This document shows positions 1 through 64,000 of a stretch of DNA of 64,000 bases, piece by piece. Made by a program: the position numbers and the translations under genes. How positions within the stretch are numbered: position 1 is the first letter of the stretch; every line of letters starts with the position of its first letter. Source of the stretch: Rathayibacter sp. Leaf185 (GTDB taxonomy: Bacteria; Actinomycetota; Actinomycetes; Actinomycetales; Microbacteriaceae); contig NZ_LMPP01000002.1 of NCBI RefSeq assembly GCF_001423885.1, forward strand, positions 62,001-126,000, given 5' to 3'. The notes beneath the pieces were generated by a model, which was not told the DNA's origin, ran no database searches, and was given only the letters and a program-made list of their open reading frames with translations.

Positions 1-176
1 ACGAGGAAGAACGCGACGGTGAGCAGTGCGGCCGGGACGACGGACAGGCTGGTGAGTGCGATCGCCGTGAAGCGCGCGCCCCGCTCGCGGGAGGGCCGTC
101 CTCGTCCGGCCACGACCGGCGCTTCTTCGTCGGAGTGCTCGTCCGGACCCGCGCTGTCGAACCGGATGCGTCCCAT
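1..176 (-). CDS. Membrane protein, N-terminal fragment (runs off the left edge)
   Basis: An open frame enters from the left edge on the minus strand and its first ATG is at 176. The 58 visible residues start MGRIRFDSAGPDEHSDEEAP, pass through an arginine-rich stretch and end in a hydrophobic run (TAIALTSLSVVPAALLTVAF) that looks like a first transmembrane helix behind a positively charged cytoplasmic end. It could be an ABC permease or another integral membrane protein. Too little is visible to name a family. It is transcribed in the same direction as the LacI gene, with about 200 bases between them. Confidence 0.5.
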   Translation of the reverse strand, partial: MGRIRFDSAGPDEHSDEEAPVVAGRGRPSRERGARFTAIALTSLSVVPAALLTVAFFL

Positions 177-376
177 CGTCCTATCATGCCGAGCCCCCCC
201 CGGCATCGAAGGCTCCGTGCTGCGCATCCAGCGCCGGCCAGGCAGGCCCGCCGCGCGCGATCTGCGCGACCGTCAGCGGCTCTCCGAGTCGGCACCACAC
301 TCCGTCCGCCCGACCGTCACCGAGAACCTGCTCCGGATCCACGGCGAAGATCTCTGCGCAGAGACACGTGATCCCG

Positions 377-1390
377 TCACGAGTCCGAGCGCAGGCCGAT
401 CCGGATCGCTGTCGATTCGCGCGGGATGAGCCGCGCTCGGGGAACATGCCCGGTCGGAGGGGCCTCACCGAGCGCGGCGCTGAGCGCCAGTTGTGCGACG
501 TGTCTTCCGAGGCCCTCGTCGTCGATGAAGACGCTCGAGAGCGAGGGGACGAAGAGTCGTGCGAGCGGGGCGTCGTCGTGACCCACGACTGCGAGCTGCT
601 CCGGTACGGAGATCCCCAGGCGCAGGGCTGCCCCGACGACGATCGCAGCGATCTCATCGTTGTACGCGACGATGCCGTCCACGCCGTTCACTCGCCAATC
701 GGACACCGCGTCACGCGCGGTCTCCGCATCGATGCGCACGCTGGCGAGCGCGCCCCTTCCGAGAGCGTCGCAGGCTGCCGACGCGATGCGGTGGCGGGCT
801 GTGGAGATCTCGGAGAGCCGGACATCCGTCGGGGCTGCGAACGCCAGTCGCCGCCGCCCCTGCTCAGCCAGGTGGTTCACCTGGAGGCGTGGGCCGTCTC
901 CCCAGGAGAAGCCTTCGGCGCTCAGCGGCTGATCCGGACCCGGGATCACCGCTGTCACTCCTGCAGCGCGGATCATGTCGGCCTGCTCGCGGGTGAAGGG
1001 GACCATGCCGAGGACGACGTCCGGTTGCAACGTCTCCCAGAGTGGACGTGCTCTGCCGCCCACGTGAGGCGTCATCGTGACGAGGGAGTAACCGGCTTCG
1101 TCCAGCGCTGTCGATGCTTGATCGATGTGCCGACTCATGGAGTACTCCATCGGCCAATCGGGCAGTACCAGGAGGACGATCTTGCTCCGTCCGCTGGCGA
1201 GAGCCTTCGCTGCCAGATGGGGCCGGTAACCGAGGCGCTGCGCGGCGGCGATGACTCTGCTCTTCGTCATCTCGGAGATCGTCTGTCCGGGGGTCGAGTT
1301 CAGCACGAACCCGACAGTGGCCCGCGAGACACCGACCTCGCGCGCGATGTCGGCAGCGGTGACTCGTCGATCGGCCGTCGTATGCGTCAT
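377..1390 (-). CDS. LacI-family transcriptional regulator
   Basis: A 337-residue repressor of the LacI/GalR family. The N terminus carries the family's helix-turn-helix and hinge helix (VTAADIAREVGVSRATVGFV, followed by LAAKALASGRS), and the rest is a periplasmic-binding-protein-like sugar sensor domain (motifs GIVAYNDEIA and VVGHDDAPLARL near the C terminus). I chose the ATG at 1390 because GGGAGGG lies just upstream; a longer frame reaches 1465 but would run through the operator region. The gene diverges from an MFS transporter, a rhamnosidase and a beta-glucosidase, so it probably represses that operon and responds to a rhamnoside or its breakdown product. The ligand is inference. Confidence 0.92.
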   Translation of the reverse strand: MTHTTADRRVTAADIAREVGVSRATVGFVLNSTPGQTISEMTKSRVIAAAQRLGYRPHLAAKALASGRSKIVLLVLPDWPMEYSMSRHIDQASTALDEAGYSLVTMTPHVGGRARPLWETLQPDVVLGMVPFTREQADMIRAAGVTAVIPGPDQPLSAEGFSWGDGPRLQVNHLAEQGRRRLAFAAPTDVRLSEISTARHRIASAACDALGRGALASVRIDAETARDAVSDWRVNGVDGIVAYNDEIAAIVVGAALRLGISVPEQLAVVGHDDAPLARLFVPSLSSVFIDDEGLGRHVAQLALSAALGEAPPTGHVPRARLIPRESTAIRIGLRSDS

Positions 1391-1425
1391 CGAACCCTCC
1401 CATCGGAGCCTATCGCTTGACCGCG

Positions 1426-1510
1426 CTAGCTGAGCCTGCAGGCCTCCTCGCCAGACCACTTGCACGCGCTAGCTCAAAGGCGCTAGTCTCGCGCCACTAG
1501 CTCGCTCTAG
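1426..1510. promoter_or_regulatory. Cluster of five CTAG-centred sites, putative LacI operators
   Basis: Between the divergent LacI and MFS genes the tetranucleotide CTAG occurs at 1426, 1469, 1483, 1497 and 1507. The flanks are related: GCGCTAGCTGAG, GCGCTAGCTCAA, GCGCTAGTCTCG and CCACTAGCTCGC. Two copies contain the palindrome GCTAGC, and the three middle copies are exactly 14 bases apart. CTAG is normally rare in GC-rich bacterial DNA. LacI-family proteins bind short palindromes with a central CpG or similar step, so the copies may be tandem operators of the adjacent regulator. The binding itself is inference. Confidence 0.55.
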
Positions 1511-1542
1511 TTTTCGATCGGTATCTGACAATGGAGTCCTAC

Positions 1543-2892
1543 ATGGCCACGCCCGCGCGCGACGTCCCACCCTCTGGAGCTCCTGCTCCGTTCCCGATCC
1601 CTTCGGCACCTGCTGCCCAGGAGGAGACGATCGCGACCGAGCAGACTCCGCCTGCGGAGCAGAAGGTCAGCGCTCTCTACATCTGGTTGCAGGTTCTGGG
1701 CCAGTTCGGTGTCTTCATCGCGTTCATCACGCCGATCGCGATCTCGCTCTCCATCCGCCTCGCCGAGCTCGCCCCGGGCCGGGAGGAGTACCTCGGCTAC
1801 ATCACCGGTTCGGGCGCTCTCGTCGTGATGCTGACGGGGCCGCTGCTCGGAACGCTCAGCGACCGGACCCGGACGCGTCTCGGTCGGCGTCGCCCGTTCC
1901 TGATCGTGGGCACCCTGCTGGGAATCGTGTCCCTGATCGTCATGGCACTCGCGCCGAACCCTCTCGTGCTCGGCGCCGGATGGATCCTCGCTCAGCTGGG
2001 CTGGGGTCAGGTCCTGGCGAATCTGCAGATCTCGATGGCCGACAGGCTCCCGGAGAGCCAGCGCGGGAAGGTCGCAGGACTCACCGGCTTCGCCACTCAG
2101 GTCGCGCCGGTGTTCGGTGTCGTCATCGCCGGAGGGTTCGCGAGCGACTCGCTGCTGCTCTTCCTGCTTCCCGGAGCGGTCGGAGTGCTCTTCGTCGCGC
2201 TGTTCGTCCTGTTCATCAAGGAGCAGGACAGCCGCGGCAACGTGTTCGAGGAGCGCCTCTCGCCCAAGACGATCTTCAGCAAGTACATCTTCAACCCGCG
2301 CCAGTACCCGGACTTCTCCTGGGTCTGGCTCGGCCGCTTCCTCTTCTACTTCGGTCTCACCCTCAACACGACCTTCACCGCGTTCTTCTTCGCCTCTCGC
2401 CTGGGCGTGGAAGTGGTCGATGTCGCACCGCTCATCGCGACCCTGGGTCTGTTCGGCATCATCGCGACGACGGTGGGTGCGATCGGCGGTGGGTTCCTCT
2501 CGGACCGCCTCCGCCGCCGCCGCACCTTCGTCCTCCTCGGCTCGGTGCTCTTCGCGGGAGGCGCGGCAGTCGCCGCCTTCGCGACCGCCGTGCCCCAGCT
2601 CTACATCGGCTCGCTGCTCACCTCGGTCGGCATCGGCGTGTTCGCGGCCGTCGATCAGGCGCTGATGCTCGATGTGCTCCCCGAGAAGGAGACCAGCGCC
2701 GGCCGCTACCTGGGCATCATCGGCTTCGCCGTCTCGATCCCGCAGGCCGCCGCACCCTTCATCGCCCCGGTGTTCCTCGCCGTCGGCGCCTCCGTTGCCG
2801 GGGACAAGAACTACACGCTGCTGTACCTCATCGCCGGCGCTTTCACGATCATCGGCGGTCTGGTCGTCATGCGGGTCAAGTCCGTCCGCTAG
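1543..2892 (+). CDS. MFS sugar transporter
   Basis: A 449-residue integral membrane protein with about twelve hydrophobic segments. The cytoplasmic loop SDRTRTRLGRRRPF between helices 2 and 3 and the second-half copy SDRLRRRRTF are the signature loops of the major facilitator superfamily, in the style of glycoside/disaccharide carriers. The ATG at 1543 is preferred over the one at 1531 because GGAG sits six bases before it. It is the first gene of an operon with a rhamnosidase 55 bases downstream and a beta-glucosidase after that, so it probably imports an intact rhamnose-containing disaccharide or small plant glycoside. Substrate is inferred from context only. Confidence 0.88.
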   Translation: MATPARDVPPSGAPAPFPIPSAPAAQEETIATEQTPPAEQKVSALYIWLQVLGQFGVFIAFITPIAISLSIRLAELAPGREEYLGYITGSGALVVMLTGPLLGTLSDRTRTRLGRRRPFLIVGTLLGIVSLIVMALAPNPLVLGAGWILAQLGWGQVLANLQISMADRLPESQRGKVAGLTGFATQVAPVFGVVIAGGFASDSLLLFLLPGAVGVLFVALFVLFIKEQDSRGNVFEERLSPKTIFSKYIFNPRQYPDFSWVWLGRFLFYFGLTLNTTFTAFFFASRLGVEVVDVAPLIATLGLFGIIATTVGAIGGGFLSDRLRRRRTFVLLGSVLFAGGAAVAAFATAVPQLYIGSLLTSVGIGVFAAVDQALMLDVLPEKETSAGRYLGIIGFAVSIPQAAAPFIAPVFLAVGASVAGDKNYTLLYLIAGAFTIIGGLVVMRVKSVR

Positions 2893-2947
2893 CGATCCGA
2901 CCGCTTCTCGGTTCCCTCGTTCTCCTCGACTTCTGGAGCTCTTCGCC

Positions 2948-5446
2948 ATGCCCGCAGCCTGGACCGCCCCGTTCATCACCCCTGTCGCCTCGCACGGCGC
3001 CACGGACGAGCCCGCCTCCTACCTTCGACGCGAGTTCGCGATCGAGCAGGCGCCGGTCCGCGCGACACTGCGGGTCTCGGCGATCGGCCTGATCGAACCC
3101 CACCTCAACGGTGAGGTCATCGGAGACGAGGTGCTCGCGCCGGGGTGGACGTCCTACCGTCACCGACTCGTCGTGAGCAGCCACGACGTGACCGACCGCC
3201 TCACCATCGGAGCGAACACGATCGGGCTCGCCCTCGGAGAGGGCTGGGCGCTCGGACGCCTGGGCTGGGAGGACAAGCGCAACCACTACTCGGACCGCCC
3301 CGCCGCATGGGTGCAGCTCGAGCTCGAGAACACCGACGGCTCCGTCCACGTGATCGATGGCAGCGACGGCTTCCGGGCCGGCCGCGGTGGCGTGCTCGCG
3401 AACAGCATCTACGACGGCGAGGTCTTCGACGCTCGACTCGAACCCACCGGATGGGACCGTCCCGGCTTCGACGACTCCGGCTGGGGAGAGGTCGAGACGT
3501 TCGACTGGCCACGGGATGCGCTGGTCGAACCGATCGCTCCGCCCATCCGGCGCACCGAGGAAGTCGCTCCGGTCGAGATCCTGACCACCCCCGCCGGCAA
3601 GACGGTCGTGGACTTCGGCCAGAACCTCTCCGGCTGGGTGCGGCTGACCGTCTCCGGGCAGCCAGGGGCGACCATCACCCTCCGGCACGCGGAGGTGATG
3701 ACCGGGGGAGAGATCGACCTCGAAACCCTCCGGACCGCAGCGGGAACCGACCGGTACACCCTCCGCGGAGCAGGCACGGAGACGTGGGAGCCGCGCTTCA
3801 CGTTTCATGGCTTCCGCTACGTCGAGATCGACGGGTGGCCAGGGCAGCTGACCCCGGACGCGGTCCGGGCGATCGTCGTCCACTCGGACATGCCGCGCAC
3901 CGGCTGGCTCGAGACCTCGGAGCCACTGCTGAACCAGCTGCACTCCAACGCGGTCTGGTCGATGCGCGACAACTTCGTCGGAGTGCCCACCGACTGCCCC
4001 CAGCGCGACGAGCGCCTGGGCTGGACCGGCGACATCAACGCCTTCGCCCCCACCGCCGCGTTCCTCTTCGACGTCCGCGGCGTGCTCGGCTCCTGGCTGC
4101 GCGACCTCGCCGCCGAGCAGAAGGAGAAGGGCTTCGTACCGTGGGTCGTGCCGGACGTGCTCTCCACTCCGTCCTCGCCGACCGCGCTCTGGAGCGACGT
4201 GGCCGTCAGCCTCCCCTGGGCGCTCTACCGCGAATACGGAGACACCGGCATCCTCGCCAACGCCTACGACTCGATGACGGCGTTCATCCGCCAGGTCGCC
4301 GAGCTCCTCGACGAGCGCGGGCTCTGGAGCACCGGCTTCCAGTACGGAGACTGGCTCGACCCCGACGCTCCCGACGACAACCCCGCCGGCGGCAAGACCG
4401 ATCGGCACCTCGTCGCGGCCGCCTACCTCTGCCGCACCACCCGCGAGATGGCCGACACCGCTCGCCTCCTGGACCGTTTCGACGACCTCGCCGAATTCGA
4501 CGCCCTCGCGCGCCGCGTGAGAGCCGCGTTCCTCGACGAGTACGTCACGCCCCGTGGACGCGTGGTCAACGAGACAGCGACCGCCTACGCCCTCGCGATC
4601 ACCTTCGACATCCTCGATGAGGCGCAGAAGCAGCACGCCGGTGACCGGCTCGCCACCATCGTCGCGAAGGCCGGCTTCCACATCTCCACCGGATTCGCCG
4701 GCACACCGCTCGTGAGCGACGCCCTCTCCTCCACCGGGCACCTCGACGAGGCGTATCTGATGCTCCTCGAGACCGGCTGCCCGTCCTTCCTCTATCCCGT
4801 CACGATGGGAGCCACGACGATCTGGGAACGGTGGGACTCCGTCCGACCCGACGGGAGCATCAACCCCTCCGGAATGACCTCGCTCAACCACTACGCGCTC
4901 GGCGCGGTCGTCGACTGGATGCACCGCACGATCGGCGGACTCTCCGCCCTCGACGCCGGCTACCGTTCCATGCGCATCGCCCCCCAGCCCGGGAAGAAGC
5001 TCACCAGCGCCTCCCTGCGGCACACGACCGTCCACGGAGACGTGCACGTGCGCTGGAGCATCACCGGATCCCAGGTCGACGTCTCCGTGAGCATCCCGGA
5101 GGGAACGACCGCCGAAGTCGTCCTGCCGAAGCACCCCGACGCGCTGACGATCACCGTCGACGCCGGCGAGCACGACTGGAGCTACGAGATCGAAGTGTCC
5201 GCGAGCGCCGCGGTCTACGATCTCGGCTCCACTCTCGGAACCCTGGCCGCCGATCCGAACGCCTGGCGCCTGTTCACCGACGTGTTCGGCAGCTACTACC
5301 CCGGAGTGCCGCTGGACGGCGCCGCCCCCGAGGCTGCCGCGATGTCCGTCGCCACGATGCTCGAGTACATCCCCGGAGTGTCCAACGAGTTCCGCACCGA
5401 CCTCGTCACCGCCCTCACCGCCGCATCCACCGGAGCCCCCGCATGA
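2948..5446 (+). CDS. Alpha-L-rhamnosidase, glycoside hydrolase family 78
   Basis: An 832-residue inverting enzyme that removes terminal alpha-L-rhamnose from glycosides. The motif TDCPQRDERLGWTGD at residues 348-362 is the hallmark of the GH78 catalytic (alpha/alpha)6 barrel and includes its acidic residues. The preceding 340 residues match the beta-sandwich and concanavalin-like N-terminal domains of the family (DFGQNLSGWVRL near residue 222). No signal peptide is visible, so the enzyme should be cytoplasmic. The stop codon overlaps the start of the next gene in ATGA, indicating translational coupling with the beta-glucosidase. The last 77 residues (756-832) go beyond the normal C-terminal beta domain and resemble the tail of the neighbouring GH3 enzyme. 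The start at 2948 follows GGAGCTCTTCGCC. Confidence 0.93.
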   Translation: MPAAWTAPFITPVASHGATDEPASYLRREFAIEQAPVRATLRVSAIGLIEPHLNGEVIGDEVLAPGWTSYRHRLVVSSHDVTDRLTIGANTIGLALGEGWALGRLGWEDKRNHYSDRPAAWVQLELENTDGSVHVIDGSDGFRAGRGGVLANSIYDGEVFDARLEPTGWDRPGFDDSGWGEVETFDWPRDALVEPIAPPIRRTEEVAPVEILTTPAGKTVVDFGQNLSGWVRLTVSGQPGATITLRHAEVMTGGEIDLETLRTAAGTDRYTLRGAGTETWEPRFTFHGFRYVEIDGWPGQLTPDAVRAIVVHSDMPRTGWLETSEPLLNQLHSNAVWSMRDNFVGVPTDCPQRDERLGWTGDINAFAPTAAFLFDVRGVLGSWLRDLAAEQKEKGFVPWVVPDVLSTPSSPTALWSDVAVSLPWALYREYGDTGILANAYDSMTAFIRQVAELLDERGLWSTGFQYGDWLDPDAPDDNPAGGKTDRHLVAAAYLCRTTREMADTARLLDRFDDLAEFDALARRVRAAFLDEYVTPRGRVVNETATAYALAITFDILDEAQKQHAGDRLATIVAKAGFHISTGFAGTPLVSDALSSTGHLDEAYLMLLETGCPSFLYPVTMGATTIWERWDSVRPDGSINPSGMTSLNHYALGAVVDWMHRTIGGLSALDAGYRSMRIAPQPGKKLTSASLRHTTVHGDVHVRWSITGSQVDVSVSIPEGTTAEVVLPKHPDALTITVDAGEHDWSYEIEVSASAAVYDLGSTLGTLAADPNAWRLFTDVFGSYYPGVPLDGAAPEAAAMSVATMLEYIPGVSNEFRTDLVTALTAASTGAPA

Positions 5447-7719
5447 ACATCGACATCAGCACCCTGACCCTCGAGCAGAAGGCCTCGCTCCTCTCCGGCC
5501 ACGACTTCTGGTCGACGACCGCGATCGAGGACGCCGGCATCCCCTCGCTCGTCCTCACCGACGGCCCGCACGGCATCCGCCGTCAAGCAGGCGACGCCGA
5601 CCACCTCGGTATCAACGACGCTCTGCCATCGACGTGCTTCCCGCCGGCCGTCGCCGTCGGCTCCAGCTGGGACCCGGAGATCGCGGCGCAGGTGGGCGCC
5701 GCCGTCGGCCGTGAGGCGCTCGCTCTGGGTGTCGCCGTCGTGCTCGGCCCCGGGGTGAACATCAAGCGCTCACCGCTGTGCGGGCGCAACTTCGAGTACT
5801 ACTCCGAGGACCCCCTGCTCTCCGGCGTCCTCGGCGCGGCCCACGTGAAGGCCATGCAGGACGTCGGGCCCGGCGCCTCCGTGAAGCACTTCGCCGCGAA
5901 CAACCAGGAGCACGAGCGGATGCGCATCAGCGCCGACGTCGACGAGCGCACCCTCCGCGAGATCTACCTCCCCGCGTTCGAACGAGTCGTCACCGAAGCC
6001 GCGCCCGCCACCGTCATGTGCTCCTACAACAAGATCAACGGGGTCTACGCCTCCCACAACCGATGGCTCCTCACCGAGGTGCTCCGCGACGAGTGGGGGT
6101 TCCAGGGCGCTGTCGTCTCCGACTGGGGAGCGGTCAGCGACCGCGTCGCCGGCGTCGAGGCCGGAATGGACCTCGAGATGCCCGGCAGCGCAGGAGTCAC
6201 CGAGCAGCAGATCATCGATGCCGTCCGCAGCGGCGAGCTCGACGAGAGCCTCGTCGACGCGTCCGTCGCCCGAGTACTCGCTCTCACCGACCTCCCGCAG
6301 ACCGCCACCGGCGATATCGACGTCGACGCGCACCACGCCCTCGCACGCACCCTCGCCGCGGACTCGGTCGTCCTCCTCAAGAACGACGGCGACCTGCTCC
6401 CGCTGGCAGGCCCGTCCCGGCTCGCGGTCATCGGCTCCTTCGCCACCACGCCCCGCTTCCAGGGCGGCGGCAGCTCCCACATCACTCCCACCCGCACCGA
6501 TGCCCCGCTCGACAGCATCCGTCATCTCGCTCTCGAGCGCGGAATCACCGTCGAGCACGCCGAGGGCTTCCTCGTGACGGAGGACCCCGATGCCGCAGCC
6601 CGGCGCTCGCTCGCCGTCGACGTCGCCGGCCGCTGCGACGCCGCGATCGTCTTCGTCGGGCTCGGCGACCGTGAGGAGTCCGAGGGCTTCGATCGGGACA
6701 CGCTCTCCCTCCCCGAACCGCAACTCGCGGTGATCAGGGAGGTCGCGGAGGTCGCGCCCCGAACGGTCGTCGTCCTCTCCAACGGCGGAGTCGTCTCGCT
6801 CGAGGGCTGGCACGACGAGGTCGAGGCGATCCTCGAGGGCTGGCTGCTCGGGCAAGCCGGAGGATCCGCTCTGGCGGACATCCTCTTCGGGATCGTCAAC
6901 CCGTCCGGCCACCTCGCCGAGACCATCCCGCTGCGGCTGCAGGACAACCCGAGCTGGAACAACTTCCCGGGCGAGCAGGGACACGTCCGCTACGGCGAAG
7001 GCGTCATGGTCGGCTACCGCCACTACGAGACCGCCCACACCCCCGTCCGCTACCCCTTCGGCCACGGACTCAGCTACACCAGCTTCGCCGCGTCCGACCT
7101 GCAGGTCGCTGCGACCGGCGCCGACACCGCCTCGGTGCGCCTGACCGTGACGAACACGGGAGAGGTCTTCGGGAAGCACGTCGTCCAGCTCTACGTCGCC
7201 ACCGCCGCCGGTCCCGTCCGCCGACCCTCGCGCGAGCTGCGCGCCTTCACGAAGATCGCACTCGAGCCGGGAGAGTCGCAGACCGTCCAGTTCACGCTCG
7301 AGCGTCGCGCCTTCGCCTACTGGGACATCGAGCTCTCCCAGTGGGTCGTCCCGGCCGGCGACTACACCGTGCAGATCGGCGACTCCGTCGCGAGCATCAG
7401 CACCGAGGCGACCATCGCTCTCACCGGCGACGTCCTCCTCCGCCCGCTCACGATGGACTCGACCGTCGGCGACTGGTTCGGTCACCCGACCGTCGGACCG
7501 GCGCTGATGGAGGGCCTCTCGGCCGGCATGAGCGAGGATCAGCGTCAGCACGCGCAGGAGAACCCGAACGATCTGAAGATGGTCGAATCGATGCCCATGC
7601 AGCAGTTCCTCGCCTTCACCGGCGGCGCTTTCCCCCAGGACGCCCTCGAGCAGCTCATGGCGCTGAGCGCCATCGAGCCCGCAACGGCAGAGGGGTGGGC
7701 GAGTCCTCCTCCTCGCTGA
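5443..7719 (+). CDS. Beta-glucosidase-like glycoside hydrolase family 3 enzyme
   Basis: A 758-residue retaining glycosidase. The N-terminal TIM barrel contains the GH3 substrate-binding KHF (residues 148-150) and the nucleophile aspartate D227 in VVSDWGAVSD. An alpha/beta sandwich domain follows, then a fibronectin-III-like domain (NTGEVFGKHVVQLYV). It has no PA14 insert and no signal peptide, so it is probably cytoplasmic. Its start overlaps the stop of the rhamnosidase gene, which implies stepwise cleavage of one imported substrate: rhamnose first, then glucose. The final 99 residues (about 660-758) are extra to the family core and contain a DSTVGDW motif plus helices, similar to the tail of the rhamnosidase. 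Substrate preference (glucoside, galactoside or xyloside) cannot be read from the sequence. Confidence 0.92.
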   Translation: MNIDISTLTLEQKASLLSGHDFWSTTAIEDAGIPSLVLTDGPHGIRRQAGDADHLGINDALPSTCFPPAVAVGSSWDPEIAAQVGAAVGREALALGVAVVLGPGVNIKRSPLCGRNFEYYSEDPLLSGVLGAAHVKAMQDVGPGASVKHFAANNQEHERMRISADVDERTLREIYLPAFERVVTEAAPATVMCSYNKINGVYASHNRWLLTEVLRDEWGFQGAVVSDWGAVSDRVAGVEAGMDLEMPGSAGVTEQQIIDAVRSGELDESLVDASVARVLALTDLPQTATGDIDVDAHHALARTLAADSVVLLKNDGDLLPLAGPSRLAVIGSFATTPRFQGGGSSHITPTRTDAPLDSIRHLALERGITVEHAEGFLVTEDPDAAARRSLAVDVAGRCDAAIVFVGLGDREESEGFDRDTLSLPEPQLAVIREVAEVAPRTVVVLSNGGVVSLEGWHDEVEAILEGWLLGQAGGSALADILFGIVNPSGHLAETIPLRLQDNPSWNNFPGEQGHVRYGEGVMVGYRHYETAHTPVRYPFGHGLSYTSFAASDLQVAATGADTASVRLTVTNTGEVFGKHVVQLYVATAAGPVRRPSRELRAFTKIALEPGESQTVQFTLERRAFAYWDIELSQWVVPAGDYTVQIGDSVASISTEATIALTGDVLLRPLTMDSTVGDWFGHPTVGPALMEGLSAGMSEDQRQHAQENPNDLKMVESMPMQQFLAFTGGAFPQDALEQLMALSAIEPATAEGWASPPPR

Positions 7720-7751
7720 CCGGTCCTGTGACGGACACCGTCCAGGACCGG
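7720..7751 (+). terminator. Strong hairpin terminator after the rhamnoside operon
   Basis: Directly after the beta-glucosidase stop codon the arms CCGGTCCTG (7720-7728) and CAGGACCGG (7743-7751) pair perfectly, and inside them GACGG and CCGTC pair around an ACA loop, giving an almost continuous 14-bp stem. There is no long T-run after it, as is common in actinobacteria. It lies between convergent genes, so it can serve the gamma-glutamyltransferase gene too. Confidence 0.7.
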
Positions 7752-7901
7752 CCGGCTGTCTCCGCCGTCCGCTCGAACCGACGGCCCCTCACCCTCGAAC
7801 GAAGGGACCATCGGCTGAAGGCCAGCTGCACGGTCTGCACATCCACGATCCGGCGTCGGGGACTCGAAACCGCTCCCGGACTTCTGCAGAGGCCCCCGGC
7901 G

Positions 7902-9773
7902 TCACTCCTCCGGATCGACCACGAGCCCGACGCCGCCGCCGCGCCGAACGGGCTCGGCGACAGCGGTCATGAGCCCGGACGGGTCGACCTCGATCGCGGC
8001 CACCGCCCCGATCTCGGCGGCCGAGGTGAAGGTGTCGCCGGAGGGCGTCAGCTCCTGCCCGAAGGGGGCGAGGTCGTCGGCGTAGGCGTCGATGAACCCG
8101 GGCTCGGCCGAGGTCGACGCGGTGTTGCGCTGGGAGGCGCGGGGCGCGGCCACCGCCTCCGGCAGCGTCATGCCGAGGTCGATGCGGTTGACCAGGGTCT
8201 GCAGCACCGTCGTGATGATCGTCGCGCCTCCCGGCGAACCGACGACGAACTTCACCTCGCCGTCCTCGAGCACGATCGTCGGCGACATCGACGACCGCGG
8301 GCGCTTGCCGGGCTCGATCCGGTTCGGGTCGGTGTCGACGTACTCGGCCGAGAAGTCGGTGAGCTCGTTGTTGAGCAGGAATCCGCGCCCGGGGACGGTC
8401 ATCGCCGAGCCTCCTGTCTGCTCGATCGTCAGCGTGTAGGAGGCGGCGTTGCCCCACTTGTCGACGACGGAGAGGTGGGTGGTCGAGATGTTCTCGGTGT
8501 CGGGCTGCTCCTCCCGGACGGCGGTCGAGCATCCGGATCCGTCGAGCGCCCCGGCGGCGACCGGTCGCACGGACGCCGTCGTCGGGTCGATCGTGCAGTC
8601 CCGCGAGTCCGCGAACTCCTGGCTGAGGAGCGTCTCGGTGGGCACGTCGACGAAGGCCGGGTCGCCGACGTAGGCGCCCCGATCGGCGAAGGCGCGGGCG
8701 GACGCCTCGAGGTAGAGGTGCAGGGCGCTGCCGGTCCCCTCCGCAGCGAGGTCGTGGTTCTCGAGGATGTTCAGCGCCTCGCCGACCGCGATCCCGCCCG
8801 AGGAGGAGGGCGCCATGCCGTAGACGTCGAGTCCGCGGTACGAGACGTGGGTGGGCGCCTGCTCGAGCACCGAGTAGGCGGCGAGGTCGGCCTCGGTGAG
8901 CGAGCCGGCCGGAGCGGGGAGGTCCGAGTCGGCGACGATCCGCGGGTTCTGCACCGTGTCGGCGATCTCGGCGGCCAGAGGGCCGTCGTAGAACGCGCTC
9001 GGTCCGTGGAGCGCGATGCCGGCCAGCGTCTTCGCGAGATCGGGGTTGCGGAACGTGCTGCCGACCCGGGGGGCGTCACCGCCGGGGAGGAACAGCTCGG
9101 CCGTGTCGGGGAACGCCTGGAACCGCTCGAGATTGTCGAGCGTCTGGTTGCGGAAGGTCTCGTCGACCGGGAAGCCCGCCGCGGCGAGTGCGATGGACGG
9201 TGCCAGCACGACTCCGAGCGGCAGGGTGCCGAAGCGGTCGACCGCCGCATCCCAGGTCGCGACCGTGCCGGGGACCCCGACCGCGACACCCGACGACACG
9301 AGATCGGGGGTGAACGGATACGGCGCACCCGTCGCCGGGTCGATGAACGCGTCGGAGGTGATGCCGGCGGGGGCTGTCTCGCGCCCGTCGATGGTGCTCA
9401 CCTCGCCGGTGGCGGCGTCGAAGTAGACGAAGTACCCGCCGCCGCCGATGCCGGCGCTGTAGGGCTCGGTCACGCCGAGAGCGGAGGCGGTCGCGATCGC
9501 GGCGTCCGCGGCGTTGCCTCCGCGCTTCAGCACCTCGAGGCCCACTCGGCTCGCATAGGCGTCGACCGACGAGACTGCGCCGCCGTATCCGACAGAAGTC
9601 GAGGGTGAGACGACCGGGCCGCCGAGCGCACTGCGGATGTCCGCGGGCGAGAGGTTCGGGAACCCGGGGATCGGCCTGTCGAGAGCGGCGGCGGGCGCAG
9701 CCCCCGCCGCTGTCAGAGAGACGACCGCGACCAGCGCGAGCGCGATCCGTCGGAGTCCGGATGTCGGGGCCAT
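7902..9773 (-). CDS. ggt: Secreted gamma-glutamyltransferase
   Basis: A 623-residue N-terminal-nucleophile hydrolase that cleaves gamma-glutamyl bonds of glutathione and related peptides outside the cell. The first 30 residues form a signal peptide (RIALALVAVVSLTAAGAAPAAA). Autocatalytic processing is expected before T431 in TTHLSVVDKWGNAASY, the residue that becomes the N-terminal catalytic threonine of the small subunit; GSPGGATIIT near the C terminus is the conserved substrate/oxyanion segment. Length fits the family. GGAGG precedes the ATG at 9773. It stands alone, with a probable promoter motif about 45 bases upstream that is shared with the ABC exporter gene at 43874. Confidence 0.95.
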   Translation of the reverse strand: MAPTSGLRRIALALVAVVSLTAAGAAPAAALDRPIPGFPNLSPADIRSALGGPVVSPSTSVGYGGAVSSVDAYASRVGLEVLKRGGNAADAAIATASALGVTEPYSAGIGGGGYFVYFDAATGEVSTIDGRETAPAGITSDAFIDPATGAPYPFTPDLVSSGVAVGVPGTVATWDAAVDRFGTLPLGVVLAPSIALAAAGFPVDETFRNQTLDNLERFQAFPDTAELFLPGGDAPRVGSTFRNPDLAKTLAGIALHGPSAFYDGPLAAEIADTVQNPRIVADSDLPAPAGSLTEADLAAYSVLEQAPTHVSYRGLDVYGMAPSSSGGIAVGEALNILENHDLAAEGTGSALHLYLEASARAFADRGAYVGDPAFVDVPTETLLSQEFADSRDCTIDPTTASVRPVAAGALDGSGCSTAVREEQPDTENISTTHLSVVDKWGNAASYTLTIEQTGGSAMTVPGRGFLLNNELTDFSAEYVDTDPNRIEPGKRPRSSMSPTIVLEDGEVKFVVGSPGGATIITTVLQTLVNRIDLGMTLPEAVAAPRASQRNTASTSAEPGFIDAYADDLAPFGQELTPSGDTFTSAAEIGAVAAIEVDPSGLMTAVAEPVRRGGGVGLVVDPEE

Positions 9774-9817
9774 GGCGTTCCTCCGTCGGAACTCGGTGCA
9801 GCGGGCGGTGCGGTTCC

Positions 9818-9836
9818 CCCAACCTAGGGGGGCATC
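9818..9836 (-). promoter_or_regulatory. Probable promoter element of ggt, shared with the 43874 gene
   Basis: The plus strand reads CCCAACCTAGGGGGGCATC here; 17 of 19 bases match 43900-43918, which lies upstream of the unrelated minus-strand ABC exporter gene. Read on the minus strand it gives a C-run followed by TAGGTT, which could be a minus-10 hexamer. Both copies sit 26-45 bases before a minus-strand start codon. The role is inferred from position and recurrence. Confidence 0.45.
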
Positions 9837-9906
9837 GGTGCCGCGTGCCAGCGGGAAGGGCGTCGGGTGCGTCGGCTGCGTGCTCCGGGCGACACCGGCC
9901 GTGCCG

Positions 9907-10608
9907 TCATCGCAGTCGGTCGGACAGGGTCGAGAGGTCGTCTACCGCGAGATCGAAGCTGTCGTGTGGGGAAGGATGCTCGGCCCCCGGGCGGGCGACG
10001 TAGGCGGTGCGGAATCCGTGCTCGGCGGCGGCTCGCAGGTCCCAGGGATGCGCCGCGACGAACAGTGTGCGACCGGGATCCAGGTCGAGGGCGTCGATCG
10101 CGTGCCGGTACGCGGCCGGCGCCGGTTTGAAGGTCTGCACGGCGGCCGTCGAGAGCGCGACGTCCCAGCTGATGGCGTTGCGCTGCGAGAGCCGCGCGAG
10201 GGAGTCGAGATCGCCGTTGCTCACTCCTGCGACGAGGCGATCCGAGCGCAGGGCCGCCGTCGCCTCGGCGACGTCGGGCCAGGCCGGGTAGGTCCGCTCC
10301 AGGAGCGACACCTCGGCCAGCACCTCGGGCGTCGGGATCCCGCCCGACCCCGTGACCGCGTCGCGCGCCGCCTCGACCACGAGTCGCCGGTGCGGCTGCC
10401 ACGGTGCACGGCCGTCGACGACGGCGCCCATGCGCTCCTCGAGCAGGCCCGCCCACGTCCGGTGCAGCGCCGCGGAGTCGCGGATGCCCGCCGACGCCGA
10501 GAGGCGGGCTGCCGCGCTCGCCCAGGCGGAGTCCTCGTCCACGAGAGTCCCGATGACATCGAAGACGATGGCGTCGATGCGGGAGGGCTGGAACGTGGTC
10601 GTCGTCAT
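9907..10608 (-). CDS. HAD-superfamily hydrolase, haloacid dehalogenase type II-like
   Basis: A 233-residue protein of the haloacid dehalogenase superfamily. Motif I is FDVIGTLVDED near residues 13-23, with the nucleophilic aspartate; motif II lies around VAGVSNGD, motif III is the lysine of TFKPAPAAYR, and motif IV is the segment FVAAHPWDLRAAAEHG, all typical of L-2-haloacid dehalogenases. The usual FDVYGTL is FDVIGTL here. The start at 10608 is chosen because the longer frame only adds non-conserved sequence. It may act on a halogenated acid or, more likely, a phosphate ester; the sequence does not decide. The gene has no obvious operon partner. Confidence 0.85.
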   Translation of the reverse strand: MTTTTFQPSRIDAIVFDVIGTLVDEDSAWASAAARLSASAGIRDSAALHRTWAGLLEERMGAVVDGRAPWQPHRRLVVEAARDAVTGSGGIPTPEVLAEVSLLERTYPAWPDVAEATAALRSDRLVAGVSNGDLDSLARLSQRNAISWDVALSTAAVQTFKPAPAAYRHAIDALDLDPGRTLFVAAHPWDLRAAAEHGFRTAYVARPGAEHPSPHDSFDLAVDDLSTLSDRLR

Positions 10609-10695
10609 GGGATCAGTCGAGCAGACGCGCCCGGCGACGACAAGCCGTCCCGACGGGCTCCGAACCGGCAAGATGGCAGCGTCAGAGGGGGACCG

Positions 10696-11157
10696 ATGAA
10701 TGCTTCTGTTCTGCGCGGTTCAGCCGTGCTGGCGGTGATGATCATGCTGTCCGGATGCGCGCCCACCTTCGCCGCCGAGAACAGCGAGGTCGCGTGTGCG
10801 GACTGGGTCCCGTACGACTCGGTCGACGAGGCGGCCGACGGAGCCGAGCTCGTCGTGCGCGCCGAGCTCGAGCCGACCGACACGACGGTGACGATGCACG
10901 GCGAGCCGGCCTCGCTCCATCGTGCGACCGTCACCGAAGTCTTCCGAGGCGACGCGGCGGTCGGCGACGTGCTCGATGTGGTGTCGACTCCCGCGAGCTG
11001 CACGACAGGCGCGCCCTACCCGGACGGCGATCCGATGCTGCGGGACGAGGCGACCCTCGTGCTCCGTCCCGGAACTCCCGCGTGGGGGAGCGCCGACTTC
11101 CTCCAGACGATCACTCCATACTCCGGAGTCTGGGACGAGCGACCGACCGCGGAGTGA
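10696..11157 (+). CDS. Small predicted lipoprotein
   Basis: A 153-residue protein with a lipoprotein signal peptide: positively charged start, hydrophobic run and lipobox LSGC with the acylated cysteine at C21. The mature part contains two further cysteines (in VACADW and ASCTTG) and a beta-rich fold (RATVTEVFRGDAAVGDVLDV) that resembles small extracytoplasmic proteins of unknown function in actinobacteria. A GAGGGGGA ribosome binding site precedes the ATG. I do not recognise a specific family, and the neighbours (a HAD hydrolase on the other strand and an alpha/beta hydrolase 70 bases downstream) do not suggest a role. Confidence 0.75.
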   Translation: MNASVLRGSAVLAVMIMLSGCAPTFAAENSEVACADWVPYDSVDEAADGAELVVRAELEPTDTTVTMHGEPASLHRATVTEVFRGDAAVGDVLDVVSTPASCTTGAPYPDGDPMLRDEATLVLRPGTPAWGSADFLQTITPYSGVWDERPTAE

Positions 11158-11226
11158 CGGGAGGGCTGCCATCGCGGTCGGCGGAGGCGTGTCCGCCGGC
11201 TCACCCGGTCCCGGCTCGATGGGATC

Positions 11227-11988
11227 ATGGCGCACATGCATCTCTCCGAGTCCGGCGACCGAGACGGTGCTCCGGTGCTGCTCCTGCACGGTGGGGGAGT
11301 GGCCGGCTGGATGTGGACGGAGCTGCGGAAGGTCCTCGAGGCGGACCACCTGGTCCTCGTCCCGGATCTGCCCGGACACGGCGGGAGTGCCGATGAGGAC
11401 TACCGTTCGCACTCGTCCACGGTGGACGTCCTCGCCACCGTGCTGCGCCGCAGCGCCCGAGGTCCGGCCGCCGTGATCGGCTTCTCGCTGGGTGCTCAGC
11501 TGGCGATGCGGCTCGCGTCGGAACACCCGGATCTCGTCGGACGCGTCATGATCGTCAGCGCCCAGGCGCGCCCCCTCCCCTTCGCACGAGCGACCCTGCT
11601 CCTGCTCGGGCTCGCGGCGCCGCTGTCACGCCGCCGCTGGTTCGCCCGGCTCCAGGCTCGCGAGCTCTTCATCCCCGACGAGTCGATGGAGGACTACATC
11701 CGGACGAGCGCCCGTATCTCAAGGCGCACGCTGCTCGAGGCCGTGGGGGAGAACCTCCGCTTCGAGATCCCGGCCGGATGGTCGGACGTCACCGGCGACG
11801 CGCTCGTCATGGCCGGTAGCAGGGAGCGCTCCGTGATGAGGAGATCGGCCGCCGCGATCCACGAGGCGCTGCCGGGCAGCATCCTCGAGATCATCGATGG
11901 CGGCGGCCACGGCATCCCTCTGCAGCGCCCGGAGTGGTTCGCCGCCCGCGTCGCGAGGTGGCTCTCAGCCGACGGATCCCCCGGCTGA
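11227..11988 (+). CDS. Alpha/beta-fold hydrolase
   Basis: A 253-residue alpha/beta hydrolase. It has the oxyanion-hole HGGG (residues 21-24), the LPGHGGS segment, the nucleophile elbow GFSLGAQ with S87, and a C-terminal catalytic histidine in GGGHGIPLQRPEWFA. No signal peptide is present, so it is cytoplasmic. The family includes esterases, lactonases and C-C bond hydrolases; the sequence does not allow a choice. It follows the lipoprotein gene by 70 bases and no Shine-Dalgarno sequence is evident before the ATG. Confidence 0.85.
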   Translation: MAHMHLSESGDRDGAPVLLLHGGGVAGWMWTELRKVLEADHLVLVPDLPGHGGSADEDYRSHSSTVDVLATVLRRSARGPAAVIGFSLGAQLAMRLASEHPDLVGRVMIVSAQARPLPFARATLLLLGLAAPLSRRRWFARLQARELFIPDESMEDYIRTSARISRRTLLEAVGENLRFEIPAGWSDVTGDALVMAGSRERSVMRRSAAAIHEALPGSILEIIDGGGHGIPLQRPEWFAARVARWLSADGSPG

Positions 11989-12013
11989 GCGCCTCGCCGC
12001 CGGCCCCGACCGG

Positions 12014-12295
12014 TCAGAAGGGGTCGGATCCGCCCTCGTCGTTCCACCGGTCGATGTCCTTCTCGGCCCGCGCAGCCGCGGCCGGGCTCCGCCAGGCGGT
12101 GGTGGCGGCGTCGGCCCACGCCGTCGTCGAGGTGGGGTCGGTGTCGTAGGACTGCCAGAACCGGGTCTCGCGAGCGGTCTCCTCGTGGAGGAGTGTGAGC
12201 TGGCCGGATGTCGCGGAGATCGGGAACGGCGTCGTCGCGCCGCTGCGGGCTCTCCCCCTGGCTGGAGCAGGGGTCGTGCTGATGAGTGCACCCAT
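12014..12295 (-). CDS. Small hypothetical protein
   Basis: A 93-residue acidic, alanine/threonine-rich protein containing LTLLHEETARETRFWQSYDT and ending in WNDEGGSDPF. I do not recognise the family, but the regular composition and clean convergent arrangement with the hydrolase gene argue that it is real. The start at 12295 has no Shine-Dalgarno sequence; instead TACAGT lies exactly six bases upstream, the spacing of a minus-10 box for a leaderless transcript. The reading frame continues upstream but becomes arginine-rich noise there. Confidence 0.5.
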   Translation of the reverse strand: MGALISTTPAPARGRARSGATTPFPISATSGQLTLLHEETARETRFWQSYDTDPTSTTAWADAATTAWRSPAAAARAEKDIDRWNDEGGSDPF

Positions 12296-12582
12296 GTCCG
12301 GACTGTACGCCTCCGTGGGCGCTCGAGACCGGATCGGCCGGGATCGGGTGCTGTGCGCTCGATCGGCAGGACTGCGGAGGTGGCCTCTCCACAAGAGGGC
12401 GTAGTCTCGCCACCACTCGACCACGGCACTCATGGCCCGGACGCGCTCTCCCGCTCCCCGCCCTGCGCCCCCGCAGCAGACGATCACCTACCGGTACCGC
12501 CGACAGCATCGAGGCCGCGAGCCGGTCCGGGCGTCGGCGACGTCAGAGCCGCCGCGCCTGCGACGGCGGGAACGAGGACACC

Positions 12583-12859
12583 GTGAAGACCATGACCTGC
12601 CGCGATCTCGGGGGCCCCTGCGGCCTCGAGCTCCAGGGCGCGAGCGCCGACGACGTCATCAAGGCCCAGGACCGGCATCTGCGAGCGCCGACGACGTCAT
12701 CAAGGCCCAGGACCGGCATCTGCGAGAGGCGGTCAAGGCCGGCGATGAGGCGCACATCCCCGCGCGCGAGGACATGAAGGGGCGCTGGAGGCACCCAAGA
12801 AGTCCCTCGACTGGTACAACGGCGTCAAGCGCGCCTACGCCGAGCTGCCCGCGACCTGA
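12583..12859 (+). pseudogene. Frameshifted DUF1059-family gene
   Basis: A decayed gene for a small DUF1059 protein (normally about 60-80 residues, function unknown). It starts at GTG 12583 with VKTMTCRDLGGPC, the typical family start, and continues to DDVIKAQDRHLR. A perfect 41-bp tandem duplication (12640-12680 and 12681-12721) then shifts the frame. The family sequence resumes in the second copy as DDVIKAQDRHLREAVKAG up to MKGRW, and near 12788 one base appears to be missing. The end is readable only in a third frame as APKKSLDWYNGVKRAYAEL with a stop at 12857-12859. Both lesions together leave no full-length frame. Confidence 0.85.
12640..12721 (+). repeat. Perfect 41-bp tandem duplication inside the DUF1059 gene
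   Basis: Two adjacent identical 41-base units begin GCGAGCGCCGACGACGTCAT at 12640 and 12681, and GCGAG recurs at 12722-12726, so a 5-base direct repeat probably seeded the slippage. Because 41 is not a multiple of three, the duplication destroys the frame. Perfect identity of the copies suggests it is recent. Confidence 0.95.
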
Positions 12860-12879
12860 TCGGCGAGCGGGGTCGCGCC

Positions 12880-13560
12880 TCAGCGCGTCGGCACCGCGGA
12901 CGCGGAGGCCTGCGCTCGCACGCGCCGGAGCGCGTCGTCGCGTTCTGCCGGCTCGAGTCGGGCCGGGCCGTACGTGATGACGGGCGGCAGGACGTCGTAC
13001 CCGACGAACTCGAGCATCCCGCGGTGGATGTGGAAGAGGAACGTCTGCATGTCGCCGTAGCCCTCGGCTGCGCCGGGGGAGAAAGCGGGCTCGCCTCCTC
13101 CGGTGGTGAGGAGCAGCATCGCCTGCTTGCCGCGCAGGCCGCCGTCGGCGAAGACGCCGTGCTCGCCGCCGAAGGCCGCGCCCATCACGAAGACGCGGTC
13201 GATCCAGCCCTTCAGGATCGCCGGCATCGAGAACCACCAGAGCGGGAACGAGAGCACCAGCAGGTCTGCTCGCAGCAGCAGGTCGAGGTGCGCCTGGACG
13301 GGGTTACCGAGCGTCCTGCCGATCACGGCGTCCCGCTGCTCGGCCTGCGGCTTGAAGTAGCCGGAGGTGCCGAACTGGTCGCGGTGCAGTACCGGATCCC
13401 AGCCGTCGGCGTAGAGGTCGATCCGCTGGACCTCGAGCCCGTCGCGATGCAGCTGCTCTTCGACGGCGTTCGCCTGGGCCGAGGAGAAGGAGGCCGGTTC
13501 GGGGTGGGCGTGGACGATCAGAGCACGGCGCGGGGCAGCGCGGAGGCAGGTGTCGGTCAT
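12880..13560 (-). CDS. NAD(P)H dehydrogenase (quinone)-type flavoprotein
   Basis: A 226-residue flavodoxin-fold oxidoreductase of the NQO1/MdaB-like group, expected to use FMN or FAD and NAD(P)H for two-electron reduction of quinones or electrophiles in the cytoplasm. The motifs are HAHPEPASFSSA at the phosphate-binding N terminus, LVLSFPLWWFSMPAILKGWI in the middle, and LLLTTGGGEPAFSP near residue 150. It lies directly downstream of an ArsR-family gene on the same strand, separated by 33 bases that contain an inverted repeat. Expression is therefore probably controlled by that regulator, perhaps in response to an electrophile. Confidence 0.9.
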   Translation of the reverse strand: MTDTCLRAAPRRALIVHAHPEPASFSSAQANAVEEQLHRDGLEVQRIDLYADGWDPVLHRDQFGTSGYFKPQAEQRDAVIGRTLGNPVQAHLDLLLRADLLVLSFPLWWFSMPAILKGWIDRVFVMGAAFGGEHGVFADGGLRGKQAMLLLTTGGGEPAFSPGAAEGYGDMQTFLFHIHRGMLEFVGYDVLPPVITYGPARLEPAERDDALRRVRAQASASAVPTR

Positions 13561-13569
13561 CCGCCAATC

Positions 13570-13589
13570 ATATCGAGATTTTGCGATAT
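13570..13589. promoter_or_regulatory. Inverted repeat ATATCG-N8-CGATAT, probable ArsR operator
   Basis: ATATCG at 13570-13575 and CGATAT at 13584-13589 form a dyad in the short gap between the ArsR stop codon and the quinone reductase start. Its AT-rich character stands out from the surroundings. Position and symmetry fit an ArsR-family operator controlling the downstream flavoprotein gene. Confidence 0.6.
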
Positions 13590-13593
13590 GTAG

Positions 13594-13905
13594 CTAGATC
13601 GTCGACTGGAGGCGCTTCAGCAGTGCGTCGACGTCGGAGTCGTTGCGCCGGTAGTGCGTGTACTTCCCCACTCGCGTGGAGCACACGAGGCCTGCACGCT
13701 CCAGCGATCCCATGTAGGCCGAGATGGTCGACTGCGCGAGCCCCGTCTTCGCGGCGAGGTGGGTGACGCAGACCCCGAACTCGGAGCGGTCCGCGATGGG
13801 CTCGTACTCGCTGAAGGAGGCCTCGGGGGAGCGCAGCCACTCCATGATCTGCAGTCGGGTGGGATTGCCGAGCGCCTTCAGTACCTCGACGAGCTGCATG
13901 TCCAC
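13594..13905 (-). CDS. ArsR-family winged-helix regulator
   Basis: A 103-residue ArsR-like repressor with the standard wHTH: LVEVLKALGNPTRLQIMEWL, then VTHLAAKTGLAQSTISAYMG (recognition helix) and the wing around STRVGKYTHYRR. A single cysteine-valine pair (GVCVTHLA) lies next to the HTH, as in thiol- or metal-sensing members, but a complete metal site is not evident. The start is GTG 13905 (GGAG nine bases upstream) or ATG 13899. Immediately upstream is a run of six TCGGC-like pentamers. It probably controls itself and the downstream quinone reductase gene. Confidence 0.88.
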   Translation of the reverse strand: MDMQLVEVLKALGNPTRLQIMEWLRSPEASFSEYEPIADRSEFGVCVTHLAAKTGLAQSTISAYMGSLERAGLVCSTRVGKYTHYRRNDSDVDALLKRLQSTI

Positions 13906-13920
13906 CGTTCCATTCTCCTC

Positions 13921-13950
13921 TCGGCTCGGCTCGGCTCGGCTCGGTTCGGC
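13921..13950. repeat. Pentanucleotide microsatellite (TCGGC)4-TCGGT-TCGGC
   Basis: Six consecutive 5-base units, five of them TCGGC and one TCGGT, lie in the 64-base gap between the epimerase stop and the ArsR start. On the coding strand this is just upstream of the ArsR ribosome binding region, where unit-number changes would alter promoter spacing. Confidence 0.9.
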
Positions 13951-13969
13951 ATCGTGCCGCTGCCGAGGA

Positions 13970-14854
13970 TCAGGACGCGGTGTAGTACCCGGCTTCGAGG
14001 TCCTCGAGCAGGGTGGGGCCGGTCGGGGTCCAGTCGAGGAGGCGACGGGTGGCGGTGCTCGAGGCGGGCTGGTCGCCGCCGAGCAGTGCGCCGAACACGC
14101 CGAGTCGCTCCGGGTCGACGGAGGCGGCGGGCAGCCCGGTCTTCCGCGCGATGACCTCGGCGACCGCGCGCAGCGCGACGCCCTCCTCGCCGACGGCGTG
14201 CAGCACCGATCCCGCAGGAGCCTTCTCGAGGGCGAGGCGGACGAGGCGGGCGGCGTCGCTGAGGTGCACGGCGGGCCAGCGGTTCTGCCCGTCGCCGACG
14301 TACGCCGCGGTGCCGAGCCGACGGTCCAGGTCGACGAGCATCGTGATGAGGCCGTTCCTGTCGTGCTGCCCGTGGACCGTGCGAGGCATCCGCACGAGAC
14401 CGGAGCGGATGCCTCTGGTCGAGAGCGCCAGCACGGCCGCGGCCGTTCGGGAGCGCACCCCGGCGGGTCCCTCCGGGTCGAGCTCGTCCTGCTCGGTCGC
14501 CGTCCCGCCGAGGTCGGTGGGGGTTCCGGAGGCGGCGAAGAACGCTGTGCCGGTCCCCTCCAGCGCCGCGCCGATCGCCTCGATCAGGCGCACCTCGTTC
14601 TCGACCGTCTCGTCGAACGCCGCGAAGTCGAGGGTGAACGCGAGGTGAGCGGTCGCGTCGGCGCGCAGGGCCTCCGAGACCAGCAGGGTGTGGTCGGACA
14701 TGTCGCCCCTGACGGGAGTGACCCCGATCGCGCGGACCTTCTGGGCCGACGTGTCGGAGCGGACGAGGCCTCGCACCTCGTGACCGGCCGCGAGGAGCTC
14801 CCGGGAGAGGGCCGTTCCGATCCAGCCGGATGCTCCGGTGATGAAGACGCGCAT
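13970..14854 (-). CDS. NAD(P)-binding epimerase/reductase (extended SDR)
   Basis: A 294-residue Rossmann-fold protein starting MRVFITGASGWIGTALSREL, which holds the GxxGxxG nucleotide-binding motif of extended short-chain dehydrogenases. The body has the HLAFTLDFAAFDETVENE and RMPRTVHGQHDRNG segments common in this NAD-dependent epimerase/dehydratase group. The start at 14854 follows AAGGGA. It diverges from a TetR gene and the 85-base gap contains strong dyads, so it is very likely the target of that regulator. The substrate is unknown. Confidence 0.88.
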   Translation of the reverse strand: MRVFITGASGWIGTALSRELLAAGHEVRGLVRSDTSAQKVRAIGVTPVRGDMSDHTLLVSEALRADATAHLAFTLDFAAFDETVENEVRLIEAIGAALEGTGTAFFAASGTPTDLGGTATEQDELDPEGPAGVRSRTAAAVLALSTRGIRSGLVRMPRTVHGQHDRNGLITMLVDLDRRLGTAAYVGDGQNRWPAVHLSDAARLVRLALEKAPAGSVLHAVGEEGVALRAVAEVIARKTGLPAASVDPERLGVFGALLGGDQPASSTATRRLLDWTPTGPTLLEDLEAGYYTAS

Positions 14855-14872
14855 GGTGTGGTCCCTTCGACA

Positions 14873-14927
14873 GGTGATGTGACTGAGTAACATCACCATA
14901 CCTCTGATGGGACACGGTCACATCACT
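14873..14927. promoter_or_regulatory. Nested dyads with GTGATGTGAC / GTCACATCAC, probable TetR operator
   Basis: GGTGATGT (14873-14880) and ACATCACC (14890-14897) form one inverted repeat. In addition GTGATGTGAC (14874-14883) is the exact reverse complement of GTCACATCAC (14918-14927). The half-site thus occurs three times between the divergent epimerase and TetR genes; the last copy abuts the predicted TAGGCT minus-10 box of the tetR gene (14928-14933). Confidence 0.65.
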
Positions 14928-14939
14928 TAGGCTGACGAC

Positions 14940-15533
14940 ATGGGTCGATGGGAACCGGATGCGCGCGGCCGGCTCCTGCGCGCCGCCATCGAGCTCTTCG
15001 CCGAACGCGGCTACGACGCCACGACCGCTGCGCAGATCGCCGAGCGCGCCGGCCTCACCAAGACGACGCTCTTCCGGTACTTCGCCGACAAGCGCGAGAT
15101 CGTCTTCCAGGGCGAGGAGAAGCTGGCCGCCCTGGCGACGGAGGGTGTCGCGCACGCTCCGGTCGACGCGGCCGCGTTCGACATCCTCCGGGCGGGGCTC
15201 CAAGCGCTCTGCGACCCCGAGACCGGTCCGCAGCAGGAGATCGGCCGCGCGCTCGAGCCGATCCTCGGCACCAGCGCCGAGCTGCGCGAGCGGGCCGGCA
15301 CCAAGCGCTCGACCCTCACGCGGGCGCTGCAGGAGGCGCTCGCCGTCCGCCTCGGCGACCCCCGCCTGGCCGGCCTGCTCGCCGACACCGGCATGCGCGC
15401 CTACTACGAGGGCTTCGGCACGTGGCTCGCCTCGGCCGACGACGTGCTCCTGGTCGACGTCGTCGATGCGGAGCTCTCCGCCTACTGGAGCGCGCTCCTC
15501 CGAGCGGCGGCGGAGGTCGATCCCGCCGGATGA
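14940..15533 (+). CDS. TetR-family regulator
   Basis: A 197-residue TetR/AcrR regulator. The HTH occupies residues 10-57 (LRAAIELFAERGYDATTAAQ, then GLTKTTLFRYFADKREIVF). The C-terminal ligand domain is alanine-rich and not diagnostic. It diverges from an epimerase gene and probably represses it through the dyads in between. There is no Shine-Dalgarno sequence; TAGGCT lies six bases before the ATG, which suggests a leaderless mRNA. Confidence 0.9.
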   Translation: MGRWEPDARGRLLRAAIELFAERGYDATTAAQIAERAGLTKTTLFRYFADKREIVFQGEEKLAALATEGVAHAPVDAAAFDILRAGLQALCDPETGPQQEIGRALEPILGTSAELRERAGTKRSTLTRALQEALAVRLGDPRLAGLLADTGMRAYYEGFGTWLASADDVLLVDVVDAELSAYWSALLRAAAEVDPAG

Positions 15534-15559
15534 CACGGGAGGCGGTGAGCTGTTCCGTC

Positions 15560-16774
15560 TCAGCGGTGGGCGAGGAGGGCCCGTGCCGCGTGGGTGACCA
15601 GCTCGCGGTCGGTGGTGAGGGCGAAGTCGTACGCGCCTTCTGCATGCCTGTCGGCGTCGACCTCGCGGGCGGTGAGGGCCGCGGCATGGTCGGCGGTGAA
15701 CACGATCACGTCCCACTCGGCTGCGAGCCGGTCGTCGCGGTCGATCCTCCGATGGAGCGCTCGGGCAGGCAGGCCCGGAGTGCCGCCGACCGTGAACACG
15801 GTGAGCAGGCAGCCGCTGTCGGCGAGGCGCTCGTAGCGCCGCCGCGTCGCCGGCGTCACGTTCGAGTCGTGCTGGAACGTCGCGAGGAGCACGGCGCTGT
15901 CGCCGCCCGAGTGGGCGCGCTCCTCGAGGAAGGTGCTCACCTGCAGCAGGAGTGCGCGATCCCCTCGCCGGGCCGGGAGGGCTGCGCTGACGATCTCGAA
16001 CGGGGTCGCCGCGCGAGCGGAGGACGCCGCCGCCGAGCGCGCGATCCGGGCCCGCCACTCGAGTCGTTCAGCGGGGCTGGTGTCGACCCGCGAGGCCGCC
16101 TCCGCCGACCCGGGACGGCCGTAGTGCCAGCCCTGCCCGAGGGTGGCGCCGAGGGCGCGCGCGGTCAGCTCGTGCCGCTCGGTCTCGATGCCCTCGGCGA
16201 GCACGACGGTCTCGTTGCGGCCGGCGTAGTCGGCGACCGCCGTCATGATGCGGGCGGCGTGCACGTCCGGCCGCTGGCGGATGAGGCCCATGTCGAGCTT
16301 GATCACATCGGGAGCGATCAGCGGCAGCAGCGCGAGCGTCGCGGGCTCCGCGCCGAGGTCGTCGACGGCGATGGCGTGTCCGTGCTCGCGCAGCCGCTCG
16401 ACGGCGGAGAGCAGCCGGCCGGTGTCCTGCGCGAGCGCCCGCTCGGTGATCTCGATCGTGAGCGGCAGCCCGCTCGTGAGACCGGAGGGCAACCGCTCGC
16501 GCCAGAGCGTCGGCGGCTCCACGTTGACGAACAGCTCGTGCGCGTCCCGGCCGCCGAGGCCGTCCGCGGCCCTGACCGCGCGGGTGATGCACTGGTCGTC
16601 CACGGTCTCGACGGCCCCACGACGGTAGGCGTCCTCGAATGCGGAGTCGGGGGAGACCGGGCCGGCAGCATTCGCGAAGCGCGAGAGCGCCTCGTGCGCC
16701 ACGACCCGGCCCGACGCGAGATCCACGATGGGCTGGAAATGCGTGTCCACGACATCGACCCACCCGACAACCAT
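15560..16774 (-). CDS. EAL-domain c-di-GMP phosphodiesterase with C-terminal DICT sensory domain
   Basis: A 404-residue cytoplasmic signalling protein. Residues 10-220 form an EAL domain with the signature HEALSRF (27-33), NVEPPTL, EITE, DDLGAEPA (DDFG in the canonical family), IKLD, AEGIET and GQGWHYGRP. The metal- and substrate-binding acids therefore look intact, and hydrolysis of c-di-GMP is plausible. Residues from about 250 to the end (LLLQVSTFLEERA, FQHDSNVTPATRRRYERLA) match the DICT domain often fused to EAL. No GGDEF domain is present. The start at 16774 has GATACT six bases upstream and no ribosome binding site, suggesting a leaderless message. Confidence 0.87.
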   Translation of the reverse strand: MVVGWVDVVDTHFQPIVDLASGRVVAHEALSRFANAAGPVSPDSAFEDAYRRGAVETVDDQCITRAVRAADGLGGRDAHELFVNVEPPTLWRERLPSGLTSGLPLTIEITERALAQDTGRLLSAVERLREHGHAIAVDDLGAEPATLALLPLIAPDVIKLDMGLIRQRPDVHAARIMTAVADYAGRNETVVLAEGIETERHELTARALGATLGQGWHYGRPGSAEAASRVDTSPAERLEWRARIARSAAASSARAATPFEIVSAALPARRGDRALLLQVSTFLEERAHSGGDSAVLLATFQHDSNVTPATRRRYERLADSGCLLTVFTVGGTPGLPARALHRRIDRDDRLAAEWDVIVFTADHAAALTAREVDADRHAEGAYDFALTTDRELVTHAARALLAHR

Positions 16775-16944
16775 TGGACAAGTATCGGTCAAGGCTCCGA
16801 GCCGGTGAGAGCGTTTCCACTGACCGCACCAAGGCCGACGACGAAGAAGGCGGCTCACCGATCTCCTGAGCGCCGTCTGCAGGGCGCCCCGTAGCCTCGT
16901 GGGGTGCAGCGGAGCCGCCGCGCACGAAGTCACGAGGAGTCACC

Positions 16945-17925
16945 ATGCACGTCGTCGTCATCGGCGGAAGCGGCCACATCGGCTCCTTCCTGATCCCCCG
17001 CCTCGTCCGCGCCGGACACGAGGTCACGACCATCACCCGAGGCACCAGCACCGCTTACACCGCCGGTCCGGAGTGGGATCAGGTGCGCCGGGTCATCGCC
17101 GACCGGGAGCAGGAGGACGAGGACGGGATCTTCGCGGCCCGCGTCCGCGACCTCCGACCGGACACCGTCATCGACCTGGTGTGCTTCACCCTCGACTCGG
17201 CTCGAGCACTCGTCGAGGGCCTCCGCGGGCACGTCGGCCACCTGATCAGCTGCGGATCGGTCTGGCGGTACGGACCGACACTGAAGCTCCCGATCCGGGA
17301 GGGCGAGGGGACGCCCGCGATCGACGACTACGGCACGCAGAAGGAGGCGATCGCCCTCTACCTCAAGGCTGAGACGGCCGCGGGAGGGCTCAGCACCACG
17401 ACGCTGCACCCCGGTCACATCAGCGGACCCGGCTGGGCACCGATCGGACCGCTCGGCAATCTCGACCCCGCCGTCTGGAGCGCCCTGTCCGTCGGGGAGA
17501 CGCTGCGCATCCCCGGATCCGGCGCCGAGTCGATGCATCACGTGCACGCCGACGACGTCGCGCAGGCGTTCGAGCTCGCGACGGCTCGGCGGGACGCCGC
17601 GGCGGGGGAGGACTTCCACGTCGTCGCCCCCTCCGCTCTCACGGTCCGGGGGTTCGCGCAGATCGCCGCGGGCTGGTTCGGGCAGGAGGCCGTGCTCGAG
17701 AGCGTCGGGTGGGAGGAGTTCCGCCGAGGCACGAGCGATGATCACGCCGCCGCGAGCTGGGGCCATCTCCACCGCAGCCAGTACTTCTCCATCGAGAAGG
17801 CCGTGACGCTCCTGGGATACGCGCCGCGCTACGAACCCGAGGCGGCCGTCCTCGAGGCCGTCCTGGTCATGCTCGAGCGCGGAGAGCTGACGGTCCCGGG
17901 TGAGCTCGCGGCGCGACTCCGCTAG
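16945..17925 (+). CDS. NAD-dependent epimerase/dehydratase family protein
   Basis: A 326-residue extended SDR-type protein. MHVVVIGGSGHIGSFLIPRL gives the NAD(P)-binding GxxGxxG, and VCFTLDSARALVEGLRGHVG and TTLHPGHISGPGWAPIGPLG are typical of the atypical epimerase group related to isoflavone reductase-like and 3-beta-HSD-like proteins. The HHVHADDVAQAFELA segment is the conserved domain-closing helix. The classical YxxxK is replaced by YGTQKE, so Y-x3-K spacing is close to canonical. GAGGAG precedes the ATG. It has no operon partner; substrate unknown. Confidence 0.88.
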   Translation: MHVVVIGGSGHIGSFLIPRLVRAGHEVTTITRGTSTAYTAGPEWDQVRRVIADREQEDEDGIFAARVRDLRPDTVIDLVCFTLDSARALVEGLRGHVGHLISCGSVWRYGPTLKLPIREGEGTPAIDDYGTQKEAIALYLKAETAAGGLSTTTLHPGHISGPGWAPIGPLGNLDPAVWSALSVGETLRIPGSGAESMHHVHADDVAQAFELATARRDAAAGEDFHVVAPSALTVRGFAQIAAGWFGQEAVLESVGWEEFRRGTSDDHAAASWGHLHRSQYFSIEKAVTLLGYAPRYEPEAAVLEAVLVMLERGELTVPGELAARLR

Positions 17926-18144
17926 ACAGTCGCGCACCGCCCTGTGTCGATCGGGCACCGGTTCTCGCTCCGCGACGCTCGTGCGCGAGTGTCCCGTCTG
18001 CTCGGCCGTTAGGTGCGCGGCGATCGGAGCATCTCCGTGCAGCTGCGCGACCGGCTCCTCCAGCTGCGTCGCTGACGGTCGCGGCGACCTCCGAGGAGCG
18101 CTCGGCGAACTCGGCAGAGACGACGCGGACGTAGCATCGCTGCT

Positions 18145-18627
18145 GTGCACGACGAGCCCTGCCTGATCGAGACCACCGCCGGAGACGCGCGGGCCACGAC
18201 GCTGTTCGCCCTCCAGGAGGCGGAACTCCTGCGGCGCTACGGGGGAGAGGACACCGGGCACAGGCCGCCCCCGGACGCGCCGACCCTCCTGCTCCGCGTC
18301 GGCGGCGAGCCGGTCGGCTGCGTCGCCCTGTCGATCGATGGCCGGGTCGCCGAGATCAAGCGGATGTTCGTCGCCGAGCCGGCTCGGGGACGCGGTCTCA
18401 GCCGCGTCCTCCTCACCGGGGTCGAGAACCTGGCTCGGCGAGACGGAGTGGAGGTGCTGCGCCTGGTCACCGGCACAGAGCAGCCCGAGGCGATGGCGCT
18501 CTACAGCAGCTCCGGCTACGCCCCGATCCCGGGCTTCGGCTACTGGAGCGACGAGCCCGACGCCCGGTTCTTCGAGAAGCGGCTGCGGCCGGCAGCCGAG
18601 AGCGCCCCTCCCGATGAACTGACATGA
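18145..18627 (+). CDS. GNAT-family N-acetyltransferase
   Basis: A 160-residue acetyltransferase. The acetyl-CoA pyrophosphate-binding loop is MFVAEPARGRGLSRVLL (Q/RxxGxG/A type), and MALYSSSGYAPIPGFGYW is the family C-terminal strand. The GTG start at 18145 has no Shine-Dalgarno sequence but has TAGCAT seven bases upstream, which fits leaderless expression. The acceptor substrate is unknown. Confidence 0.88.
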   Translation: MHDEPCLIETTAGDARATTLFALQEAELLRRYGGEDTGHRPPPDAPTLLLRVGGEPVGCVALSIDGRVAEIKRMFVAEPARGRGLSRVLLTGVENLARRDGVEVLRLVTGTEQPEAMALYSSSGYAPIPGFGYWSDEPDARFFEKRLRPAAESAPPDELT

Positions 18628-18971
18628 CGTCGGTTATCGGGGAATGCCAGAAGCGGAATGCACAGAGCGAGCTTGGCGGCCTCGACCCATAGGACGCGAT
18701 GAAGTGTTTCCGCCAGCAGCCCGCCACAGGCCGCCCTCAGCAGCTGGGCGGCAGTCTCCGCTGCGGCGTCCACCACGACAGGACCGTTCCGCTGGTGGCG
18801 ACGGGTCTCTCTGGTTCAGTACTCGATCGGGAGGCGGTCGTGGTCGCGGAAGAACTCCGAGGCCGGGTGATCGGAGTCGCAAGATTCGGCGGTCATCGCC
18901 TGCCGCAGGGAGACGACCCTGCTCGCATGACTCCGCGACGCGCCTGCTCTGGGATGTCCTCTGGGCCCCGG
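18628..18971. other. Gene-free stretch between GNAT and TetR genes
   Basis: This 344-base gap lies between the convergent GNAT and TetR genes. Short open frames exist on both strands but none shows family motifs, a plausible start signal or consistent composition. I saw no hairpin with a T-run. It may be degraded sequence or an untranslated region. Confidence 0.5.
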
Positions 18972-19655
18972 CTAAATCCGATCATCGGTACCTCTTTCTT
19001 CACCGTCCTCTTGGCTCGGCCAGCCGGGACGGACGAAGGCGACGGACCGCGCGAATGATTCCAGCCGACGGGCCTGCTCGCTGGCCGGTGGTGGCGAGGC
19101 GGATTCCTGCCACGACGTGGCGAGGGCGATCATGCCGCCCATCGTGAAGACGACACCGTCATCCGTAGAGGAGAAGGGGATGCTGCTGGTCTCCGTGAAG
19201 GCTCCGTGGCGCATCCACGAGGAGAAGGCTGCTGCGAGGACGAGGGCGAATCGATCGGTACGTGGGAGTGAGCGCAGCTTCCGGAAGAACAGGCGGTCCT
19301 CGTGCATCCGCGCCAGGAACGGTTCGATCCCGCGCTCGGCGACTACGGCGATGAGCTCCTGCTCTCCGTTGTCCATCACCGGTGAGCCGGCGGGTCGGAC
19401 GCCCTCCAGGAGTCGGTGGTAGATGACGTCGATCATGAGCGCACCGACGTCCCGGTAGTGATTGTGCAGCACCTGCCGACTGAGACCTGCGCGGGCGGCG
19501 ACGGCGCTCATCGTGATGACCTCGCCCTCCTCCGCCTCCCAGACCAGCTGGGTCATCGCGTCGATCAGAGCGGCGCGGGTGCGGAGGACCCGGGGATCGG
19601 TGCGAGCGGATCGCCGCGGCTCAGGAGTCGTCGGCGCGTCCTTCGTCGGAGTCAT
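18972..19655 (-). CDS. TetR-family regulator
   Basis: A 227-residue TetR-like protein. The DNA-binding domain lies at about residues 25-70 (MSAVAARAGLSRQVLHNHYR), with glutamine-valine-leucine in the recognition helix instead of the common threonine-phenylalanine-tyrosine core. It diverges from a membrane protein gene with 71 bases between them. That gap holds a TGTGT/ACACA dyad around 19684-19708, a possible operator that overlaps the promoter of the membrane gene. It likely represses that gene. Confidence 0.88.
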   Translation of the reverse strand: MTPTKDAPTTPEPRRSARTDPRVLRTRAALIDAMTQLVWEAEEGEVITMSAVAARAGLSRQVLHNHYRDVGALMIDVIYHRLLEGVRPAGSPVMDNGEQELIAVVAERGIEPFLARMHEDRLFFRKLRSLPRTDRFALVLAAAFSSWMRHGAFTETSSIPFSSTDDGVVFTMGGMIALATSWQESASPPPASEQARRLESFARSVAFVRPGWPSQEDGEERGTDDRI

Positions 19656-19726
19656 GACCCCATCCTCGCAGACTCTGCTCTATTGTGTACAGTCGTCAAC
19701 AACACACCATATGTAAAGGAGTTGAG

Positions 19727-20950
19727 ATGACTGAATTCGACGGTGCCGGCCCGCAGTCCGCATCCCGTCCCGACCACGCGCGCCTCGCCGAGACGGTAGC
19801 GGGTGGGCCGCTGACGTCGGAGGGGCCAGGGTCCGTCCACCGGTACCGCAGCCTCGTCCTCGGTGCGGTCGGAGTGCTGCTGCTCGCGATGGCCATGCTG
19901 ATGGGCTACTCCGGTGCCTTCTCCCAGCCGCAGTTGAACAATGTCGAGTTGGCCGTGGCCGGGGACGCCTCGTCGATCGTGGCGCTCGAGCAGCAAGCGG
20001 CATTCGAGCTCACCATCGTGGCGTCCGATGCAGATGCGCAGCAGCTGGTGCGGGATCGGGAAGTGGACGGCGCAGTCGTCCTGCCCGCCGCGGGTCAGGG
20101 CGGCACCGTCACGACGTACATCGCCAGTGGCAGCGGGCGGAGTCAGGCGCTGGCGATCGCCGCCGCAGGCACGACCATCGCGCAGAACCTCGGTGCCACG
20201 GACACGACGACCGATCTCGCCCCGCTTCCCGAGAAGGATCCGGGGGGAACCCTCGAGTTCTACGCCGTCCTCTTCGTCACCCTCGGGGCGTCACTGGGCT
20301 CGACCCTCTTCGGCCGCATCCTGGGAACGGTCGACACGGCGACCCGCTTCGTCGAGCGCAGCATCGTGCTCGTCGCCTACAGCGCCGCCCTCGCGGGCCT
20401 CGTGACCCTCTGGATCGCGAAGGGCCTGGAAGGCGTCACCGTCGACCCGTGGGCGGTCATGGCGACCTTGACCCTCACCGCGCTCGCGGTGGGCGGAGCG
20501 GTCACCGGAGTCGCCGCCGTCGGCGGGACCATCGCGGCGCTGGCCGTCACCGTCCTGCTCGTCGTCCTCGGGAATCCGTCCACGGGCGGACCGCTCGGGA
20601 TCCACCTCCTCAACGACTTCTACCAGTCCCTGTACTACGTCTTCCCCCAGGGTGACGGTCTCGAGATCATCCGCTCGATCCAGTACTTCGACGGCGCAGC
20701 GGTGGCCGGGCCCGTCGCCCGCCTCGCGGTGTGGGCGACGTGCGGCATCCTCCTGACCCTGGCCGCCATGCTCCTGCGGAGCCGCCGCGAGGCGAAAGCC
20801 TCGAGGAGCCACCGCTCGACTCCCGCAGCCCAGCACTTCGCGCAGATCGACCCGCAGGTCGCGAGGGCGACTCCGCAGGCTGCACTCGCAGGACCCGCTG
20901 CACGTCACGGCGGGGCGGGCGACGTTCTGACGGAGCCGGTCGCGGGCTGA
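19727..20950 (+). CDS. ABC-2/YhgE-like membrane protein
   Basis: A 407-residue membrane protein. One transmembrane helix near residues 45-65 (LVLGAVGVLLLAMAMLMGY) is followed by an extracytoplasmic domain of about 110 residues, then about five closely packed helices, with ASLGSTLFGRIL at the first of these. This layout is that of YhgE/Pip-like and ABC-2 permease-like exporters. It ends with a 60-residue polar, alanine-rich tail. AAGGAG precedes the ATG. With the divergent TetR it forms a regulator-exporter pair, a common arrangement for removal of small amphiphilic compounds. The transported substrate is unknown, and no ATPase is nearby. Confidence 0.8.
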   Translation: MTEFDGAGPQSASRPDHARLAETVAGGPLTSEGPGSVHRYRSLVLGAVGVLLLAMAMLMGYSGAFSQPQLNNVELAVAGDASSIVALEQQAAFELTIVASDADAQQLVRDREVDGAVVLPAAGQGGTVTTYIASGSGRSQALAIAAAGTTIAQNLGATDTTTDLAPLPEKDPGGTLEFYAVLFVTLGASLGSTLFGRILGTVDTATRFVERSIVLVAYSAALAGLVTLWIAKGLEGVTVDPWAVMATLTLTALAVGGAVTGVAAVGGTIAALAVTVLLVVLGNPSTGGPLGIHLLNDFYQSLYYVFPQGDGLEIIRSIQYFDGAAVAGPVARLAVWATCGILLTLAAMLLRSRREAKASRSHRSTPAAQHFAQIDPQVARATPQAALAGPAARHGGAGDVLTEPVAG

Positions 20951-20953
20951 CGT

Positions 20954-20969
20954 GCGGGCTAGGGCCCGC
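20954..20969 (+). terminator. Short GC hairpin between convergent genes
   Basis: GCGGGC (20954-20959) pairs with GCCCGC (20964-20969) around a TAGG loop, four bases after the membrane-protein stop and before the convergent SDR gene. It is a modest stem without a T-run, so its activity is uncertain. Confidence 0.4.
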
Positions 20970-21014
20970 GAGGACGTGAATGATCCTCGCTCGCCCGAGT
21001 CCGGGAACCGCGGA

Positions 21015-21680
21015 TCAGGCGTTGTAGGCGACGTAGTGCAGCTCGGCCCGGTCGCGCTCGCTGTAGAGATCGAGGTAGGACTTCGCGATGACATCGGCCG
21101 CGGCGTCGGGGTGGCCGCCGTTGATGAGGGCGGAGATCGCGACGTGGGCGACGTGGACGCCCTGGGACTCGAGTGCGTCGTGGAGGTTGAGTGTCCAGTT
21201 CCGCAGGCCCGCGGCGGCGATGCCGATGTTCGCGTAGGCCGCATTGGGGGTGATGGAGCCGCCGCCGGTGGTGACGAGGATCGTGCCGCTGCCGGCGGCG
21301 ATCATATCCGGGAGGACCTCGCCGATGGCGCGGAGAGCCCCGCCGAGGTAGAAGTCGATCTGCGGCTGCAGGTTCTCGGACGTGACCTCGAGGACGGCGG
21401 CCGGGGCGAGCGAGACGTCGGCGGGGGAGAACTCGAGCACGTCGATCGGGCCGAGCTCGGCCTTCACCGCCTGGAGTGCCGCGGTCACCGTCTCGGGCCG
21501 GGCGATGTCGGCGGCGTATCCCTTCGCGCGGATCCCCTCGTCGGCGAGGAGAGCCGCCAGGCCGTCGAGCTTCTCCTGGTTGCGGGAGAGGAGGGCGACC
21601 GTGAAGCCGGTGCGGCCGAAGACGCGGGCGATCTCGAGGCCCAGGCCGGGGCCGGCGCCGATGATGGTGAGGAGTGGCAT
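21015..21680 (-). CDS. Atypical short-chain dehydrogenase/reductase
   Basis: A 221-residue Rossmann-fold protein. IIGAGPGLGLEIARVFGRTG replaces the classical TGxxxGxG with GAGPGLG but still binds NAD(P), and AADIARPE is the adenine-binding region. The catalytic motif is unusual: Y149 in NAAYANIGIAAAG is followed by glycine at position 153, so the lysine of YxxxK is missing. This subgroup may use another base or may have lost reductase activity. AGGA precedes the ATG. It diverges from a TetR gene across a 90-base gap with direct repeats and is probably its target. Confidence 0.85.
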   Translation of the reverse strand: MPLLTIIGAGPGLGLEIARVFGRTGFTVALLSRNQEKLDGLAALLADEGIRAKGYAADIARPETVTAALQAVKAELGPIDVLEFSPADVSLAPAAVLEVTSENLQPQIDFYLGGALRAIGEVLPDMIAAGSGTILVTTGGGSITPNAAYANIGIAAAGLRNWTLNLHDALESQGVHVAHVAISALINGGHPDAAADVIAKSYLDLYSERDRAELHYVAYNA

Positions 21681-21724
21681 GAGTGATCCTGACGTCGGGT
21701 GCGCTGGTGCGCAGGCGGTGGCCG

Positions 21725-21768
21725 CTAAGTTGAGTGCGGCCTCACAATCACCGTAGACCTAAGTTGAG
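21725..21768. promoter_or_regulatory. Direct repeat CTAAGTTGAG x2 in the SDR/TetR gap
   Basis: CTAAGTTGAG occurs at 21725-21734 and again at 21759-21768, 34 bases apart, in the divergent intergenic region. The second copy contains TAAGTT (21760-21765), which lies five bases before the tetR ATG and may be its minus-10 box. Binding there would block transcription of the regulator; the first copy would affect the SDR gene. Confidence 0.55.
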
Positions 21769-21770
21769 GC

Positions 21771-22370
21771 ATGGCTCAAGAAACACGGGAGAACCGCATG
21801 GTCGAGCAGAAGGCCCTTCGACGGGATGCGCGCGAGAACATCGAGAAGCTGCACACCGCCGCCCTCGAGATCTTCAGCGCCCGCGGCCTCGACGCGCCGC
21901 TCGAGGACATCGCCCGCCGCGCGGGCGTGAGCATCGGCACCCTCTACAACCGCATCGGCTCCCGCGAGGCCCTCATCGACTCCGTGATCCCTGCGGTCGC
22001 CGGCGCCAAGCTGAAGGATCTCACCCAGCGCGCCCTCGCGGAGCACTCCTCGCGCGAGCGTCTGGAGCGATTCGTGTCGGGGATGATCGACCTCCAGCTG
22101 GAGGACCCGGCACTGAACGACGCGATGCTGCGCCGCTTCCCCGACGCGACCGCACTCATCAACGCCTGCACCGGCTCCATCGAACTCGGCCGCGACCTCG
22201 TCAAGGCCGCACACCGCGACGGCTCACTCTCGACGGACTTCACCCATGACGACCTCATGGCCATCCTCTGGATGGCCGGTACGACCAGCCGCGAGCCCCA
22301 TGCGCCGCCGGGCTGGCGCCGTGTCCTCGACCGCAGCCTCGCCGGAGCCTGGACCACGTCGCGTCCGTGA
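21771..22370 (+). CDS. TetR-family regulator
   Basis: A 199-residue TetR regulator with HTH at residues 20-66 (LHTAALEIFSARGLDAPLED, then GVSIGTLYNRIGSREALI). The C-terminal domain has no diagnostic motif. It diverges from the SDR gene and likely represses it. No ribosome binding site is seen; a TAAGTT hexamer lies five bases upstream, which would give a leaderless transcript. The gene is followed by a strong hairpin at 22409. Confidence 0.9.
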   Translation: MAQETRENRMVEQKALRRDARENIEKLHTAALEIFSARGLDAPLEDIARRAGVSIGTLYNRIGSREALIDSVIPAVAGAKLKDLTQRALAEHSSRERLERFVSGMIDLQLEDPALNDAMLRRFPDATALINACTGSIELGRDLVKAAHRDGSLSTDFTHDDLMAILWMAGTTSREPHAPPGWRRVLDRSLAGAWTTSRP

Positions 22371-22408
22371 GTGGTGGGGCGGCCGTTCAATGGTGCCCAG
22401 GATCAGCG

Positions 22409-22436
22409 GAGGCGCCGCGGCTCCCCGCGGCGCCTC
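22409..22436. terminator. Bidirectional 12-bp hairpin terminator
   Basis: GAGGCGCCGCGG (22409-22420) and CCGCGGCGCCTC (22425-22436) pair perfectly around a CTCC loop. It sits between the convergent TetR and amidohydrolase genes, 39 bases after one stop and 19 after the other, and is followed by TTCC on the plus strand. Confidence 0.8.
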
Positions 22437-22454
22437 TTCCCGGTGCGTTCCGTC

Positions 22455-23483
22455 CTATTCCACCAAGCGGGGGAAGAGCTCTTCCGCGGCGGAGCGGTCT
22501 ATCTCTCCCAGCCGGTCCGCGTCAGGGCCGTCGTAGGTCGCCAGCCAGTGGTCGAAACGAGCTCGCCACTCCGGGTGCGCATACGGGAAATCGCTGCCGT
22601 AGAAGACGTGGCCCGGCTCCGCGAACGCCAGGAGCGACGGCAACGAGGTGGGGGACGAGGACAGGGCGGTGTCGAAGTAGAACCTGCGCAAGCCCGCCTG
22701 AATGCTCTCGGGCGTGGTGCCGGGGTTGAACATCGCTGCTGCGCCGAACCGGCTCGCAGCGTAGGGCAGGAAACCGCCGGCATGGGAGAGGATCACCCGC
22801 AGGTCCGGGTGCCTGTCGAACACCCCGTGTGCGACGAGGTCGACGGCCGTGCGCGTGGTGTCGAACGGGAAGTCCAGCAGCGCAGTGGGTAGTCCGGGGA
22901 GTTGCGCGATCGGCGGTGCGGTCGGATGCACGAACACGACGGCAGAGCGCGCGGCGAGCTCCGTCCACAACGGTTCGTATGCGGGATCGCCGAGGTAGTG
23001 TCCGTGCGCGTTCGAGAACAGGAGCACGCCGTCGGCGTGGAGCTCGTCGAGCGCTCGCACCGCTTCCGCGACGGCCCCGTCGAAATCAGGCAGGGGAAGT
23101 ACCGCGAAGTGACCAAAGCGGTCCGGCCGCTCCCTGACGAGCTCGGCCTGGTAGTCGTTCAATTCTCGCGCGAGCTCACGGGCCGCAGCATCGTCGCCGA
23201 AGTGGACGCCCGGCGCGCTCACCGACAGCATTCCCGTCTCGATACCGGCCTCGTCCATCATCGCGATCGCCGCTCCAGGATCCCACTCCGGCATCAGCCA
23301 GCCGCCGACGGTTCGCGGACCCTGCCGCGCCGCCGTCCCGCCGCTCAGATCCCACGGATTCCACTGCGCCGTCCCACCGGCGACGGCCTGTGATTGCCCC
23401 GACATCAGACTTCCCGCAGCCGCCAACGCCTCGAAGTACCGAGGCGGAAGCAGGTGCTGGTGAACATCGATCTTGCCCGGCAT
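22455..23483 (-). CDS. Amidohydrolase family 2 (ACMSD-like decarboxylase/hydrolase)
   Basis: A 342-residue TIM-barrel metalloenzyme. The N-terminal DVHQHLLPP (H8, H10) supplies the HxH metal ligands, FVHPTAPP the third histidine, LSHAGGFLPY the fourth, and FYGSDFPYAHPEW the essential aspartate. This set is typical of the ACMSD/gamma-resorcylate decarboxylase branch of amidohydrolases, enzymes that decarboxylate or hydrolyse aromatic-derived acids. No aromatic pathway genes are adjacent, so the substrate stays open. A GGAGG lies upstream of the ATG. Confidence 0.88.
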   Translation of the reverse strand: MPGKIDVHQHLLPPRYFEALAAAGSLMSGQSQAVAGGTAQWNPWDLSGGTAARQGPRTVGGWLMPEWDPGAAIAMMDEAGIETGMLSVSAPGVHFGDDAAARELARELNDYQAELVRERPDRFGHFAVLPLPDFDGAVAEAVRALDELHADGVLLFSNAHGHYLGDPAYEPLWTELAARSAVVFVHPTAPPIAQLPGLPTALLDFPFDTTRTAVDLVAHGVFDRHPDLRVILSHAGGFLPYAASRFGAAAMFNPGTTPESIQAGLRRFYFDTALSSSPTSLPSLLAFAEPGHVFYGSDFPYAHPEWRARFDHWLATYDGPDADRLGEIDRSAAEELFPRLVE

Positions 23484-23796
23484 CTCGTTGACCTCCGACT
23501 GTTCGCATCACCTGCCATAGCCGTACCGAGAAGCAGAACGGTTCATTAACAGGTGTCCAGTACATGACGAAAGTACATCAGTGGTCGCGTTGCGGCGAAG
23601 ATTTTCCGCGTAGCTGAGACCGAGCATTGAGCCGCCTGCCAAGACTTCAACGAAACGCATGTCACCCCGAGATGGGGCCCCGATTCTGCAATGGCCACGG
23701 GTGGTTCCTCTGCCACAAGAAAGATTGCTCTCGCGGGGCTGCAGTGGGCCCGCGGACCGACGCGGTTCGAGCTGAGCGCCGGCGCTCGGACCGCGG
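23484..23796. other. Gene-free gap, less GC-rich than its surroundings
   Basis: No supportable frame lies in these 313 bases between the amidohydrolase and SnoaL-like genes. The segment is visibly less GC-rich. AGTACAT occurs twice, 12 bases apart around 23569-23577 and 23574-23590, and may be part of a promoter or operator for the amidohydrolase gene, which starts at 23483. I see nothing else. Confidence 0.4.
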
Positions 23797-24222
23797 CTAG
23801 CTCGCTGCCGGGTCCGGCACCGCTCCGATCTGCGTGAGGATCGCCAGCAGGTCGGGCATGCCCCGTTCGCCGACGACCAGGCCGTCGTGGAAGCGGTAGA
23901 GGTTCACGGCCGTGGCGACGACGGCGGTGCCGGTCGCCGGCACGCCGAAGAACGGTCCGTCGTGGGTGCCGCGCAGCGTGAAGCGTGCGGCGACGGCGTC
24001 GCCCTCGACGATCGTCTCCTCGAGGGTCCACTGGATGTCGGAGAAGCCGCCGCGCATCATTCCGAGGACCTGCTCGTACCCGGCGAGCCCCTGCAGGGCG
24101 CTGTCGCTGAAGGGGACGTGGAACAGCGCTTCCGGCGAGATGATCGACGCGCCGATCGCGGGATCGTCGCTGTTGATGTACTCGACGAACGTCTGCATGC
24201 GGGACTGGATGGTGTCGGTCAT
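23797..24222 (-). CDS. SnoaL-like/ester cyclase family protein
   Basis: A 141-residue protein of the NTF2-like SnoaL fold. Motifs are FVEYINSDDPAIGASIISPE, an acid-lined pocket start; GYEQVLGMMRGGFSDIQWTL, typical of SnoaL-like polyketide cyclase homologues; and FFGVPATGTAVVATAVNLYRF. These proteins in the cytoplasm often handle small organic molecules, but most are uncharacterised. It diverges from a MarR gene, 46 bases apart, so it is probably a target of that regulator together with the quinone oxidoreductase. AATACT lies seven bases before the start; no ribosome binding site is seen. Confidence 0.85.
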   Translation of the reverse strand: MTDTIQSRMQTFVEYINSDDPAIGASIISPEALFHVPFSDSALQGLAGYEQVLGMMRGGFSDIQWTLEETIVEGDAVAARFTLRGTHDGPFFGVPATGTAVVATAVNLYRFHDGLVVGERGMPDLLAILTQIGAVPDPAAS

Positions 24223-24268
24223 GCCACTGAGTATTACATGGCAATAAATTCTATGGCATATTCATCCT

Positions 24269-24706
24269 ATGGGATCGATCGCTGCGGACTTCAGGGCTCT
24301 CGTGCAGTTCGAGACGGACGTATGGAACCAGGTGGAGCGGCGATTGCGGGCTGTGGACGGGGCCGTGTCGCTCGGTCGTCACCGCATCCTCGAGCTCGCC
24401 GCCACCGACAGGGCGACGACGCGCGTGCAGGACGTCTCCGACGACCTCCTCATCACCGTCGGCGCCGCCAGCAGGCTGATCGACCGGCTCGAAGCTGACG
24501 GCCTCGTCGAGCGCACCCCGCATCCGAGTGATCGGCGCGGATCGATCCTCCTGCCCACCGAAGCCGGCCGGCGTGCGCTCGCGATCACGACACCCGCGAT
24601 CGACGACGCCCTCGAGGGCATCCTCGGCGCCGACGGCGCAGCGGCTCTCGCGACTGTCGCCGCTCTGCTCCCGGCGGCGTCCGACGAGAAGGAGGCTTCA
24701 CGATGA
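24269..24706 (+). CDS. MarR-family regulator
   Basis: A 145-residue MarR protein with the winged helix at about residues 35-100: RVQDVSDDLLITVGAASRLI (recognition helix) and the wing LVERTPHPSDRRGSILLPTE. The stop overlaps the start of the next gene in ATGA. The divergent gap to the SnoaL-like gene is AT-rich, with ATGGCA repeated twice and a near-palindrome TATGGCATA at 24252-24260, a candidate operator. CATATT six bases before the ATG and absence of a ribosome binding site suggest a leaderless message. Confidence 0.9.
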   Translation: MGSIAADFRALVQFETDVWNQVERRLRAVDGAVSLGRHRILELAATDRATTRVQDVSDDLLITVGAASRLIDRLEADGLVERTPHPSDRRGSILLPTEAGRRALAITTPAIDDALEGILGADGAAALATVAALLPAASDEKEASR

Positions 24707-25686
24707 CCACCACGATGCGCGCCATCGTTCTCGAGCAGTTCGGCGGACCCGAAGTCCTGCAGGTGCGAGACGTGTCGATCCCGGTCCCGGTCATCGGCCA
24801 GGTGCTGGTCCGGGTCGAGGCGTTCGGCCTGAACCGCTCCGAGCTGTACTTCCGGCGCGGGATGGGCTCGTTCGGCTCCCTACCGCGCATCCCGGGGATC
24901 GAGGCGACCGGCACGGTGGTCCAGGCTCCCGGCGGCGAGTTCGAGCCGGGGCAGCAGGTTGCAGCGCTCATGGGCGGGATGGGTCGCACCATCGACGGCG
25001 GCTACGCCCAATACACCCTCGTCCCGGCGACCAGCGTCGTCCCCTTCACCAGCACCCTCGACTGGGCGACCCTCGGCGCGATCCCCGAGATGCTGCAGAC
25101 CGCCCACGGATCCCTCACCACCGGCATCGACGCCCGGCCCGGCGACACGATCCTCATCCGCGGCGGCACCTCCTCCGTCGGACTGGCCCTCGCGGTCCTC
25201 GCGAAGCAGCGCGGCATGACCGTCTTCTCGACGACCCGCTCGGCCGCGAAAGCCGCCGCGCTCGAGCAGGTCGGCGTCGACCGCGTCTTCCTCGATGCGG
25301 GCGCCGTCGCCGACGACGTGCGGGCCGCGGCACCCGGGGGAGTCGACGGCGCCGTGGAGCTCGTCGGCACGGACACCCTCCGCGACACCCTGCGCGCGAC
25401 CCGCGTGCACGGCACGGTCTGCTTCACCGGCATGCTCTCCGACGTCTGGACCGTCCCCGACTTCTACCCGATCGACTTCCTTCTCAACGGCGTGCGCCTC
25501 ACCGCCTACTCCGGCGAGGCGAGCGATCTGCCCGCCGCCGTGCTGCAGGAGTTCATCGACGCCGTGCAGGCCGGTACCGCGACCGTCCCGATCGGCGCGA
25601 TCTACGCCCTCGAGGACATCGCGGACGCCCACCGCGCCATGGAGACCGGCACCGTCACAGGGAAGCTCGTCGTCACCACCCGCTGA
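24703..25686 (+). CDS. Zinc-independent quinone oxidoreductase-like dehydrogenase (MDR family)
   Basis: A 327-residue medium-chain dehydrogenase/reductase. The N-terminal GroES-like domain begins MRAIVLEQFGGPEVLQVRDV, and the NADPH-binding Rossmann motif is IRGGTSSVGLALAVLAKQRG near residues 149-168. The cysteine/histidine zinc ligands of alcohol dehydrogenases are absent, placing it with quinone oxidoreductases (QOR/zeta-crystallin type), which reduce quinones or enones in the cytoplasm. It overlaps the MarR gene by four bases, so the two are co-transcribed and translationally coupled. Confidence 0.9.
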   Translation: MTTTMRAIVLEQFGGPEVLQVRDVSIPVPVIGQVLVRVEAFGLNRSELYFRRGMGSFGSLPRIPGIEATGTVVQAPGGEFEPGQQVAALMGGMGRTIDGGYAQYTLVPATSVVPFTSTLDWATLGAIPEMLQTAHGSLTTGIDARPGDTILIRGGTSSVGLALAVLAKQRGMTVFSTTRSAAKAAALEQVGVDRVFLDAGAVADDVRAAAPGGVDGAVELVGTDTLRDTLRATRVHGTVCFTGMLSDVWTVPDFYPIDFLLNGVRLTAYSGEASDLPAAVLQEFIDAVQAGTATVPIGAIYALEDIADAHRAMETGTVTGKLVVTTR

Positions 25687-25735
25687 CCGCCCCCACCGAC
25701 CACTCACCCGACCCGCCGATCACGGAGGCTTCGCC

Positions 25736-26656
25736 ATGCCCGTCCCCACCCGCCACGCCGCGCGCCTCGCCGCTGCGGCCGCCGCTCTGCTCGTCCTCGC
25801 CGGCTGCACCTCCACCGCCGACCCCCTCGCGGACCCCGCGGACACCGACGCCGGCGGCGACACCATCGTCATCGGATCGCAGGACTACTACTCCAACGAG
25901 ATCATCGCCGAGATCTACGCCCAGGCCCTCGAGGCCGCCGACTACACCGTCGACCGGCAGTTCCGGATCGGTCAGCGCGAGGTGTACGTCGCCGAGATCG
26001 AGGACGGAACGATCGACCTCCTCCCCGAGTACACCGGCCCACTCCTCACCTACTGGGACCCTCGGACCACGGCCCGGCTCGAAGACGACGTCTATCCAGC
26101 CCTCCAGGCCGCGACACCCGAGGGACTCCGCGTGCTCGACGCCTCACCGGCCACCGACCAGGACACCTACGTCGTGACGAAGACGTACTCCGACGAGTAC
26201 GGCATCACCTCCGTCGGCGACCTCGCGAAGGCACCCACCCCCGTCACCCTCGGCGGACCCGCCGAAGGCCAGATCCGCCCCAACGGACCCACCGGACTCC
26301 GCGACACCTACGGCATCGACGTCGACTACACCGTCATCGAGGACGGCGGCGGTCCCGTCACCGTCGACGCCCTGCAGAACGGAACGATCGACCTCGCCGT
26401 CCTCTACACCGCCTCACCCACCGTCGCCGACGACACCCTCGTGCAACTCGACGACCCCGCCGGCCTCCTGCTCTCCTCCCACGTCGTCCCCGTGGCGAGC
26501 GAGAAGGTCGACGCGGACGCCGCCGCGATCATCGACTCGATCAGTGCCACACTCACCCCCGAAGGGCTCCTCCAGCTCAACACCCGCAGCGTCACCGAGC
26601 AGGTGCCGGCCGCGACCATCGCCCACGACTGGCTCGCCGAGACCTCGCTCGACTAG
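25736..26656 (+). CDS. Orphan glycine betaine/choline-type (OpuBC-like) binding lipoprotein
   Basis: A 306-residue lipoprotein with lipobox LAGC and acylated C24. The mature part starts DTIVIGSQDYYSNEIIAEIY and contains EDGTIDLLPEYTGPLLTYW and ALQNGTIDLAVLYTASP, the classical fold and motifs of OpuAC/OpuBC substrate-binding domains for quaternary ammonium osmolytes. ACGGAGG precedes the ATG. No permease or ATPase gene is adjacent: upstream is the quinone oxidoreductase (50 bases) and downstream the convergent IclR gene. It must work with a transporter encoded elsewhere or be a relic of a lost operon. Confidence 0.87.
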   Translation: MPVPTRHAARLAAAAAALLVLAGCTSTADPLADPADTDAGGDTIVIGSQDYYSNEIIAEIYAQALEAADYTVDRQFRIGQREVYVAEIEDGTIDLLPEYTGPLLTYWDPRTTARLEDDVYPALQAATPEGLRVLDASPATDQDTYVVTKTYSDEYGITSVGDLAKAPTPVTLGGPAEGQIRPNGPTGLRDTYGIDVDYTVIEDGGGPVTVDALQNGTIDLAVLYTASPTVADDTLVQLDDPAGLLLSSHVVPVASEKVDADAAAIIDSISATLTPEGLLQLNTRSVTEQVPAATIAHDWLAETSLD

Positions 26657-26804
26657 GAGAGACCTCGAGCCCCCAGCACCCGGAGCCGTCAGCGTCCGAC
26701 TTCAGCCAGGGCCCGCTCGGCGGCGTCCACGGAAGGCGACGGTCCGGCCGCCCAGAAGGCGCAGCCGCGGCACGATCCGGTAGACGACGAACGGCACCAC
26801 GACG

Positions 26805-27638
26805 TCAGCGGATACCCGCCCGGCGCAGGTCGTCGGCCAGGCCCCAGGCGTGCTGTCGCACGATAGCCGCGACGCGGTCGAGCTCGGTGGCGCTGGCCTC
26901 TGCCAGAGGGATCGAGCAGCTGATCGCGTCCGTCGCGGGGATGCGGTAGGGGACCACGGCGCTGATGCACGACACTCCGAGGGTGTTCTCCTCGCGCTCG
27001 ATCGAGTATCCGCGAGCCCGGGTCTCCTCCAGCTGCTCCGCCAGGTGGACGGCATCGGTCACCGTATTGGCTGTCAGGGCGGGCAGTCGGCCGGGGGGCA
27101 GCACACCTGAGACCTCGTCCGGGCTGAGCTCGGCGAGCAGCGCCTTCCCAAGCGCGGTGGCATGGGCGGGTAGCTGGCGGCCGACGCGCGAGGTCAGGCG
27201 GTGCGATTCGCTCGCCTCGCGGGTGGCGAGGTAGATGACATTGGGACCCTGCAACCGCGCGTAGTGCGCGGTGTACCCCGATGCGTCCCGGATGAGCTCG
27301 AGGGTTCTCGACGCCCGCTGAACCGCTCCGTCGCGGTCGAGGTAGGAGGTGCCGACGACCAGCGCCCGGTATCCGATCTCGACACCCGAGCCGTCATCGG
27401 TGAACTGGATCCAGCCCGCGTCGGCCATGGTGTGCAGCAGCTGGTGCAGGCTCGACCGGGGGTAGCCCGTCTGACGGTGCAGGTCGGTGACGGAGATCGG
27501 CGCGCGGGCCTTCCCGAGGGTCTCGAGAATCGTCAGGGTGCGCTCGGCCGATTTCACCGTGCGCACCGGACCCGCACCGAGGTCGGCAGTGTCGGGGGCG
27601 ACCTTCAGTTCGCGTGGCCCCGCATCGACCTCGATCAT
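26805..27638 (-). CDS. IclR-family regulator of the aldarate locus
   Basis: A 277-residue IclR regulator. The winged helix lies at about residues 25-85 (AERTLTILETLGKARAPISV, then TGYPRSSLHQLLHTMADAGW), and the ligand domain contains LPAHATALGKALLAEL and NTLGVSCISAVVPYRI, which hold the family's effector-pocket cysteine and loops. The start at 27638 is five bases after the upstream uronate dehydrogenase stop; GTG codons at 27647/27650 are alternatives. It is co-transcribed with that gene and diverges from the transport/catabolic operon, whose promoter region has two palindromes. Its effector is probably a uronate- or aldarate-derived acid (inference). Confidence 0.9.
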   Translation of the reverse strand: MIEVDAGPRELKVAPDTADLGAGPVRTVKSAERTLTILETLGKARAPISVTDLHRQTGYPRSSLHQLLHTMADAGWIQFTDDGSGVEIGYRALVVGTSYLDRDGAVQRASRTLELIRDASGYTAHYARLQGPNVIYLATREASESHRLTSRVGRQLPAHATALGKALLAELSPDEVSGVLPPGRLPALTANTVTDAVHLAEQLEETRARGYSIEREENTLGVSCISAVVPYRIPATDAISCSIPLAEASATELDRVAAIVRQHAWGLADDLRRAGIR

Positions 27639-27643
27639 TCTCT

Positions 27644-28435
27644 TCACCACGCCTCCCCGAGCGCATTGTCGATGACCCCACCGCCGACCCGGACGGTCGA
27701 CGGGAGCGGGTCGGGGCTCCCCAGGGAGGCCGCCCACTGTTCAGCATCGTCCTGTGGACGATATCCGATCCGCTGTCCGGCTTCGCGGTTCAGCCACCCT
27801 CGGGTGTTGGCCGACGTGCCCCAGACGACGTGGCCACCCTGATGCGCGGTGGTTGCCGTCGCCTCGATCAGTCGGCAGAGGTCACCCGGCGACAGCCAGA
27901 CCGAGAGCGAACGGGGGTTGGAGGGCAGCGCTTCTGTGGTGCCGAAGCGCGCAGACACGACGGTCATGCCGAAGCGGTCGGCGTACAAGCGCCCGAGAGC
28001 CTCCATCGCCGCTTTACTGACGCCGTAGTAGGAGTCGGGGCACGGGGCGAGCTCGGCGGCCGACAGCGTCTCGGCCGCCGTGGCGTAACCGACGGCATGA
28101 ATCGAACTCGCCAGCAGGAGCTTCATGACGCCGGCCGATCGTGCCGCTTCGAGGACCGTCCGAGTTCCGTCGATGTTCGTCGAGAGGATGTCGGGCCACG
28201 GTCGCTCCTGAGCGAAGCCGCCCAGATGGACGACGACGTCGATGCCCTGGCAGGCCGTAGTCACGACGTGCTGATCGGTGATCGAGCCGTTGACGAACGT
28301 CTCGGAAGTGCGCAGCGCTTCGCGCGGCTCGACGAGGTCGAGGAGTGTGACCGACCATCCCGCATCGGCCAGGATCGGCCGGATGAGCGAAGCGACCACC
28401 CCCGAACCGCCGGTCATCAGCAGACGTCGCACCAT
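27644..28435 (-). CDS. Uronate dehydrogenase-like SDR
   Basis: A 263-residue extended SDR. TGGSGVVASLIRPIL is the NAD-binding motif, VHLGGFAQERPWPDILSTNI and LASSIHAVGYATAAETLSAA match uronate dehydrogenases closely, and the catalytic Y137 and K141 lie in DSYYGVSKAAMEALG. SVWLSPGDLCRLIEA is another conserved segment. The family oxidises D-galacturonate or D-glucuronate with NAD+ to the aldarolactone, the entry step of oxidative uronate catabolism. AAGGGAG precedes the ATG at 28435. It shares the locus with glucarate dehydratase, which supports this assignment strongly. Which uronate is preferred cannot be told. Confidence 0.85.
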   Translation of the reverse strand: MVRRLLMTGGSGVVASLIRPILADAGWSVTLLDLVEPREALRTSETFVNGSITDQHVVTTACQGIDVVVHLGGFAQERPWPDILSTNIDGTRTVLEAARSAGVMKLLLASSIHAVGYATAAETLSAAELAPCPDSYYGVSKAAMEALGRLYADRFGMTVVSARFGTTEALPSNPRSLSVWLSPGDLCRLIEATATTAHQGGHVVWGTSANTRGWLNREAGQRIGYRPQDDAEQWAASLGSPDPLPSTVRVGGGVIDNALGEAW

Positions 28436-28488
28436 TGCACACACTCCCTTGTTGACGGCACCGGATCTGGTATGTAGCTTAGCGCACA

Positions 28489-28524
28489 CGTTCACAAAGA
28501 TGGAACGTATTTACATATGTGAAT
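28489..28524. promoter_or_regulatory. Two palindromes upstream of the aldarate operon, probable IclR operators
   Basis: CGTTC (28489-28493) and GAACG (28503-28507) form a 19-base dyad. Immediately after it, ATTTACATATGTGAAT at 28509-28524 is a 16-base palindrome with one mismatched pair. Both lie in the 101-base gap between the divergent uronate dehydrogenase and binding-protein genes, and the second ends only 12 bases before the ATG at 28537, where a bound repressor would block transcription. Confidence 0.6.
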
Positions 28525-28536
28525 GGAGAAACATCA

Positions 28537-29883
28537 ATGAAGAAGTTCTCTCTGGCCGGCAGGACTCTCGCCGTGGTCTCAGCGCTCGCGCTGGTGGGCT
28601 CGGTGAGCGCCTGCTCGACGGGCGGCGCCAGCTCGTCCAGCAGCGACGACGGTGAGCCTCTCGAGGTCTGGACCCGTTCCAGTGCCGATGCGGCCAAGAC
28701 CTACGAGAAGGTGTTCGCCGACTTCACCGAGAAGACCGGCATCGAGATCAACTACCAGGCCGTGGAGGAGTTCGACACCCAGCTCGCCGCGCGCGCCTCG
28801 GAGAAGGACCTTCCCGACGTCATGATCAATGACGCAGCATCCCTCGGCAACTACGCCTCGCAGGGGTTCCTCCTGCCGGTCGACCAGTCGAGCATCGAGG
28901 GCGAGGCCGACATCAGCCAGACAACCTGGGACCAGAACAAGGGACTCGACGGCACGATCTACGGCGTCCCGTTCTCCCGGCAGACGAACGTGCTGATGGT
29001 GCGCAAAGACTGGCGCGAGAAGCTCGGCCTCGCCCAGCCGAAGACCTGGGACGATCTCACGGCGATGGCCACGGCCTTCGCCACCCAGGATCCCGACGGC
29101 GACGGTCAGGCGGACACCTACGGAATGGTCGTTCCCGGAACCGCGAAGAGCGCCTACATCGCCCGCTGGGGCGTGCCGTACATCTGGCAGGCGGGCGGCG
29201 ACATCATCGAGAGCGACGGTGAGGGCACCTACAAGTCGGTCATCGATTCCCCCGAGACCGCCGAGGCGATGACGTTCATCCGCACGCAGTTCTGCACGCC
29301 GGGCAACGTCGTCCCGGGGTCGTTGAACCTCACCACCGGCGACTCACCCTTCTTCGCGGAGGGCACCGCGGGCATCTACCTGACCGGGCCCTACAACATC
29401 CCGAACTTCGACCGCGCCGTCGGGAAGGAGAACGTCGAGGTTGTGCCGATGCCCGCAGGGCCTGCCAGCACGACGACCTTCGCCGAGGGCGAGAACATCT
29501 ACTTCGGCGCGAGCTCGACGAAGGCGGAGCAGCAGAAGGCTCTGGCCGAGTACCTGATCTCTCCCGAGGCCCAAGAGCTCGCCATGGATGTCCAGCCCGC
29601 CGATTCGACGACGGTGAGCCAGCCGGTCGTGCGTCTCTCGGTGAACAAGAACGTCGACGTCGCCGACGTGCTCGGAGACGAGCGCTGGCAGGTCGTCGCG
29701 GACTCCTACGACGACGACGCCAAGACGTTCACCTGGTCGATCAACTACAACCCCATCCGCCAGGCCCTCGCCGACGGCATGAACGCCATGATGGCGGACT
29801 GCAACAGCGACATCCCGGCCGGCCTGGCATCGATCGACAGCACCATCACCACTGAACTGAAGAACCAGGATCTGCTGAAGTGA
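28537..29883 (+). CDS. Sugar ABC transporter substrate-binding lipoprotein
   Basis: A 448-residue extracytoplasmic solute-binding protein of the MalE/UgpB family (CUT1). The lipobox is SVSAC with acylated C26, followed by a serine-rich linker. The mature domain has LEVWTRSSADAAKTYEKVFA, ASEKDLPDVMINDAASLGNY and GTIYGVPFSRQTNVLMVRKD, typical of carbohydrate binding proteins. It opens the divergent operon, and its stop overlaps the first permease in GTGA. Cargo is probably a galactoside or uronic-acid-containing oligosaccharide, judged from the downstream catabolic genes; this is inference. Confidence 0.92.
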   Translation: MKKFSLAGRTLAVVSALALVGSVSACSTGGASSSSSDDGEPLEVWTRSSADAAKTYEKVFADFTEKTGIEINYQAVEEFDTQLAARASEKDLPDVMINDAASLGNYASQGFLLPVDQSSIEGEADISQTTWDQNKGLDGTIYGVPFSRQTNVLMVRKDWREKLGLAQPKTWDDLTAMATAFATQDPDGDGQADTYGMVVPGTAKSAYIARWGVPYIWQAGGDIIESDGEGTYKSVIDSPETAEAMTFIRTQFCTPGNVVPGSLNLTTGDSPFFAEGTAGIYLTGPYNIPNFDRAVGKENVEVVPMPAGPASTTTFAEGENIYFGASSTKAEQQKALAEYLISPEAQELAMDVQPADSTTVSQPVVRLSVNKNVDVADVLGDERWQVVADSYDDDAKTFTWSINYNPIRQALADGMNAMMADCNSDIPAGLASIDSTITTELKNQDLLK

Positions 29884-30863
29884 CCTCGAAGCCCACGGAA
29901 CGACCGATCACCTCGGGGGGTGTCGGCCTCGCCCCTTCACGGCCGATTCCCCCCACGGTCCGCAGCGCTGGCGCCGGCCGCACCAGGAGGCCCCGCTTCA
30001 CCCTGCGTTCGCTGATCCCGTGGATGTTCCTGCTGCCCGGCCTGGTCTTCGCGCTGGTGTTCAAGTTCATCCCGATGATCGAGGGCTTCCGCTTGAGCGC
30101 CTTCAAGGTGCAGCCCTTCCTCGGCGACGTCTTCGTGGGCTTCGAGAACTACAGCGCAGTGCTCACCGACCAGCGCTTCCTGGATTCGCTCGGGCACACG
30201 GTCGTGCTGGGAGTGGGACAGACCATCGGAGCCCTCCTCCTGGGCTTCCTCCTCGCGCTCCTGCTCGAGGGCCAGTCGCGGAGCCTGTTCCTGGTGCGCA
30301 CGGCGGTCTTCCTCCCCGTCGTCACCGCCCTCGCGGTGGTCGGCGAGATCTGGCGCATCCTGTACTTCCCCACCGAGACCGGGTTCATCAACTCGATCCT
30401 CGGCGTCTTCGGCCTGCCCGCCCAGGAGTTCCTGAGCGACCCGAATTCGGCTCTCTTCTACGTCATGGTCGTCGGGATCTGGACGGGCGCGCCCTACAAC
30501 ATGGTGATCATCCTCGCGGGGCTCGCCGGCATCGACCGCACGCTCTACGAAGCCGCGGCCGTCGACGGAGTCTCCGTGTGGCAGCGCATGCGCTACATCG
30601 TCCTGCCGGGACTGCGCTCAGCGGTCTCGGTCGTGCTGACCCTCGCGGCGATCCGGAGTCTCCGGACCTTCACCGAGGTGTACGTGCTGACCGGTGGTGG
30701 TCCCGCCGGCTCGACCGAGGTGTGGATGACCCGGGTCTACTCGCTCGGCTTCCAGAACAACAACCTCGGGGTGGCCTCGGCCGCGTCCGTGCTGCTGCTG
30801 GTCGCCACCCTGGTGCTCACCCTCGGGGTCCGCATCCTCTCCTCCAGAAAGGCCGCCGCATGA
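29880..30863 (+). CDS. Sugar ABC transporter permease, MalF type
   Basis: A 327-residue inner-membrane permease with six transmembrane helices. The cytoplasmic EAA loop, EAAAVDGVSVWQRMRYIVLP near residue 222, couples to the ATPase. The GTG start at 29880 overlaps the binding-protein stop codon, and the end overlaps the second permease in ATGA, so the three are translated together. Only two permeases and a binding protein are encoded here; the ATPase must be supplied from elsewhere, as is usual for MsmK/MsiK-dependent transporters in actinobacteria. Confidence 0.92.
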   Translation: MTSKPTERPITSGGVGLAPSRPIPPTVRSAGAGRTRRPRFTLRSLIPWMFLLPGLVFALVFKFIPMIEGFRLSAFKVQPFLGDVFVGFENYSAVLTDQRFLDSLGHTVVLGVGQTIGALLLGFLLALLLEGQSRSLFLVRTAVFLPVVTALAVVGEIWRILYFPTETGFINSILGVFGLPAQEFLSDPNSALFYVMVVGIWTGAPYNMVIILAGLAGIDRTLYEAAAVDGVSVWQRMRYIVLPGLRSAVSVVLTLAAIRSLRTFTEVYVLTGGGPAGSTEVWMTRVYSLGFQNNNLGVASAASVLLLVATLVLTLGVRILSSRKAAA

Positions 30864-31798
30864 TCCCCACTTCTCCGGCCGCACCCGACACGGCGGTCGC
30901 CGCTCTGCGGCCGGCGAAGGACAAGGCCACCCGCGCGAACACGCAGTTCGACACGGCGCTGGGCTGGCGGCCCGGGTTCGGTGTCGCCACCCTCGTGCGC
31001 ATCCTGATCTGCGCCGTGGTGCTCTTCGTCTTCGCCGCTCCCTTCATCACCATCATCTCGGGCGCCTTCGACGCCAGCACCGACTCGACGAGGGTCAGCC
31101 TCTTCCCCAACAATCCCTCGCTCCTGCCCGCCCAGGTCGCCGCCGACAAGGGCATCTGGGGGTACTTCGCCAACTCGCTGATCATCGTCGGCGGCGGGCT
31201 CCTGCTGCAGATCGCGATCTCGATCCTGACCGCCTATGCGCTGGCCAGGCACCGCTTCCGCGGACAGTCGATCGTCCTGCTGCTCTTCCTGCTGACGATG
31301 ATGCTGCCCGAAGAGGTCATCGCGATCCCGCTCTCGCAGGTCATCGGCAACATCCCCGTGCTCGGCATCAGTCTCCGCGGCACCGTGTTCGGCGTGATCC
31401 TGCCTGTCGCGGTCTGGGGGTTCTCGATCCTCATCATGACCGAGTTCATGAAGGACATCCCTCACGAGATCGAGGAGGCGGCCCGCCTCGACGGCGTCGG
31501 CGAGCTCCGGATGCTGTGGTCGATCATCCTGCCGCTGTGCAAGCCGGTGCTCGGCGTCGTGACGATCTTCGGATTCATGATGATCTGGGACCAGTACCTG
31601 CTGCCTCTGATCGCCGCGAACGATCCGAGCGACTACACCCTCACGGTGGCCCTGAGCGTGCTGCGCACCGACGCCCAGACAGGCCCGGGCGTGCTGCTCT
31701 TCGGCGCTCTGCTCGCTCTCATCCCCAGCCTCATCGTGTACCTGCTCATGCAGAAGTCGCTCATCCGCGGCATCACGTCCGGCGCAACGAAAGGCTGA
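30860..31798 (+). CDS. Sugar ABC transporter permease, MalG type
   Basis: A 312-residue permease with six transmembrane helices behind a 40-residue polar N terminus. The EAA motif is EIEEAARLDGVGELRMLWSI, followed by LPLCKPVLGVV. The N-terminal loop between helices 1 and 2 carries FDASTDSTRVSLFPNNPSLL, typical of the MalG-like subunit. It pairs with the MalF-type protein encoded just upstream. The stop is five bases before the glucarate dehydratase ATG, placing uptake and catabolism in one transcript. Confidence 0.92.
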   Translation: MIPTSPAAPDTAVAALRPAKDKATRANTQFDTALGWRPGFGVATLVRILICAVVLFVFAAPFITIISGAFDASTDSTRVSLFPNNPSLLPAQVAADKGIWGYFANSLIIVGGGLLLQIAISILTAYALARHRFRGQSIVLLLFLLTMMLPEEVIAIPLSQVIGNIPVLGISLRGTVFGVILPVAVWGFSILIMTEFMKDIPHEIEEAARLDGVGELRMLWSIILPLCKPVLGVVTIFGFMMIWDQYLLPLIAANDPSDYTLTVALSVLRTDAQTGPGVLLFGALLALIPSLIVYLLMQKSLIRGITSGATKG

Positions 31799-31803
31799 CG
31801 ACC

Positions 31804-33126
31804 ATGACGATCCTCACTCCCACCCCCTCGACCCCCGACGGGCAGCCGGTCGAGCTCGATTCCACCGGCAAGCCGGAGCACCGCATCACGGACCTCGTCA
31901 TCACGCCGATCGCCTTCCGCGACCCCGCGCTGCTGAACTCCATCGGCGTCCACGAACCACTCGCTCTCCGCACGATCGTCCAGCTGGTCGTCGCCGACGG
32001 CAGCGTCATCGGCCTCGGCGAGGGCTCGGGCGAGCGCGAGGTCCTCGACCGGCTCGAGGTCGTCAGGCCCGCCGTCCTCGGGCTCAGCGTCTTCGACCTC
32101 AACGGGATCGAAGCGGCGATCAACACGGCACTCGGCGGCGACGACGGCGGACTGACACGCATCCAGCGCCGCGTCGTCTACTCGATCATCGATGTCGCCT
32201 GCCACGACGCCCAGGGCAGGATCATCGGAGTTCCCGTCAGCGAACTGCTCGGCGGCGCCGTCCGCACGGAGGTTCCGTACAGCGCGTACCTCTTCTACAA
32301 GTGGGCCGGGCATCCGGCGGCCGACGGCAGCACGGCCGACGACGAATGGGGTGCGGCCCTCGACCCCGCAGGCATCGTGAAGCAGGCCCGGCAGCTGATC
32401 GACGAGTACGGATTCGGGTCGATCAAGCTCAAGGCCGGCGTCTTCCCGCCCGAGCAGGAGATCGCGGCCATCCGCGCACTCGCGCAGGCGTTCCCCGATC
32501 TGCCGCTGCGCATCGACCCGAACGGCGCCTGGACCGTCGAGACCTCGCTCATGGTCGCTGACGAGCTCCGGGACGTGCTGCAGTACCTCGAGGACCCGAC
32601 GCTCACCCTCGACGGCATGTCGGCCGTCGCGGAGTCGGCCGGAATCCCGCTCGCCACCAACATGTGCGTGGTCGCCTTCGAGCAGATCAAGGAGGCGCTC
32701 GAGAAGAACGCCGTGCAGATCATCCTGAGCGACCACCACTACTGGGGCGGTCTCCGGCACACCCGGGAGCTCGGCGCCATCTGCGACACGCTCGGCATCG
32801 GTCTGTCGATGCACTCGAACTCGCACCTCGGCATCTCGCTCGCCGCGATGACGCACGTCGCTGCGGCATCACCGACACTCACCTACGCGTGCGACACGCA
32901 CTACCCGTGGAACCACACCGACGAGATCGTGAAGCCCGGCGTCCTGGCGATACGGGACGGCTCGGTCGCCGTGCCCACCGGCCCGGGCCTCGGAGTGGAA
33001 CTCGACCTCGAGGCCCTCGAACGCCAGCACCGCGTCTACGTGGAGTCGGGCCGCACCACCCGGGAGGACACGGTCTACATGCGCTCCATCGACCCCGACT
33101 ACGACCCGACGCTGCCCCGATTCTGA
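31804..33126 (+). CDS. gudD: Glucarate dehydratase (enolase superfamily)
   Basis: A 440-residue enolase-superfamily enzyme that dehydrates D-glucarate or L-idarate to 5-keto-4-deoxy-D-glucarate. The KxK pair is K208/K210 (FGSIKLKAG). The metal ligands are D238 (RIDPNGAW), E263 (YLEDPT) and N286 (PLATNMC), and the second-half catalytic residues lie in SDHHYWGG (D310) and MHSNSHLG (H337, H341). YKWAGH near residue 164 is typical of glucarate dehydratases rather than mandelate racemases. Length matches the family. The stop overlaps the next start in TGATG. It follows the uronate dehydrogenase step logically. Confidence 0.93.
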   Translation: MTILTPTPSTPDGQPVELDSTGKPEHRITDLVITPIAFRDPALLNSIGVHEPLALRTIVQLVVADGSVIGLGEGSGEREVLDRLEVVRPAVLGLSVFDLNGIEAAINTALGGDDGGLTRIQRRVVYSIIDVACHDAQGRIIGVPVSELLGGAVRTEVPYSAYLFYKWAGHPAADGSTADDEWGAALDPAGIVKQARQLIDEYGFGSIKLKAGVFPPEQEIAAIRALAQAFPDLPLRIDPNGAWTVETSLMVADELRDVLQYLEDPTLTLDGMSAVAESAGIPLATNMCVVAFEQIKEALEKNAVQIILSDHHYWGGLRHTRELGAICDTLGIGLSMHSNSHLGISLAAMTHVAAASPTLTYACDTHYPWNHTDEIVKPGVLAIRDGSVAVPTGPGLGVELDLEALERQHRVYVESGRTTREDTVYMRSIDPDYDPTLPRF

Positions 33127-34394
33127 TGGGCTCGTTCCAGACCGGGTCCTCCTTCGATTCAACGGCCTACTTCTACCCGTGGGACGTCGTGGGCGACCCC
33201 GCTGCCGCTCGGCGCATCGCGCGGTCGGGTGTCTCGAGCGTCACCCTGGCCGCCGCGTACCACTCCGTTCGGGCGGCGACGCCACGTCATCCCGGGCATC
33301 GCGTCGTCGAGGCCCGCACCGCCGCGCTGTACGTCCCCGTGCGGGAGCGCGCGTGGGCGGGTCAGCGCCTCACACCCGGCGACGGTGCGGCATGGGCCGG
33401 ACACGACTCGTTCGCCAGGGCTCGCGATGCACTCGCCCAGGCGGGTCTCGCCAGCCAGGCCTGGCTCGCGCTGACGCACGCCGACGGAATCGCAGCGGGT
33501 GGTACGTCGTCACCGGTCGCGCCCGACCTGTGCACGACGAACGCGTTCGGCGACGTCTACATCTACTCTCTCTGCCCCTCGAGCGAAGAGGTCCGGCAGT
33601 ACGCCGCCACGCTGACCTCCGAGTGCGTCGCACTGGCGGGCGTCGACAGCGTGATCCTCGAGGCCGTGGGCCCGATGGGCTTCGGCCATCTGAGCGCGCA
33701 CGAGAAGACCGCGGGGGCCGACTACGGCCCTCTCGAAGAGGCACTCCTGTCGGTGTGCTTCTGCGCGGCATGCTGCTCGGCCTACGACGAACGGGGCGGG
33801 GCGGATGCTCTGCGGCAGTCGGTCCGCGAGGCGCTCTCCCGCGCACCCGACACCTCAGCGACGCTCGACGACGGCCTGCGGGGCGCTCTCGGCGACACGA
33901 CCGCCGACGTGCTGCTCGAGACCCGGCGGTCGGCCTCACTCGAGCTCCGGACAGCCGTGCTCGACGCGGCTCGATCAGCCGGCGCGTCGAGGGTGACCCT
34001 GCACTGCTCGAGCGAGGTCTGGGCGACGGGGCCGTTCGGCGCTCTTCTCGACGACGCGCGCGACCTGGACGGTGTCGTCGCCGCCGCCTGGGCGCAGGGG
34101 TCGGAGAGCGTCGCCGAGGTCTCACGACTCGCCGGAGCAGCGCATCCCTCGCTCGCCATCGGGGCGTACTGCACGGTCCTGCCCCCCACCCCGATCGATG
34201 TCCAGCAGACCGTCCGGCACTGGTCCGCCCTCCTCGAGGCCGGCGCCACCGAGCTGCACCTGTACCACGCCGGTCTGGCCTCGGATGCTCGGCTCGGCCT
34301 GCTCGAAGCGGCGCTCGACCAGGTCGAGGCTACCGACTCCACCCGGACCCCCACTGCGCCGTCACCCCTCTCGAAGGAGCCCTCCCATGACTGA
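33126..34394 (+). CDS. Uncharacterised protein of the aldarate operon with a Cys-rich motif
   Basis: A 422-residue protein without a signal peptide or transmembrane segment. I do not recognise a named family. Conserved-looking features are AYFYPWDVVGDPAAARRIAR near the start, VTLAAAYHSVRAATPRHPGH, YSLCPSSEEVRQYAA, VILEAVGPMGFGHL followed by HEKTAGADYGPLEE, and a cysteine cluster LSVCFCAACCSAYDE near residue 205. The CxCxxC pattern at this place in a predicted TIM-like alpha/beta protein is reminiscent of glycosidase-like barrels with FCxxC motifs, but that is inference. It overlaps its neighbours on both sides (1 base with the dehydratase, 8 with the aldolase), so it is tightly co-translated with aldarate catabolism and is probably an enzyme of that pathway or a related glycosidase. 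Confidence 0.85.
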   Translation: MGSFQTGSSFDSTAYFYPWDVVGDPAAARRIARSGVSSVTLAAAYHSVRAATPRHPGHRVVEARTAALYVPVRERAWAGQRLTPGDGAAWAGHDSFARARDALAQAGLASQAWLALTHADGIAAGGTSSPVAPDLCTTNAFGDVYIYSLCPSSEEVRQYAATLTSECVALAGVDSVILEAVGPMGFGHLSAHEKTAGADYGPLEEALLSVCFCAACCSAYDERGGADALRQSVREALSRAPDTSATLDDGLRGALGDTTADVLLETRRSASLELRTAVLDAARSAGASRVTLHCSSEVWATGPFGALLDDARDLDGVVAAAWAQGSESVAEVSRLAGAAHPSLAIGAYCTVLPPTPIDVQQTVRHWSALLEAGATELHLYHAGLASDARLGLLEAALDQVEATDSTRTPTAPSPLSKEPSHD

Positions 34395-35037
34395 GCTGAC
34401 CCGTCGACTCGGCGACCGACCGATCGTGGCCGTGCTGCGCGCCTCCGAGTCGACCGCCTTCATCCCCGTCTGCGATGTGCTGTTCGACGAGGGCTTCCCG
34501 GCTGTCGAGATCACGATGACGACGCCCGGAGCCCTGCAGGTCATCGCGGACATCCGCAGACGGATGCCCGCCGACGCGGTGGTCGGCGCCGGCACGGTTC
34601 GCACGCTCGCTCAGGTCGACGGCGCGATCGACGCCGGGGCGCAGTTCCTTGTCAGTCAGATCACCTCGCCCGAGCTCGTCGCCGCTGCGGCGGCGCGCGG
34701 AGTGCCCTTCATCCCCGGTGCCCTCACCCCGACGGAGATCGTCCATGCGTGGGAGCTCGGGGTCGAAGCGGTCAAGGTGTCGCCCATCGGGCCGGTCGGC
34801 GGCCTCGACTATCTCGCAGAGCTCATCGGGCCCCTCCCCGAGATCGCCCTGTTCCCCACCGGCGGCGTCCTGATCAGCCAGGCGGCGGACTACCTCGACA
34901 CCGGTGCTTCGATCATCGGCCTGAGCAGGGATCTCGTTCGCGACGCCTTCAACGACGGCAGCCTCGATGAGCTGCGCGAGCGCGCTCGCTTCGTGGTCGG
35001 CTCCGTCGCGGCGCGCCGGACCGCACAGCCGGCCTGA
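34387..35037 (+). CDS. KDPG/KHG aldolase family (Eda-like)
   Basis: A 216-residue class I aldolase with the Eda-type small (beta/alpha)8 barrel. The catalytic glutamate is E41 in VEITMTTPGAL, and the Schiff-base lysine is K130 in VEAVKVSPIGPVGGLDY. VGAGTVRTLAQVDGAIDAGA and PTGGV are phosphate/carboxylate-binding loops. The arginine of the E. coli EVTLRT motif is threonine here. Eda enzymes cleave 2-keto-3-deoxy acids to pyruvate and an aldehyde. Next to glucarate dehydratase and tartronate semialdehyde reductase it may cleave keto-deoxy-glucarate, a job normally done by the unrelated GarL; that is inference. The start overlaps the previous gene by 8 bases. Confidence 0.88.
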   Translation: MTELTRRLGDRPIVAVLRASESTAFIPVCDVLFDEGFPAVEITMTTPGALQVIADIRRRMPADAVVGAGTVRTLAQVDGAIDAGAQFLVSQITSPELVAAAAARGVPFIPGALTPTEIVHAWELGVEAVKVSPIGPVGGLDYLAELIGPLPEIALFPTGGVLISQAADYLDTGASIIGLSRDLVRDAFNDGSLDELRERARFVVGSVAARRTAQPA

Positions 35038-35083
35038 CTCCTTCTCCCATCCCGTCTCACCCACACACAGATCCAGGAACCTC

Positions 35084-35977
35084 ATGCAGAAGATCGCCTT
35101 CATCGGACTCGGGATCATGGGACTGCCCATGGCGAAGAACCTCGTCGACGCCCGCTTCCACGTCACCGGCTTCAACCGCTCCAGCGCCAACCTCGACGCT
35201 CTCGTCGAGCACGGCGGGCGGCGAGCCGGCAGCGTCGCCGAGGCCGTGGACGGTGCCGACGTCGTCATCACCATGCTGCCCGATTCCCCCGACGTCGAGG
35301 AGGTGGTACTCGGAGAGGGCGGAGTGCTGGACTCGGCGAAGAGCGGCGCCCTGCTCATCGACGCGAGCTCGATCGCCCCCGCGACGGCCCGCCGAGTAGC
35401 GGACGCGGCCGCAGCCGTCGGAGTGCGGGCGCTGGACGCCCCGGTCAGCGGAGGCGAGCAGGGCGCCATCGACGGCGCGCTCTCGATCATGGTCGGCGGT
35501 GCGGCCGAGGACTTCGAGGCCGCGCGCGACGTCTTCGCCGCGATGGGGAGCACGATCGTGCACGTCGGCCCCAGCGGGTCGGGCCAGACAGTCAAAGCCG
35601 CGAACCAGCTCATCGTCGCCGGCACGATCCAGCTGGTCGCCGAGGCCCTCACCTTCCTCGACGCCCACGACGCCGACCTCGAGGCCGCCGTGAGCGTGCT
35701 CGCCGGAGGCCTCGCCGGAAACCGCATCCTCGATCGCAAGGCGGCCGGGATGATCGCGCACTCCTTCGCGCCGGGGTTCCGCATCGAACTGCACCACAAG
35801 GACCTCGGCATCGTGCTCGCCGCCGCCCGGGAAGCAGGAGTGGTCGTCCCCGTCGGAGCGCTGCTCGGTCAGCTCATGGCGTCGATGGTCGCGAACGGCG
35901 ACGGCGGGCTCGACCACTCCGCCCTGCTCCTCGGAGTGGAGCGCCTCTCGGGCCGGGGGAGCGTGGGGGGCGCATGA
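35084..35977 (+). CDS. garR: 2-hydroxy-3-oxopropionate (tartronate semialdehyde) reductase
   Basis: A 297-residue beta-hydroxyacid dehydrogenase. IAFIGLGIMGLPMAKNL is the NAD(P)-binding GxGxxG with the family's MG, DAPVSGGEQGAIDGALSIMV is the substrate-binding motif, and K171 in GQTVKAANQLI is the catalytic lysine at its standard position. In aldarate pathways this enzyme reduces tartronate semialdehyde to D-glycerate. It directly follows the aldolase, which supports this role over 3-hydroxyisobutyrate dehydrogenase. The end overlaps the start of the GH36 gene (ATGATGA), so the two are coupled. Confidence 0.9.
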   Translation: MQKIAFIGLGIMGLPMAKNLVDARFHVTGFNRSSANLDALVEHGGRRAGSVAEAVDGADVVITMLPDSPDVEEVVLGEGGVLDSAKSGALLIDASSIAPATARRVADAAAAVGVRALDAPVSGGEQGAIDGALSIMVGGAAEDFEAARDVFAAMGSTIVHVGPSGSGQTVKAANQLIVAGTIQLVAEALTFLDAHDADLEAAVSVLAGGLAGNRILDRKAAGMIAHSFAPGFRIELHHKDLGIVLAAAREAGVVVPVGALLGQLMASMVANGDGGLDHSALLLGVERLSGRGSVGGA

Positions 35978-38172
35978 TGCGTGCAGCGGAGCCACAAAGG
36001 AGCGCGAAAACCGTCCGAGCCACTCAGGAGCCGTCCTCCGTGGCGGATGTCGTCACACCCACCGAGGAGATCTTCGTCTGGCGAGCCGGGGCCCTGACGG
36101 TGTCCTTCGGCTCGGGGGAGCACCCGGTCCGGATCGTGGGCGTGAACGCCGGACCGGAGCAGGTGGTCACCGAAGCGACGCAGCCACTCGTCGAGGCCAT
36201 CGTCACCGGCGACGGCCGCGCTCGGAACACGACTCGGTTCACGCATACCGGCGTAGGAGCGCGCCTTCGTCTCGTCGACGTCCGAGAATCGACGATCGAC
36301 GGCGTCGCGCACCTCGAGATCGATCAGCGCGATGCTCGGACGGGTCTCGTCGTGACGGTGGCCTTCACGGCGTCTCCCGACATCGCGGGTGCCCGTGTCA
36401 GGACCTCGGTCCGCAACGAGGGTCCGACGCCGGTCGTACTGGAGGCGCTGTCCACGGTTGCGATCGGTGCGCTGGTCAGTCACGGAGACGATCCGCACGA
36501 CGCGCTGCTGCACTCGGGATCGGGTGAGCAGCTCGCTGAGAACCGGTGGGTGGTGACGAAAGCCTGGTCGCAGGCAGGGCTCGGCGATTTCCACTCCGGG
36601 ACCAACCATCAGCCCGGACGCGGATACACCGCAGCGACAGGGACCTCGACCTGGACGACGGCTCGCGCGCTGCCCACGGGGGTACTCGAGCACCCCCGAT
36701 CCGGTCGCGCGATCGCCTGGCAGATCGAGCACAACGGCGGCTGGCGCTGGGAGATCGACAACCAGCGCGAAGGCGAGGACGCGCTGGCTCTCGTCCTGCT
36801 CGGTCCGACGGACCTCCATCATCACTGGGCCGAGGAACTCGTCCCCGGAGCGAGCTTCGAGTCCGTCCCCGCATCGTTCACAGTCGGCAGCGCCGGCGCA
36901 GCGAGCGCAGTCGCCGAGCTGACACGGCACCGTCGCTGGCTCCGACGAGCGCAGCGAGCGGACAGTTCCTCGCTCCTCGTCTTCAACGACTTCATGAACA
37001 CGATCCTCGGCGATCCGACGACCGAGCGGCTGCTCCCCCTCATCGCGGCTGCCGCCGCGGTCGGGGCGGAGTGCTTCTGCATCGACGCCGGCTGGTACGA
37101 CGACAGCGAGGAGGGGGACTGGTGGCCGAGCGTCGGCGAATGGCTCCCGTCGACACGACGGTTCCCCGGTGGCGGACTGGCTCGAGTCACTGACGAGATC
37201 CGTTCCCACGGAATGAAGGTGGGCATCTGGGTCGAGCCCGAGGTCATCGGCGTCCGCAGCCCCCTCGCCGACGCACTCCCGGCCGAGGCTTTCCTCCAGC
37301 GACACGGGATCCGGGTCCGCGAACACGACCGCTACTTCCTCGATCTGCGCAACGAGGCCGCCCGAGAGCACCTCGATCGGACCTTCGATCGACTCATCGC
37401 CGACTTCGGCGTGCGCTTCTTCAAACTCGACTACAACGTCACTCCCGGCGCGGGGACGGACCTCGACGCCTTCTCGGCCGGGGCGGGGCTCCTCGCGCAC
37501 AACCGCGCGCACCTGAGCTGGTTCGCCGCGCTCCGAGCTCGGCATCCGGACGTGGTGTTCGAGAACTGCAGCTCGGGCGCCATGCGCTCCGACTTCGGGA
37601 TGATGGAGGTCTTCGACCTGCAGTCGACGTCGGACCAGCAGGACTTCCGGCTGTACCCGCCCATTGCCGCCGCCGCACCGATGCAAATGCTCCCGGAGCA
37701 GGCGGCCAGCTGGGCGTACCCGCAGCCGTGGATGAGCCAGGACGAGATCGCGTTCACCATGGTGACGGGCTTGTCCGGCCGTCTCTACCTGTCCGGTTTC
37801 CTGAACCGGATGAACGAGGAGCAGTTCGCCCTCGTCGAAGAGGCGGTCCGAGTGTTCACCGCAGTGCGTTCCGACATCGCGGACGCCGTTCCCGAGTGGC
37901 CGAGCGGCTACCCGGACTGGGAGGCACCCGCACTCTCGCTGCGGCTCCGATGCTCCGGCCGGTCGCTGCTCTACGTGTGGCATCGGAGCGAATCGACCAC
38001 CGAGACCCTCGAGCTCGACCTCGGCGCGAACAAGACGCCGACCTCGCTCCGGCAGATCTATCCGGTGTCCGCGACGGCCTGGACGATCTCCGGAAACGGG
38101 AACGGCCGGATCGCTCTCACCCCGCCTACCCCCGGTGTTTCCGCACGGATCTATGAACTCACCATCGACTGA
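35974..38172 (+). CDS. Alpha-galactosidase, glycoside hydrolase family 36
   Basis: A 732-residue retaining alpha-galactosidase. An N-terminal beta-supersandwich of about 320 residues precedes the catalytic barrel. The nucleophile is D486 in FFKLDYN, and the acid/base is D554 in STSDQQDF. FCIDAGWYDDSEEGDWWPSV, MKVGIWVEPEVI and FENCSSGAMRSDFGM are GH36 hallmarks. No signal peptide is seen, so it is cytoplasmic and acts on imported alpha-galactosides. Alternative starts at 35974 and 35977 both overlap the reductase stop. Its place in an aldarate operon suggests that the imported compound is an alpha-galactosyl conjugate of a uronic acid or that the operon handles mixed pectin fragments; this is inference. 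Confidence 0.92.
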   Translation: MMRAAEPQRSAKTVRATQEPSSVADVVTPTEEIFVWRAGALTVSFGSGEHPVRIVGVNAGPEQVVTEATQPLVEAIVTGDGRARNTTRFTHTGVGARLRLVDVRESTIDGVAHLEIDQRDARTGLVVTVAFTASPDIAGARVRTSVRNEGPTPVVLEALSTVAIGALVSHGDDPHDALLHSGSGEQLAENRWVVTKAWSQAGLGDFHSGTNHQPGRGYTAATGTSTWTTARALPTGVLEHPRSGRAIAWQIEHNGGWRWEIDNQREGEDALALVLLGPTDLHHHWAEELVPGASFESVPASFTVGSAGAASAVAELTRHRRWLRRAQRADSSSLLVFNDFMNTILGDPTTERLLPLIAAAAAVGAECFCIDAGWYDDSEEGDWWPSVGEWLPSTRRFPGGGLARVTDEIRSHGMKVGIWVEPEVIGVRSPLADALPAEAFLQRHGIRVREHDRYFLDLRNEAAREHLDRTFDRLIADFGVRFFKLDYNVTPGAGTDLDAFSAGAGLLAHNRAHLSWFAALRARHPDVVFENCSSGAMRSDFGMMEVFDLQSTSDQQDFRLYPPIAAAAPMQMLPEQAASWAYPQPWMSQDEIAFTMVTGLSGRLYLSGFLNRMNEEQFALVEEAVRVFTAVRSDIADAVPEWPSGYPDWEAPALSLRLRCSGRSLLYVWHRSESTTETLELDLGANKTPTSLRQIYPVSATAWTISGNGNGRIALTPPTPGVSARIYELTID

Positions 38173-38205
38173 TCCGGCTGCTCCTTCGTCATCTCGTGCC
38201 GCCTG

Positions 38206-39132
38206 ATGGGCAGCTCGGTTGCGATCGATGCCGGCCAGAGTGGCATCCGAGTCCGGGTCTTTGGCGGCAATGGCGGGGTATATGAGCTGGATACGTCGAG
38301 CCATCACGGGATCCGCACCGACGTACACCTCGGTAACGAACTAGAAGCGGTAGCGACCTCGATCATTGGTCAGATCGGTCAGGTGGAGGAGATAGCCGTA
38401 GGGTCTACTGGTTTCACTGGGAACGAGAACCTGCTCGGACTCGAAGCGCTAAGGGACCTCGGCGTGCAAAAGGTTCTGATAGCCCACGACTCGATCACTT
38501 CTTACCTCGGAGCTCTCGGCGAGCAACAGGGCGCTGTCGTCGCCGCAGGGACCGGAGTCGTCACGCTCGCCGTCGGAGCGGACGCAGTGGTGAGGGTCGA
38601 TGGCTGGGGCCACATCATGGGAGACGCGGGTAGCGGCTACTGGTTCGGGCGCGCAGCCCTCGACGCGGCCATGCGCGCCTACGACGGGCGCGGTCCTGAC
38701 ACGGTTCTACTCGATCGACTTCGAGACGAATTCGCTGACGTCGAGGAAGCCTATATCGCACTGCAAGCCGACCAAGCCCGCGTTCGACGAGTCGCATCCT
38801 TCTCCAGATGGGTGACAGAAGCAGAGAGTGACGGCGATCCAGTAGCTGCCGACATCTGTAAGAGAGGAGCGGTGGAACTCGCCCTCTCCGCTGCAACCGC
38901 GCTGGACAGAGTCAACATCAGTCTCGATGCAGAATCCCTCGTCTGCACTCTCGGTGGGATATTCAGGGCCCCTACTGTACGAATGAACTTCGAGACGGAA
39001 ATGAGAAGACGACGACCACATTCGCGTCTTGTTCTTGATGTTGGTGACGGCCTAGATGGAGCGTCTATGCTTCTTGACATCGCATCTAGCAGCCCGCTCA
39101 TTTCTCACGTCAAAGTAATTTTCTTCGGCTGA
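38206..39132 (+). CDS. BadF/BadG-type sugar kinase-like ATPase
   Basis: A 308-residue ASKHA-fold ATPase resembling N-acetylglucosamine kinases of the BadF/BadG/BcrA/BcrD family. Phosphate-1 motif is AIDAGQSGIRVRVFG, IAHDSITSYLGAL holds the catalytic aspartate, VVAAGTGVVTLAVG is phosphate-2, and GHIMGDAGSGYWFGR follows. It is probably a sugar kinase. The DNA is clearly less GC-rich than the rest of the window and uses codons rare elsewhere here (ATA, AGA, CTA, TTT), which suggests recent acquisition. It follows the galactosidase by 33 bases and may phosphorylate a released sugar. Confidence 0.82.
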   Translation: MGSSVAIDAGQSGIRVRVFGGNGGVYELDTSSHHGIRTDVHLGNELEAVATSIIGQIGQVEEIAVGSTGFTGNENLLGLEALRDLGVQKVLIAHDSITSYLGALGEQQGAVVAAGTGVVTLAVGADAVVRVDGWGHIMGDAGSGYWFGRAALDAAMRAYDGRGPDTVLLDRLRDEFADVEEAYIALQADQARVRRVASFSRWVTEAESDGDPVAADICKRGAVELALSAATALDRVNISLDAESLVCTLGGIFRAPTVRMNFETEMRRRRPHSRLVLDVGDGLDGASMLLDIASSSPLISHVKVIFFG

Positions 39133-39396
39133 AGAATGGGTCTCGAGGAGGCCGAGTCCTTGACAAGCTCAGGTCGCCTGCGAACCGTGGGAAAAGATCA
39201 GAACATCCTGCGACATGCCAACCACTCGGTACTGAGGGGCCGGGCGCCGGCAGGAGGCACGGGTGCACATCGAGCAACTTCGTCAGATCAACCGACATAA
39301 TATCAACTATCGGCGGTATGTTGCTCAATGCGTCGATGGCTGTACCCCCGCTCCCCGTTCTCGAGGGACCGCCGAGTCGAGCCGGATACTCAAGGG

Positions 39397-39852
39397 ATGA
39401 CATCACCACTCGTCTCGGCCGTCGCTCACTCCGGCCTCACCGTGACCGATCTCGACGACTCGGTGGAACTGTGGTGCTCCGGTCTCGGCTTCACACTCGA
39501 ACGCACCTTCACGCTCGATGCGGACATCACGGTCGCGACCACGGGCGTCGACGGAACGACGATCCGGGGAGCGGTGGTGACGCTCGGAGACCACCGAGTC
39601 GAGCTGCTGCAGTACGACCCCCCTCGGTCGGCTCGAGCAGCCGGCTCACCCGCGGACATCGGCACGGTGCACATCGCGCTGACGGTCTCGGACCTCGACC
39701 GGGTGCTGGGCCTGTGTGCGGGGCACGGTTGGCGGCCGGTCGGTCCGCCCCACCGGATGACCAGCGGCGCCCGAGCGGGTACGCGCATCGTCTACCTCGA
39801 GGGTGCGCTCGGCGGCTTCCTCGAACTGATCGCGCCACCGCGACTTCCCTAG
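39397..39852 (+). CDS. VOC-family (glyoxalase-like) protein
   Basis: A 151-residue protein with two beta-alpha-beta-beta-beta units of the vicinal oxygen chelate fold: VAHSGLTVTDLDDSVELWCS with a conserved histidine, HRVELLQY with a glutamate metal ligand, VHIALTVSDLDRVL with the second histidine, and GGFLELIAPP with the final glutamate. All four metal ligands appear present, so a metal-dependent isomerase, epimerase or dioxygenase activity is possible. GATACT lies six bases before the ATG and no properly spaced ribosome binding site exists, suggesting a leaderless message. The preceding 264 bases hold no gene. Confidence 0.83.
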   Translation: MTSPLVSAVAHSGLTVTDLDDSVELWCSGLGFTLERTFTLDADITVATTGVDGTTIRGAVVTLGDHRVELLQYDPPRSARAAGSPADIGTVHIALTVSDLDRVLGLCAGHGWRPVGPPHRMTSGARAGTRIVYLEGALGGFLELIAPPRLP

Positions 39853-40090
39853 CGCGGGCCTGCTCGGCCGCTCACGGAATCTGCGCTCAGCAACCTCGGG
39901 AAGCCTGCAACCGCCCCAGATCCACCGAGATGACAGTGAGGAAGCCGGTAGACGACGCGAAGCAGAGGGGGGACTCCTGTCGCCCCGCTCGGGCGGACTC
40001 CATGACCCCGAGGGAGGCACTCGGTCCAGGAGCGCCCGCTGGCCGGCAGGCGTCCGCTGCAGGGACGTGCAGGCTCCGCTCGCTCCCGAA

Positions 40091-40723
40091 TCAGCTCTTC
40101 GAGCCGGCGAGGGCGAGTGTGCCGCCGAGGCCGATCATCACGACGCCGCCGGTGCCGGTGAGGGTGGACATCCGCCGGGGGGAGGAGGCGAACCAGGCGC
40201 GCGCTGTGCCCGCCGCGAGGGCCCACACGCTGTCGCAGAGCAGTGCGAGAGCCTGGAAGGTGAGGCCGAGGAGGAGCAGCTGCGCCCAGACGGGGCCCGC
40301 GGCCGGGTCCACGAACTGCGGCAGGACGGCGACGAAGAAGGCGATCGTCTTCGGATTCGTCAGCCCGACGACGACCCCCTGGCGCAGGAGCGTCCACGAG
40401 GATGCGGGAGCGACAGGTGATGCGGCCGTGTGCGCGTGGCGGTGGCGGATCGCCTGGATCCCGAGCCAGACGAGGTAGGCGGCCCCCGCGAGCTTGAGGA
40501 CCGTGAAGGTGAGGATCGACGACGCCACGACGGCACCCACGCCGAACGCGACCGCCAGGACCGCCGGTGTGACTCCGAGCGCGTTCCCGATCACGCTCAG
40601 CACGCCGGCGCGGCGACCGAAGGCGATCGACCGGCTGATGGTGAAGAGGACGCTCGGCCCCGGAACCACGATCAGAGCGACCGACGCCAGGACGAACGTC
40701 AGGAAGTGCTCGGGGAGGATCAT
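40091..40723 (-). CDS. LysE/RhtB-family amino acid exporter
   Basis: A 210-residue membrane protein with about six helices. The start LTFVLASVALIVVPGPSVLF carries the PGP motif that defines the LysE/RhtB family, and GRRAGVLSVIGNALGVTP and VVGLTNPKTIAFFVAVLPQF are further family signatures. Such proteins export amino acids or derivatives such as homoserine, lysine or threonine. The start at 40723 has TATCGT six bases upstream and no ribosome binding site. No regulator is next to it. The 238 bases after its stop show no gene. Confidence 0.9.
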   Translation of the reverse strand: MILPEHFLTFVLASVALIVVPGPSVLFTISRSIAFGRRAGVLSVIGNALGVTPAVLAVAFGVGAVVASSILTFTVLKLAGAAYLVWLGIQAIRHRHAHTAASPVAPASSWTLLRQGVVVGLTNPKTIAFFVAVLPQFVDPAAGPVWAQLLLLGLTFQALALLCDSVWALAAGTARAWFASSPRRMSTLTGTGGVVMIGLGGTLALAGSKS

Positions 40724-40847
40724 GCCCGAACGATAGCGCTGCACCGTTCCCCTCGGGGATCGCCGTCACCAGGCCACACGTGATCGCGGCCGAGGTGATC
40801 GAGCGCGCCTCGACGCGAAGTCGACCAGCCCGAGGGACATGTCCCCG

Positions 40848-41195
40848 CTAGTCACGGACGAGGACGAGCACCCCGCCGCCGCCGAAGGCGAGGGTGCTCA
40901 CGATGAGGCCGACCGTCGCGGAGAGGTTGTCGTGGCGGATCGTCTGTGCGCCGACGTCGTCGCCGTCGACGTCGTACGTGCAGGACACCCCGACGGGCAG
41001 GAGAGTGGGTTCTCCCGTCACGCGAGTCGGCTCGAAGAAGGGACCGCCGGCGTCGGGGAACGGTCCTCGCGCGCACTGGACATCCAGCGGATCCAGTCCG
41101 TTGAACGCCCAGCCGACTGCGATCGAGGCGAGACCGAGCGGTACAGACACGAGCAGGAGCGCCCAGCCGGGCAGTCGTCTCCTCAGCGGCCGCAT
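40848..41195 (-). CDS. Small two-helix membrane protein
   Basis: A 115-residue protein of unknown family. It has an arginine-rich N terminus, a first transmembrane helix (GWALLLVSVPLGLASIAVGW), an extracytoplasmic loop with two cysteines (DVQCARG and GVSCTYD), and a second helix near the C terminus (TVGLIVSTLAFGGGGVLVLV). ATG 41195 is preferred over GTG 41201 because TAGCCT lies exactly six bases upstream, a leaderless arrangement. It diverges from the broken membrane gene at 41317, which also encodes a small membrane protein. Confidence 0.65.
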   Translation of the reverse strand: MRPLRRRLPGWALLLVSVPLGLASIAVGWAFNGLDPLDVQCARGPFPDAGGPFFEPTRVTGEPTLLPVGVSCTYDVDGDDVGAQTIRHDNLSATVGLIVSTLAFGGGGVLVLVRD

Positions 41196-41316
41196 GCGCA
41201 CAGGCTACGTGCGCCGTCGCGGACGACATTCCGCCGCGTTCCCGAGTCCTCGACGGTCGTGGTCCTAGGCGCGGACGACTCCCGGCTGTTCACCGAGCGC
41301 TTCTACCGTCGTCCTC

Positions 41317-41834
41317 ATGGGACTCACCGGGCGGAAGGCGTCGATCGTCCTCACTGTGCTCTCGGTGATGATCGGGCTCCTGCTGCTGGGGCATGCGGCG
41401 GCGCAGGGGATCGGGGCGGCGACGTTCTGGTGGCCCTGCTGGTCGGAGGGGTACGAGAGCGCTGCGTGCTCCTCCCTGCAGTACGAGGCGCCGCCGCCCG
41501 CGTGGCTCGCTCCTCTATGGGTCTGGTTCGCGGAGGTGCTGCTCGCCATGGTGGTCATCGGCGCTTCCGTCGCCGCGGGAGACGTCTCGGTACCGCCGGC
41601 TTGGCGCTTGTCGCGGTGCTGGCATCGAGCATCCTGATCGACCTCGTCTTCACTCCGGCGATCAACGGGGGCTACACCTCGGCCGACAACCCGCCGGGGC
41701 TCGGTCTGATCGGCGCGGTGTTCCTGGCAATCGGAGGAGCACTGATGCTCCGCGTCGCGATGCCGTATCGCGGACCCGCGGCCGGGGCTGCAGGCTCTCG
41801 CGGAGACCAACGCTCGGCAGCATCGACGCGATGA
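41317..41834 (+). pseudogene. Frameshifted four-helix membrane protein gene
   Basis: The frame beginning at 41317 encodes a membrane protein (MGLTGRKASIVLTVLSVMIG, then WLAPLWVWFAEVLLAMVVIG) but collapses to arginine-rich sequence after about 41580. In another frame the membrane character resumes at once (GTAGLALVAVLASSILIDLV, then LGLIGAVFLAIGGALMLRVA) and ends at a stop at 41832-41834. One base is probably missing near 41581-41586. Intact, it would be about 170 residues with four helices and a cysteine-containing loop. TACCGT lies seven bases before the ATG. I do not recognise the family. Confidence 0.75.
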
Positions 41835-41972
41835 ACGGTCGAGCCCGGCTGAGTCCGAGCGAGCCGCCCCTGAAGCGCTCTCGGACGAGGGTTCGAGGGT
41901 GGAGGCCGGCGCGCAGATCCGAGTGGGCGCTGGAGCAGCGTTCGCGCCAGGCGGGGGCGCCGAGCTCGGCGA

Positions 41973-43874
41973 TCAGATCCCGCTCAGCGCCTCCTCCTCG
42001 GCCGCGACGTTCTTCTGCACCGCGAACTGGGTCCGGTGCAGCTCCTCGTACCGCCCGGCCGCGGCCAGCAGCTCCTCGTGCGTCCCGCGCTCCACGATCG
42101 AGCCGTCCTCGACCACGAGGATCAGGTCGGCGCTGCGGATGGTCGAGAGGCGGTGGGCGATCACCATCGCCGTCCGTCCCTCGAGCGCCTCGCTGAGCGC
42201 CGCCTGCACGGCGGCCTCCGACGTCGAGTCCAGCGCCGCCGTCGCCTCGTCGAGGATGACGACGCGCGGCTGGGCGAGCAGGAGCCTCGCGATGGTCATC
42301 CGCTGGCGCTCACCCCCTGACAGCCGGTAGCCGCGCTCGCCGACCATGGTGTCCAGCTGATCGGGCAGGGAGCGGATGAGCGGCTCGAGCCGCGCGCGGC
42401 GGACGGCGTCCCACACCTCGTCGTCGGTCGCCTCCGGCCTCGCGAGGCGCAGGTTGGAGAGGATCGTCTCGTGGAACAGGTGGCCGTCCTGCGTCACCAT
42501 GCCCAGGGTGTGCCGCATCGAGGCGAACGTCACATCGCGGACATCCGTCCCCGCGAGGCGCACGGCGCCGCTGTCGACGTCGTACAGGCGCGAGAGGAGT
42601 TGCGCGATCGTGGACTTGCCGGCACCCGACGTGCCGACGAGCGCGACGGTCTGCCCCGGCTCGATCCTGAAGGACACGCCGTGCAGCACCTCCTCGCCGC
42701 CGCGGGTGTCGAGCGTCGAGACCTCCTCGAGGGAGGCGAGGGACACCTTGTCGGCGGACGGGTACGCGAAGCGCACGTCATCGAACTCGACGGACACCGG
42801 GCCGTCGGGAACGACGACGGCGTCGGGCTTCTCCTGGATCAGCGGTTCGAGATCGAGCACCTCGAAGACGCGCTCGAAGCTGACCACCGCACTCATGATC
42901 TCGACGCGGGCGTTCGCGAGGCTGGTCAGCGGTGCGTAGAGCCGGGTGAGCAGGAGCGCCAGGGTGACCACCTCACCGGTGTCCAGCTGGCGGCCGAGCG
43001 CGAGGGCGCCGCCGAGCCCGTACACGAGCGCGAGGGCGAGAGCGGAGACGAGCATCAGCGCGGTGAAGAAGACGAACTGCAGCATCGTGCTCCGGACCCC
43101 GATGTCGCGGACGCGGGCGGCGCGGGTGCGGAACTCCTCCGCCTCCTCATCGGGCCTGCCGAACAGCTTGACGAGGGTGGCGCCGGGCGCCGAGAAGCGC
43201 TCGGTCATCTGCGTGCTCATGGCGGAGTTGTGGTCGGCGGCCTCGCGGCGCAGTGCGGCGAGGCGGCCGCCCATCCGGCGTGCGGGGATCAGGAAGATCG
43301 GGAGCATGATCACGGCGAGGACCGTGACGAGCCAGGACGTGCTGAGCATCACGATCAGGGTGAGGATGAGCGCCACGAGGTTCGTGACCACTCCGGACAG
43401 CGTGCCGCTGAAGGCCTGCTGGGCACCGATCACGTCGTTGTTGAGACGGCTCACGAGGGCGCCGGTCCGGGTGCGGGTGAAGAACGCGATCGGCATCTTC
43501 TGCACGTGGTTGAAGACGGCGGTGCGGAGGTCGAGGATCACGCCCTCGCCGATCCGCGCCGAGTACCAGCGGGTGATGAGCGACACGGCGGCGTCGGCCA
43601 CGGCCACGAGGGCGATGACGACGGCGAGCCAGACGATCGTGCTGACCGCGCCCCGGGCGACGATGACGTCGATCACCTGGCCCGCGAGCACCGGCGTCGC
43701 GACCGCGAGGAACGCTCCCGCGATGGAGAGGGTGATGAAGATCAGCAGCATGGAGCGGTAGGGGACCGCGAACGTCAGGATCCGGCGCACGGATGCGCGG
43801 GAGATGCTGTGCTTGCCGTCCTGGGCGGTCGAGATCTTGTAGAGCGAGCTCCAGGCGACGCCTTCCATGCTCAT
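41973..43874 (-). CDS. ABC exporter with fused membrane and ATPase domains
   Basis: A 633-residue half-transporter of the multidrug/lipid exporter type. Six transmembrane helices lie within residues 25-310, and the nucleotide-binding domain covers about 365-615. Walker A is ALVGTSGAGKST, the Q-loop GMVTQDGHLFHE, the signature LSGGERQR, Walker B VVILDEATAALD, and the switch histidine IAHRLSTI. It probably works as a homodimer. The ATG at 43874 is chosen because GGAAGGA lies seven bases before it. Upstream, 43900-43918 repeats the putative promoter motif of ggt. Substrate unknown. Confidence 0.93.
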   Translation of the reverse strand: MSMEGVAWSSLYKISTAQDGKHSISRASVRRILTFAVPYRSMLLIFITLSIAGAFLAVATPVLAGQVIDVIVARGAVSTIVWLAVVIALVAVADAAVSLITRWYSARIGEGVILDLRTAVFNHVQKMPIAFFTRTRTGALVSRLNNDVIGAQQAFSGTLSGVVTNLVALILTLIVMLSTSWLVTVLAVIMLPIFLIPARRMGGRLAALRREAADHNSAMSTQMTERFSAPGATLVKLFGRPDEEAEEFRTRAARVRDIGVRSTMLQFVFFTALMLVSALALALVYGLGGALALGRQLDTGEVVTLALLLTRLYAPLTSLANARVEIMSAVVSFERVFEVLDLEPLIQEKPDAVVVPDGPVSVEFDDVRFAYPSADKVSLASLEEVSTLDTRGGEEVLHGVSFRIEPGQTVALVGTSGAGKSTIAQLLSRLYDVDSGAVRLAGTDVRDVTFASMRHTLGMVTQDGHLFHETILSNLRLARPEATDDEVWDAVRRARLEPLIRSLPDQLDTMVGERGYRLSGGERQRMTIARLLLAQPRVVILDEATAALDSTSEAAVQAALSEALEGRTAMVIAHRLSTIRSADLILVVEDGSIVERGTHEELLAAAGRYEELHRTQFAVQKNVAAEEEALSGI

Positions 43875-43899
43875 TGCGGTTCCTTCCGTGGAGACCCGT

Positions 43900-43918
43900 C
43901 CCAACTTAGGGGGGCGTC
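43900..43918 (-). promoter_or_regulatory. Probable promoter element of the ABC exporter, shared with ggt
   Basis: CCCAACTTAGGGGGGCGTC on the plus strand matches 9818-9836 at 17 of 19 bases. On the minus strand it gives a C-run followed by TAAGTT, a reasonable minus-10 hexamer, 26 bases before the ATG at 43874. The recurrence upstream of two unrelated genes supports a shared promoter type. Confidence 0.45.
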
Positions 43919-43988
43919 ACTCCGCGATGAGCCGCTACCGGAATCCTGAGGTCTGTGCAGGGCCTCGGCGCGGGACCCCCACGAGAAA

Positions 43989-44022
43989 GCCGACCGGCAC
44001 TCCCGTGGGAGCGCCGGTCGGC
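43989..44022 (-). terminator. Long hairpin terminator of the DUF4394 gene
   Basis: GCCGACCGGC (43989-43998) and GCCGGTCGGC (44013-44022) pair perfectly, and CTCCC/GGGAG pairs inside, so nearly the whole 34 bases fold into one stem. On the minus strand it lies 27 bases after the DUF4394 stop and is followed by TTTCTCG, as expected of an intrinsic terminator. Confidence 0.85.
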
Positions 44023-44049
44023 GGTGGTGCGTCGTGGTGAAGCGACGGG

Positions 44050-44976
44050 TCAGCGCTGGACGAGCGGAATCGCGATATCGGTGACGTCGGCGCCGATGGC
44101 ACCGAGCGAGGTCGCGGTGCCGGTGAGCAGGCCGACCTCGTAGAGAGACCCGTTGACGGCGGCGAGGCCGATCGAGCCGATGGGGCTGCCGTTGCGGAGG
44201 ACGGAGTAGATGTCGAAGCCGGTGGCACCCGCGGCATCGACGCCGAGCTTCCCGGTCGGCGCCAGCGACCCCGCGTTGGCGGGGGACTGGATGGCGACCT
44301 GGTCGAGAGCCGTGTCGAGGACGAACAGGGTGGTCGCCGTGTTCGGGTCGAGATCGTTGTTGGTGTACGCCGCCCCGTTCACGCCGGTCGCCACCGCCGG
44401 CGCCGCGTAGCTCAGCGCGCCGTCGGCCACCGTCGCCGCGCCCGGGGTGGCGAACGGCTGACGGAGGTTCTGCCCGGTGTCGCTGACCACGCGGAGGGCG
44501 TTGGCGGCGGGGTTGAAGTCGACGCCGAAGGTGGTCCCGCTCAGTGCCACGCTGAGTCGCGTGACCTGGGTGGCCACTCCGGTGCTCGCGTTGACGGAGT
44601 AGACGCCGGCGCTCGCCGGGTTGTCACCGACGCCGTAGAGGTTCCCGTCCTGGACCCGGTAGTCGATACCGACGAGCGCGGTGTCGCCTCCGGTGAGGCC
44701 GGTCACGGCGACGCTGCCCGTGATCTTCCCGGGCTTGAGGGGGTTGAACTGGACGAGCTTGTCCCCACCGTCGGCCAGGCCTACGACGCGCAGCGTGCCC
44801 GCCACCGAGCGGGCGGCGCTGATCAGATTCTTGGCGGCCGCGGTGACCGACGCGCTGCTGGAGTCGCTGGTCGCCGCGGCGGGAGCAACGCTGCTCGCGC
44901 CGGCCATCACCGGTGCCACCGCCATCACACCGGCCACGGCGACCGCGGCGATGCCTGTCTTGAAGGTCCTGTTCAT
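44050..44976 (-). CDS. Secreted DUF4394 protein
   Basis: A 308-residue exported protein. The signal peptide (TGIAAVAVAGVMAVAPVMAG) is followed by an alanine/serine-rich linker and a beta-propeller-like domain with repeated GTLRVVGLADGGDKLVQF, VGIDYRVQDGNLYGVGDN, TTFGVDFNPAANALRVVSD and DLDPNTATTLFVLDTALDQV. This pattern is DUF4394, a secreted repeat protein of unknown function found in many soil bacteria. No lipobox or sorting signal is seen, so it is probably released. GGAG precedes the ATG and a strong terminator follows, so it is a single-gene unit. Confidence 0.9.
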   Translation of the reverse strand: MNRTFKTGIAAVAVAGVMAVAPVMAGASSVAPAAATSDSSSASVTAAAKNLISAARSVAGTLRVVGLADGGDKLVQFNPLKPGKITGSVAVTGLTGGDTALVGIDYRVQDGNLYGVGDNPASAGVYSVNASTGVATQVTRLSVALSGTTFGVDFNPAANALRVVSDTGQNLRQPFATPGAATVADGALSYAAPAVATGVNGAAYTNNDLDPNTATTLFVLDTALDQVAIQSPANAGSLAPTGKLGVDAAGATGFDIYSVLRNGSPIGSIGLAAVNGSLYEVGLLTGTATSLGAIGADVTDIAIPLVQR

Positions 44977-45100
44977 CGTGTACTCCTCGACACTGCCGGT
45001 CGCCGGGGTTCGGCGACTCGCAGAGGTGTACCGCCAGTCAGGCGCGGGCGTTCATCCGGCTGCGGAATTCTTTTCGGGCGCAGCGGCGCGGGAGAGGGTC

Positions 45101-46327
45101 TCAGAACAGGCGGACCGCATCGGAGTGCTCCTCCAGGTCGCGCACCAGCGCCGGGATCCGCTTCCGGAACGGGAAGAACCCGCGCGATGCCGAGGGCCAC
45201 GCCGTGCTGTCCCACCGGCGGCGGATCGTCACGAGCGCGACTCCTTCGTCAGCGAGGACGGAGCGGAGTGCCTCGAGTCGCTCGTGGACGGGGCCGACCG
45301 GCGCGTAGGGAACGACCACGGTGTCGAGCCGCTCGGACCTCGCCCAGTCGACGACGGTCTCGGGTCGCGCGTCGGCCAGCACTCGCGCCGACCGACCGCT
45401 CGTGTCCTGCGCGCGTTCCGCGGCGTCGGCGAGGGCCGCCGCCGTGAAGGCGTGCACCGCATCGGACACCGCCAAGGGCGAGCGCTCGGCCGCGTCGCCG
45501 AACACGGCGCTCGAGACGAGCCGGTCCGCCAGGCCGGGCTGCTCGGCGAGGAGGCTGCTCGCGTCGAGATCCTCCTCGTGCAGAAGGAGGCCGGCGCGGG
45601 CCCCGATGGTCCCGACGACGTCGTCCGGCTCGATCGGCTCCCGGGGCGGGAAGGGCTGCTCGGTGAGAGCGGGCGCCGTGGTGGCGAGGCCGTCGGGAGA
45701 GAAGCGCCCCTCGGTGTACCGCGCGATGTTGGACGCGGAGGCCAGGTAGGTCTTCCCCGGGGTCTGCAGGCCGGCGACCCACCGCCACGACAGGGTGTTG
45801 GAGGCGGCGTCGCCGTCGAGTAGGTGCCGGTAGAAGAAGTCGGCGCCGAGCTGCCAGGGCAGGCCGAGGGTGAAGATCCAGATGCTCGCGAACCACATGC
45901 GCGTGTGATTGTGCAGGTAGCCGGTCTCGACGAGCTCGCGCACCCACGCGTCCATCGCCTCGATGCCGCTCCGCCCGCCGATCGCCTCGAGGAACTCCGT
46001 CGGGAGATCACCCGCGGCGACGTCGCTCACGTCACGGCGGTAGCGGCGCCACACCTCCGGGTTCTGCTCGAGCCAGCCCTTCCAGTAGGTGCGCCAGAAC
46101 ACCTCCTGGACGAACTTCTCGGCTGCGGAGATCCGGTGACGCGCGAGGACCGCGGCGACGACCTCCCGCTCGGTCACGAGTCGATGGCGGAGGTACGGGG
46201 AGAGGCCGGACACGTTGTCCCGGGAGGGCCCGAGGTCGTGGTTGCGGTCGCGAGCATAGGCGGAGCCGGCGCGGGCGACGAAATCGTCGAGCGCCTCGAG
46301 ACCGGCGGCTCTGGTCGGGATGAACAT
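45101..46327 (-). CDS. Photolyase/cryptochrome-like FAD-binding protein, N-terminal antenna domain missing
   Basis: A 408-residue protein. Residues 10-220 carry the FAD-binding helical domain of photolyases/cryptochromes: SPYLRHRLVTEREVVAAVLA, KFVQEVFWRTYWKGWLEQNP, HNHTRMWFASIWIFTLGLPW, then FFYRHLLDGDAASNTLSWRW and YLASASNIARYTEGRF. The usual N-terminal alpha/beta antenna domain is absent. Instead the C-terminal third (ETVVDWARSERLDTVVVPYA, PVHERLEALRSVLADEGVAL) looks like part of a Rossmann-type alpha/beta domain, giving the reverse domain order. It may be a short cryptochrome-like protein; repair activity is uncertain. No photolyase partner is nearby. Confidence 0.85.
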   Translation of the reverse strand: MFIPTRAAGLEALDDFVARAGSAYARDRNHDLGPSRDNVSGLSPYLRHRLVTEREVVAAVLARHRISAAEKFVQEVFWRTYWKGWLEQNPEVWRRYRRDVSDVAAGDLPTEFLEAIGGRSGIEAMDAWVRELVETGYLHNHTRMWFASIWIFTLGLPWQLGADFFYRHLLDGDAASNTLSWRWVAGLQTPGKTYLASASNIARYTEGRFSPDGLATTAPALTEQPFPPREPIEPDDVVGTIGARAGLLLHEEDLDASSLLAEQPGLADRLVSSAVFGDAAERSPLAVSDAVHAFTAAALADAAERAQDTSGRSARVLADARPETVVDWARSERLDTVVVPYAPVGPVHERLEALRSVLADEGVALVTIRRRWDSTAWPSASRGFFPFRKRIPALVRDLEEHSDAVRLF

Positions 46328-46424
46328 CGCCCCATCATCCGTCTCGCCGCGGCGCGGAGGCTGACAGCGCTCGACCCGGCCCGCCGCAGCGTGCGACGAG
46401 CGGGCCGACTCCTCCGCCTCCCGC

Positions 46425-47078
46425 TCAGGCGGCTCGCCGCAGACCGGCGAGCGCGCGCCCGTGCTGGGTCGCGCGGCTCTCGGCGAGTCGCTTCAGCTCG
46501 TCGGCGATCTCGGTGAACTGATCGAGCGCGGGGTTCACCCCGACGAGCGTGAACTCGCGCGTCACGATCTCGAGGTCGAGCTGCCAGACGTCCTCGAGGA
46601 TGCGCCGCATCCACGCGGTCGCGTGGTCCCAGCCCTCCCTCGGGGTGCCGGCGGCGTAGTTGCCCCCCTGCACCGTCACCAGCACGGCGGGCTTTCCGGC
46701 GGTCACCGGTGCCGCACCGGGCGCCATCCGCGGATCCGTCACCACGAGGTCGACGTAGGACTTGAAGTGCTGCGAGACACCGAAGTTGTACAGCGGCACG
46801 GCGAACAGCAGGGCGTCGGCGGCGGCCAGCTCATCGGTCAGTTCGGCCGCCAGCGCGACGGCAGCGGTCTGGCCGGGCGTGCGCTCGAGCTCGGGTGTCG
46901 TCGACGCGGTCACGGCGTCGGACCAGGTGGTGGCGGCGATCGGCTCGACCCCGATGTGTCGTCTGGTGATCGCGGAGTCGGGGTGGGCGGCGCTCCACTC
47001 GGCCTCCACGAGGTCGCCCAGGGCGCGACTCGTGGAACCTTCGGTGCGGATGCTGCCATCCAGGCGGAACAGGGACAT
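46425..47078 (-). CDS. azoR: FMN-dependent NADH-azoreductase family protein
   Basis: A 217-residue flavodoxin-fold enzyme. LFRLDGSIRTEGSTSRALGD is the FMN-phosphate region, LLFAVPLYNFGVSQHFKSYV is the AzoR signature (MYNFxxPxxLKxY type), and VLVTVQGGNYAAGTPREGWD the third FMN contact. Such enzymes reduce quinones and azo compounds with NADH and protect against thiol stress. GAAGGAG precedes the ATG. It diverges from an HxlR regulator across a 123-base gap with three GTTAC-type sites and is probably its target. Confidence 0.88.
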   Translation of the reverse strand: MSLFRLDGSIRTEGSTSRALGDLVEAEWSAAHPDSAITRRHIGVEPIAATTWSDAVTASTTPELERTPGQTAAVALAAELTDELAAADALLFAVPLYNFGVSQHFKSYVDLVVTDPRMAPGAAPVTAGKPAVLVTVQGGNYAAGTPREGWDHATAWMRRILEDVWQLDLEIVTREFTLVGVNPALDQFTEIADELKRLAESRATQHGRALAGLRRAA

Positions 47079-47120
47079 GGCGCTCCTTCGGTGGGGCTCG
47101 ACCAGGTCGGTCGAGCTATG

Positions 47121-47189
47121 GTTACGATCGGTAACTCAACACGGCGGGTCTCCGTTACCGCAAACGAGGTCCCGTTACCCGGCGGTAAC
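47121..47189. promoter_or_regulatory. GTTAC-type dyads between azoR and HxlR genes
   Basis: GTTAC-GATCG-GTAAC occupies 47121-47135, and GTTACC-CGGC-GGTAAC occupies 47174-47189, with a lone GTTACC at 47154-47159. Three related half-sites in a 123-base divergent gap fit binding by the HxlR-type dimer. The second dyad ends 12 bases before the hxlR ATG. Confidence 0.65.
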
Positions 47190-47201
47190 CGAAGGAGTCG
47201 G

Positions 47202-47666
47202 ATGTCCCCGCACGAGATCGACCTCGACCTGCACGAACGGCTCAGCCAGTCGATGCCGACGATGGCCGAGCTCTGCACGAGCGATGATCCGGACCTGTTC
47301 CGGTCGCTGCTCTCCCGCATCGGCGACAAGTGGACCCTGCTGGTGATCGGGGTCCTCGGTGAGGATCGGCGGAGGTTCACCGAGCTCTCGCAGATCATCC
47401 CCGGCATCTCGCGTCGCATGCTCACCGTCACCCTGCGTGCGCTCGAGCGGGACGGCCTCGTGGCCCGGACCGTCTACGCCGAGGTGCCGCCGCGGGTGGA
47501 GTACGAGCTCACCGCCCTCGGCGGATCGCTGAAGCAGGTGGCGCTCAGCCTCGGGGACTGGGTGAGCGAGCACCAGCGCACCATCCTCGGCAACCGGCAC
47601 GCCTTCGACGCCTCCGCATCGGGGGAGCGGGCACCGACCTCGACCAGGCGCCGCTCGGGGTCGTGA
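47202..47666 (+). CDS. HxlR-family regulator
   Basis: A 154-residue regulator with the HxlR winged helix in the middle: LFRSLLSRIGDKWTLLVIGV, RRRFTELSQIIPGISRRMLT, and VARTVYAEVPPRVEYELTAL for the wing. There is no cysteine near the N-terminal helix apart from C24 in MAELCTSDD, which lies where redox-sensing members carry theirs, so quinone or electrophile sensing through that cysteine is possible. GAAGGAG precedes the ATG. It diverges from azoR and probably represses it through the GTTAC sites. Confidence 0.9.
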   Translation: MSPHEIDLDLHERLSQSMPTMAELCTSDDPDLFRSLLSRIGDKWTLLVIGVLGEDRRRFTELSQIIPGISRRMLTVTLRALERDGLVARTVYAEVPPRVEYELTALGGSLKQVALSLGDWVSEHQRTILGNRHAFDASASGERAPTSTRRRSGS

Positions 47667-47837
47667 CGACCGTCTCCTGACCTGTCGTTCTCCACGCCGA
47701 CCAGGACGGTGCTGAGGAGGGGGACTCCGACGGTGCAGATCCTGCAGCAACTCGTCCGCGGCTGATCCCCTCGGATCAGTCCTGCGAGTCCGAGCGGGGC
47801 CTCTCGTTCCGTGATTCATCGCCCGCTCGGTGGACGA

Positions 47838-48359
47838 CTACTGGAGGGTGGTCGCACCTCGGGGACGCGGCGGGCGCTCCTGACCGGTGCCGAGCAGTCG
47901 GTCGAGCAGGCCGTTGAGCTGGGTTCGCTGGGCCGGGTCGAGTGCGGCGAGGAAGCCCTCCTCGGCTGCGAGATGCGAGGGCAGGGCGCGATCCGCGATC
48001 GCCTTGCCCTCGGGGGTCAGGGTGACGATCCGGCCTCGGCCGTCGCCCGGGTTCGGCTCGCGGCGCACCAGCCCCGCGGTGTCGAGGCGGTTGAGTCGCT
48101 GAGCGACGGCCGCGGTGCTCACCATGCTCGAGGCGGCCAGCTCCGTCGGCGACAGCGCGTACGGCGCACCCGACCGGACCAGGGTGAAGAGGACGTCGAA
48201 CGAGCCGGCATCCAGGCCCCACCGGGCGTAGTCGTCGGCGAGGACGGAGTCCAGTTGCGCTGCGACCCGCGAGAGTCGGCCCACGGTCCCCATCGGCGAA
48301 GCATCCAGGTCCGGCCGCTCCCGAGCCCATGCCGAGAGGATGTCATCGATCGCGATCAT
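47838..48359 (-). CDS. MarR-family regulator
   Basis: A 173-residue MarR regulator. The winged helix covers about residues 45-120: FDVLFTLVRSGAPYALSPTE, LAASSMVSTAAVAQRLNRLD as recognition helix, and LVRREPNPGDGRGRIVTLTP for the wing. ATG 48359 has TACGAT six bases upstream and no Shine-Dalgarno sequence, suggesting a leaderless mRNA. A 33-base perfect inverted repeat (48380-48412) lies upstream and would cover the promoter. It diverges from a DMT transporter gene, which it probably controls along with itself. Confidence 0.9.
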   Translation of the reverse strand: MIAIDDILSAWARERPDLDASPMGTVGRLSRVAAQLDSVLADDYARWGLDAGSFDVLFTLVRSGAPYALSPTELAASSMVSTAAVAQRLNRLDTAGLVRREPNPGDGRGRIVTLTPEGKAIADRALPSHLAAEEGFLAALDPAQRTQLNGLLDRLLGTGQERPPRPRGATTLQ

Positions 48360-48379
48360 GAACCCATCGTAGACGGTCG

Positions 48380-48412
48380 CTAAGCACTTAGGTAAAGTAC
48401 CTAAGTGCTTAG
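48380..48412. promoter_or_regulatory. 33-bp perfect inverted repeat, MarR operator
   Basis: CTAAGCACTTAGGTA (48380-48394) and its exact reverse complement TACCTAAGTGCTTAG (48398-48412) flank the spacer AAG. Each arm itself contains the smaller palindrome CTAAG-CA-CTTAG. Two dimers could bind. It sits between divergent genes, reaching to within 7 bases of the ATG at 48420. Confidence 0.85.
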
Positions 48413-48419
48413 TAATTGG

Positions 48420-49262
48420 ATGATTCCGCGGACCGCGATCGCTCCGGCGCTGTGGGGAACGACCTACCTCGTCACGTCCGTGCTCCTCCCCGCCGATACC
48501 CCACTGCTCGCGGGTGCCCTCCGGGCGCTGCCGGCGGGTCTGCTGCTCCTCCTCATCACCCGGACGCTCCCGCACGGCTCGTGGTGGTGGCGGTCGCTGA
48601 TCCTGGGCGCCCTGAACATCGGGGTCTTCTTCCCTCTTCTGTTCCTGGCGGCCTACCGCCTCCCCGGCGGTGTGGCGGCGACCCTCGGTGCCGTGCAGCC
48701 GCTGATCGTGCAGACCATCGCGGTCCGCCTCGTCGGTGAGCGCCTGCGCCCCGGAGCCGTGGTCGCGGGCGTGGTCGGGCTCGTCGGGGTCGCCCTGCTC
48801 GTCCTCCAGGCGGGGGCGCAGCTCGATCCGGTCGGAATCGCGGCGGCGCTCGGCGGCACCTGCTCGATGGCCTTCGGGATCGTCCTCGGCAAGCGCTGGT
48901 CGACGACGGTCTCTCCGCTCACCTCGACCGCCTGGCAGCTCGTCTGGGGCGGGCTGCTCATCGTCCCCGTCCTCCTCGTCGTGGAAGGCCTGCCGACGGA
49001 GTTGACGGGGCGGAACATCGTCGGCTTCGCCTACCTCGGCATCATCGGCGGCGCCGTCGCCTACGCCCTCTGGTTCGCCGGACTCCGACGGCTCCCCACC
49101 GTCACGAGCTCCTTCCTCGGCCTGCTCAGCCCCCTCGTCGCGACGCTCCTCGGCTGGCTGGTCCTCGCGCAGGGCTTCACCCCGGGCCAGGCGCTCGGCG
49201 CCGCCCTCGTGCTCGGCGCGCTCGCCTACGCCACCGTCAGCACCCGACGTGGGATCACGTAG
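48420..49262 (+). CDS. EamA/DMT-superfamily transporter
   Basis: A 280-residue inner-membrane protein with ten hydrophobic helices in two EamA repeats. The first repeat ends with LLFLAAYRLPGGVAATLGAV and LGAVQPLIVQTIAVRLVGER, the second with SSFLGLLSPLVATLLGWLVL, both standard drug/metabolite transporter signatures. It may export amino acids, purines or drugs. GTG 48405 would also open the frame but lies inside the operator palindrome, so ATG 48420 is preferred. There is no clear ribosome binding site. The 240 bases after its stop show no gene. Confidence 0.88.
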   Translation: MIPRTAIAPALWGTTYLVTSVLLPADTPLLAGALRALPAGLLLLLITRTLPHGSWWWRSLILGALNIGVFFPLLFLAAYRLPGGVAATLGAVQPLIVQTIAVRLVGERLRPGAVVAGVVGLVGVALLVLQAGAQLDPVGIAAALGGTCSMAFGIVLGKRWSTTVSPLTSTAWQLVWGGLLIVPVLLVVEGLPTELTGRNIVGFAYLGIIGGAVAYALWFAGLRRLPTVTSSFLGLLSPLVATLLGWLVLAQGFTPGQALGAALVLGALAYATVSTRRGIT

Positions 49263-49505
49263 CGGGCAGTGATGGCGATCCCCCCCAGGCTTCACCGCCG
49301 TTGACCGGTGGATCGCGGCCGCCGGTCTCCGGAGGGCAGGGCGATCAGGGGAGGGGCCGCTGGGAGACCGTCAGGGTGCCTCGGGCTCGAGACAGGACTG
49401 CGGCTCTCGGTGACAGGTCCACCGGCGGGCCGGTCTGGTGCGGTCGGCGCTCCTGCTCGGTGCGTCGGATCGCCACGCACCGATCCCGGGGTGCCGGTGA
49501 CGGGC

Positions 49506-50702
49506 TCAGGGGGCGGAGACGAGCGCGCGCCGCATGCTGCGGGCCGCGACTGCCGTGCACAGAGCACACGCGGCCGCCGTCACTCCGAGGAGGATCCACA
49601 TCGGCGCGAACGAGGCCAGAGCCGCGAGGATCGCAGGCAGGAGGAACCCCACGTACGTCAGCGAGTAGTACACCGCTGTGATCCCCGCGAGATCCTGAGG
49701 TGTCGCCAGGCTCTGGGCCGTGGTGAGCCCGGAGACCATCGCGAGCCCGTAGCCGGCTCCGAAGACGGGCGCGGCGACGAGCACGATCCACACCTGGTGC
49801 GTGGCGGCGGCGGGGATCAGCAGAAGCGCCCCCGCGGCGATGAGCGATCCGCCCACCAGCCCCATGCGTCCGCGCAGGTACGTCGCCAGGTGGCCCGAGA
49901 AGAACTGTGTCACCCAGCCGACTCCGAGAGTGATGACCGTAACGAGGGTGGCGAAGCCGACGGTGAACCCGGGGAGGCGATCGCTCACCAGGCTCGGACC
50001 CACGGCGAACGAGAGGGCGGGCGCCGCGAACACCCAGGGCGCGAGCGGGAGGATGACCCGGAGGAAGGTCGGTCCGGCTCGGGGCGGAACGCGGAGATCG
50101 CCGAGCAGCCTCGCCGCGCCGGGGTCGGATCGCCGGGTCTCGGATGCCCGCAGCAGGACGATCAGGGCGATCACGCAGGCGGCGATCTGCACGAGGTACG
50201 GCAGCACAGCCGGCCACGGAGCCCACTGGGCCAGGGCCCCGCCCACGCCGGCGCCGCCTCCGAAGCCGATCGTGAGCATGCCCGCCGCGCGCCGGGCGCC
50301 GGCCGTGGAGCGTCCCTCCGCGATCGAGAGCTCCTTGATCCAGGAGGTGCCGACCACCATCCCGGCCGCGACACTGAGGCCGCAGATGAACCGCCCGATG
50401 CAGAGCCCGGCGAAGCTCGAGCTGGAGCTCGCGAGCACGACACTCCCGATCACGCCGAGGACGAGACCCGCCATCAGCACCGGTCGCCGCCCGAACCGGT
50501 CCGACCACGCACCCGACAGGGCGAACCCGGGGACGATCCCGAAGACGTACGCGCCGAGCAGGATGTTCACCTGCACCTGCGAGAAGCCCTCGACCTGCCG
50601 GTAGTACTGCATCAGCGGCAGGAAGTGGTTGCCACCCCAGCCGAGGACGATGAGCGAGGGCGCGACGAGCAGCCAGGAGCGGGTGCGCGGAGCCTCGTTC
50701 AC
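49506..50702 (-). CDS. MFS transporter
   Basis: A 398-residue membrane protein with about twelve helices. GAWSDRFGRRPVLMAGLVLG is the loop-2/3 motif of the major facilitator superfamily, and GRFICGLSVAAGMVVGTSWI resembles helix 4-5 of drug-type members. It is probably an efflux pump or small-molecule carrier; the substrate cannot be told. It starts at GTG 50702, 28 bases downstream of the NTF2-like gene on the same strand, so both may be co-transcribed. Confidence 0.87.
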   Translation of the reverse strand: MNEAPRTRSWLLVAPSLIVLGWGGNHFLPLMQYYRQVEGFSQVQVNILLGAYVFGIVPGFALSGAWSDRFGRRPVLMAGLVLGVIGSVVLASSSSSFAGLCIGRFICGLSVAAGMVVGTSWIKELSIAEGRSTAGARRAAGMLTIGFGGGAGVGGALAQWAPWPAVLPYLVQIAACVIALIVLLRASETRRSDPGAARLLGDLRVPPRAGPTFLRVILPLAPWVFAAPALSFAVGPSLVSDRLPGFTVGFATLVTVITLGVGWVTQFFSGHLATYLRGRMGLVGGSLIAAGALLLIPAAATHQVWIVLVAAPVFGAGYGLAMVSGLTTAQSLATPQDLAGITAVYYSLTYVGFLLPAILAALASFAPMWILLGVTAAACALCTAVAARSMRRALVSAP

Positions 50703-50729
50703 GAGGCGGTGCCGACGATCGACGAGTGC

Positions 50730-51146
50730 TCACTCATCCTGTGCAGCCTGGTACACCTTCCGGAACGCGTCCTTGCGGGCGATCCGTCCGCCGCGGAACT
50801 CGTAGATGTCGCAGCCTCGCGTGACCAGCGGTGCTCCGTCGGGCCCGGTTCCGGTGAAGGACCAGGTGGCCGCGCCGCGGGACCCGGCGATGAGGGGCTG
50901 CCCCTCTTCGTGCCGCTCCTGGCCGGTGTCGAAGGCGAGCATCAGTGCGAAGCCCTCTCGCACCTGCTCCTTCCCGGACCAGGTCCGGCCGGGCTCGGGG
51001 CCGACGGACGCACTGTAGACGCAGTCGTCGGTGACGTGGCTCATCAGCGCCTCGAGGTCGTGGCGACTCCAGGCGTCGCTGAACGCCGCCAGCACCTCGG
51101 GCGTCATCTCGCTCGTGCCGTGGTCGGTCGATGGGGAATCGTTCAT
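50730..51146 (-). CDS. NTF2-like (SnoaL-type) small protein
   Basis: A 138-residue protein of the NTF2-like fold. The start EVLAAFSDAWSRHDLEALMS followed by HVTDDCVYSASVGPEPG is the classical opening helix and conserved aspartates, and TRGCDIYEFRGGRIARKDAF the closing strands. Members bind small hydrophobic molecules; the function is unknown. GGAG precedes the ATG. It lies immediately upstream of an MFS transporter gene, probably in one unit, which suggests a shared small-molecule substrate. Confidence 0.85.
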   Translation of the reverse strand: MNDSPSTDHGTSEMTPEVLAAFSDAWSRHDLEALMSHVTDDCVYSASVGPEPGRTWSGKEQVREGFALMLAFDTGQERHEEGQPLIAGSRGAATWSFTGTGPDGAPLVTRGCDIYEFRGGRIARKDAFRKVYQAAQDE

Positions 51147-51363
51147 GAGCGGACTCCGGTCCTTCGAGTCGGTGGACCGTCGTCGGTCGCTCTGCGACAG
51201 TGACAGGTGTCCGGTCGCGGTGGCAATGCCCTGTAGCGGCCACGTCCGGAAACGGGCGATCGGGTGGCTCCGTCGCTCTTCTCGAGGAAGCGGCGCTGTT
51301 CCCGATGAGGGGCCCGGCGCCGGTGGTCGCTCCGTCGTCGAGGCGGTCTCGCTGCAGAGGACG

Positions 51364-51963
51364 TCAGACGGTGCGGAGGACGCTCGGTGCTCGAACGAGA
51401 GCGATGACCGACAGCGTCAGGGCGAGCACCTGAGCGACCGCGAGCGGCCCGGTGACGAGGAGGACGACTCCTGCGCTCGGCACGCTTCCTCCTCCGAGGG
51501 TGACCACGAGGGCGGCGGCGAGATAGCAGGTCTGGAGGATCGTGCAGACGAGGGAGACGCGCCACCACCTCGTCCAGCGGGCGAGGAGGGGTGGCAGCGC
51601 GATGAGCATCCACAGCGCCATCCTCGGCAGGCCGAGGGTGGAGCCGGTGGTGAGGAGGTCGATCAGCGCGACCAGCGCGAACGGGCTCGTGACGACGGCG
51701 GCGCCGATCTGCAGGAGCTTCGAGGGCAGGAGCGGGCTGAGGCGCAGCGGGCGGCGTGAACCGACGTCGTGCTGCTCGAGTGCGGCCCGGGCGATCGCGA
51801 CGGGATCGCCGAAGGAGCTGGTGGACTCCGGCTCGTCGGCGGCGTGCTCGGCGGCGTGCTCGAGCAGGTCCCGGCGCGATCGGCGCGGGAGCACTGCCAG
51901 CTCGCGCCGCAGCCGAGCCGTGTAGCTCTGGCGTGTCGCGTCGGGGGTGTGTGTCGTCGTCAT
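51364..51963 (-). CDS. HAAS-domain membrane protein
   Basis: A 199-residue membrane protein. The cytoplasmic N terminus (YTARLRRELAVLPRRSRRDL, then LLEHAAEHAADE) is a HAAS-type signalling domain that partners with PadR-like regulators, and four hydrophobic segments follow (from about residue 85). The start overlaps the stop of the PadR gene by one base (TGATG), and such PadR-HAAS pairs are common in actinobacteria and firmicutes. It likely senses or relays membrane state; its output is unknown. Confidence 0.85.
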   Translation of the reverse strand: MTTTHTPDATRQSYTARLRRELAVLPRRSRRDLLEHAAEHAADEPESTSSFGDPVAIARAALEQHDVGSRRPLRLSPLLPSKLLQIGAAVVTSPFALVALIDLLTTGSTLGLPRMALWMLIALPPLLARWTRWWRVSLVCTILQTCYLAAALVVTLGGGSVPSAGVVLLVTGPLAVAQVLALTLSVIALVRAPSVLRTV

Positions 51964-52298
51964 CAGTGCGTCTCCAGGAGGTCGTCGACGGTGGATCGGA
52001 ACGGCGCCCAGGCCGACCGGAACTCCTCGAGCCGAGTGCGGCCCGCTGGAGCGAGGGAGTAGTAGCGCCGCTGGCGTCCCACGCTCGGGTCGGTGAGCTC
52101 CGTCGAGACGAGTCCGGTGTCGCGGAGGCGCGAGAGGAGAGGGTAGAGAGTGCCTTCGCCCGCGAGCAGACCCTTCTCGCTGAGCGTGATCGCGAGGTCG
52201 CGGCCGTACTTCGGCTCGCCCGAGATCGCCGCGAGGACGCAGAACTCCAGAACGCCCTTCCGGAGGTTCGTGAGGATCTTCTCGGTGTCCGTCGCCAT
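51963..52298 (-). CDS. PadR-family regulator
   Basis: A 111-residue PadR regulator. LRKGVLEFCVLAAISGEPKY starts the wHTH, LLAGEGTLYPLLSRLRDTGL is the recognition helix with the conserved TLYPLLxRL, and GRQRRYYSLAPAGRTRLEEF is the wing and first dimer helix. ATG 52298 is preferred over the longer frame from 52337 because that would contain the palindrome at 52311. It is coupled to the HAAS membrane protein downstream. Confidence 0.9.
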   Translation of the reverse strand: MATDTEKILTNLRKGVLEFCVLAAISGEPKYGRDLAITLSEKGLLAGEGTLYPLLSRLRDTGLVSTELTDPSVGRQRRYYSLAPAGRTRLEEFRSAWAPFRSTVDDLLETH

Positions 52299-52310
52299 GC
52301 GGAACACTAT

Positions 52311-52327
52311 GCCTTGCATCGCAAGGC
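52311..52327. promoter_or_regulatory. Palindrome GCCTTGC-ATC-GCAAGGC upstream of padR
   Basis: A perfect 17-base inverted repeat lies 13-29 bases upstream of the PadR start codon. Position and symmetry suggest an autoregulatory operator. Confidence 0.6.
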
Positions 52328-52372
52328 CTGGCAACACCTAGTGCACTCGGCCGCTCAACAGCGATGGTCCGG

Positions 52373-52909
52373 TCAGCGGCGCTCTGCCGTTCCGAGCGCT
52401 CCCTCCGGCGCCAGTGGTGAGAGCAGCTCGCCGAGGTCGCGTTTGGCCCTCGCGTACCGGCTCCTCGCTGTCGACGGTGGGACGCCGACGATCACGGCCG
52501 CTTCAGCGAGGGAGAAGCCGTCCCAGTGCACGAGTCGCACGAGCTCGGCGAGTTCGGGAGCGAGCCTGTCCAGCGCTGCGCGGACGTCGAGGACGAGGTC
52601 GGAGGGCTGCTCGATCACGGAGGCGGGGTCGATGGTGCCGCGGAGCCTCTCCGCGAGGAGGTCCCGGCGCCGCCGGGTCCTGCTGGTGGTGAGGACCACG
52701 TTCCGCGCTACTCCGAACAGCCACAGGCGCGCCTCGTCGTCGTGGCGGGGCATGGCCGAGGAGCGGCGCCAGGCGATCGTCATCGTCTCGGAGAGCGCGT
52801 CGGGAGCGTCGTCGGCGCCGACCCGGCGCTCGAGGTAGCGCAGCAGGTCGCGGGCTGTCGCGTCGAGGATCACGACCACCCGGTCGGCTCGTGCGTCGCG
52901 GCGGCTCAC
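52373..52909 (-). CDS. ECF-type RNA polymerase sigma factor
   Basis: A 178-residue group IV sigma factor. Region 2 spans about residues 18-85 (LLRYLERRVGADDAPDALSE, then WLFGVARNVVLTTSRTRRRR), and region 4 spans about 110-160 (LDRLAPELAELVRLVHWDGF, SLAEAAVIVGVPPSTARSRY). The GTG start at 52909 overlaps the stop of the upstream membrane protein gene in GTGA, so the two are translated together. The partner comes first in the operon, whereas in most ECF systems the anti-sigma gene follows the sigma gene. Confidence 0.9.
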   Translation of the reverse strand: MSRRDARADRVVVILDATARDLLRYLERRVGADDAPDALSETMTIAWRRSSAMPRHDDEARLWLFGVARNVVLTTSRTRRRRDLLAERLRGTIDPASVIEQPSDLVLDVRAALDRLAPELAELVRLVHWDGFSLAEAAVIVGVPPSTARSRYARAKRDLGELLSPLAPEGALGTAERR

Positions 52910-53550
52910 CGGGGGAGGTCTGCGCAGTCGGACTGGGCCCCGAGAGAGAGGTCCGAGCCGGTGACGGAGTCGACGACTCCGCGCGCCTCGAGCTCGTCCC
53001 AGGCGTCGTTGATGATCGCTTCGGTGACGGCCTGGCGGTACAGCTCGTCCTCGGAGTGCAGCTCGGTCGGGGAGGCGACGGTGTCGGCGTTCTCACCGCG
53101 GACGGTCACCTCGCGGGCGCTCACCCGAGCCAGCTCGCGGTCGATGTCCGCGGCCGCGAGCGTGTCGATGTCCCGGAGCACGTCCTGCGCCGCCTCGACG
53201 TCGGCGGGATCCCCCTGCCGGACGACGGTCCGGAACTCGCACTCGATGCCGCTGGGCAGAGTGACGTGCACGACCGAGTCCGGGTTCTCGACCCAGGGCT
53301 CCCACCCCGACAGCGTCGCCGCCGCGGCCGCGCCGGCCCCGCCGAGGGTGAGCGCGACGACTGTGCCGATCACGATCGCTCGAGGCGTCGTCCGCCGTCG
53401 GACGCGGCGCGCCTCCCACTCCGCGCCGCGGACCATCTCGCGGAGGACGGCGTCGGGGACCGCGTCCGCCAGCGGGCTCCGCGGAGCCGATCCGTCGAGG
53501 AGGGCGTTCATCGCCCGGTCGGTGGGCACGTCGTGCGGTTCGATGGTCAT
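52906..53550 (-). CDS. Single-pass membrane protein, possible sigma-factor partner
   Basis: A 214-residue protein with a cytoplasmic domain of about 55 residues, one transmembrane helix near 57-79 (AIVIGTVVALTLGGAGAAAA), and an extracytoplasmic region of 135 residues with two cysteines (GIECEFRT and SDCADLPR). That topology is what an anti-sigma factor or sigma-linked sensor would have, but no ZAS (HxxxCxxC) motif is seen. It overlaps the ECF sigma gene by four bases. GGGAG precedes the ATG. Assignment as the sigma-factor partner is from context only. Confidence 0.75.
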   Translation of the reverse strand: MTIEPHDVPTDRAMNALLDGSAPRSPLADAVPDAVLREMVRGAEWEARRVRRRTTPRAIVIGTVVALTLGGAGAAAAATLSGWEPWVENPDSVVHVTLPSGIECEFRTVVRQGDPADVEAAQDVLRDIDTLAAADIDRELARVSAREVTVRGENADTVASPTELHSEDELYRQAVTEAIINDAWDELEARGVVDSVTGSDLSLGAQSDCADLPR

Positions 53551-53653
53551 GATCTGCTCCCGGGCTGTCGAGTGGCCTTCACTCCGTACATGTCCGGCAG
53601 GCCCCCCGACTGACGACGCGACGAGAGAATCAGGGCTCCGGTCCGCCGGCCGC

Positions 53654-54538
53654 TCAGAGTGCCGCAGCCTCCGCCGCGCCGAGTCGCGCCGCCAGCTCCA
53701 TGCTGCGCAGGCGCGCCGGGGAGAAGTCGTAGGGCATGCTCCGGATGATCTCCGCGGCACTCCTGGCGCGGGAGCCCCCTGCAGGATCGGGCGCGGCGGC
53801 GTCCTCGGGCGGGTGCAGTTCGTCCCAGGCGTCGAAGAGAGCGTCGTCCTCCTCCGGCTGACCGGACTCCTCGATGACGCGCATCAGCGCGGTCTCGAAG
53901 GCGTGCCGCGCGGCCGCCACCTGCGCCACCCGGGGGTCGTCGACCGCGACCGTGTCGTCGAGCGCCTCCTCGGCGGCCTCGACGAGGTCGGACTGGGCTC
54001 GCAGCGCCGGATCCGCGGCCAGGGCGAGGAAGCGGCCCGCCTGGACGGCGGCGCCGAGCGGACCGAAGATCCGCTCGGTCACCAGCAGGACGTCCAGGTC
54101 GTCCTGCCGCAGCGAGCCCGCGGGAGCGCCCTCGAGGCGGCCGGAGACGAGATCATCGAGCAGTCCCACTCGGCTGCCGAGGGCGCGCATCCGCTGCACC
54201 GAGGCGCGCTTGCGCTGCAGCTCGGCCTCCTGAGCGGCGAGGGTGTCCTCGAGCCGGGCGAGGACGTCGGCGATGTCGTCCTCGTCGTCGGCCGGTTCGG
54301 CGCCGACGACAGCGTCGCGGATGTCGTCCAGAGCGATACCGGCGTCGGCCATGCGGCGGATCCAGAGCAGCCGGATGATCTCCGCGTGGCCGTAGCGGCG
54401 GCGGCCGTCGCTGCCGCGGTCGCGCTCGGGCAGCAGGCCGACCTGGTGGTAGTGGCGGATGGTGCGCGGAGTGATGCCGACGAACGCCGCGGCGTCGCCG
54501 ATCAGGACCTGGCGGGGCGGGGTCGGGAACGGGTGCAT
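53654..54538 (-). CDS. MerR-family regulator with long C-terminal domain
   Basis: A 294-residue MerR-like regulator. VLIGDAAAFVGITPRTIRHY and HQVGLLPERDRGSDGRRRYG form the winged helix, and IRRMADAGIALDDIRDAVV is its second helical unit. A coiled coil (LARLEDTLAAQEAELQRKRA) follows, then a helical C-terminal domain of about 160 residues ending PYDFSPARLRSMELAARLGA. There is no cysteine, so metal sensing is unlikely. The family's TipA-like members bind drugs through such a domain. GAGAGG precedes the ATG. It is not clearly linked to a target gene. Confidence 0.88.
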   Translation of the reverse strand: MHPFPTPPRQVLIGDAAAFVGITPRTIRHYHQVGLLPERDRGSDGRRRYGHAEIIRLLWIRRMADAGIALDDIRDAVVGAEPADDEDDIADVLARLEDTLAAQEAELQRKRASVQRMRALGSRVGLLDDLVSGRLEGAPAGSLRQDDLDVLLVTERIFGPLGAAVQAGRFLALAADPALRAQSDLVEAAEEALDDTVAVDDPRVAQVAAARHAFETALMRVIEESGQPEEDDALFDAWDELHPPEDAAAPDPAGGSRARSAAEIIRSMPYDFSPARLRSMELAARLGAAEAAAL

Positions 54539-54693
54539 GGCGGACCTCTCGGAGCGGAACGGGACGTGCTTCGAGCAGACCACATGACGCTGCGGCAGGT
54601 GCAAGCGCTGGTCGCCCGGACGCCGGCGAGGGGCCCGCTCCTCGGTGGGACGCACCCGGGCGGTGGTCGCGATGGGCGGCCGCGAGCGATGAC

Positions 54694-55146
54694 TCAGCTG
54701 TGGGTGGTGTTCGCGCGGATCTCCTCGACGCTCAGCTCCGGTGCGCCGCCGGCCGCCGCGGCCGGGTCCATCCAGACGAAGTCCCAGTGGTGGCCGTCCA
54801 GGTCGTCGAAGCTCTTCGAGTACATGAAGCCGTGGTCCTGCACGCCGGCCGGCGTCGCACCTGCTGCCAGGGCCTTCTCGTGGACGGCGTCGACCTCCTC
54901 CCTGCTCTCGGCGCTGAGGGCGAGCTGCACCTCGGTCGAGGTGGTGGCGTCGATGATCGACTTGCTGGTGAACTCGGCGAAGAACTCCCGCGTGAGCAGC
55001 ATCGCGGTGATCGTGTCGCTGATCACCACGCTGACGGCGTTCTCGTCGCTGAACCCCTCGTTGATGGAGTATCCGAGCGATTCGAAGAATGCCCGAGAGC
55101 GTGCCGGATCGGCGACGGCCAGGTTGACGAAGATCGTGGTGGGCAT
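54694..55146 (-). CDS. VOC-family (glyoxalase-like) protein
   Basis: A 150-residue protein of the vicinal oxygen chelate fold. FVNLAVADPARSRAFFESLG opens the first unit, VQLALSAESREEVDAVHEKA the second, and SFDDLDGHHWDFVWMDP is the closing motif with a candidate metal ligand. This subgroup (bleomycin-resistance-like) is often metal-free, and the N-terminal ligand histidine is replaced by asparagine (VNLAV). Function unknown. GAAAGG lies upstream of the ATG. Confidence 0.85.
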   Translation of the reverse strand: MPTTIFVNLAVADPARSRAFFESLGYSINEGFSDENAVSVVISDTITAMLLTREFFAEFTSKSIIDATTSTEVQLALSAESREEVDAVHEKALAAGATPAGVQDHGFMYSKSFDDLDGHHWDFVWMDPAAAAGGAPELSVEEIRANTTHS

Positions 55147-55300
55147 GGGGGCGCCCTTTCATCCGGGGTGCCGGCGACCCGCCGCCGCCGGGCGTGACTC
55201 GATCTTGATGAGCGGCCGGCGAGGGTGTCAAGCGCGGGGCCGTGAGCGGCCGGGCCGTAAGCGGCCGAGGGTACAGAGACGTCCCTGCTTCAGGCGGCTG

Positions 55301-55888
55301 TCACCTGCTGCTTGCGTCGTAGCGGAGCCGCACGAGTTCGGATCCGGGGAGCACGACAGCGTCGACGAGCCTGAGGCCGGGGTGGGGTGGTCCGGAGTAG
55401 AGAGGGGATCCGGCGCCGGCAAGCCCGGCTCCGACGAGAACGATCAGCTCGTCGACGAGGCCCTCCTCGAGCAGCGGGTTCCAGGTCGTTCCGCTGCCGA
55501 ACATCAGGAGGTCGCCGTCGCCGGCCGCCTTGAGTGCGCGGATCTCGGCGACGGCGTCCTCGCGCGGGACGATCCGGGTGGTGGCGGCCCAGGGGGCGTC
55601 GGGATCGAGGGTGAGGGAGTCGCTGATGACGACGGCGTCGAGGGTCGTGACGAGGCGGGCGGTCTCGCGGTCGCGGTCGTTCGCGGAGTCGTCGGCAACG
55701 ACGCCGCTCCAGGTGTCCCAGTTGTCCCGGAACCAGCGGCTCCCGTAGACCAGGGTGCCCGCACGTCTCAGCAGTTCGAGGTTGTGGTCGTTGAAGGCGT
55801 CCTCGAACGGGAGGGTCGAGAGGTCGTGATCGGGACCCTCGTAGTAACCGTCGAGGGAGGTGAGGACGGAGACGACGAGTCTGCTCAT
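55301..55888 (-). CDS. Dihydrofolate reductase-like protein (RibD C-terminal family)
   Basis: A 195-residue protein of the RibD_C/DHFR fold. LVVSVLTSLDGYYEGPDHDL is the N-terminal strand and substrate loop, RAGTLVYGSRWFRDN the first NADPH contact, and LLMFGSGTTWNPLLEEGLVDE the conserved GSGxxxxxLLxxGLVDE. This family occurs widely in actinobacteria as stand-alone reductases of unknown substrate. ATG 55888 has TAGCGT six bases upstream and no ribosome binding site, a leaderless pattern. Confidence 0.87.
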   Translation of the reverse strand: MSRLVVSVLTSLDGYYEGPDHDLSTLPFEDAFNDHNLELLRRAGTLVYGSRWFRDNWDTWSGVVADDSANDRDRETARLVTTLDAVVISDSLTLDPDAPWAATTRIVPREDAVAEIRALKAAGDGDLLMFGSGTTWNPLLEEGLVDELIVLVGAGLAGAGSPLYSGPPHPGLRLVDAVVLPGSELVRLRYDASSR

Positions 55889-55933
55889 GACCCGACGCTA
55901 GCGAGTACGCCCCGCCCGGTTCCAGTGTCCGGA

Positions 55934-56410
55934 TCAGCCTCCGTGCTCGCGCGTGGAGCGCACCTGGATGCGCGGTTCGCCGAGCCTGGTGAAGGCGACC
56001 GTCATCCACTCGCCCCAACTGCCGTCCTCCCTGAGGGACTCCCACCGCGCCGTCATCGCGTCGGGAGCGCCGAAGGTCAGGGTCGCTCGAGCGCTCTCGT
56101 TCCCGCTGCGGTACGTCCCGTCCTCCTCGAACCGGCCGAGCGCGTGCTCGATGCTCCCGTCCGCATCGAACGAGGTCTGGTCGAAGGTACGCGGCGCTCC
56201 GGGGCGAGGAGTGAAGATCTCGAGCGCCTCCCTGCGGGCGCCGAGGATCTCGACGTCGACGCGGTGCACCAGGTGGTGCTCGCCCGGGAACCACTCGTAG
56301 ACGTCCCAGCCGTGCCAGCGCTCGCCGTCGTGCTCGCCCCCGTCCACGATCCGGCCCTCGGATCGCCACGTGCCGGTGAACCGGTCGAGAAGGTCGTGGA
56401 GTTCACTCAT
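55934..56410 (-). CDS. DUF1579-like protein
   Basis: A 158-residue cytoplasmic protein. It opens with LHDLLDRFTGTWRSEGRIVD and continues YEWFPGEHHLVHRVDVEILG and FDQTSFDADGSIEHALGRFE, a lipocalin-like beta-barrel pattern of the DUF1579 type (small-molecule binding, function unknown). The start is the ATG at 56410; CATCCT lies six bases upstream, so the transcript may be leaderless. It diverges from a GNAT gene. Confidence 0.78.
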   Translation of the reverse strand: MSELHDLLDRFTGTWRSEGRIVDGGEHDGERWHGWDVYEWFPGEHHLVHRVDVEILGARREALEIFTPRPGAPRTFDQTSFDADGSIEHALGRFEEDGTYRSGNESARATLTFGAPDAMTARWESLREDGSWGEWMTVAFTRLGEPRIQVRSTREHGG

Positions 56411-56502
56411 GACTTCAGGATGCCCAGCGCTCTCGTCGTGATCAACGTCGGCGTCGCTCGGACAGGTGGCGCTCGATTCGGGATACGTCCTAGCGTCGGT
56501 CC

Positions 56503-57018
56503 ATGGGTGTCGACGACGGGGTAGTGGTGAGGAAGGCGGTCGCGAGCGATGCGCCGCGGCTGGGTGGGGTCTTCGATGCGGCGGTGCTCGAGGGGTGGAC
56601 ACATCTCGAGCGCATCGAGGAGATCGTGCCGATCTTCCCTCCGGAGTTCTGGGTCGAGGCGGTGACCGGGACCGGACCGTCGGACGTGCTGCTCGTGGCC
56701 GAGCTCGACGGCCGTGTCGTCGGATACAGCGGCACCCACGGTGAGGCGGGCGAGCTGTACGTCCTCTTCGTCGATCCCGCTGTCGGCGGCCGGGGGATCG
56801 GGCGGCGGCTGCTCGAGGCAGCGGAGGCGGACCTGCGCGCTCGCGGCCGGGACGAGGTGTTCCTGTGGACCCACGACGCCGACACCCGCGCTCAGCACGT
56901 GTACGCCTCCGCCGGGTACACACCGACGGGGGAGCGGCACAGCGGCGAGATCCACGGCCGTCACTACGTCGAGGTGAAGCTGCGCAAGACGCTGGCGGCA
57001 TCCGGGGCGGAGTCCTGA
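56503..57018 (+). CDS. GNAT-family N-acetyltransferase
   Basis: A 171-residue acetyltransferase. ELYVLFVDPAVGGRGIGRRL is the beta-4/alpha-3 acetyl-CoA motif with GGRGIG, and AQHVYASAGYTPTGERHSGE is the C-terminal signature. The protein ends in a charged tail. TAGCGT lies six bases before the ATG and there is no ribosome binding site. The acceptor is unknown. The DUF899 gene follows after 46 bases on the same strand. Confidence 0.9.
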   Translation: MGVDDGVVVRKAVASDAPRLGGVFDAAVLEGWTHLERIEEIVPIFPPEFWVEAVTGTGPSDVLLVAELDGRVVGYSGTHGEAGELYVLFVDPAVGGRGIGRRLLEAAEADLRARGRDEVFLWTHDADTRAQHVYASAGYTPTGERHSGEIHGRHYVEVKLRKTLAASGAES

Positions 57019-57064
57019 TACCGACCCCTGGATCGCGGACGTCACGAGTGCCTACGATGCGGGC

Positions 57065-57781
57065 ATGAGCATCGCGAAGCCTCCTGTCGTCTCCGCGTCC
57101 GAGTGGGAGTCCTCCCTCGCCGCCCTCAGAGAGCAGGAGGAGCGTCTGGCCGCCGTGCTCGAGGAGACCGCAGCGGCGCGCAAGCGGATGCCGATGGTCC
57201 TCGTCGAGGACGAGTACCTGTTCGAGGGCCCGGAAGGCGTCGTCCGGCTGATTGATCTGTTCGAGGGGCGCAGCCAGCTGATCCTCTACCGCTTCTTCTT
57301 CGAGGAGGGAGTCGCGGGCTGGCCCGACGCGGGGTGCGCGGGCTGCTCGTCCTGGGCAGACGGCGTCGGCGACCTCGGGCTCGTCCACGCGCACGACGTC
57401 ACCTTCGCCATGGCATCCCCCGCCGAGCAGCCGCAGCTCGTGGCCTACAAGACGCGAATGGGCTGGGACGACCTGCCCTGGTACACGATCAGGACACCCT
57501 CCTTCACGAGCGACTTCGGGGCGACGGAGTGGTTCGCGCTCAACGTGTTCCTCCGCGACGGCGACAAGGTCTACCGCACGTACTTCCTCCAGAACGGAAC
57601 GGTCGTCGGCGGCATCGGCAGCGTCAACAGCCTCCTCTCGCTCACGCCCTACGGGAGTCAGATGGAGGGAGAGGACGTTCCCGAAGGGTGGCCGCAGGCG
57701 CCGCACGCGTTCTGGATGCGTCGGCACGACGAGTACACGGAACCCGCCCCCTCCGCTGTCACCGGTTCCTCCGAGAGCTGA
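57065..57781 (+). CDS. DUF899 thioredoxin-like protein
   Basis: A 238-residue protein of the DUF899 family, a thioredoxin-fold group of unknown function. The conserved centre is GCAGCSSWADGVGDLGLVHA, where the CxxC-like pair sits at the usual redox position, followed by TFAMASPAEQPQLVAYKTRM and TSDFGATEWFALNVFLRDGD. YGSQMEGEDVPEGWPQ is the family's C-terminal motif. It may be a peroxiredoxin-like cytosolic protein, but no activity is known. TACGAT lies six bases before the ATG, so it is probably leaderless. Confidence 0.88.
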   Translation: MSIAKPPVVSASEWESSLAALREQEERLAAVLEETAAARKRMPMVLVEDEYLFEGPEGVVRLIDLFEGRSQLILYRFFFEEGVAGWPDAGCAGCSSWADGVGDLGLVHAHDVTFAMASPAEQPQLVAYKTRMGWDDLPWYTIRTPSFTSDFGATEWFALNVFLRDGDKVYRTYFLQNGTVVGGIGSVNSLLSLTPYGSQMEGEDVPEGWPQAPHAFWMRRHDEYTEPAPSAVTGSSES

Positions 57782-57838
57782 ACCGGGCGGGCTATTCAGG
57801 CGCGGATCGACGGGATCTCGCGGAGACGACTCGGCCGG

Positions 57839-58273
57839 TCAGGGTTCGAGAGAGGCGAGGCCCTGCCCGGTGCTCGGATCCCAGGGGATGGACTCGTGGT
57901 CGTGGACGATCCGCCACCGACCGTCGATCCTCTTCCAGACCAACGTGGCGCGCACCCACATCGAGACCTCGTCGCCCGAGTGCAGGGTTCCGGTGACGTG
58001 GTAGAGGAACGCCGTCGAACCGACGCTCCCGTCAACGTCGATCCGGAGGTCGTGCACGTCGTAGCCGGGCCCGTCGGCGTATCCGTCGAACCAGGCCCGA
58101 GTCTGCTCCGCCACCTGATCTGATCCGCGAAGTCGCAGGGGAGGCAGGACGTTGAAGGCGAGGACCTCGGGGTCCTGCGCGTCGGCGAGGTACTGCGCAT
58201 CACGCGACGCGATCGCCCGCACCCGCTCGCCGATGAGAGCCCGGAGTTCCGCTGCCGACGTGTCCTCAGTCAT
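57839..58273 (-). CDS. NTF2-like (SnoaL/ketosteroid-isomerase-like) protein
   Basis: A 144-residue protein with the NTF2 fold: ELRALIGERVRAIASRDAQY as opening helix, LAFNVLPPLRLRGSDQVAEQ next, AFLYHVTGTLHSGDEVSMWV and DGRWRIVHDHESIPWDPSTG as closing sheet. This pattern (HDHESIPWDP) is typical of the SnoaL-like group that includes calcium/calmodulin kinase association-domain homologues. Function unknown. The start at 58273 has GATCCT six bases upstream and no ribosome binding site. Confidence 0.83.
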   Translation of the reverse strand: MTEDTSAAELRALIGERVRAIASRDAQYLADAQDPEVLAFNVLPPLRLRGSDQVAEQTRAWFDGYADGPGYDVHDLRIDVDGSVGSTAFLYHVTGTLHSGDEVSMWVRATLVWKRIDGRWRIVHDHESIPWDPSTGQGLASLEP

Positions 58274-58471
58274 CCGGTCAGGATCGCACCGGACGAGACG
58301 CGCGGCAAGGGGTGGTGTTCCTCCGCCGCTATCGATGACGGCTGCCGTCGCGAGCGGGATCATCGGCGCCGAGGCTCCGCGCAGACGCAGGACCTTCCGG
58401 TCCGGCTCGACAGAGACCTGACTCATCGTCAGGTGCGATTCGAATGAGGGGGGCGCTGTGCCGGACCGGTC

Positions 58472-58737
58472 GTGCACGTCGAGATCACCGGACGAATGCC
58501 CGATCGCCTGCGCGAGTTCTACTCGGCGCTCTTCGGCTGGTCTGCGGATCCGGTCGCCCCCGCGGCTGTCTCGGACTCGGACGTCTCTTCGTTCACTCCG
58601 CCAGGTCCAGCCGCCGGTGCTGTTCCGGTCGGCATCGGCGGAGGAGAGAGCCGTCCGTCCGCTCGGGCGGAGCGGTTGTGATCGCGCAGTTCGCGGATCC
58701 CGAGGGCACCGTCATCGGTCTCGCGGGAGCCGCCTGA
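58472..58737 (+). pseudogene. Internally deleted VOC/glyoxalase gene
   Basis: The GTG at 58472 opens MHVEITGRMPDRLREFYSAL followed by FGWSADP, the standard start of a two-domain VOC protein of about 120 residues. The frame continues to VGIGGGESRP and then degenerates and stops at 58679. In another frame the expected end of such proteins appears at once: VIAQFADPEGTVIGLAGAA, with a stop at 58735-58737. About 40 residues between these parts are missing. A deletion that also changed the frame explains this. Confidence 0.75.
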
Positions 58738-58924
58738 CGCCACTTCCCACGATCATCCCGGCGATGCGCAGGACCTCCTCGAGCTGCGGGACCCTCCGCC
58801 ACGTCCCCCGGCTGGCGATCCCCGACATCGGCGCAGGTGCCGGTCATGACGCTTCGACCACCGACGGCGACGTCGAGGCGGGCGAGCACTGGGCCGAACA
58901 GGCGCGGAGCCGCGGGCGCGTCGC

Positions 58925-59821
58925 CTACCCGCCGAGCTCGAGCGCGGCCACCACCTCCGCGACCCGCGTGCGCGCGTGCGCGCTCAGGCCGCGCACGGGG
59001 CGAGGGAGGCAGTTCGGTGCGGCGAGGCCGAGATGCTCCGCGATCGCGGCGACGACACGGTAGCTGCCACCGTGCTCCGCGAACAGGTCCCAGAGCGGCT
59101 GCAGGCGATCGGACTCCGTGGTCGCGGCCGCGCGGTCGCCGGTCTGCGCTGCACGGGTGATCGTCAGCGCGGGGCCGGGGAGGGTGCCGCCGATGGCGGA
59201 GTACCAGGCGTCGCAGCCGCCGATGAGTCCCAGGGCCCCGAAGGCGTCCCCGGAGACCCCGATCGTGACGTCTTCGCGCAGGTGCTCGCGGATGGTCCGC
59301 ACGCGCTCTGTCGCTGCGTCGGGGTCGGCGGGGACGCCGGGGATCTTGATGGAGGCGACGTTCGGGAGGCGGGCGATCGAGGCGTAGAGGTCGTCGGTGA
59401 AGGTGACGTGGGTGGTGCCGGGGTTGTCGTAGACCACGAGCGGCACGGAGAGATTCGCGGTCACGTCCTCGAACAGGCCGAACACGTCGTCGTCGGTCAG
59501 CGGCTGGTAGGTGACGGGAGCCAGGAGGACGGCGCTCGCGCCCGCGTTCTGCGCGTCCTCCGCGAGGGCGAGCACCTGCGAGGTGCGCAACGCGCCGATC
59601 CCCACGATCACCGGGACCGTGCCGGCGTGCTGCACGGCGGACGCGGCCACGCGGCGGCGCTCGTCACGGCCGAGGTACAGGTAGGAGCCGGTCGATCCCA
59701 GAGCAGTGATCGAGTCGACCTCGGCGGCGGCCAGACGTTCCACCAGGCCCGCGAATGCGGGCTCGTCCACCGCGTCGTCGCGAAGGGGAGTGAGGGGGAA
59801 GACGCTGAGTCCCGTGAGCAT
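58925..59821 (-). CDS. Dihydrodipicolinate synthase-family lyase/aldolase
   Basis: A 298-residue class I aldolase of the DHDPS/NAL superfamily. GSTGSYLYLGRDERRRVAAS is the ligand-binding GxxGE-like loop (here GSTGSY, so the usual glutamate is absent), VVYDNPGTTHVTF carries the catalytic tyrosine, and VASIKIPG the Schiff-base lysine. The loop difference suggests that it is not the lysine-pathway DapA. Related members cleave or dehydrate sugar-derived keto acids. It has no pathway partners nearby; the adjacent sequence is debris. Confidence 0.88.
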   Translation of the reverse strand: MLTGLSVFPLTPLRDDAVDEPAFAGLVERLAAAEVDSITALGSTGSYLYLGRDERRRVAASAVQHAGTVPVIVGIGALRTSQVLALAEDAQNAGASAVLLAPVTYQPLTDDDVFGLFEDVTANLSVPLVVYDNPGTTHVTFTDDLYASIARLPNVASIKIPGVPADPDAATERVRTIREHLREDVTIGVSGDAFGALGLIGGCDAWYSAIGGTLPGPALTITRAAQTGDRAAATTESDRLQPLWDLFAEHGGSYRVVAAIAEHLGLAAPNCLPRPVRGLSAHARTRVAEVVAALELGG

Positions 59822-60130
59822 GATCGTCCGTTCGGATCGAGGAGGGCCGGCTCCCCAGTGTCATCGCCGTCCACCGCCACGCACGAGGCCAGAAGTCTCG
59901 AACGACGCCGGACCACTCCGACGGGTTGCCGCCGCCGCTCGCGAGCCGGCGCTCCGAAGACCAGCCGTACCAGAAGAAGAAACGGTCCCAGCACGATCCG
60001 CTGCCAGCAGGAGAGAGCGCGGCATCCCTCGTGCCTGCCGACTCGTCGAGGCGAAGCGATCCGGTCCCCATGGGGCCAGCGTGGTCGGGCGGTGCACGAC
60101 GTCCACCACCGCCTCCCGCCAGGAGATCGA
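59822..60130. other. Gene-free stretch next to the epoxide hydrolase remnant
   Basis: No frame with family motifs is seen in these 309 bases on either strand. Short hydrophobic stretches occur by chance. It lies between the DHDPS-family start and the end of the epoxide hydrolase remnant and may be part of the same degraded region. Confidence 0.45.
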
Positions 60131-60560
60131 TCAGCGGACGGTCGAAGCGGCGGTCGGGTCGACGTCCGCCAACCGGAACGGACCCTCGTGCAGGGGGCCG
60201 CGGCTCCACATGGCGACGGTGGCCCAGCCGAGGTCGGCATGCGCGACGAATCCCTCGGGGAGGCTGCGAGTGAACAGCGCGTAGTCGATGCCGTCGAGGG
60301 GGAGGGCGATCGGGGGCGGACGGCGACGGGGAGATCGAGGTGCGGGCCCGCCATCGTCGCTGTGCGGTTCTCCCAGTAGAGGCGAGCCGATGACGCCGCG
60401 CTGTTCGTGAACCAGGAGATCGCGATCGTGTCGAGCATGCGGTCGATGTCGACAGCGTCCTCGGCGCGTCCGGCGTTGTCGGTCTTGGACTCGTACTTGT
60501 CCCAGATCCAGGTCGCCTGCCCCGCCGGCGAGTCCGTAGCCGATGTGCTCGCTCAGGTCG
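60131..60560 (-). pseudogene. Epoxide hydrolase remnant
   Basis: On the minus strand, the segment at 60540-60319 reads SPAGQATWIWDKYESKTDNA and then DRMLDTIAISWFTNSAASSA followed by RLYWEN. This closely matches the lid/C-terminal region of bacterial epoxide hydrolases (DSPVGQLAWIVEKF and YWLTGTAGSSARLYYE type motifs). Just upstream, SEHIGYGL lies in another frame, and downstream the reading jumps frame again to LPLDGIDYALFTRSLPEG and a stop at 60131. No N-terminal catalytic domain is present. At least two frameshifts and a large truncation mark it as debris. The last 57 residues are less certain to belong. Confidence 0.55.
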
Positions 60561-60856
60561 CCTGGTCGGCTGTCTTCACGATCGCCGACCACGGTCCGTC
60601 CCCCGGTGGGCTCGACGCGCACGCCGCGACGACGTCGAGTCTGCTACTGCTCGGCGTCCCGGCCGACCGCGCAGCAGCCTTCCTCCCTGATGCGCCGTGA
60701 CAGATGCCGCTCCTGGTCCTGACGCGACGCCTCCTGTCACACCCGCCGATCGGTCACCGGGCGCCCTCCGATTCCTTCGCGTCGCCCCGGGCGGGGCTCC
60801 TTCGGCTCGGGCGACGCTGATCGGGCGTCCTCCGCCCGTGAGGAACCGACGGACGA

Positions 60857-62281
60857 TCAGAACCGGCGGGAGACCTGGTACAGCTGGAAGTCGTCGGGGC
60901 GGTCCACGTGGACGCGCTGGCCGCCGGTCGGGTTGGTGACCTGCAGGTACCGGTCGGGCGAGTCGAGCGGACCGACCGACTCCGAGTAGTACTGAGCGAA
61001 GGCGATGGAGGGCACGGTCTCCTCGAACCGGACGATGTAGGTGGCGATGCGTTCGTCGCCGAGATTGTAGAAGTCCAGCCTCCACCGCAGCACCGAGAAC
61101 TCGAAGGCGCAGCTCCCCGTGCCATTGACGTAGAGAGGGAGACTCCCGTTGATGATGTGGGAATCCTCCCGTGTCGGCACGAAAGTTCGGATGTCCGAGA
61201 GTGGGGTGCTCTCGTAGACGCAGTTGTTCTCGGAGTCCCAGATCCGTTGGGCGCGCACCTCCATGGTGGAGGGCGTGTCGATGACGCGGAAGTTCACCTG
61301 GATGAGCGAGTCGTTCTGCGCCGGATCGCGCTGCCACGTCGTCGTCGACGCTGCCGGTGCGCCTGCAGCGCCGTAGCTGAACGCGAGGGTCTCGCTGCGG
61401 TCACGGAGTTCGCCGGCCGTGGAGCACGAGACGTGCGAGACAGGCGTCGTCGCCGAGTCGTACGGACCGTAGCAGGCGACGGTCTGGCCTCCGAACGGTC
61501 CTCTCTTGTACGTCGAGTTGACGAGCCACGTATCGACCTTGACGTCATCGACGTAGAAGTCGAGGGCCCAGTGCAGGCGGCTCGATTCGTCGGAGCAGTC
61601 CGTGCTCTCCCAGTACAGGCTGCCGTCGATCACCGAGCTCTGGAACGCGGGCAACCAGGTCCGCTGGTCGTCCAGAGGGTAGGACTCTCGCACGCAGTTG
61701 TTGTAGTCGTCCCAGACACGTCGTGTCTCGACTCGACCGTTCGAGGGGACGTCCCGCACGACGAACTTCATGTAGAGGGGGATCCGTCCACCAGGGGGCG
61801 GCGTCGGCGTCTCGGTCGGCACTCCGGTCGGACCGGCTGTAGGGGTGGCCGTCGGCTCGGATGTGGGCCACGACGTCGGCGCCGTGGTCGGAGCGGTGGT
61901 CGGCGCGGACGTGGGTGCCGGAGTCGGGGTCGGATCGGTGGTCGGCGCGGACGTGGGAGCCTGAGTCGGAGCGGTGCTCGGCGCGACGACGGTCGGCGAA
62001 GCGCTCGGAGCAGGCACGATCGTCGGTGTCGCGGAGCTCGTCATCGGCGCGTGCGAGGGAGAGCAGCTCGCCGCGTTGGCGGGGCTGGAGGACCCCGGGC
62101 CCGCACCGATCGCGAGCCCCCCGACGAGCACGACGGCCAGCAGGGCTGCTGTCGATCCGGCCCTGCCTCGTCGCCGCCGCGTCGCGACCAGGGCTGCGGC
62201 GCCAAGAACGAGGAGGACTGCTCCGACGACGAGGAGCGGCAGAGTTCCGCTACCGGTGGCAGCGAGGCAATCGTCGGGCAT
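60857..62281 (-). CDS. Surface protein with N-terminal LPXTG-like segment, P/T-rich linker and two repeats
   Basis: A 474-residue predicted surface protein. Residues 6-37 (LAATGSGTLPLLVVG, a hydrophobic stretch, then ATRRRR) look exactly like a C-terminal sortase sorting signal but lie at the N terminus. A second hydrophobic segment (TAALLAVVLVGGLAIGAG) and ANAA form an ordinary signal-peptide-like cleavage region near residue 71. Residues 75-163 are a proline/threonine/serine-rich stalk. Two homologous domains follow, at 168-257 and 327-419: each holds RRVW or QRIWDxxNNCVxES, then a stretch RTxxPxxxxSxIxGSL, and RLHWALDFY or LRWRLDFY. GGAG precedes the ATG. Function unknown. Confidence 0.82.
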   Translation of the reverse strand: MPDDCLAATGSGTLPLLVVGAVLLVLGAAALVATRRRRGRAGSTAALLAVVLVGGLAIGAGPGSSSPANAASCSPSHAPMTSSATPTIVPAPSASPTVVAPSTAPTQAPTSAPTTDPTPTPAPTSAPTTAPTTAPTSWPTSEPTATPTAGPTGVPTETPTPPPGGRIPLYMKFVVRDVPSNGRVETRRVWDDYNNCVRESYPLDDQRTWLPAFQSSVIDGSLYWESTDCSDESSRLHWALDFYVDDVKVDTWLVNSTYKRGPFGGQTVACYGPYDSATTPVSHVSCSTAGELRDRSETLAFSYGAAGAPAASTTTWQRDPAQNDSLIQVNFRVIDTPSTMEVRAQRIWDSENNCVYESTPLSDIRTFVPTREDSHIINGSLPLYVNGTGSCAFEFSVLRWRLDFYNLGDERIATYIVRFEETVPSIAFAQYYSESVGPLDSPDRYLQVTNPTGGQRVHVDRPDDFQLYQVSRRF

Positions 62282-62513
62282 CTGTGCTCCAAAGGTTGCG
62301 CCGCGGACGGCGGCGACTTCCCCCGGGACGGGCGGATCCGATCAGTGAGGTCGAGAAGACGCACCACACAGCGTGTCGGTCGTCCCGCATCCGCGCGTCC
62401 CCCCGTTAATGCCTCCCGGCGCCGACTCGCGGGAGGTCGCTGCCGCGCTCCGCACGCGGAGCGTCCTGGTGAGCCGCCCCTCTCGTGAGCGTGCACGACT
62501 GCGGCACCGTGGA

Positions 62514-62870
62514 TCACGGCACCGGCCCGGCCGAGATGCTCGCCCCAGTGGGTGCCTCACCCTGAGGGCTCGCTTCGCCGGCGATCTCTGCGAGGGCCGC
62601 CACGTGCCCGTCGAACGCGCGCCGTCCGGTCGGGGTGAGCGTGAGCCAGGTCAGCTGACGGCGGTCGGTCCGTCCTGCCGACGAGGCCTTGCGGGAGGAC
62701 ACGTAGCCGGTGTCGGCGAGTGCCCTGAGGTGCTTGGAGAGGCTCGCGTCCGCGATGCCGAGGGTGTCGCGGAGCACGGTGAAATCGATCTGATCGACGC
62801 GGCGCAGGATCCCGCAGATGCGCAGGCGGGCGGGAGCGTGGATCAGCTCGTCGAAGGCGGCCTCAGCCAC
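62514..62870 (-). CDS. Winged-helix regulator (ArsR/MarR-like)
   Basis: A 118-residue regulator. ELIHAPARLRICGILRRVDQ opens the wHTH; FTVLRDTLGIADASLSKHLR is the recognition helix, and YVSSRKASSAGRTDRRQLTW the wing. The protein belongs to the HTH_34-like group related to ArsR. It overlaps the end of the upstream membrane-protein gene by eight bases, so the pair is one translational unit, and it probably binds the GTTTTCC/GGAAAAC repeats around 63313-63346. Confidence 0.88.
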   Translation of the reverse strand: MAEAAFDELIHAPARLRICGILRRVDQIDFTVLRDTLGIADASLSKHLRALADTGYVSSRKASSAGRTDRRQLTWLTLTPTGRRAFDGHVAALAEIAGEASPQGEAPTGASISAGPVP

Positions 62871-63321
62871 GGCGTGCGATCTCGCGGACCGCCGCGCGGA
62901 ACGCGAGCGTCGACAGCCGTGTGACGAGGAGGAACGCGGCGACCGCGGTGATCGCCACGGCCCAGCCGAGTCCCTGCGCGACGAGCCCGAGCGAGACCGA
63001 GAACAGGACGAGGCACGAGGCGAGGGCTGCGCCGACGAGCAGGACCGCCTCCAGCCCGATCCGCCGGAACCGGATGCCCGTGGCGCGCCGCAGGAGCACC
63101 AGGAGCGCGACCGCCGCGGCGATCACCAGCCACGAGGTGGTGGGCGGCTCGTAGTCGGCGCCCGGCGAGAGCGCGGCTGCCTGCGCCACCCAGAGGAGGG
63201 CGAGCGCGCCGAACCCGGCGAGGTGCCGGCGCGGTTCGGAGATGCGGGCGACGAGGGCCTCACGGTCGGACTGGAGGCCGTCGAGGGCGGAGGATGCGTC
63301 GAGAGCTCGATCGTTTTCCAT
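62863..63321 (-). CDS. Four-helix membrane protein paired with a regulator
   Basis: A 152-residue membrane protein of unknown family. A charged N terminus (DREALVARISEPRRHLAGF) precedes four hydrophobic helices, starting LAGFGALALLWVAQAAALSP, then SWLVIAAAVALLVLLRRATG, LEAVLLVGAALASCLVLFSV and GLGWAVAITAVAAFLLVTRL. It is first in a two-gene operon with a winged-helix regulator overlapping its end. Such pairs of small membrane protein and regulator are common in Gram-positives. The promoter region carries an inverted repeat. Confidence 0.82.
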   Translation of the reverse strand: MENDRALDASSALDGLQSDREALVARISEPRRHLAGFGALALLWVAQAAALSPGADYEPPTTSWLVIAAAVALLVLLRRATGIRFRRIGLEAVLLVGAALASCLVLFSVSLGLVAQGLGWAVAITAVAAFLLVTRLSTLAFRAAVREIARRG

Positions 63322-63346
63322 GAGGGAAAACTACATGTCGTTTTCC
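63313..63346. promoter_or_regulatory. Triple GTTTTCC/GGAAAAC repeat at the operon start
   Basis: GGAAAAC (63325-63331) and GTTTTCC (63340-63346) form an inverted repeat with an 8-base spacer, and another GTTTTCC lies at 63313-63319, overlapping the first codons of the membrane-protein gene. The AT-rich sites stand out in this GC-rich DNA and probably bind the operon's own regulator. Confidence 0.65.
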
Positions 63347-63512
63347 TGTTCGGCAAGTGATTGGTCCAGAGGTTCTCGCGAACGCCCTCGTCGGTCCCCG
63401 ACGGCTCAGAGCGCGCACCGCAGCGCCAGACCCGGTTGCTTTCCGGGCGGAGGTCGGGAGTCGTCGGAGTCCGGCGGGCGCCCGCCTGCGTGGCTACAGG
63501 CCGGAGATGTCG

Positions 63513-63845
63513 ATGGGGAGGCTGTACTACGACGGGACCGTCGAGATCGACTTCGAGGACCGCGTACTCGCTCACCTGCAGATCGTGATCACTGTCAAGC
63601 TGCGGCGCGACGAGTCGTTCCTGCTCAGCTGGCGCGATGACCACAGCATGGGCGACGGCCGCAGCGCGATCTGGCTCCACCCCTCCCATGCGCTGCGCTA
63701 CAAGTATTTCGGCGGACGCATGCCCCGCATCAACCCCACCTGGATCGCCGAGCTGACCGTTCTCGCGAACTCCGCGAGCGGGCTCTCCATCACCCCGGAG
63801 CCGGCCGAGTCCGTCCGGCACGCTGACGGGGAGGCCCACCTGTGA
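63513..63845 (+). CDS. DUF7882-family protein
   Basis: A 110-residue protein starting MGRLYYDGTVEIDFEDRVLA and continuing HLQIVITVKLRRDESFLLSW, RSAIWLHPSHALRYKYFGGR, and ending in a proline/glutamate-rich tail. This pattern is the family DUF7882, abundant in Microbacteriaceae and frequently misannotated as an ATP-dependent DNA ligase; no ligase motif is present. The ATG at 63513 is preferred over 63507 because GGAG lies six bases before it and family members start MGxLxY. Its end overlaps the next gene in GTGA. Function unknown. Confidence 0.85.
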   Translation: MGRLYYDGTVEIDFEDRVLAHLQIVITVKLRRDESFLLSWRDDHSMGDGRSAIWLHPSHALRYKYFGGRMPRINPTWIAELTVLANSASGLSITPEPAESVRHADGEAHL

Positions 63846-64000
63846 AGCGCGTCGACATCGTCTACAACGGCACCGCCTTCACGGTGAGCAACCGCACCGT
63901 GGAGGAATTCCAGGCCGAGGTGGACGCGGCGCTCGCGGCGCCCGTGCCGCAGTGGCTCACGGTCAATCACGGCGAGGGTCGCGCGAACGCAGCGCGCATC
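63842..64000 (+). CDS. Small protein, start only (runs off the right edge)
   Basis: The GTG at 63842 overlaps the stop codon of the DUF7882 gene and opens MKRVDIVYNGTAFTVSNRTV followed by EEFQAEVDAALAAPVPQWLT. The 53 visible residues suggest a short cytoplasmic beta-rich protein. Coupling to a DUF7882 gene is its only context. I do not recognise the family. Confidence 0.7.
   Translation, partial: MKRVDIVYNGTAFTVSNRTVEEFQAEVDAALAAPVPQWLTVNHGEGRANAARI

Follow-up and report, generated by a model that had tools for sequence, protein, structure and literature searches.

Plant-derived uronic acids enter central metabolism through the oxidative uronate pathway, whose enzymes also serve in the production of aldaric acids. 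Among the enzymes known for its lactone intermediates, UxuL is of the SMP-30 type and the cycloisomerase Gci belongs to the enolase superfamily. UxuL and UxuF of proteobacteria are described as aldaro-1,5-lactonases acting on galactaro- and glucaro-1,5-lactone, and Gli and Gci of Agrobacterium as a galactarolactone isomerase and cycloisomerase acting on the product of uronate dehydrogenase (Udh) (PMC6353982); the title of a reference cited there places Gli in the amidohydrolase superfamily. A dedicated lactone-opening enzyme may be unneeded, since the lactone made by Udh is described as hydrolysing spontaneously (PMC5114784). The GH42 protein Gal42 has a modelled zinc site at Cys113/153/155/158, a cysteine cluster described as not universal in GH42, and GH42 enzymes use two catalytic glutamates, the acid/base in NEY and the nucleophile in a later ME (PMC8573354). 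In the actinobacterial clusters studied here no assigned gene was seen for the lactone step. An unnamed protein family, P422, accompanies Udh, the first enzyme of the oxidative pathway, and may perform this step, for which no other enzyme is evident in these clusters; the family is a candidate for the lactone step at some 300 genome places.

In the window (the whole 64,000-nucleotide stretch of Rathayibacter sp. Leaf185 DNA analysed here), P422 lies among the following genes:

26805–27638, minus strand: IclR-family regulator (Pfam/NCBIfam scan; start uncertain, open frame to 27737)
27644–28435, minus strand: Udh-type SDR (PDB 3RFT, uronate dehydrogenase, 2.8e-43; start uncertain, open frame to 28495)
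28537–29883, plus strand: extracellular solute-binding protein of a sugar-type ABC importer (PF01547; start uncertain, open frame from 28519)
29880–30863, plus strand: ABC importer permease 1 (open frame and relatives; named from context, by eye)
30860–31798, plus strand: ABC importer permease 2 (profile match in the flanks of 36/80 related loci; named from context, by eye)
31804–33126, plus strand: glucarate dehydratase-like enolase-superfamily protein, GlucD (TIGR03247; 229.6 bits when scanned from 32008, under the equivalog cut-off of 828.7)
33126–34394, plus strand: P422, 422 aa, from an unnamed family; probable glycosidase-like barrel with a predicted Cys4 metal site
34387–35037, plus strand: KDPG/KHG-type aldolase (TIGR01182 over cut-off)
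35084–35977, plus strand: tartronate semialdehyde reductase, GarR (TIGR01505 over cut-off)

The P422 frame translates into 422 residues with a single terminal stop. As the earlier note had read from the sequence, it overlaps both neighbours, sharing 1 base with the glucarate dehydratase stop at 33126 and 8 bases with the aldolase, whose ATG lies at 34387. A chance frame is excluded by a dN/dS of 0.23 against a copy with 94% identity from a congener, together with relatives at 307 places in the genome collection; P422 is a real gene under purifying selection. Its placement outside any named family was borne out, as Pfam and NCBIfam returned zero families at E up to 1 and PHROGs zero at E up to 0.01. 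A PDB sequence search gave chance-level matches only, and those to nucleoside diphosphate kinase, Cas2, beta-lactamase and a debranching enzyme (E 0.09–0.4) were dismissed as such; no export signal was seen on inspection by eye. The best 80 of the 307 relatives were studied, and all counts out of 80 refer to this set. An alignment of 68 rows (A3) holds the window P422 and 67 of the 80 loci, leaving out the truncated L048 and twelve close Streptomyces copies (L064, L066, L068, L069, L071, L073, L074, L075, L078, L080, L082 and L084).

A Udh profile match lies in the flanks of 70/80 loci, and all ten remaining loci have a Udh-type gene elsewhere in the genome, the evidence being weakest for L013 and L052. 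By this co-occurrence P422 belongs to the oxidative hexuronate (Udh) pathway. A link to gudD and garR genes had been put forward for checking; sugar-acid genes do accompany the family, with a Udh or GlucD match in 79/80 flanks, but the tightest partner is Udh, and GarR (4/80) and the window-type aldolase (1/80) were rejected as key partners. Neither random contexts nor a characterised family, the outcomes set against that idea, was encountered within the data searched. Among 396 sampled actinobacterial genomes, all 9 with a strong P422 have Udh within 5 kb, while only 18 genomes contain Udh-type matches at 1e-80 or better; ten of the 19 genomes with a Udh-type gene are without a strong P422. 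Eight of the nine P422 genomes are of one genus, so the co-occurrence does not amount to nine independent events. UxaC of the isomerase route is over cut-off in 24/396 genomes and, among the nine, only in the window's own.

The enzymes downstream vary from locus to locus. KdgD is found in the flanks of 61/80 loci (the window has the aldolase and GarR instead) and GlucD in 44/80 (among them L013, only 32% identical), and an IlvD-type dehydratase occurs at 20/80, never together with GlucD. The IlvD-type enzyme possibly acts downstream of the aldarate in some P422 clusters, although it need not be a replacement dehydratase, because 14/16 Streptomycetaceae genomes checked encode GlucD elsewhere (the GlucD genome check covered 17 of L056–L086, 5 of L007–L055 and the window's own genome). 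P422 itself was rejected as a GlucD replacement because the two coexist at 44/80 loci. Since P422 is constant while GlucD, KdgD, aldolase/GarR and the IlvD-type enzyme change around it, its place is upstream of them. The Udh co-occurrence, the variable downstream enzymes and the scarcity of UxaC together indicate that P422 probably works at the Udh step or directly adjacent to it. A GH36-like gene downstream in the window was discarded as a family partner, its profile matching 0/80 loci.

To see whether an SGL lactonase stands in for P422 at other Udh loci, ten Udh-type loci without a nearby P422 were also collected (L090–L099), nine from genomes free of a strong P422 and one a second copy in a P422 genome, the weak match in G331 being left out. 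They look unlike uronate operons because neither GlucD nor KdgD nor an SGL lactonase lies nearby. One of them, L091, has an ALDH gene and an IclR relative near Udh.

What the fold may be is indicated by profile comparison only, and to that extent the earlier suggestion of a glycosidase-like TIM barrel stands. The sub-threshold Pfam matches of P422 relatives are to GHL6 and GHL10; the best GHL6 (PF14871) score is 21.7 bits (E 0.00025), under the Pfam cut-off of 35 bits, and 7/68 members match GHL6 at E up to 1. In hhalign, P422 aligns with a profile (A5) built from three of six over-cut-off GHL6 proteins, those carrying CxCxxC, at probability 93.7 (E 1.8e-7, ~109 columns), with the three lacking CxCxxC at 55.8 (E 1.1e-4), and with the other families GlucD and KdgD at under 1 each. 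P422 is therefore probably a GHL6/GH42-type barrel. A Cys-Pro followed by a CxCxxC segment is common to P422 and GHL6, and the GHL6 cysteine segment aligns weakly with a GH42 beta-galactosidase (domain i-Evalue 0.28); the P422 cysteine pattern is aligned to GH42 only via GHL6, and its spacing differs, with 61 residues from the upstream Cys to CxCxxC as against 40. The GH42 trimerisation domain has no match in P422 in the Pfam scan.

C150, C211, C213 and C216 are invariant in 68/68 sequences and resemble the GH42-type zinc site, so that zinc is predicted here. The CFCAACC cluster quoted earlier is thus present and its first three cysteines are fixed, but the last, C217, is not invariant; the other quoted segments are also present, with YFYPWD, YSLCP and LEAVGPMGFGH on or around conserved columns. 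Altogether, the 68 sequences agree without exception at 18 polar, cysteine or aromatic positions. E179 is the only glutamate kept in at least 80% of them, and no other carboxylate is invariant across the three alignments made (A3, A9 and A10), whereas GH42 has two catalytic glutamates; no second glutamate of that kind was found among the conserved columns of the 68. The other acids at the 80% level in A3 are D20 (68/68), D24 (67/68) and D94 (56/68), none of them in the C-terminal half; D94 never changes in the alignment of 11 sequences, nor D20 in the remaining two alignments. With D20 fixed throughout the 68 closest sequences and D94 retained in most of them, a two-carboxylate mechanism is possible.

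Distant cousins at 24–28% identity are encoded by haloarchaea, by plasmids of Rhizobium and Aureimonas and by members of further actinobacterial families. An hhalign comparison with five of them (probability 100, E 1.2e-48) places them, by profile, in the same superfamily as P422. They share Y45, H46, W113, H118, C150, E179, H188, H192, C211, C213 and C216, whereas H55, K194 and H381, which are fixed within the Udh-linked clade, are variable.

Lactone opening is a step without another evident gene in the P422 clusters, the flank search having covered SGL lactonases. An SGL profile built from 10/13 fetched proteins matched all 13, the three held out included, and at E 1e-3 it matched 0/97 flanking regions. 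In whole-genome checks for SGL and UxaC, covering 46 of the 80 loci and the window's own genome, SGL is encoded somewhere in 41/47 genomes and absent from 6. The role proposed for P422, opening of galactaro- or glucaro-1,5-lactone beside Udh, would be that of UxuL and UxuF, and its substrate, the Udh product, that of Gli and Gci. Unlike UxuL, P422 has no match to SMP-30/SGL (PF08450) at E up to 1, nor does it match the amidohydrolase family of the Gli type (PF04909) at that threshold or the enolase-superfamily GlucD profile; both Pfam families are absent among the 16 matched by the 68 members.

A lactonase and a glycoside-releasing enzyme, both raised in the earlier note, are the leading hypotheses. 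To the first, that P422 is a cytosolic aldarolactone-opening (or isomerising) enzyme on a glycosidase scaffold beside Udh, we give a probability of roughly 45%. Udh would oxidise glucuronate or galacturonate to the aldaro-lactone, P422 would open (or isomerise) this to glucarate or galactarate, and the dehydratase encoded next to P422 would take it from there. A GHL6/GH42-type TIM barrel would be held by a structural Cys4 zinc at C150, C211, C213 and C216 and would bind the lactone in the manner of an oxidised glycosyl ring. E179, placed where the presumed strand 4 ends, may activate water for attack on C1, with the carboxylate held by a basic pocket of R49, H55, K194 and R267 together with H46, H118, H188, H192 and H381.

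The second hypothesis, possible though on balance unlikely, makes P422 an intracellular uronoside hydrolase of a new glycosidase family, freeing hexuronate from imported acidic disaccharides for Udh. The nearest recognisable folds and the importer permease favour this over a lactonase: the sub-threshold GHL6 and GHL10 matches and the hhalign score of 93.7 and, less so, that of 55.8, against under 1 for GlucD and KdgD, point to glycosidases. A sugar-type solute-binding protein is encoded in the window (a PDB search at E 1e-20 gave no hint of its ligand), and the recurrence of permease 2 at 36/80 loci counts against the lactonase; importers of the sugar type more often take oligosaccharides. GH35 and GH88-family genes lie within ~6 kb of the L029 locus (Rhodanobacter). 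Cousins sit beside NagA, a glucosamine-phosphate-deaminase-like SIS protein and a ROK kinase, or beside NagZ and NamZ, in clusters for which Udh was neither detected nor annotated, which also tells against a lactonase. However, P422 tracks Udh and not UxaC, whereas a uronosidase ought to serve the oxidative and the isomerase route alike, and E179 stands alone as the carboxylate invariant throughout. A monomer-type MFS carrier of the galactonate-transporter type (match below cut-off) follows P422 in L037, also Rhodanobacter, and at L047 and L057 the Udh and P422 genes overlap by 4 bases in flanks without a GlucD, KdgD or ALDH profile match, though importer-like genes adjoin.

A role ahead of Udh, in which P422 would mutarotate or epimerise hexuronates to ready them for oxidation (e.g. 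epimerise them at C4 or C5 and so widen the range of uronic acids used), is improbable: it would explain the one-way association with Udh and suits the basic, histidine-rich invariant set, but inspection of the conserved columns by eye shows no cofactor-binding motif, and Pfam and NCBIfam give no match to a known epimerase family. A protein that serves the uronate regulon without catalysis or as a regulator, for instance as a scaffold or as a sensor of sugar acids built on a degenerate glycosidase fold, would fit the few invariant carboxylates but is very improbable given 18 positions invariant in 68/68, typical of an active site plus metal site, and an E179 kept even at 24–28% identity.

If the lactonase reading is right, P422 would stand as the best-placed branch in a so far unrecognised superfamily of enzymes for acidic sugars, marked by one fully invariant glutamate and the Cys4 pattern. 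We tentatively sketch, with more doubt than belief, a glycosidase-type Cys4-zinc barrel turned aldarolactonase that, when actinobacteria break down uronates, would take the part of the lactonases of the SMP-30 and amidohydrolase types, other branches in bacteria and haloarchaea acting on amino-sugar or muramic-acid substrates. Superfamily members scanned have no Pfam or NCBIfam model over cut-off. The cousins, bacterial and haloarchaeal, lie in clusters for amino sugars, muramic acid or other sugar acids, and one superfamily member is encoded in a peptidoglycan-sugar cluster of a haloarchaeon.

The open reading frame at 33126-34394 (plus strand) encodes the 422-residue protein (P422) and, as the earlier note held, overlaps the stop of the glucarate dehydratase gene by 1 base and the start of the aldolase gene by 8 bases. 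Comparison with a 94% identical congener copy gives a dN of 0.031 and a dS of 0.135, and the ratio of 0.23 marks P422 as a selected coding gene. The note's view that it belongs to no named family also stands: Pfam, NCBIfam and PHROGs searches returned no family, PDB sequence searches gave chance-level matches only, and a search of mainly open literature, with subscription papers scarcely covered, found no recognisable description of the family. On one Rathayibacter contig, seen twice (L005 and L048), the gene looks interrupted, since the frame stops early (297 aa) and similarity to P422 resumes in a different frame. The window cluster comprises:

minus strand: uronate dehydrogenase (Udh)-type SDR
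minus strand: IclR regulator
plus strand, in gene order: solute-binding protein, two permeases, glucarate dehydratase (GlucD), P422, KDPG-type aldolase, tartronate semialdehyde reductase (GarR), GH36-like gene, BadF-type kinase
start 31804, plus strand: GlucD, inside a longer open frame
35974-38172, plus strand: the GH36/melibiase-like gene, scoring 619.5 bits against its best NCBIfam match, beta-L-arabinopyranosidase (cut-off 1100)

In the PDB, the window SDR matched solved uronate dehydrogenases (3RFT, E 2.8e-43), and the Streptomyces-type SDR of locus L076 matched them better (3AY3, E 6e-74; 3RFT, E 6.8e-63); the enzymatic characterisation of a Streptomyces Udh is described in PMC4476818. 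The aldolase and GarR (34387-35977) stand in place of the KdgD typical of most relatives, an arrangement shared by a Microbacterium locus (L040). The GH36-like gene overlaps the end of GarR, and its profile matched in the flanks of 0/80 P422 loci.

The P422 gene occurs in 6 of 60 near genomes, own included. A genome scan yielded 307 relatives, and neighbours were counted at the best 80 of these (77 actinobacterial, three Rhodanobacter), flank genes being identified by NCBIfam scans of representatives. Flank profiles matched Udh at 70 loci, KdgD at 61, GlucD at 44, importer permease 2 at 36, ALDH at 30, an IlvD-type dehydratase at 20, GarR at 4, an aldolase at 1 and an SMP-30/SGL-type lactonase (SGL) at 0. 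The firmest partner is Udh and not the gudD and garR genes raised earlier; GarR (4/80) is rare. Immediately upstream of P422 on the same strand lies GlucD in 31 cases and KdgD in 28. Udh or GlucD was matched at 79/80 loci, the exception being L052; the GlucD match at L013 has just 32% identity to that of the window. All ten loci lacking a flank Udh have a Udh-type gene elsewhere (whole-genome search, E 2.3e-85 or better), L013 and L052 being weaker cases because their scores lie near those of orphan Udh-type genes. GlucD was found elsewhere (53% identity or more) in 14 of 16 Streptomycetaceae genomes checked, with no close copy in G096 and G105, and in two of the genomes of six other loci without flank GlucD (57-60% identity); of the remaining four, G081 has a 37% match only and the MAG records G106, G107 and G108 none. 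IlvD/EDD-type genes (L-arabinonate dehydratase family) flank P422 at the GlucD-less loci L041, L052 and 18 of L056-L086, where they possibly replace GlucD.

Among 396 sampled actinobacterial genomes, nine carry a strong P422 (E 3.4e-140 or better), each with Udh within 5 kb, and Udh-type genes occur in 19 of the genomes at 1e-40 or better and in 18 at 1e-80 or better. The chance of this 9/9 coincidence is 8e-14 if genomes are independent, a value that overstates the case because 8 of the 9 share one genus. Six further genomes hold distant cousins only (E 1e-48 to 1e-56). UxaC, of the isomerase route, is above cut-off in 24 of the 396, together with strong P422 in the own genome only, and there on a different contig; it is present in 16 of 47 P422 genomes. 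Udh-type genes without nearby P422, GlucD or KdgD were also seen (L090-L099).

Against Pfam (E up to 1), an alignment set of 68 relatives gave GHL10 in 11/68 (best E 0.0036), GHL6 in 7/68 (best E 0.00025) and DUF4838 in 4/68 (best 0.21); where members were viewed one by one, these matches lie largely in the stretch bounded by the LTH and LEA segments. Profile comparison of P422 with three GHL6 proteins that carry CxCxxC and come from P422 genomes gave a probability of 93.7 (E 1.8e-7), the match covering some 109 columns and ending at the CxCxxC. Three over-cut-off GHL6 proteins lacking this motif reached 55.8 (E 1.1e-4), aligned along the strands as far as the LEA segment. The barrel enzymes GlucD and KdgD, which belong to other families, scored under 1. 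Invariant in 68/68 are W19, D20, Y45, H46, R49, H55, W113, H118, C150, E179, H188, H192, K194, C211, C213, C216, R267 and H381. The CFCAACC cluster singled out earlier thus holds for its first three cysteines, the last being absent from this set. The GHL6 cysteine and CxCxxC align weakly with the GH42 beta-galactosidase 5DFA/4OIF (domain i-Evalue 0.28), and the source on GH42 Gal42 describes a modelled Cys113/153/155/158 site, stability raised by zinc, and a cluster not universal in GH42 (PMC8573354). Because of this likeness, which reaches P422 only via the GHL6 alignment, C150 and CFCAACC may plausibly form a structural zinc site. E179 is the sole carboxylate invariant across all three alignments; two haloarchaeal cousins lack D20, and D94 is variable among the closer sequences.

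The link to Udh, the absence of tracking with the other uronate route and the changing flank dehydratase and downstream route together indicate that P422 should act between imported uronoside and aldarate, and we consider it very probably (about 0.9) a part of the pathway that works at the Udh step or next to it. Once Udh and dehydratase are assigned, the steps left are to free the uronate, to supply it as the correct isomer, and to open the aldaro-lactone. We tentatively favour lactone opening, which would account for the Udh link, the lack of UxaC coupling, the few conserved carboxylates and the missing nearby SGL gene (none across the 97 flanks searched, using a profile that passed its control). 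An SGL gene lies somewhere in 41/47 P422 genomes. Two lactonases (UxuL and UxuF), Gli and Gci are described for this step in a review (PMC6353982), and the lactone is said to hydrolyse spontaneously (PMC5114784). A uronosidase would account for the predicted fold and the importer but leaves the preference for Udh unexplained, and we regard it as the less likely second choice.

A distant subfamily is related to P422 by hhalign (E 1.2e-48); some members neighbour NagA, glucosamine-6-phosphate-deaminase-like SIS protein and ROK kinase genes, others creatininase and metallo-beta-lactamase genes. Plasmid matches comprise 144 records (112 Rhizobium, at least 22 haloarchaeal), annotated, where at all, as hypothetical protein among the matches listed. 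Contexts examined include IolD and Gfo/Idh, D-serine-dehydratase-like and Amidohydro_2, or MR/MLE and SDR genes. DUF4015, described as a putative glycosyl hydrolase domain, was matched by one haloarchaeal cousin (E 0.0007). On a Haladaptatus plasmid (L164, 4321-12799), a cousin lies amid NamZ, NagZ, AnmK and creatininase genes, in what looks like a cluster for archaeal peptidoglycan-sugar use or recycling. Creatininase-family genes recur near cousins at L102, L104, L163 and L164, adjoining the cousin in three (that of L104 named by eye only) and about 3 kb off in L164.
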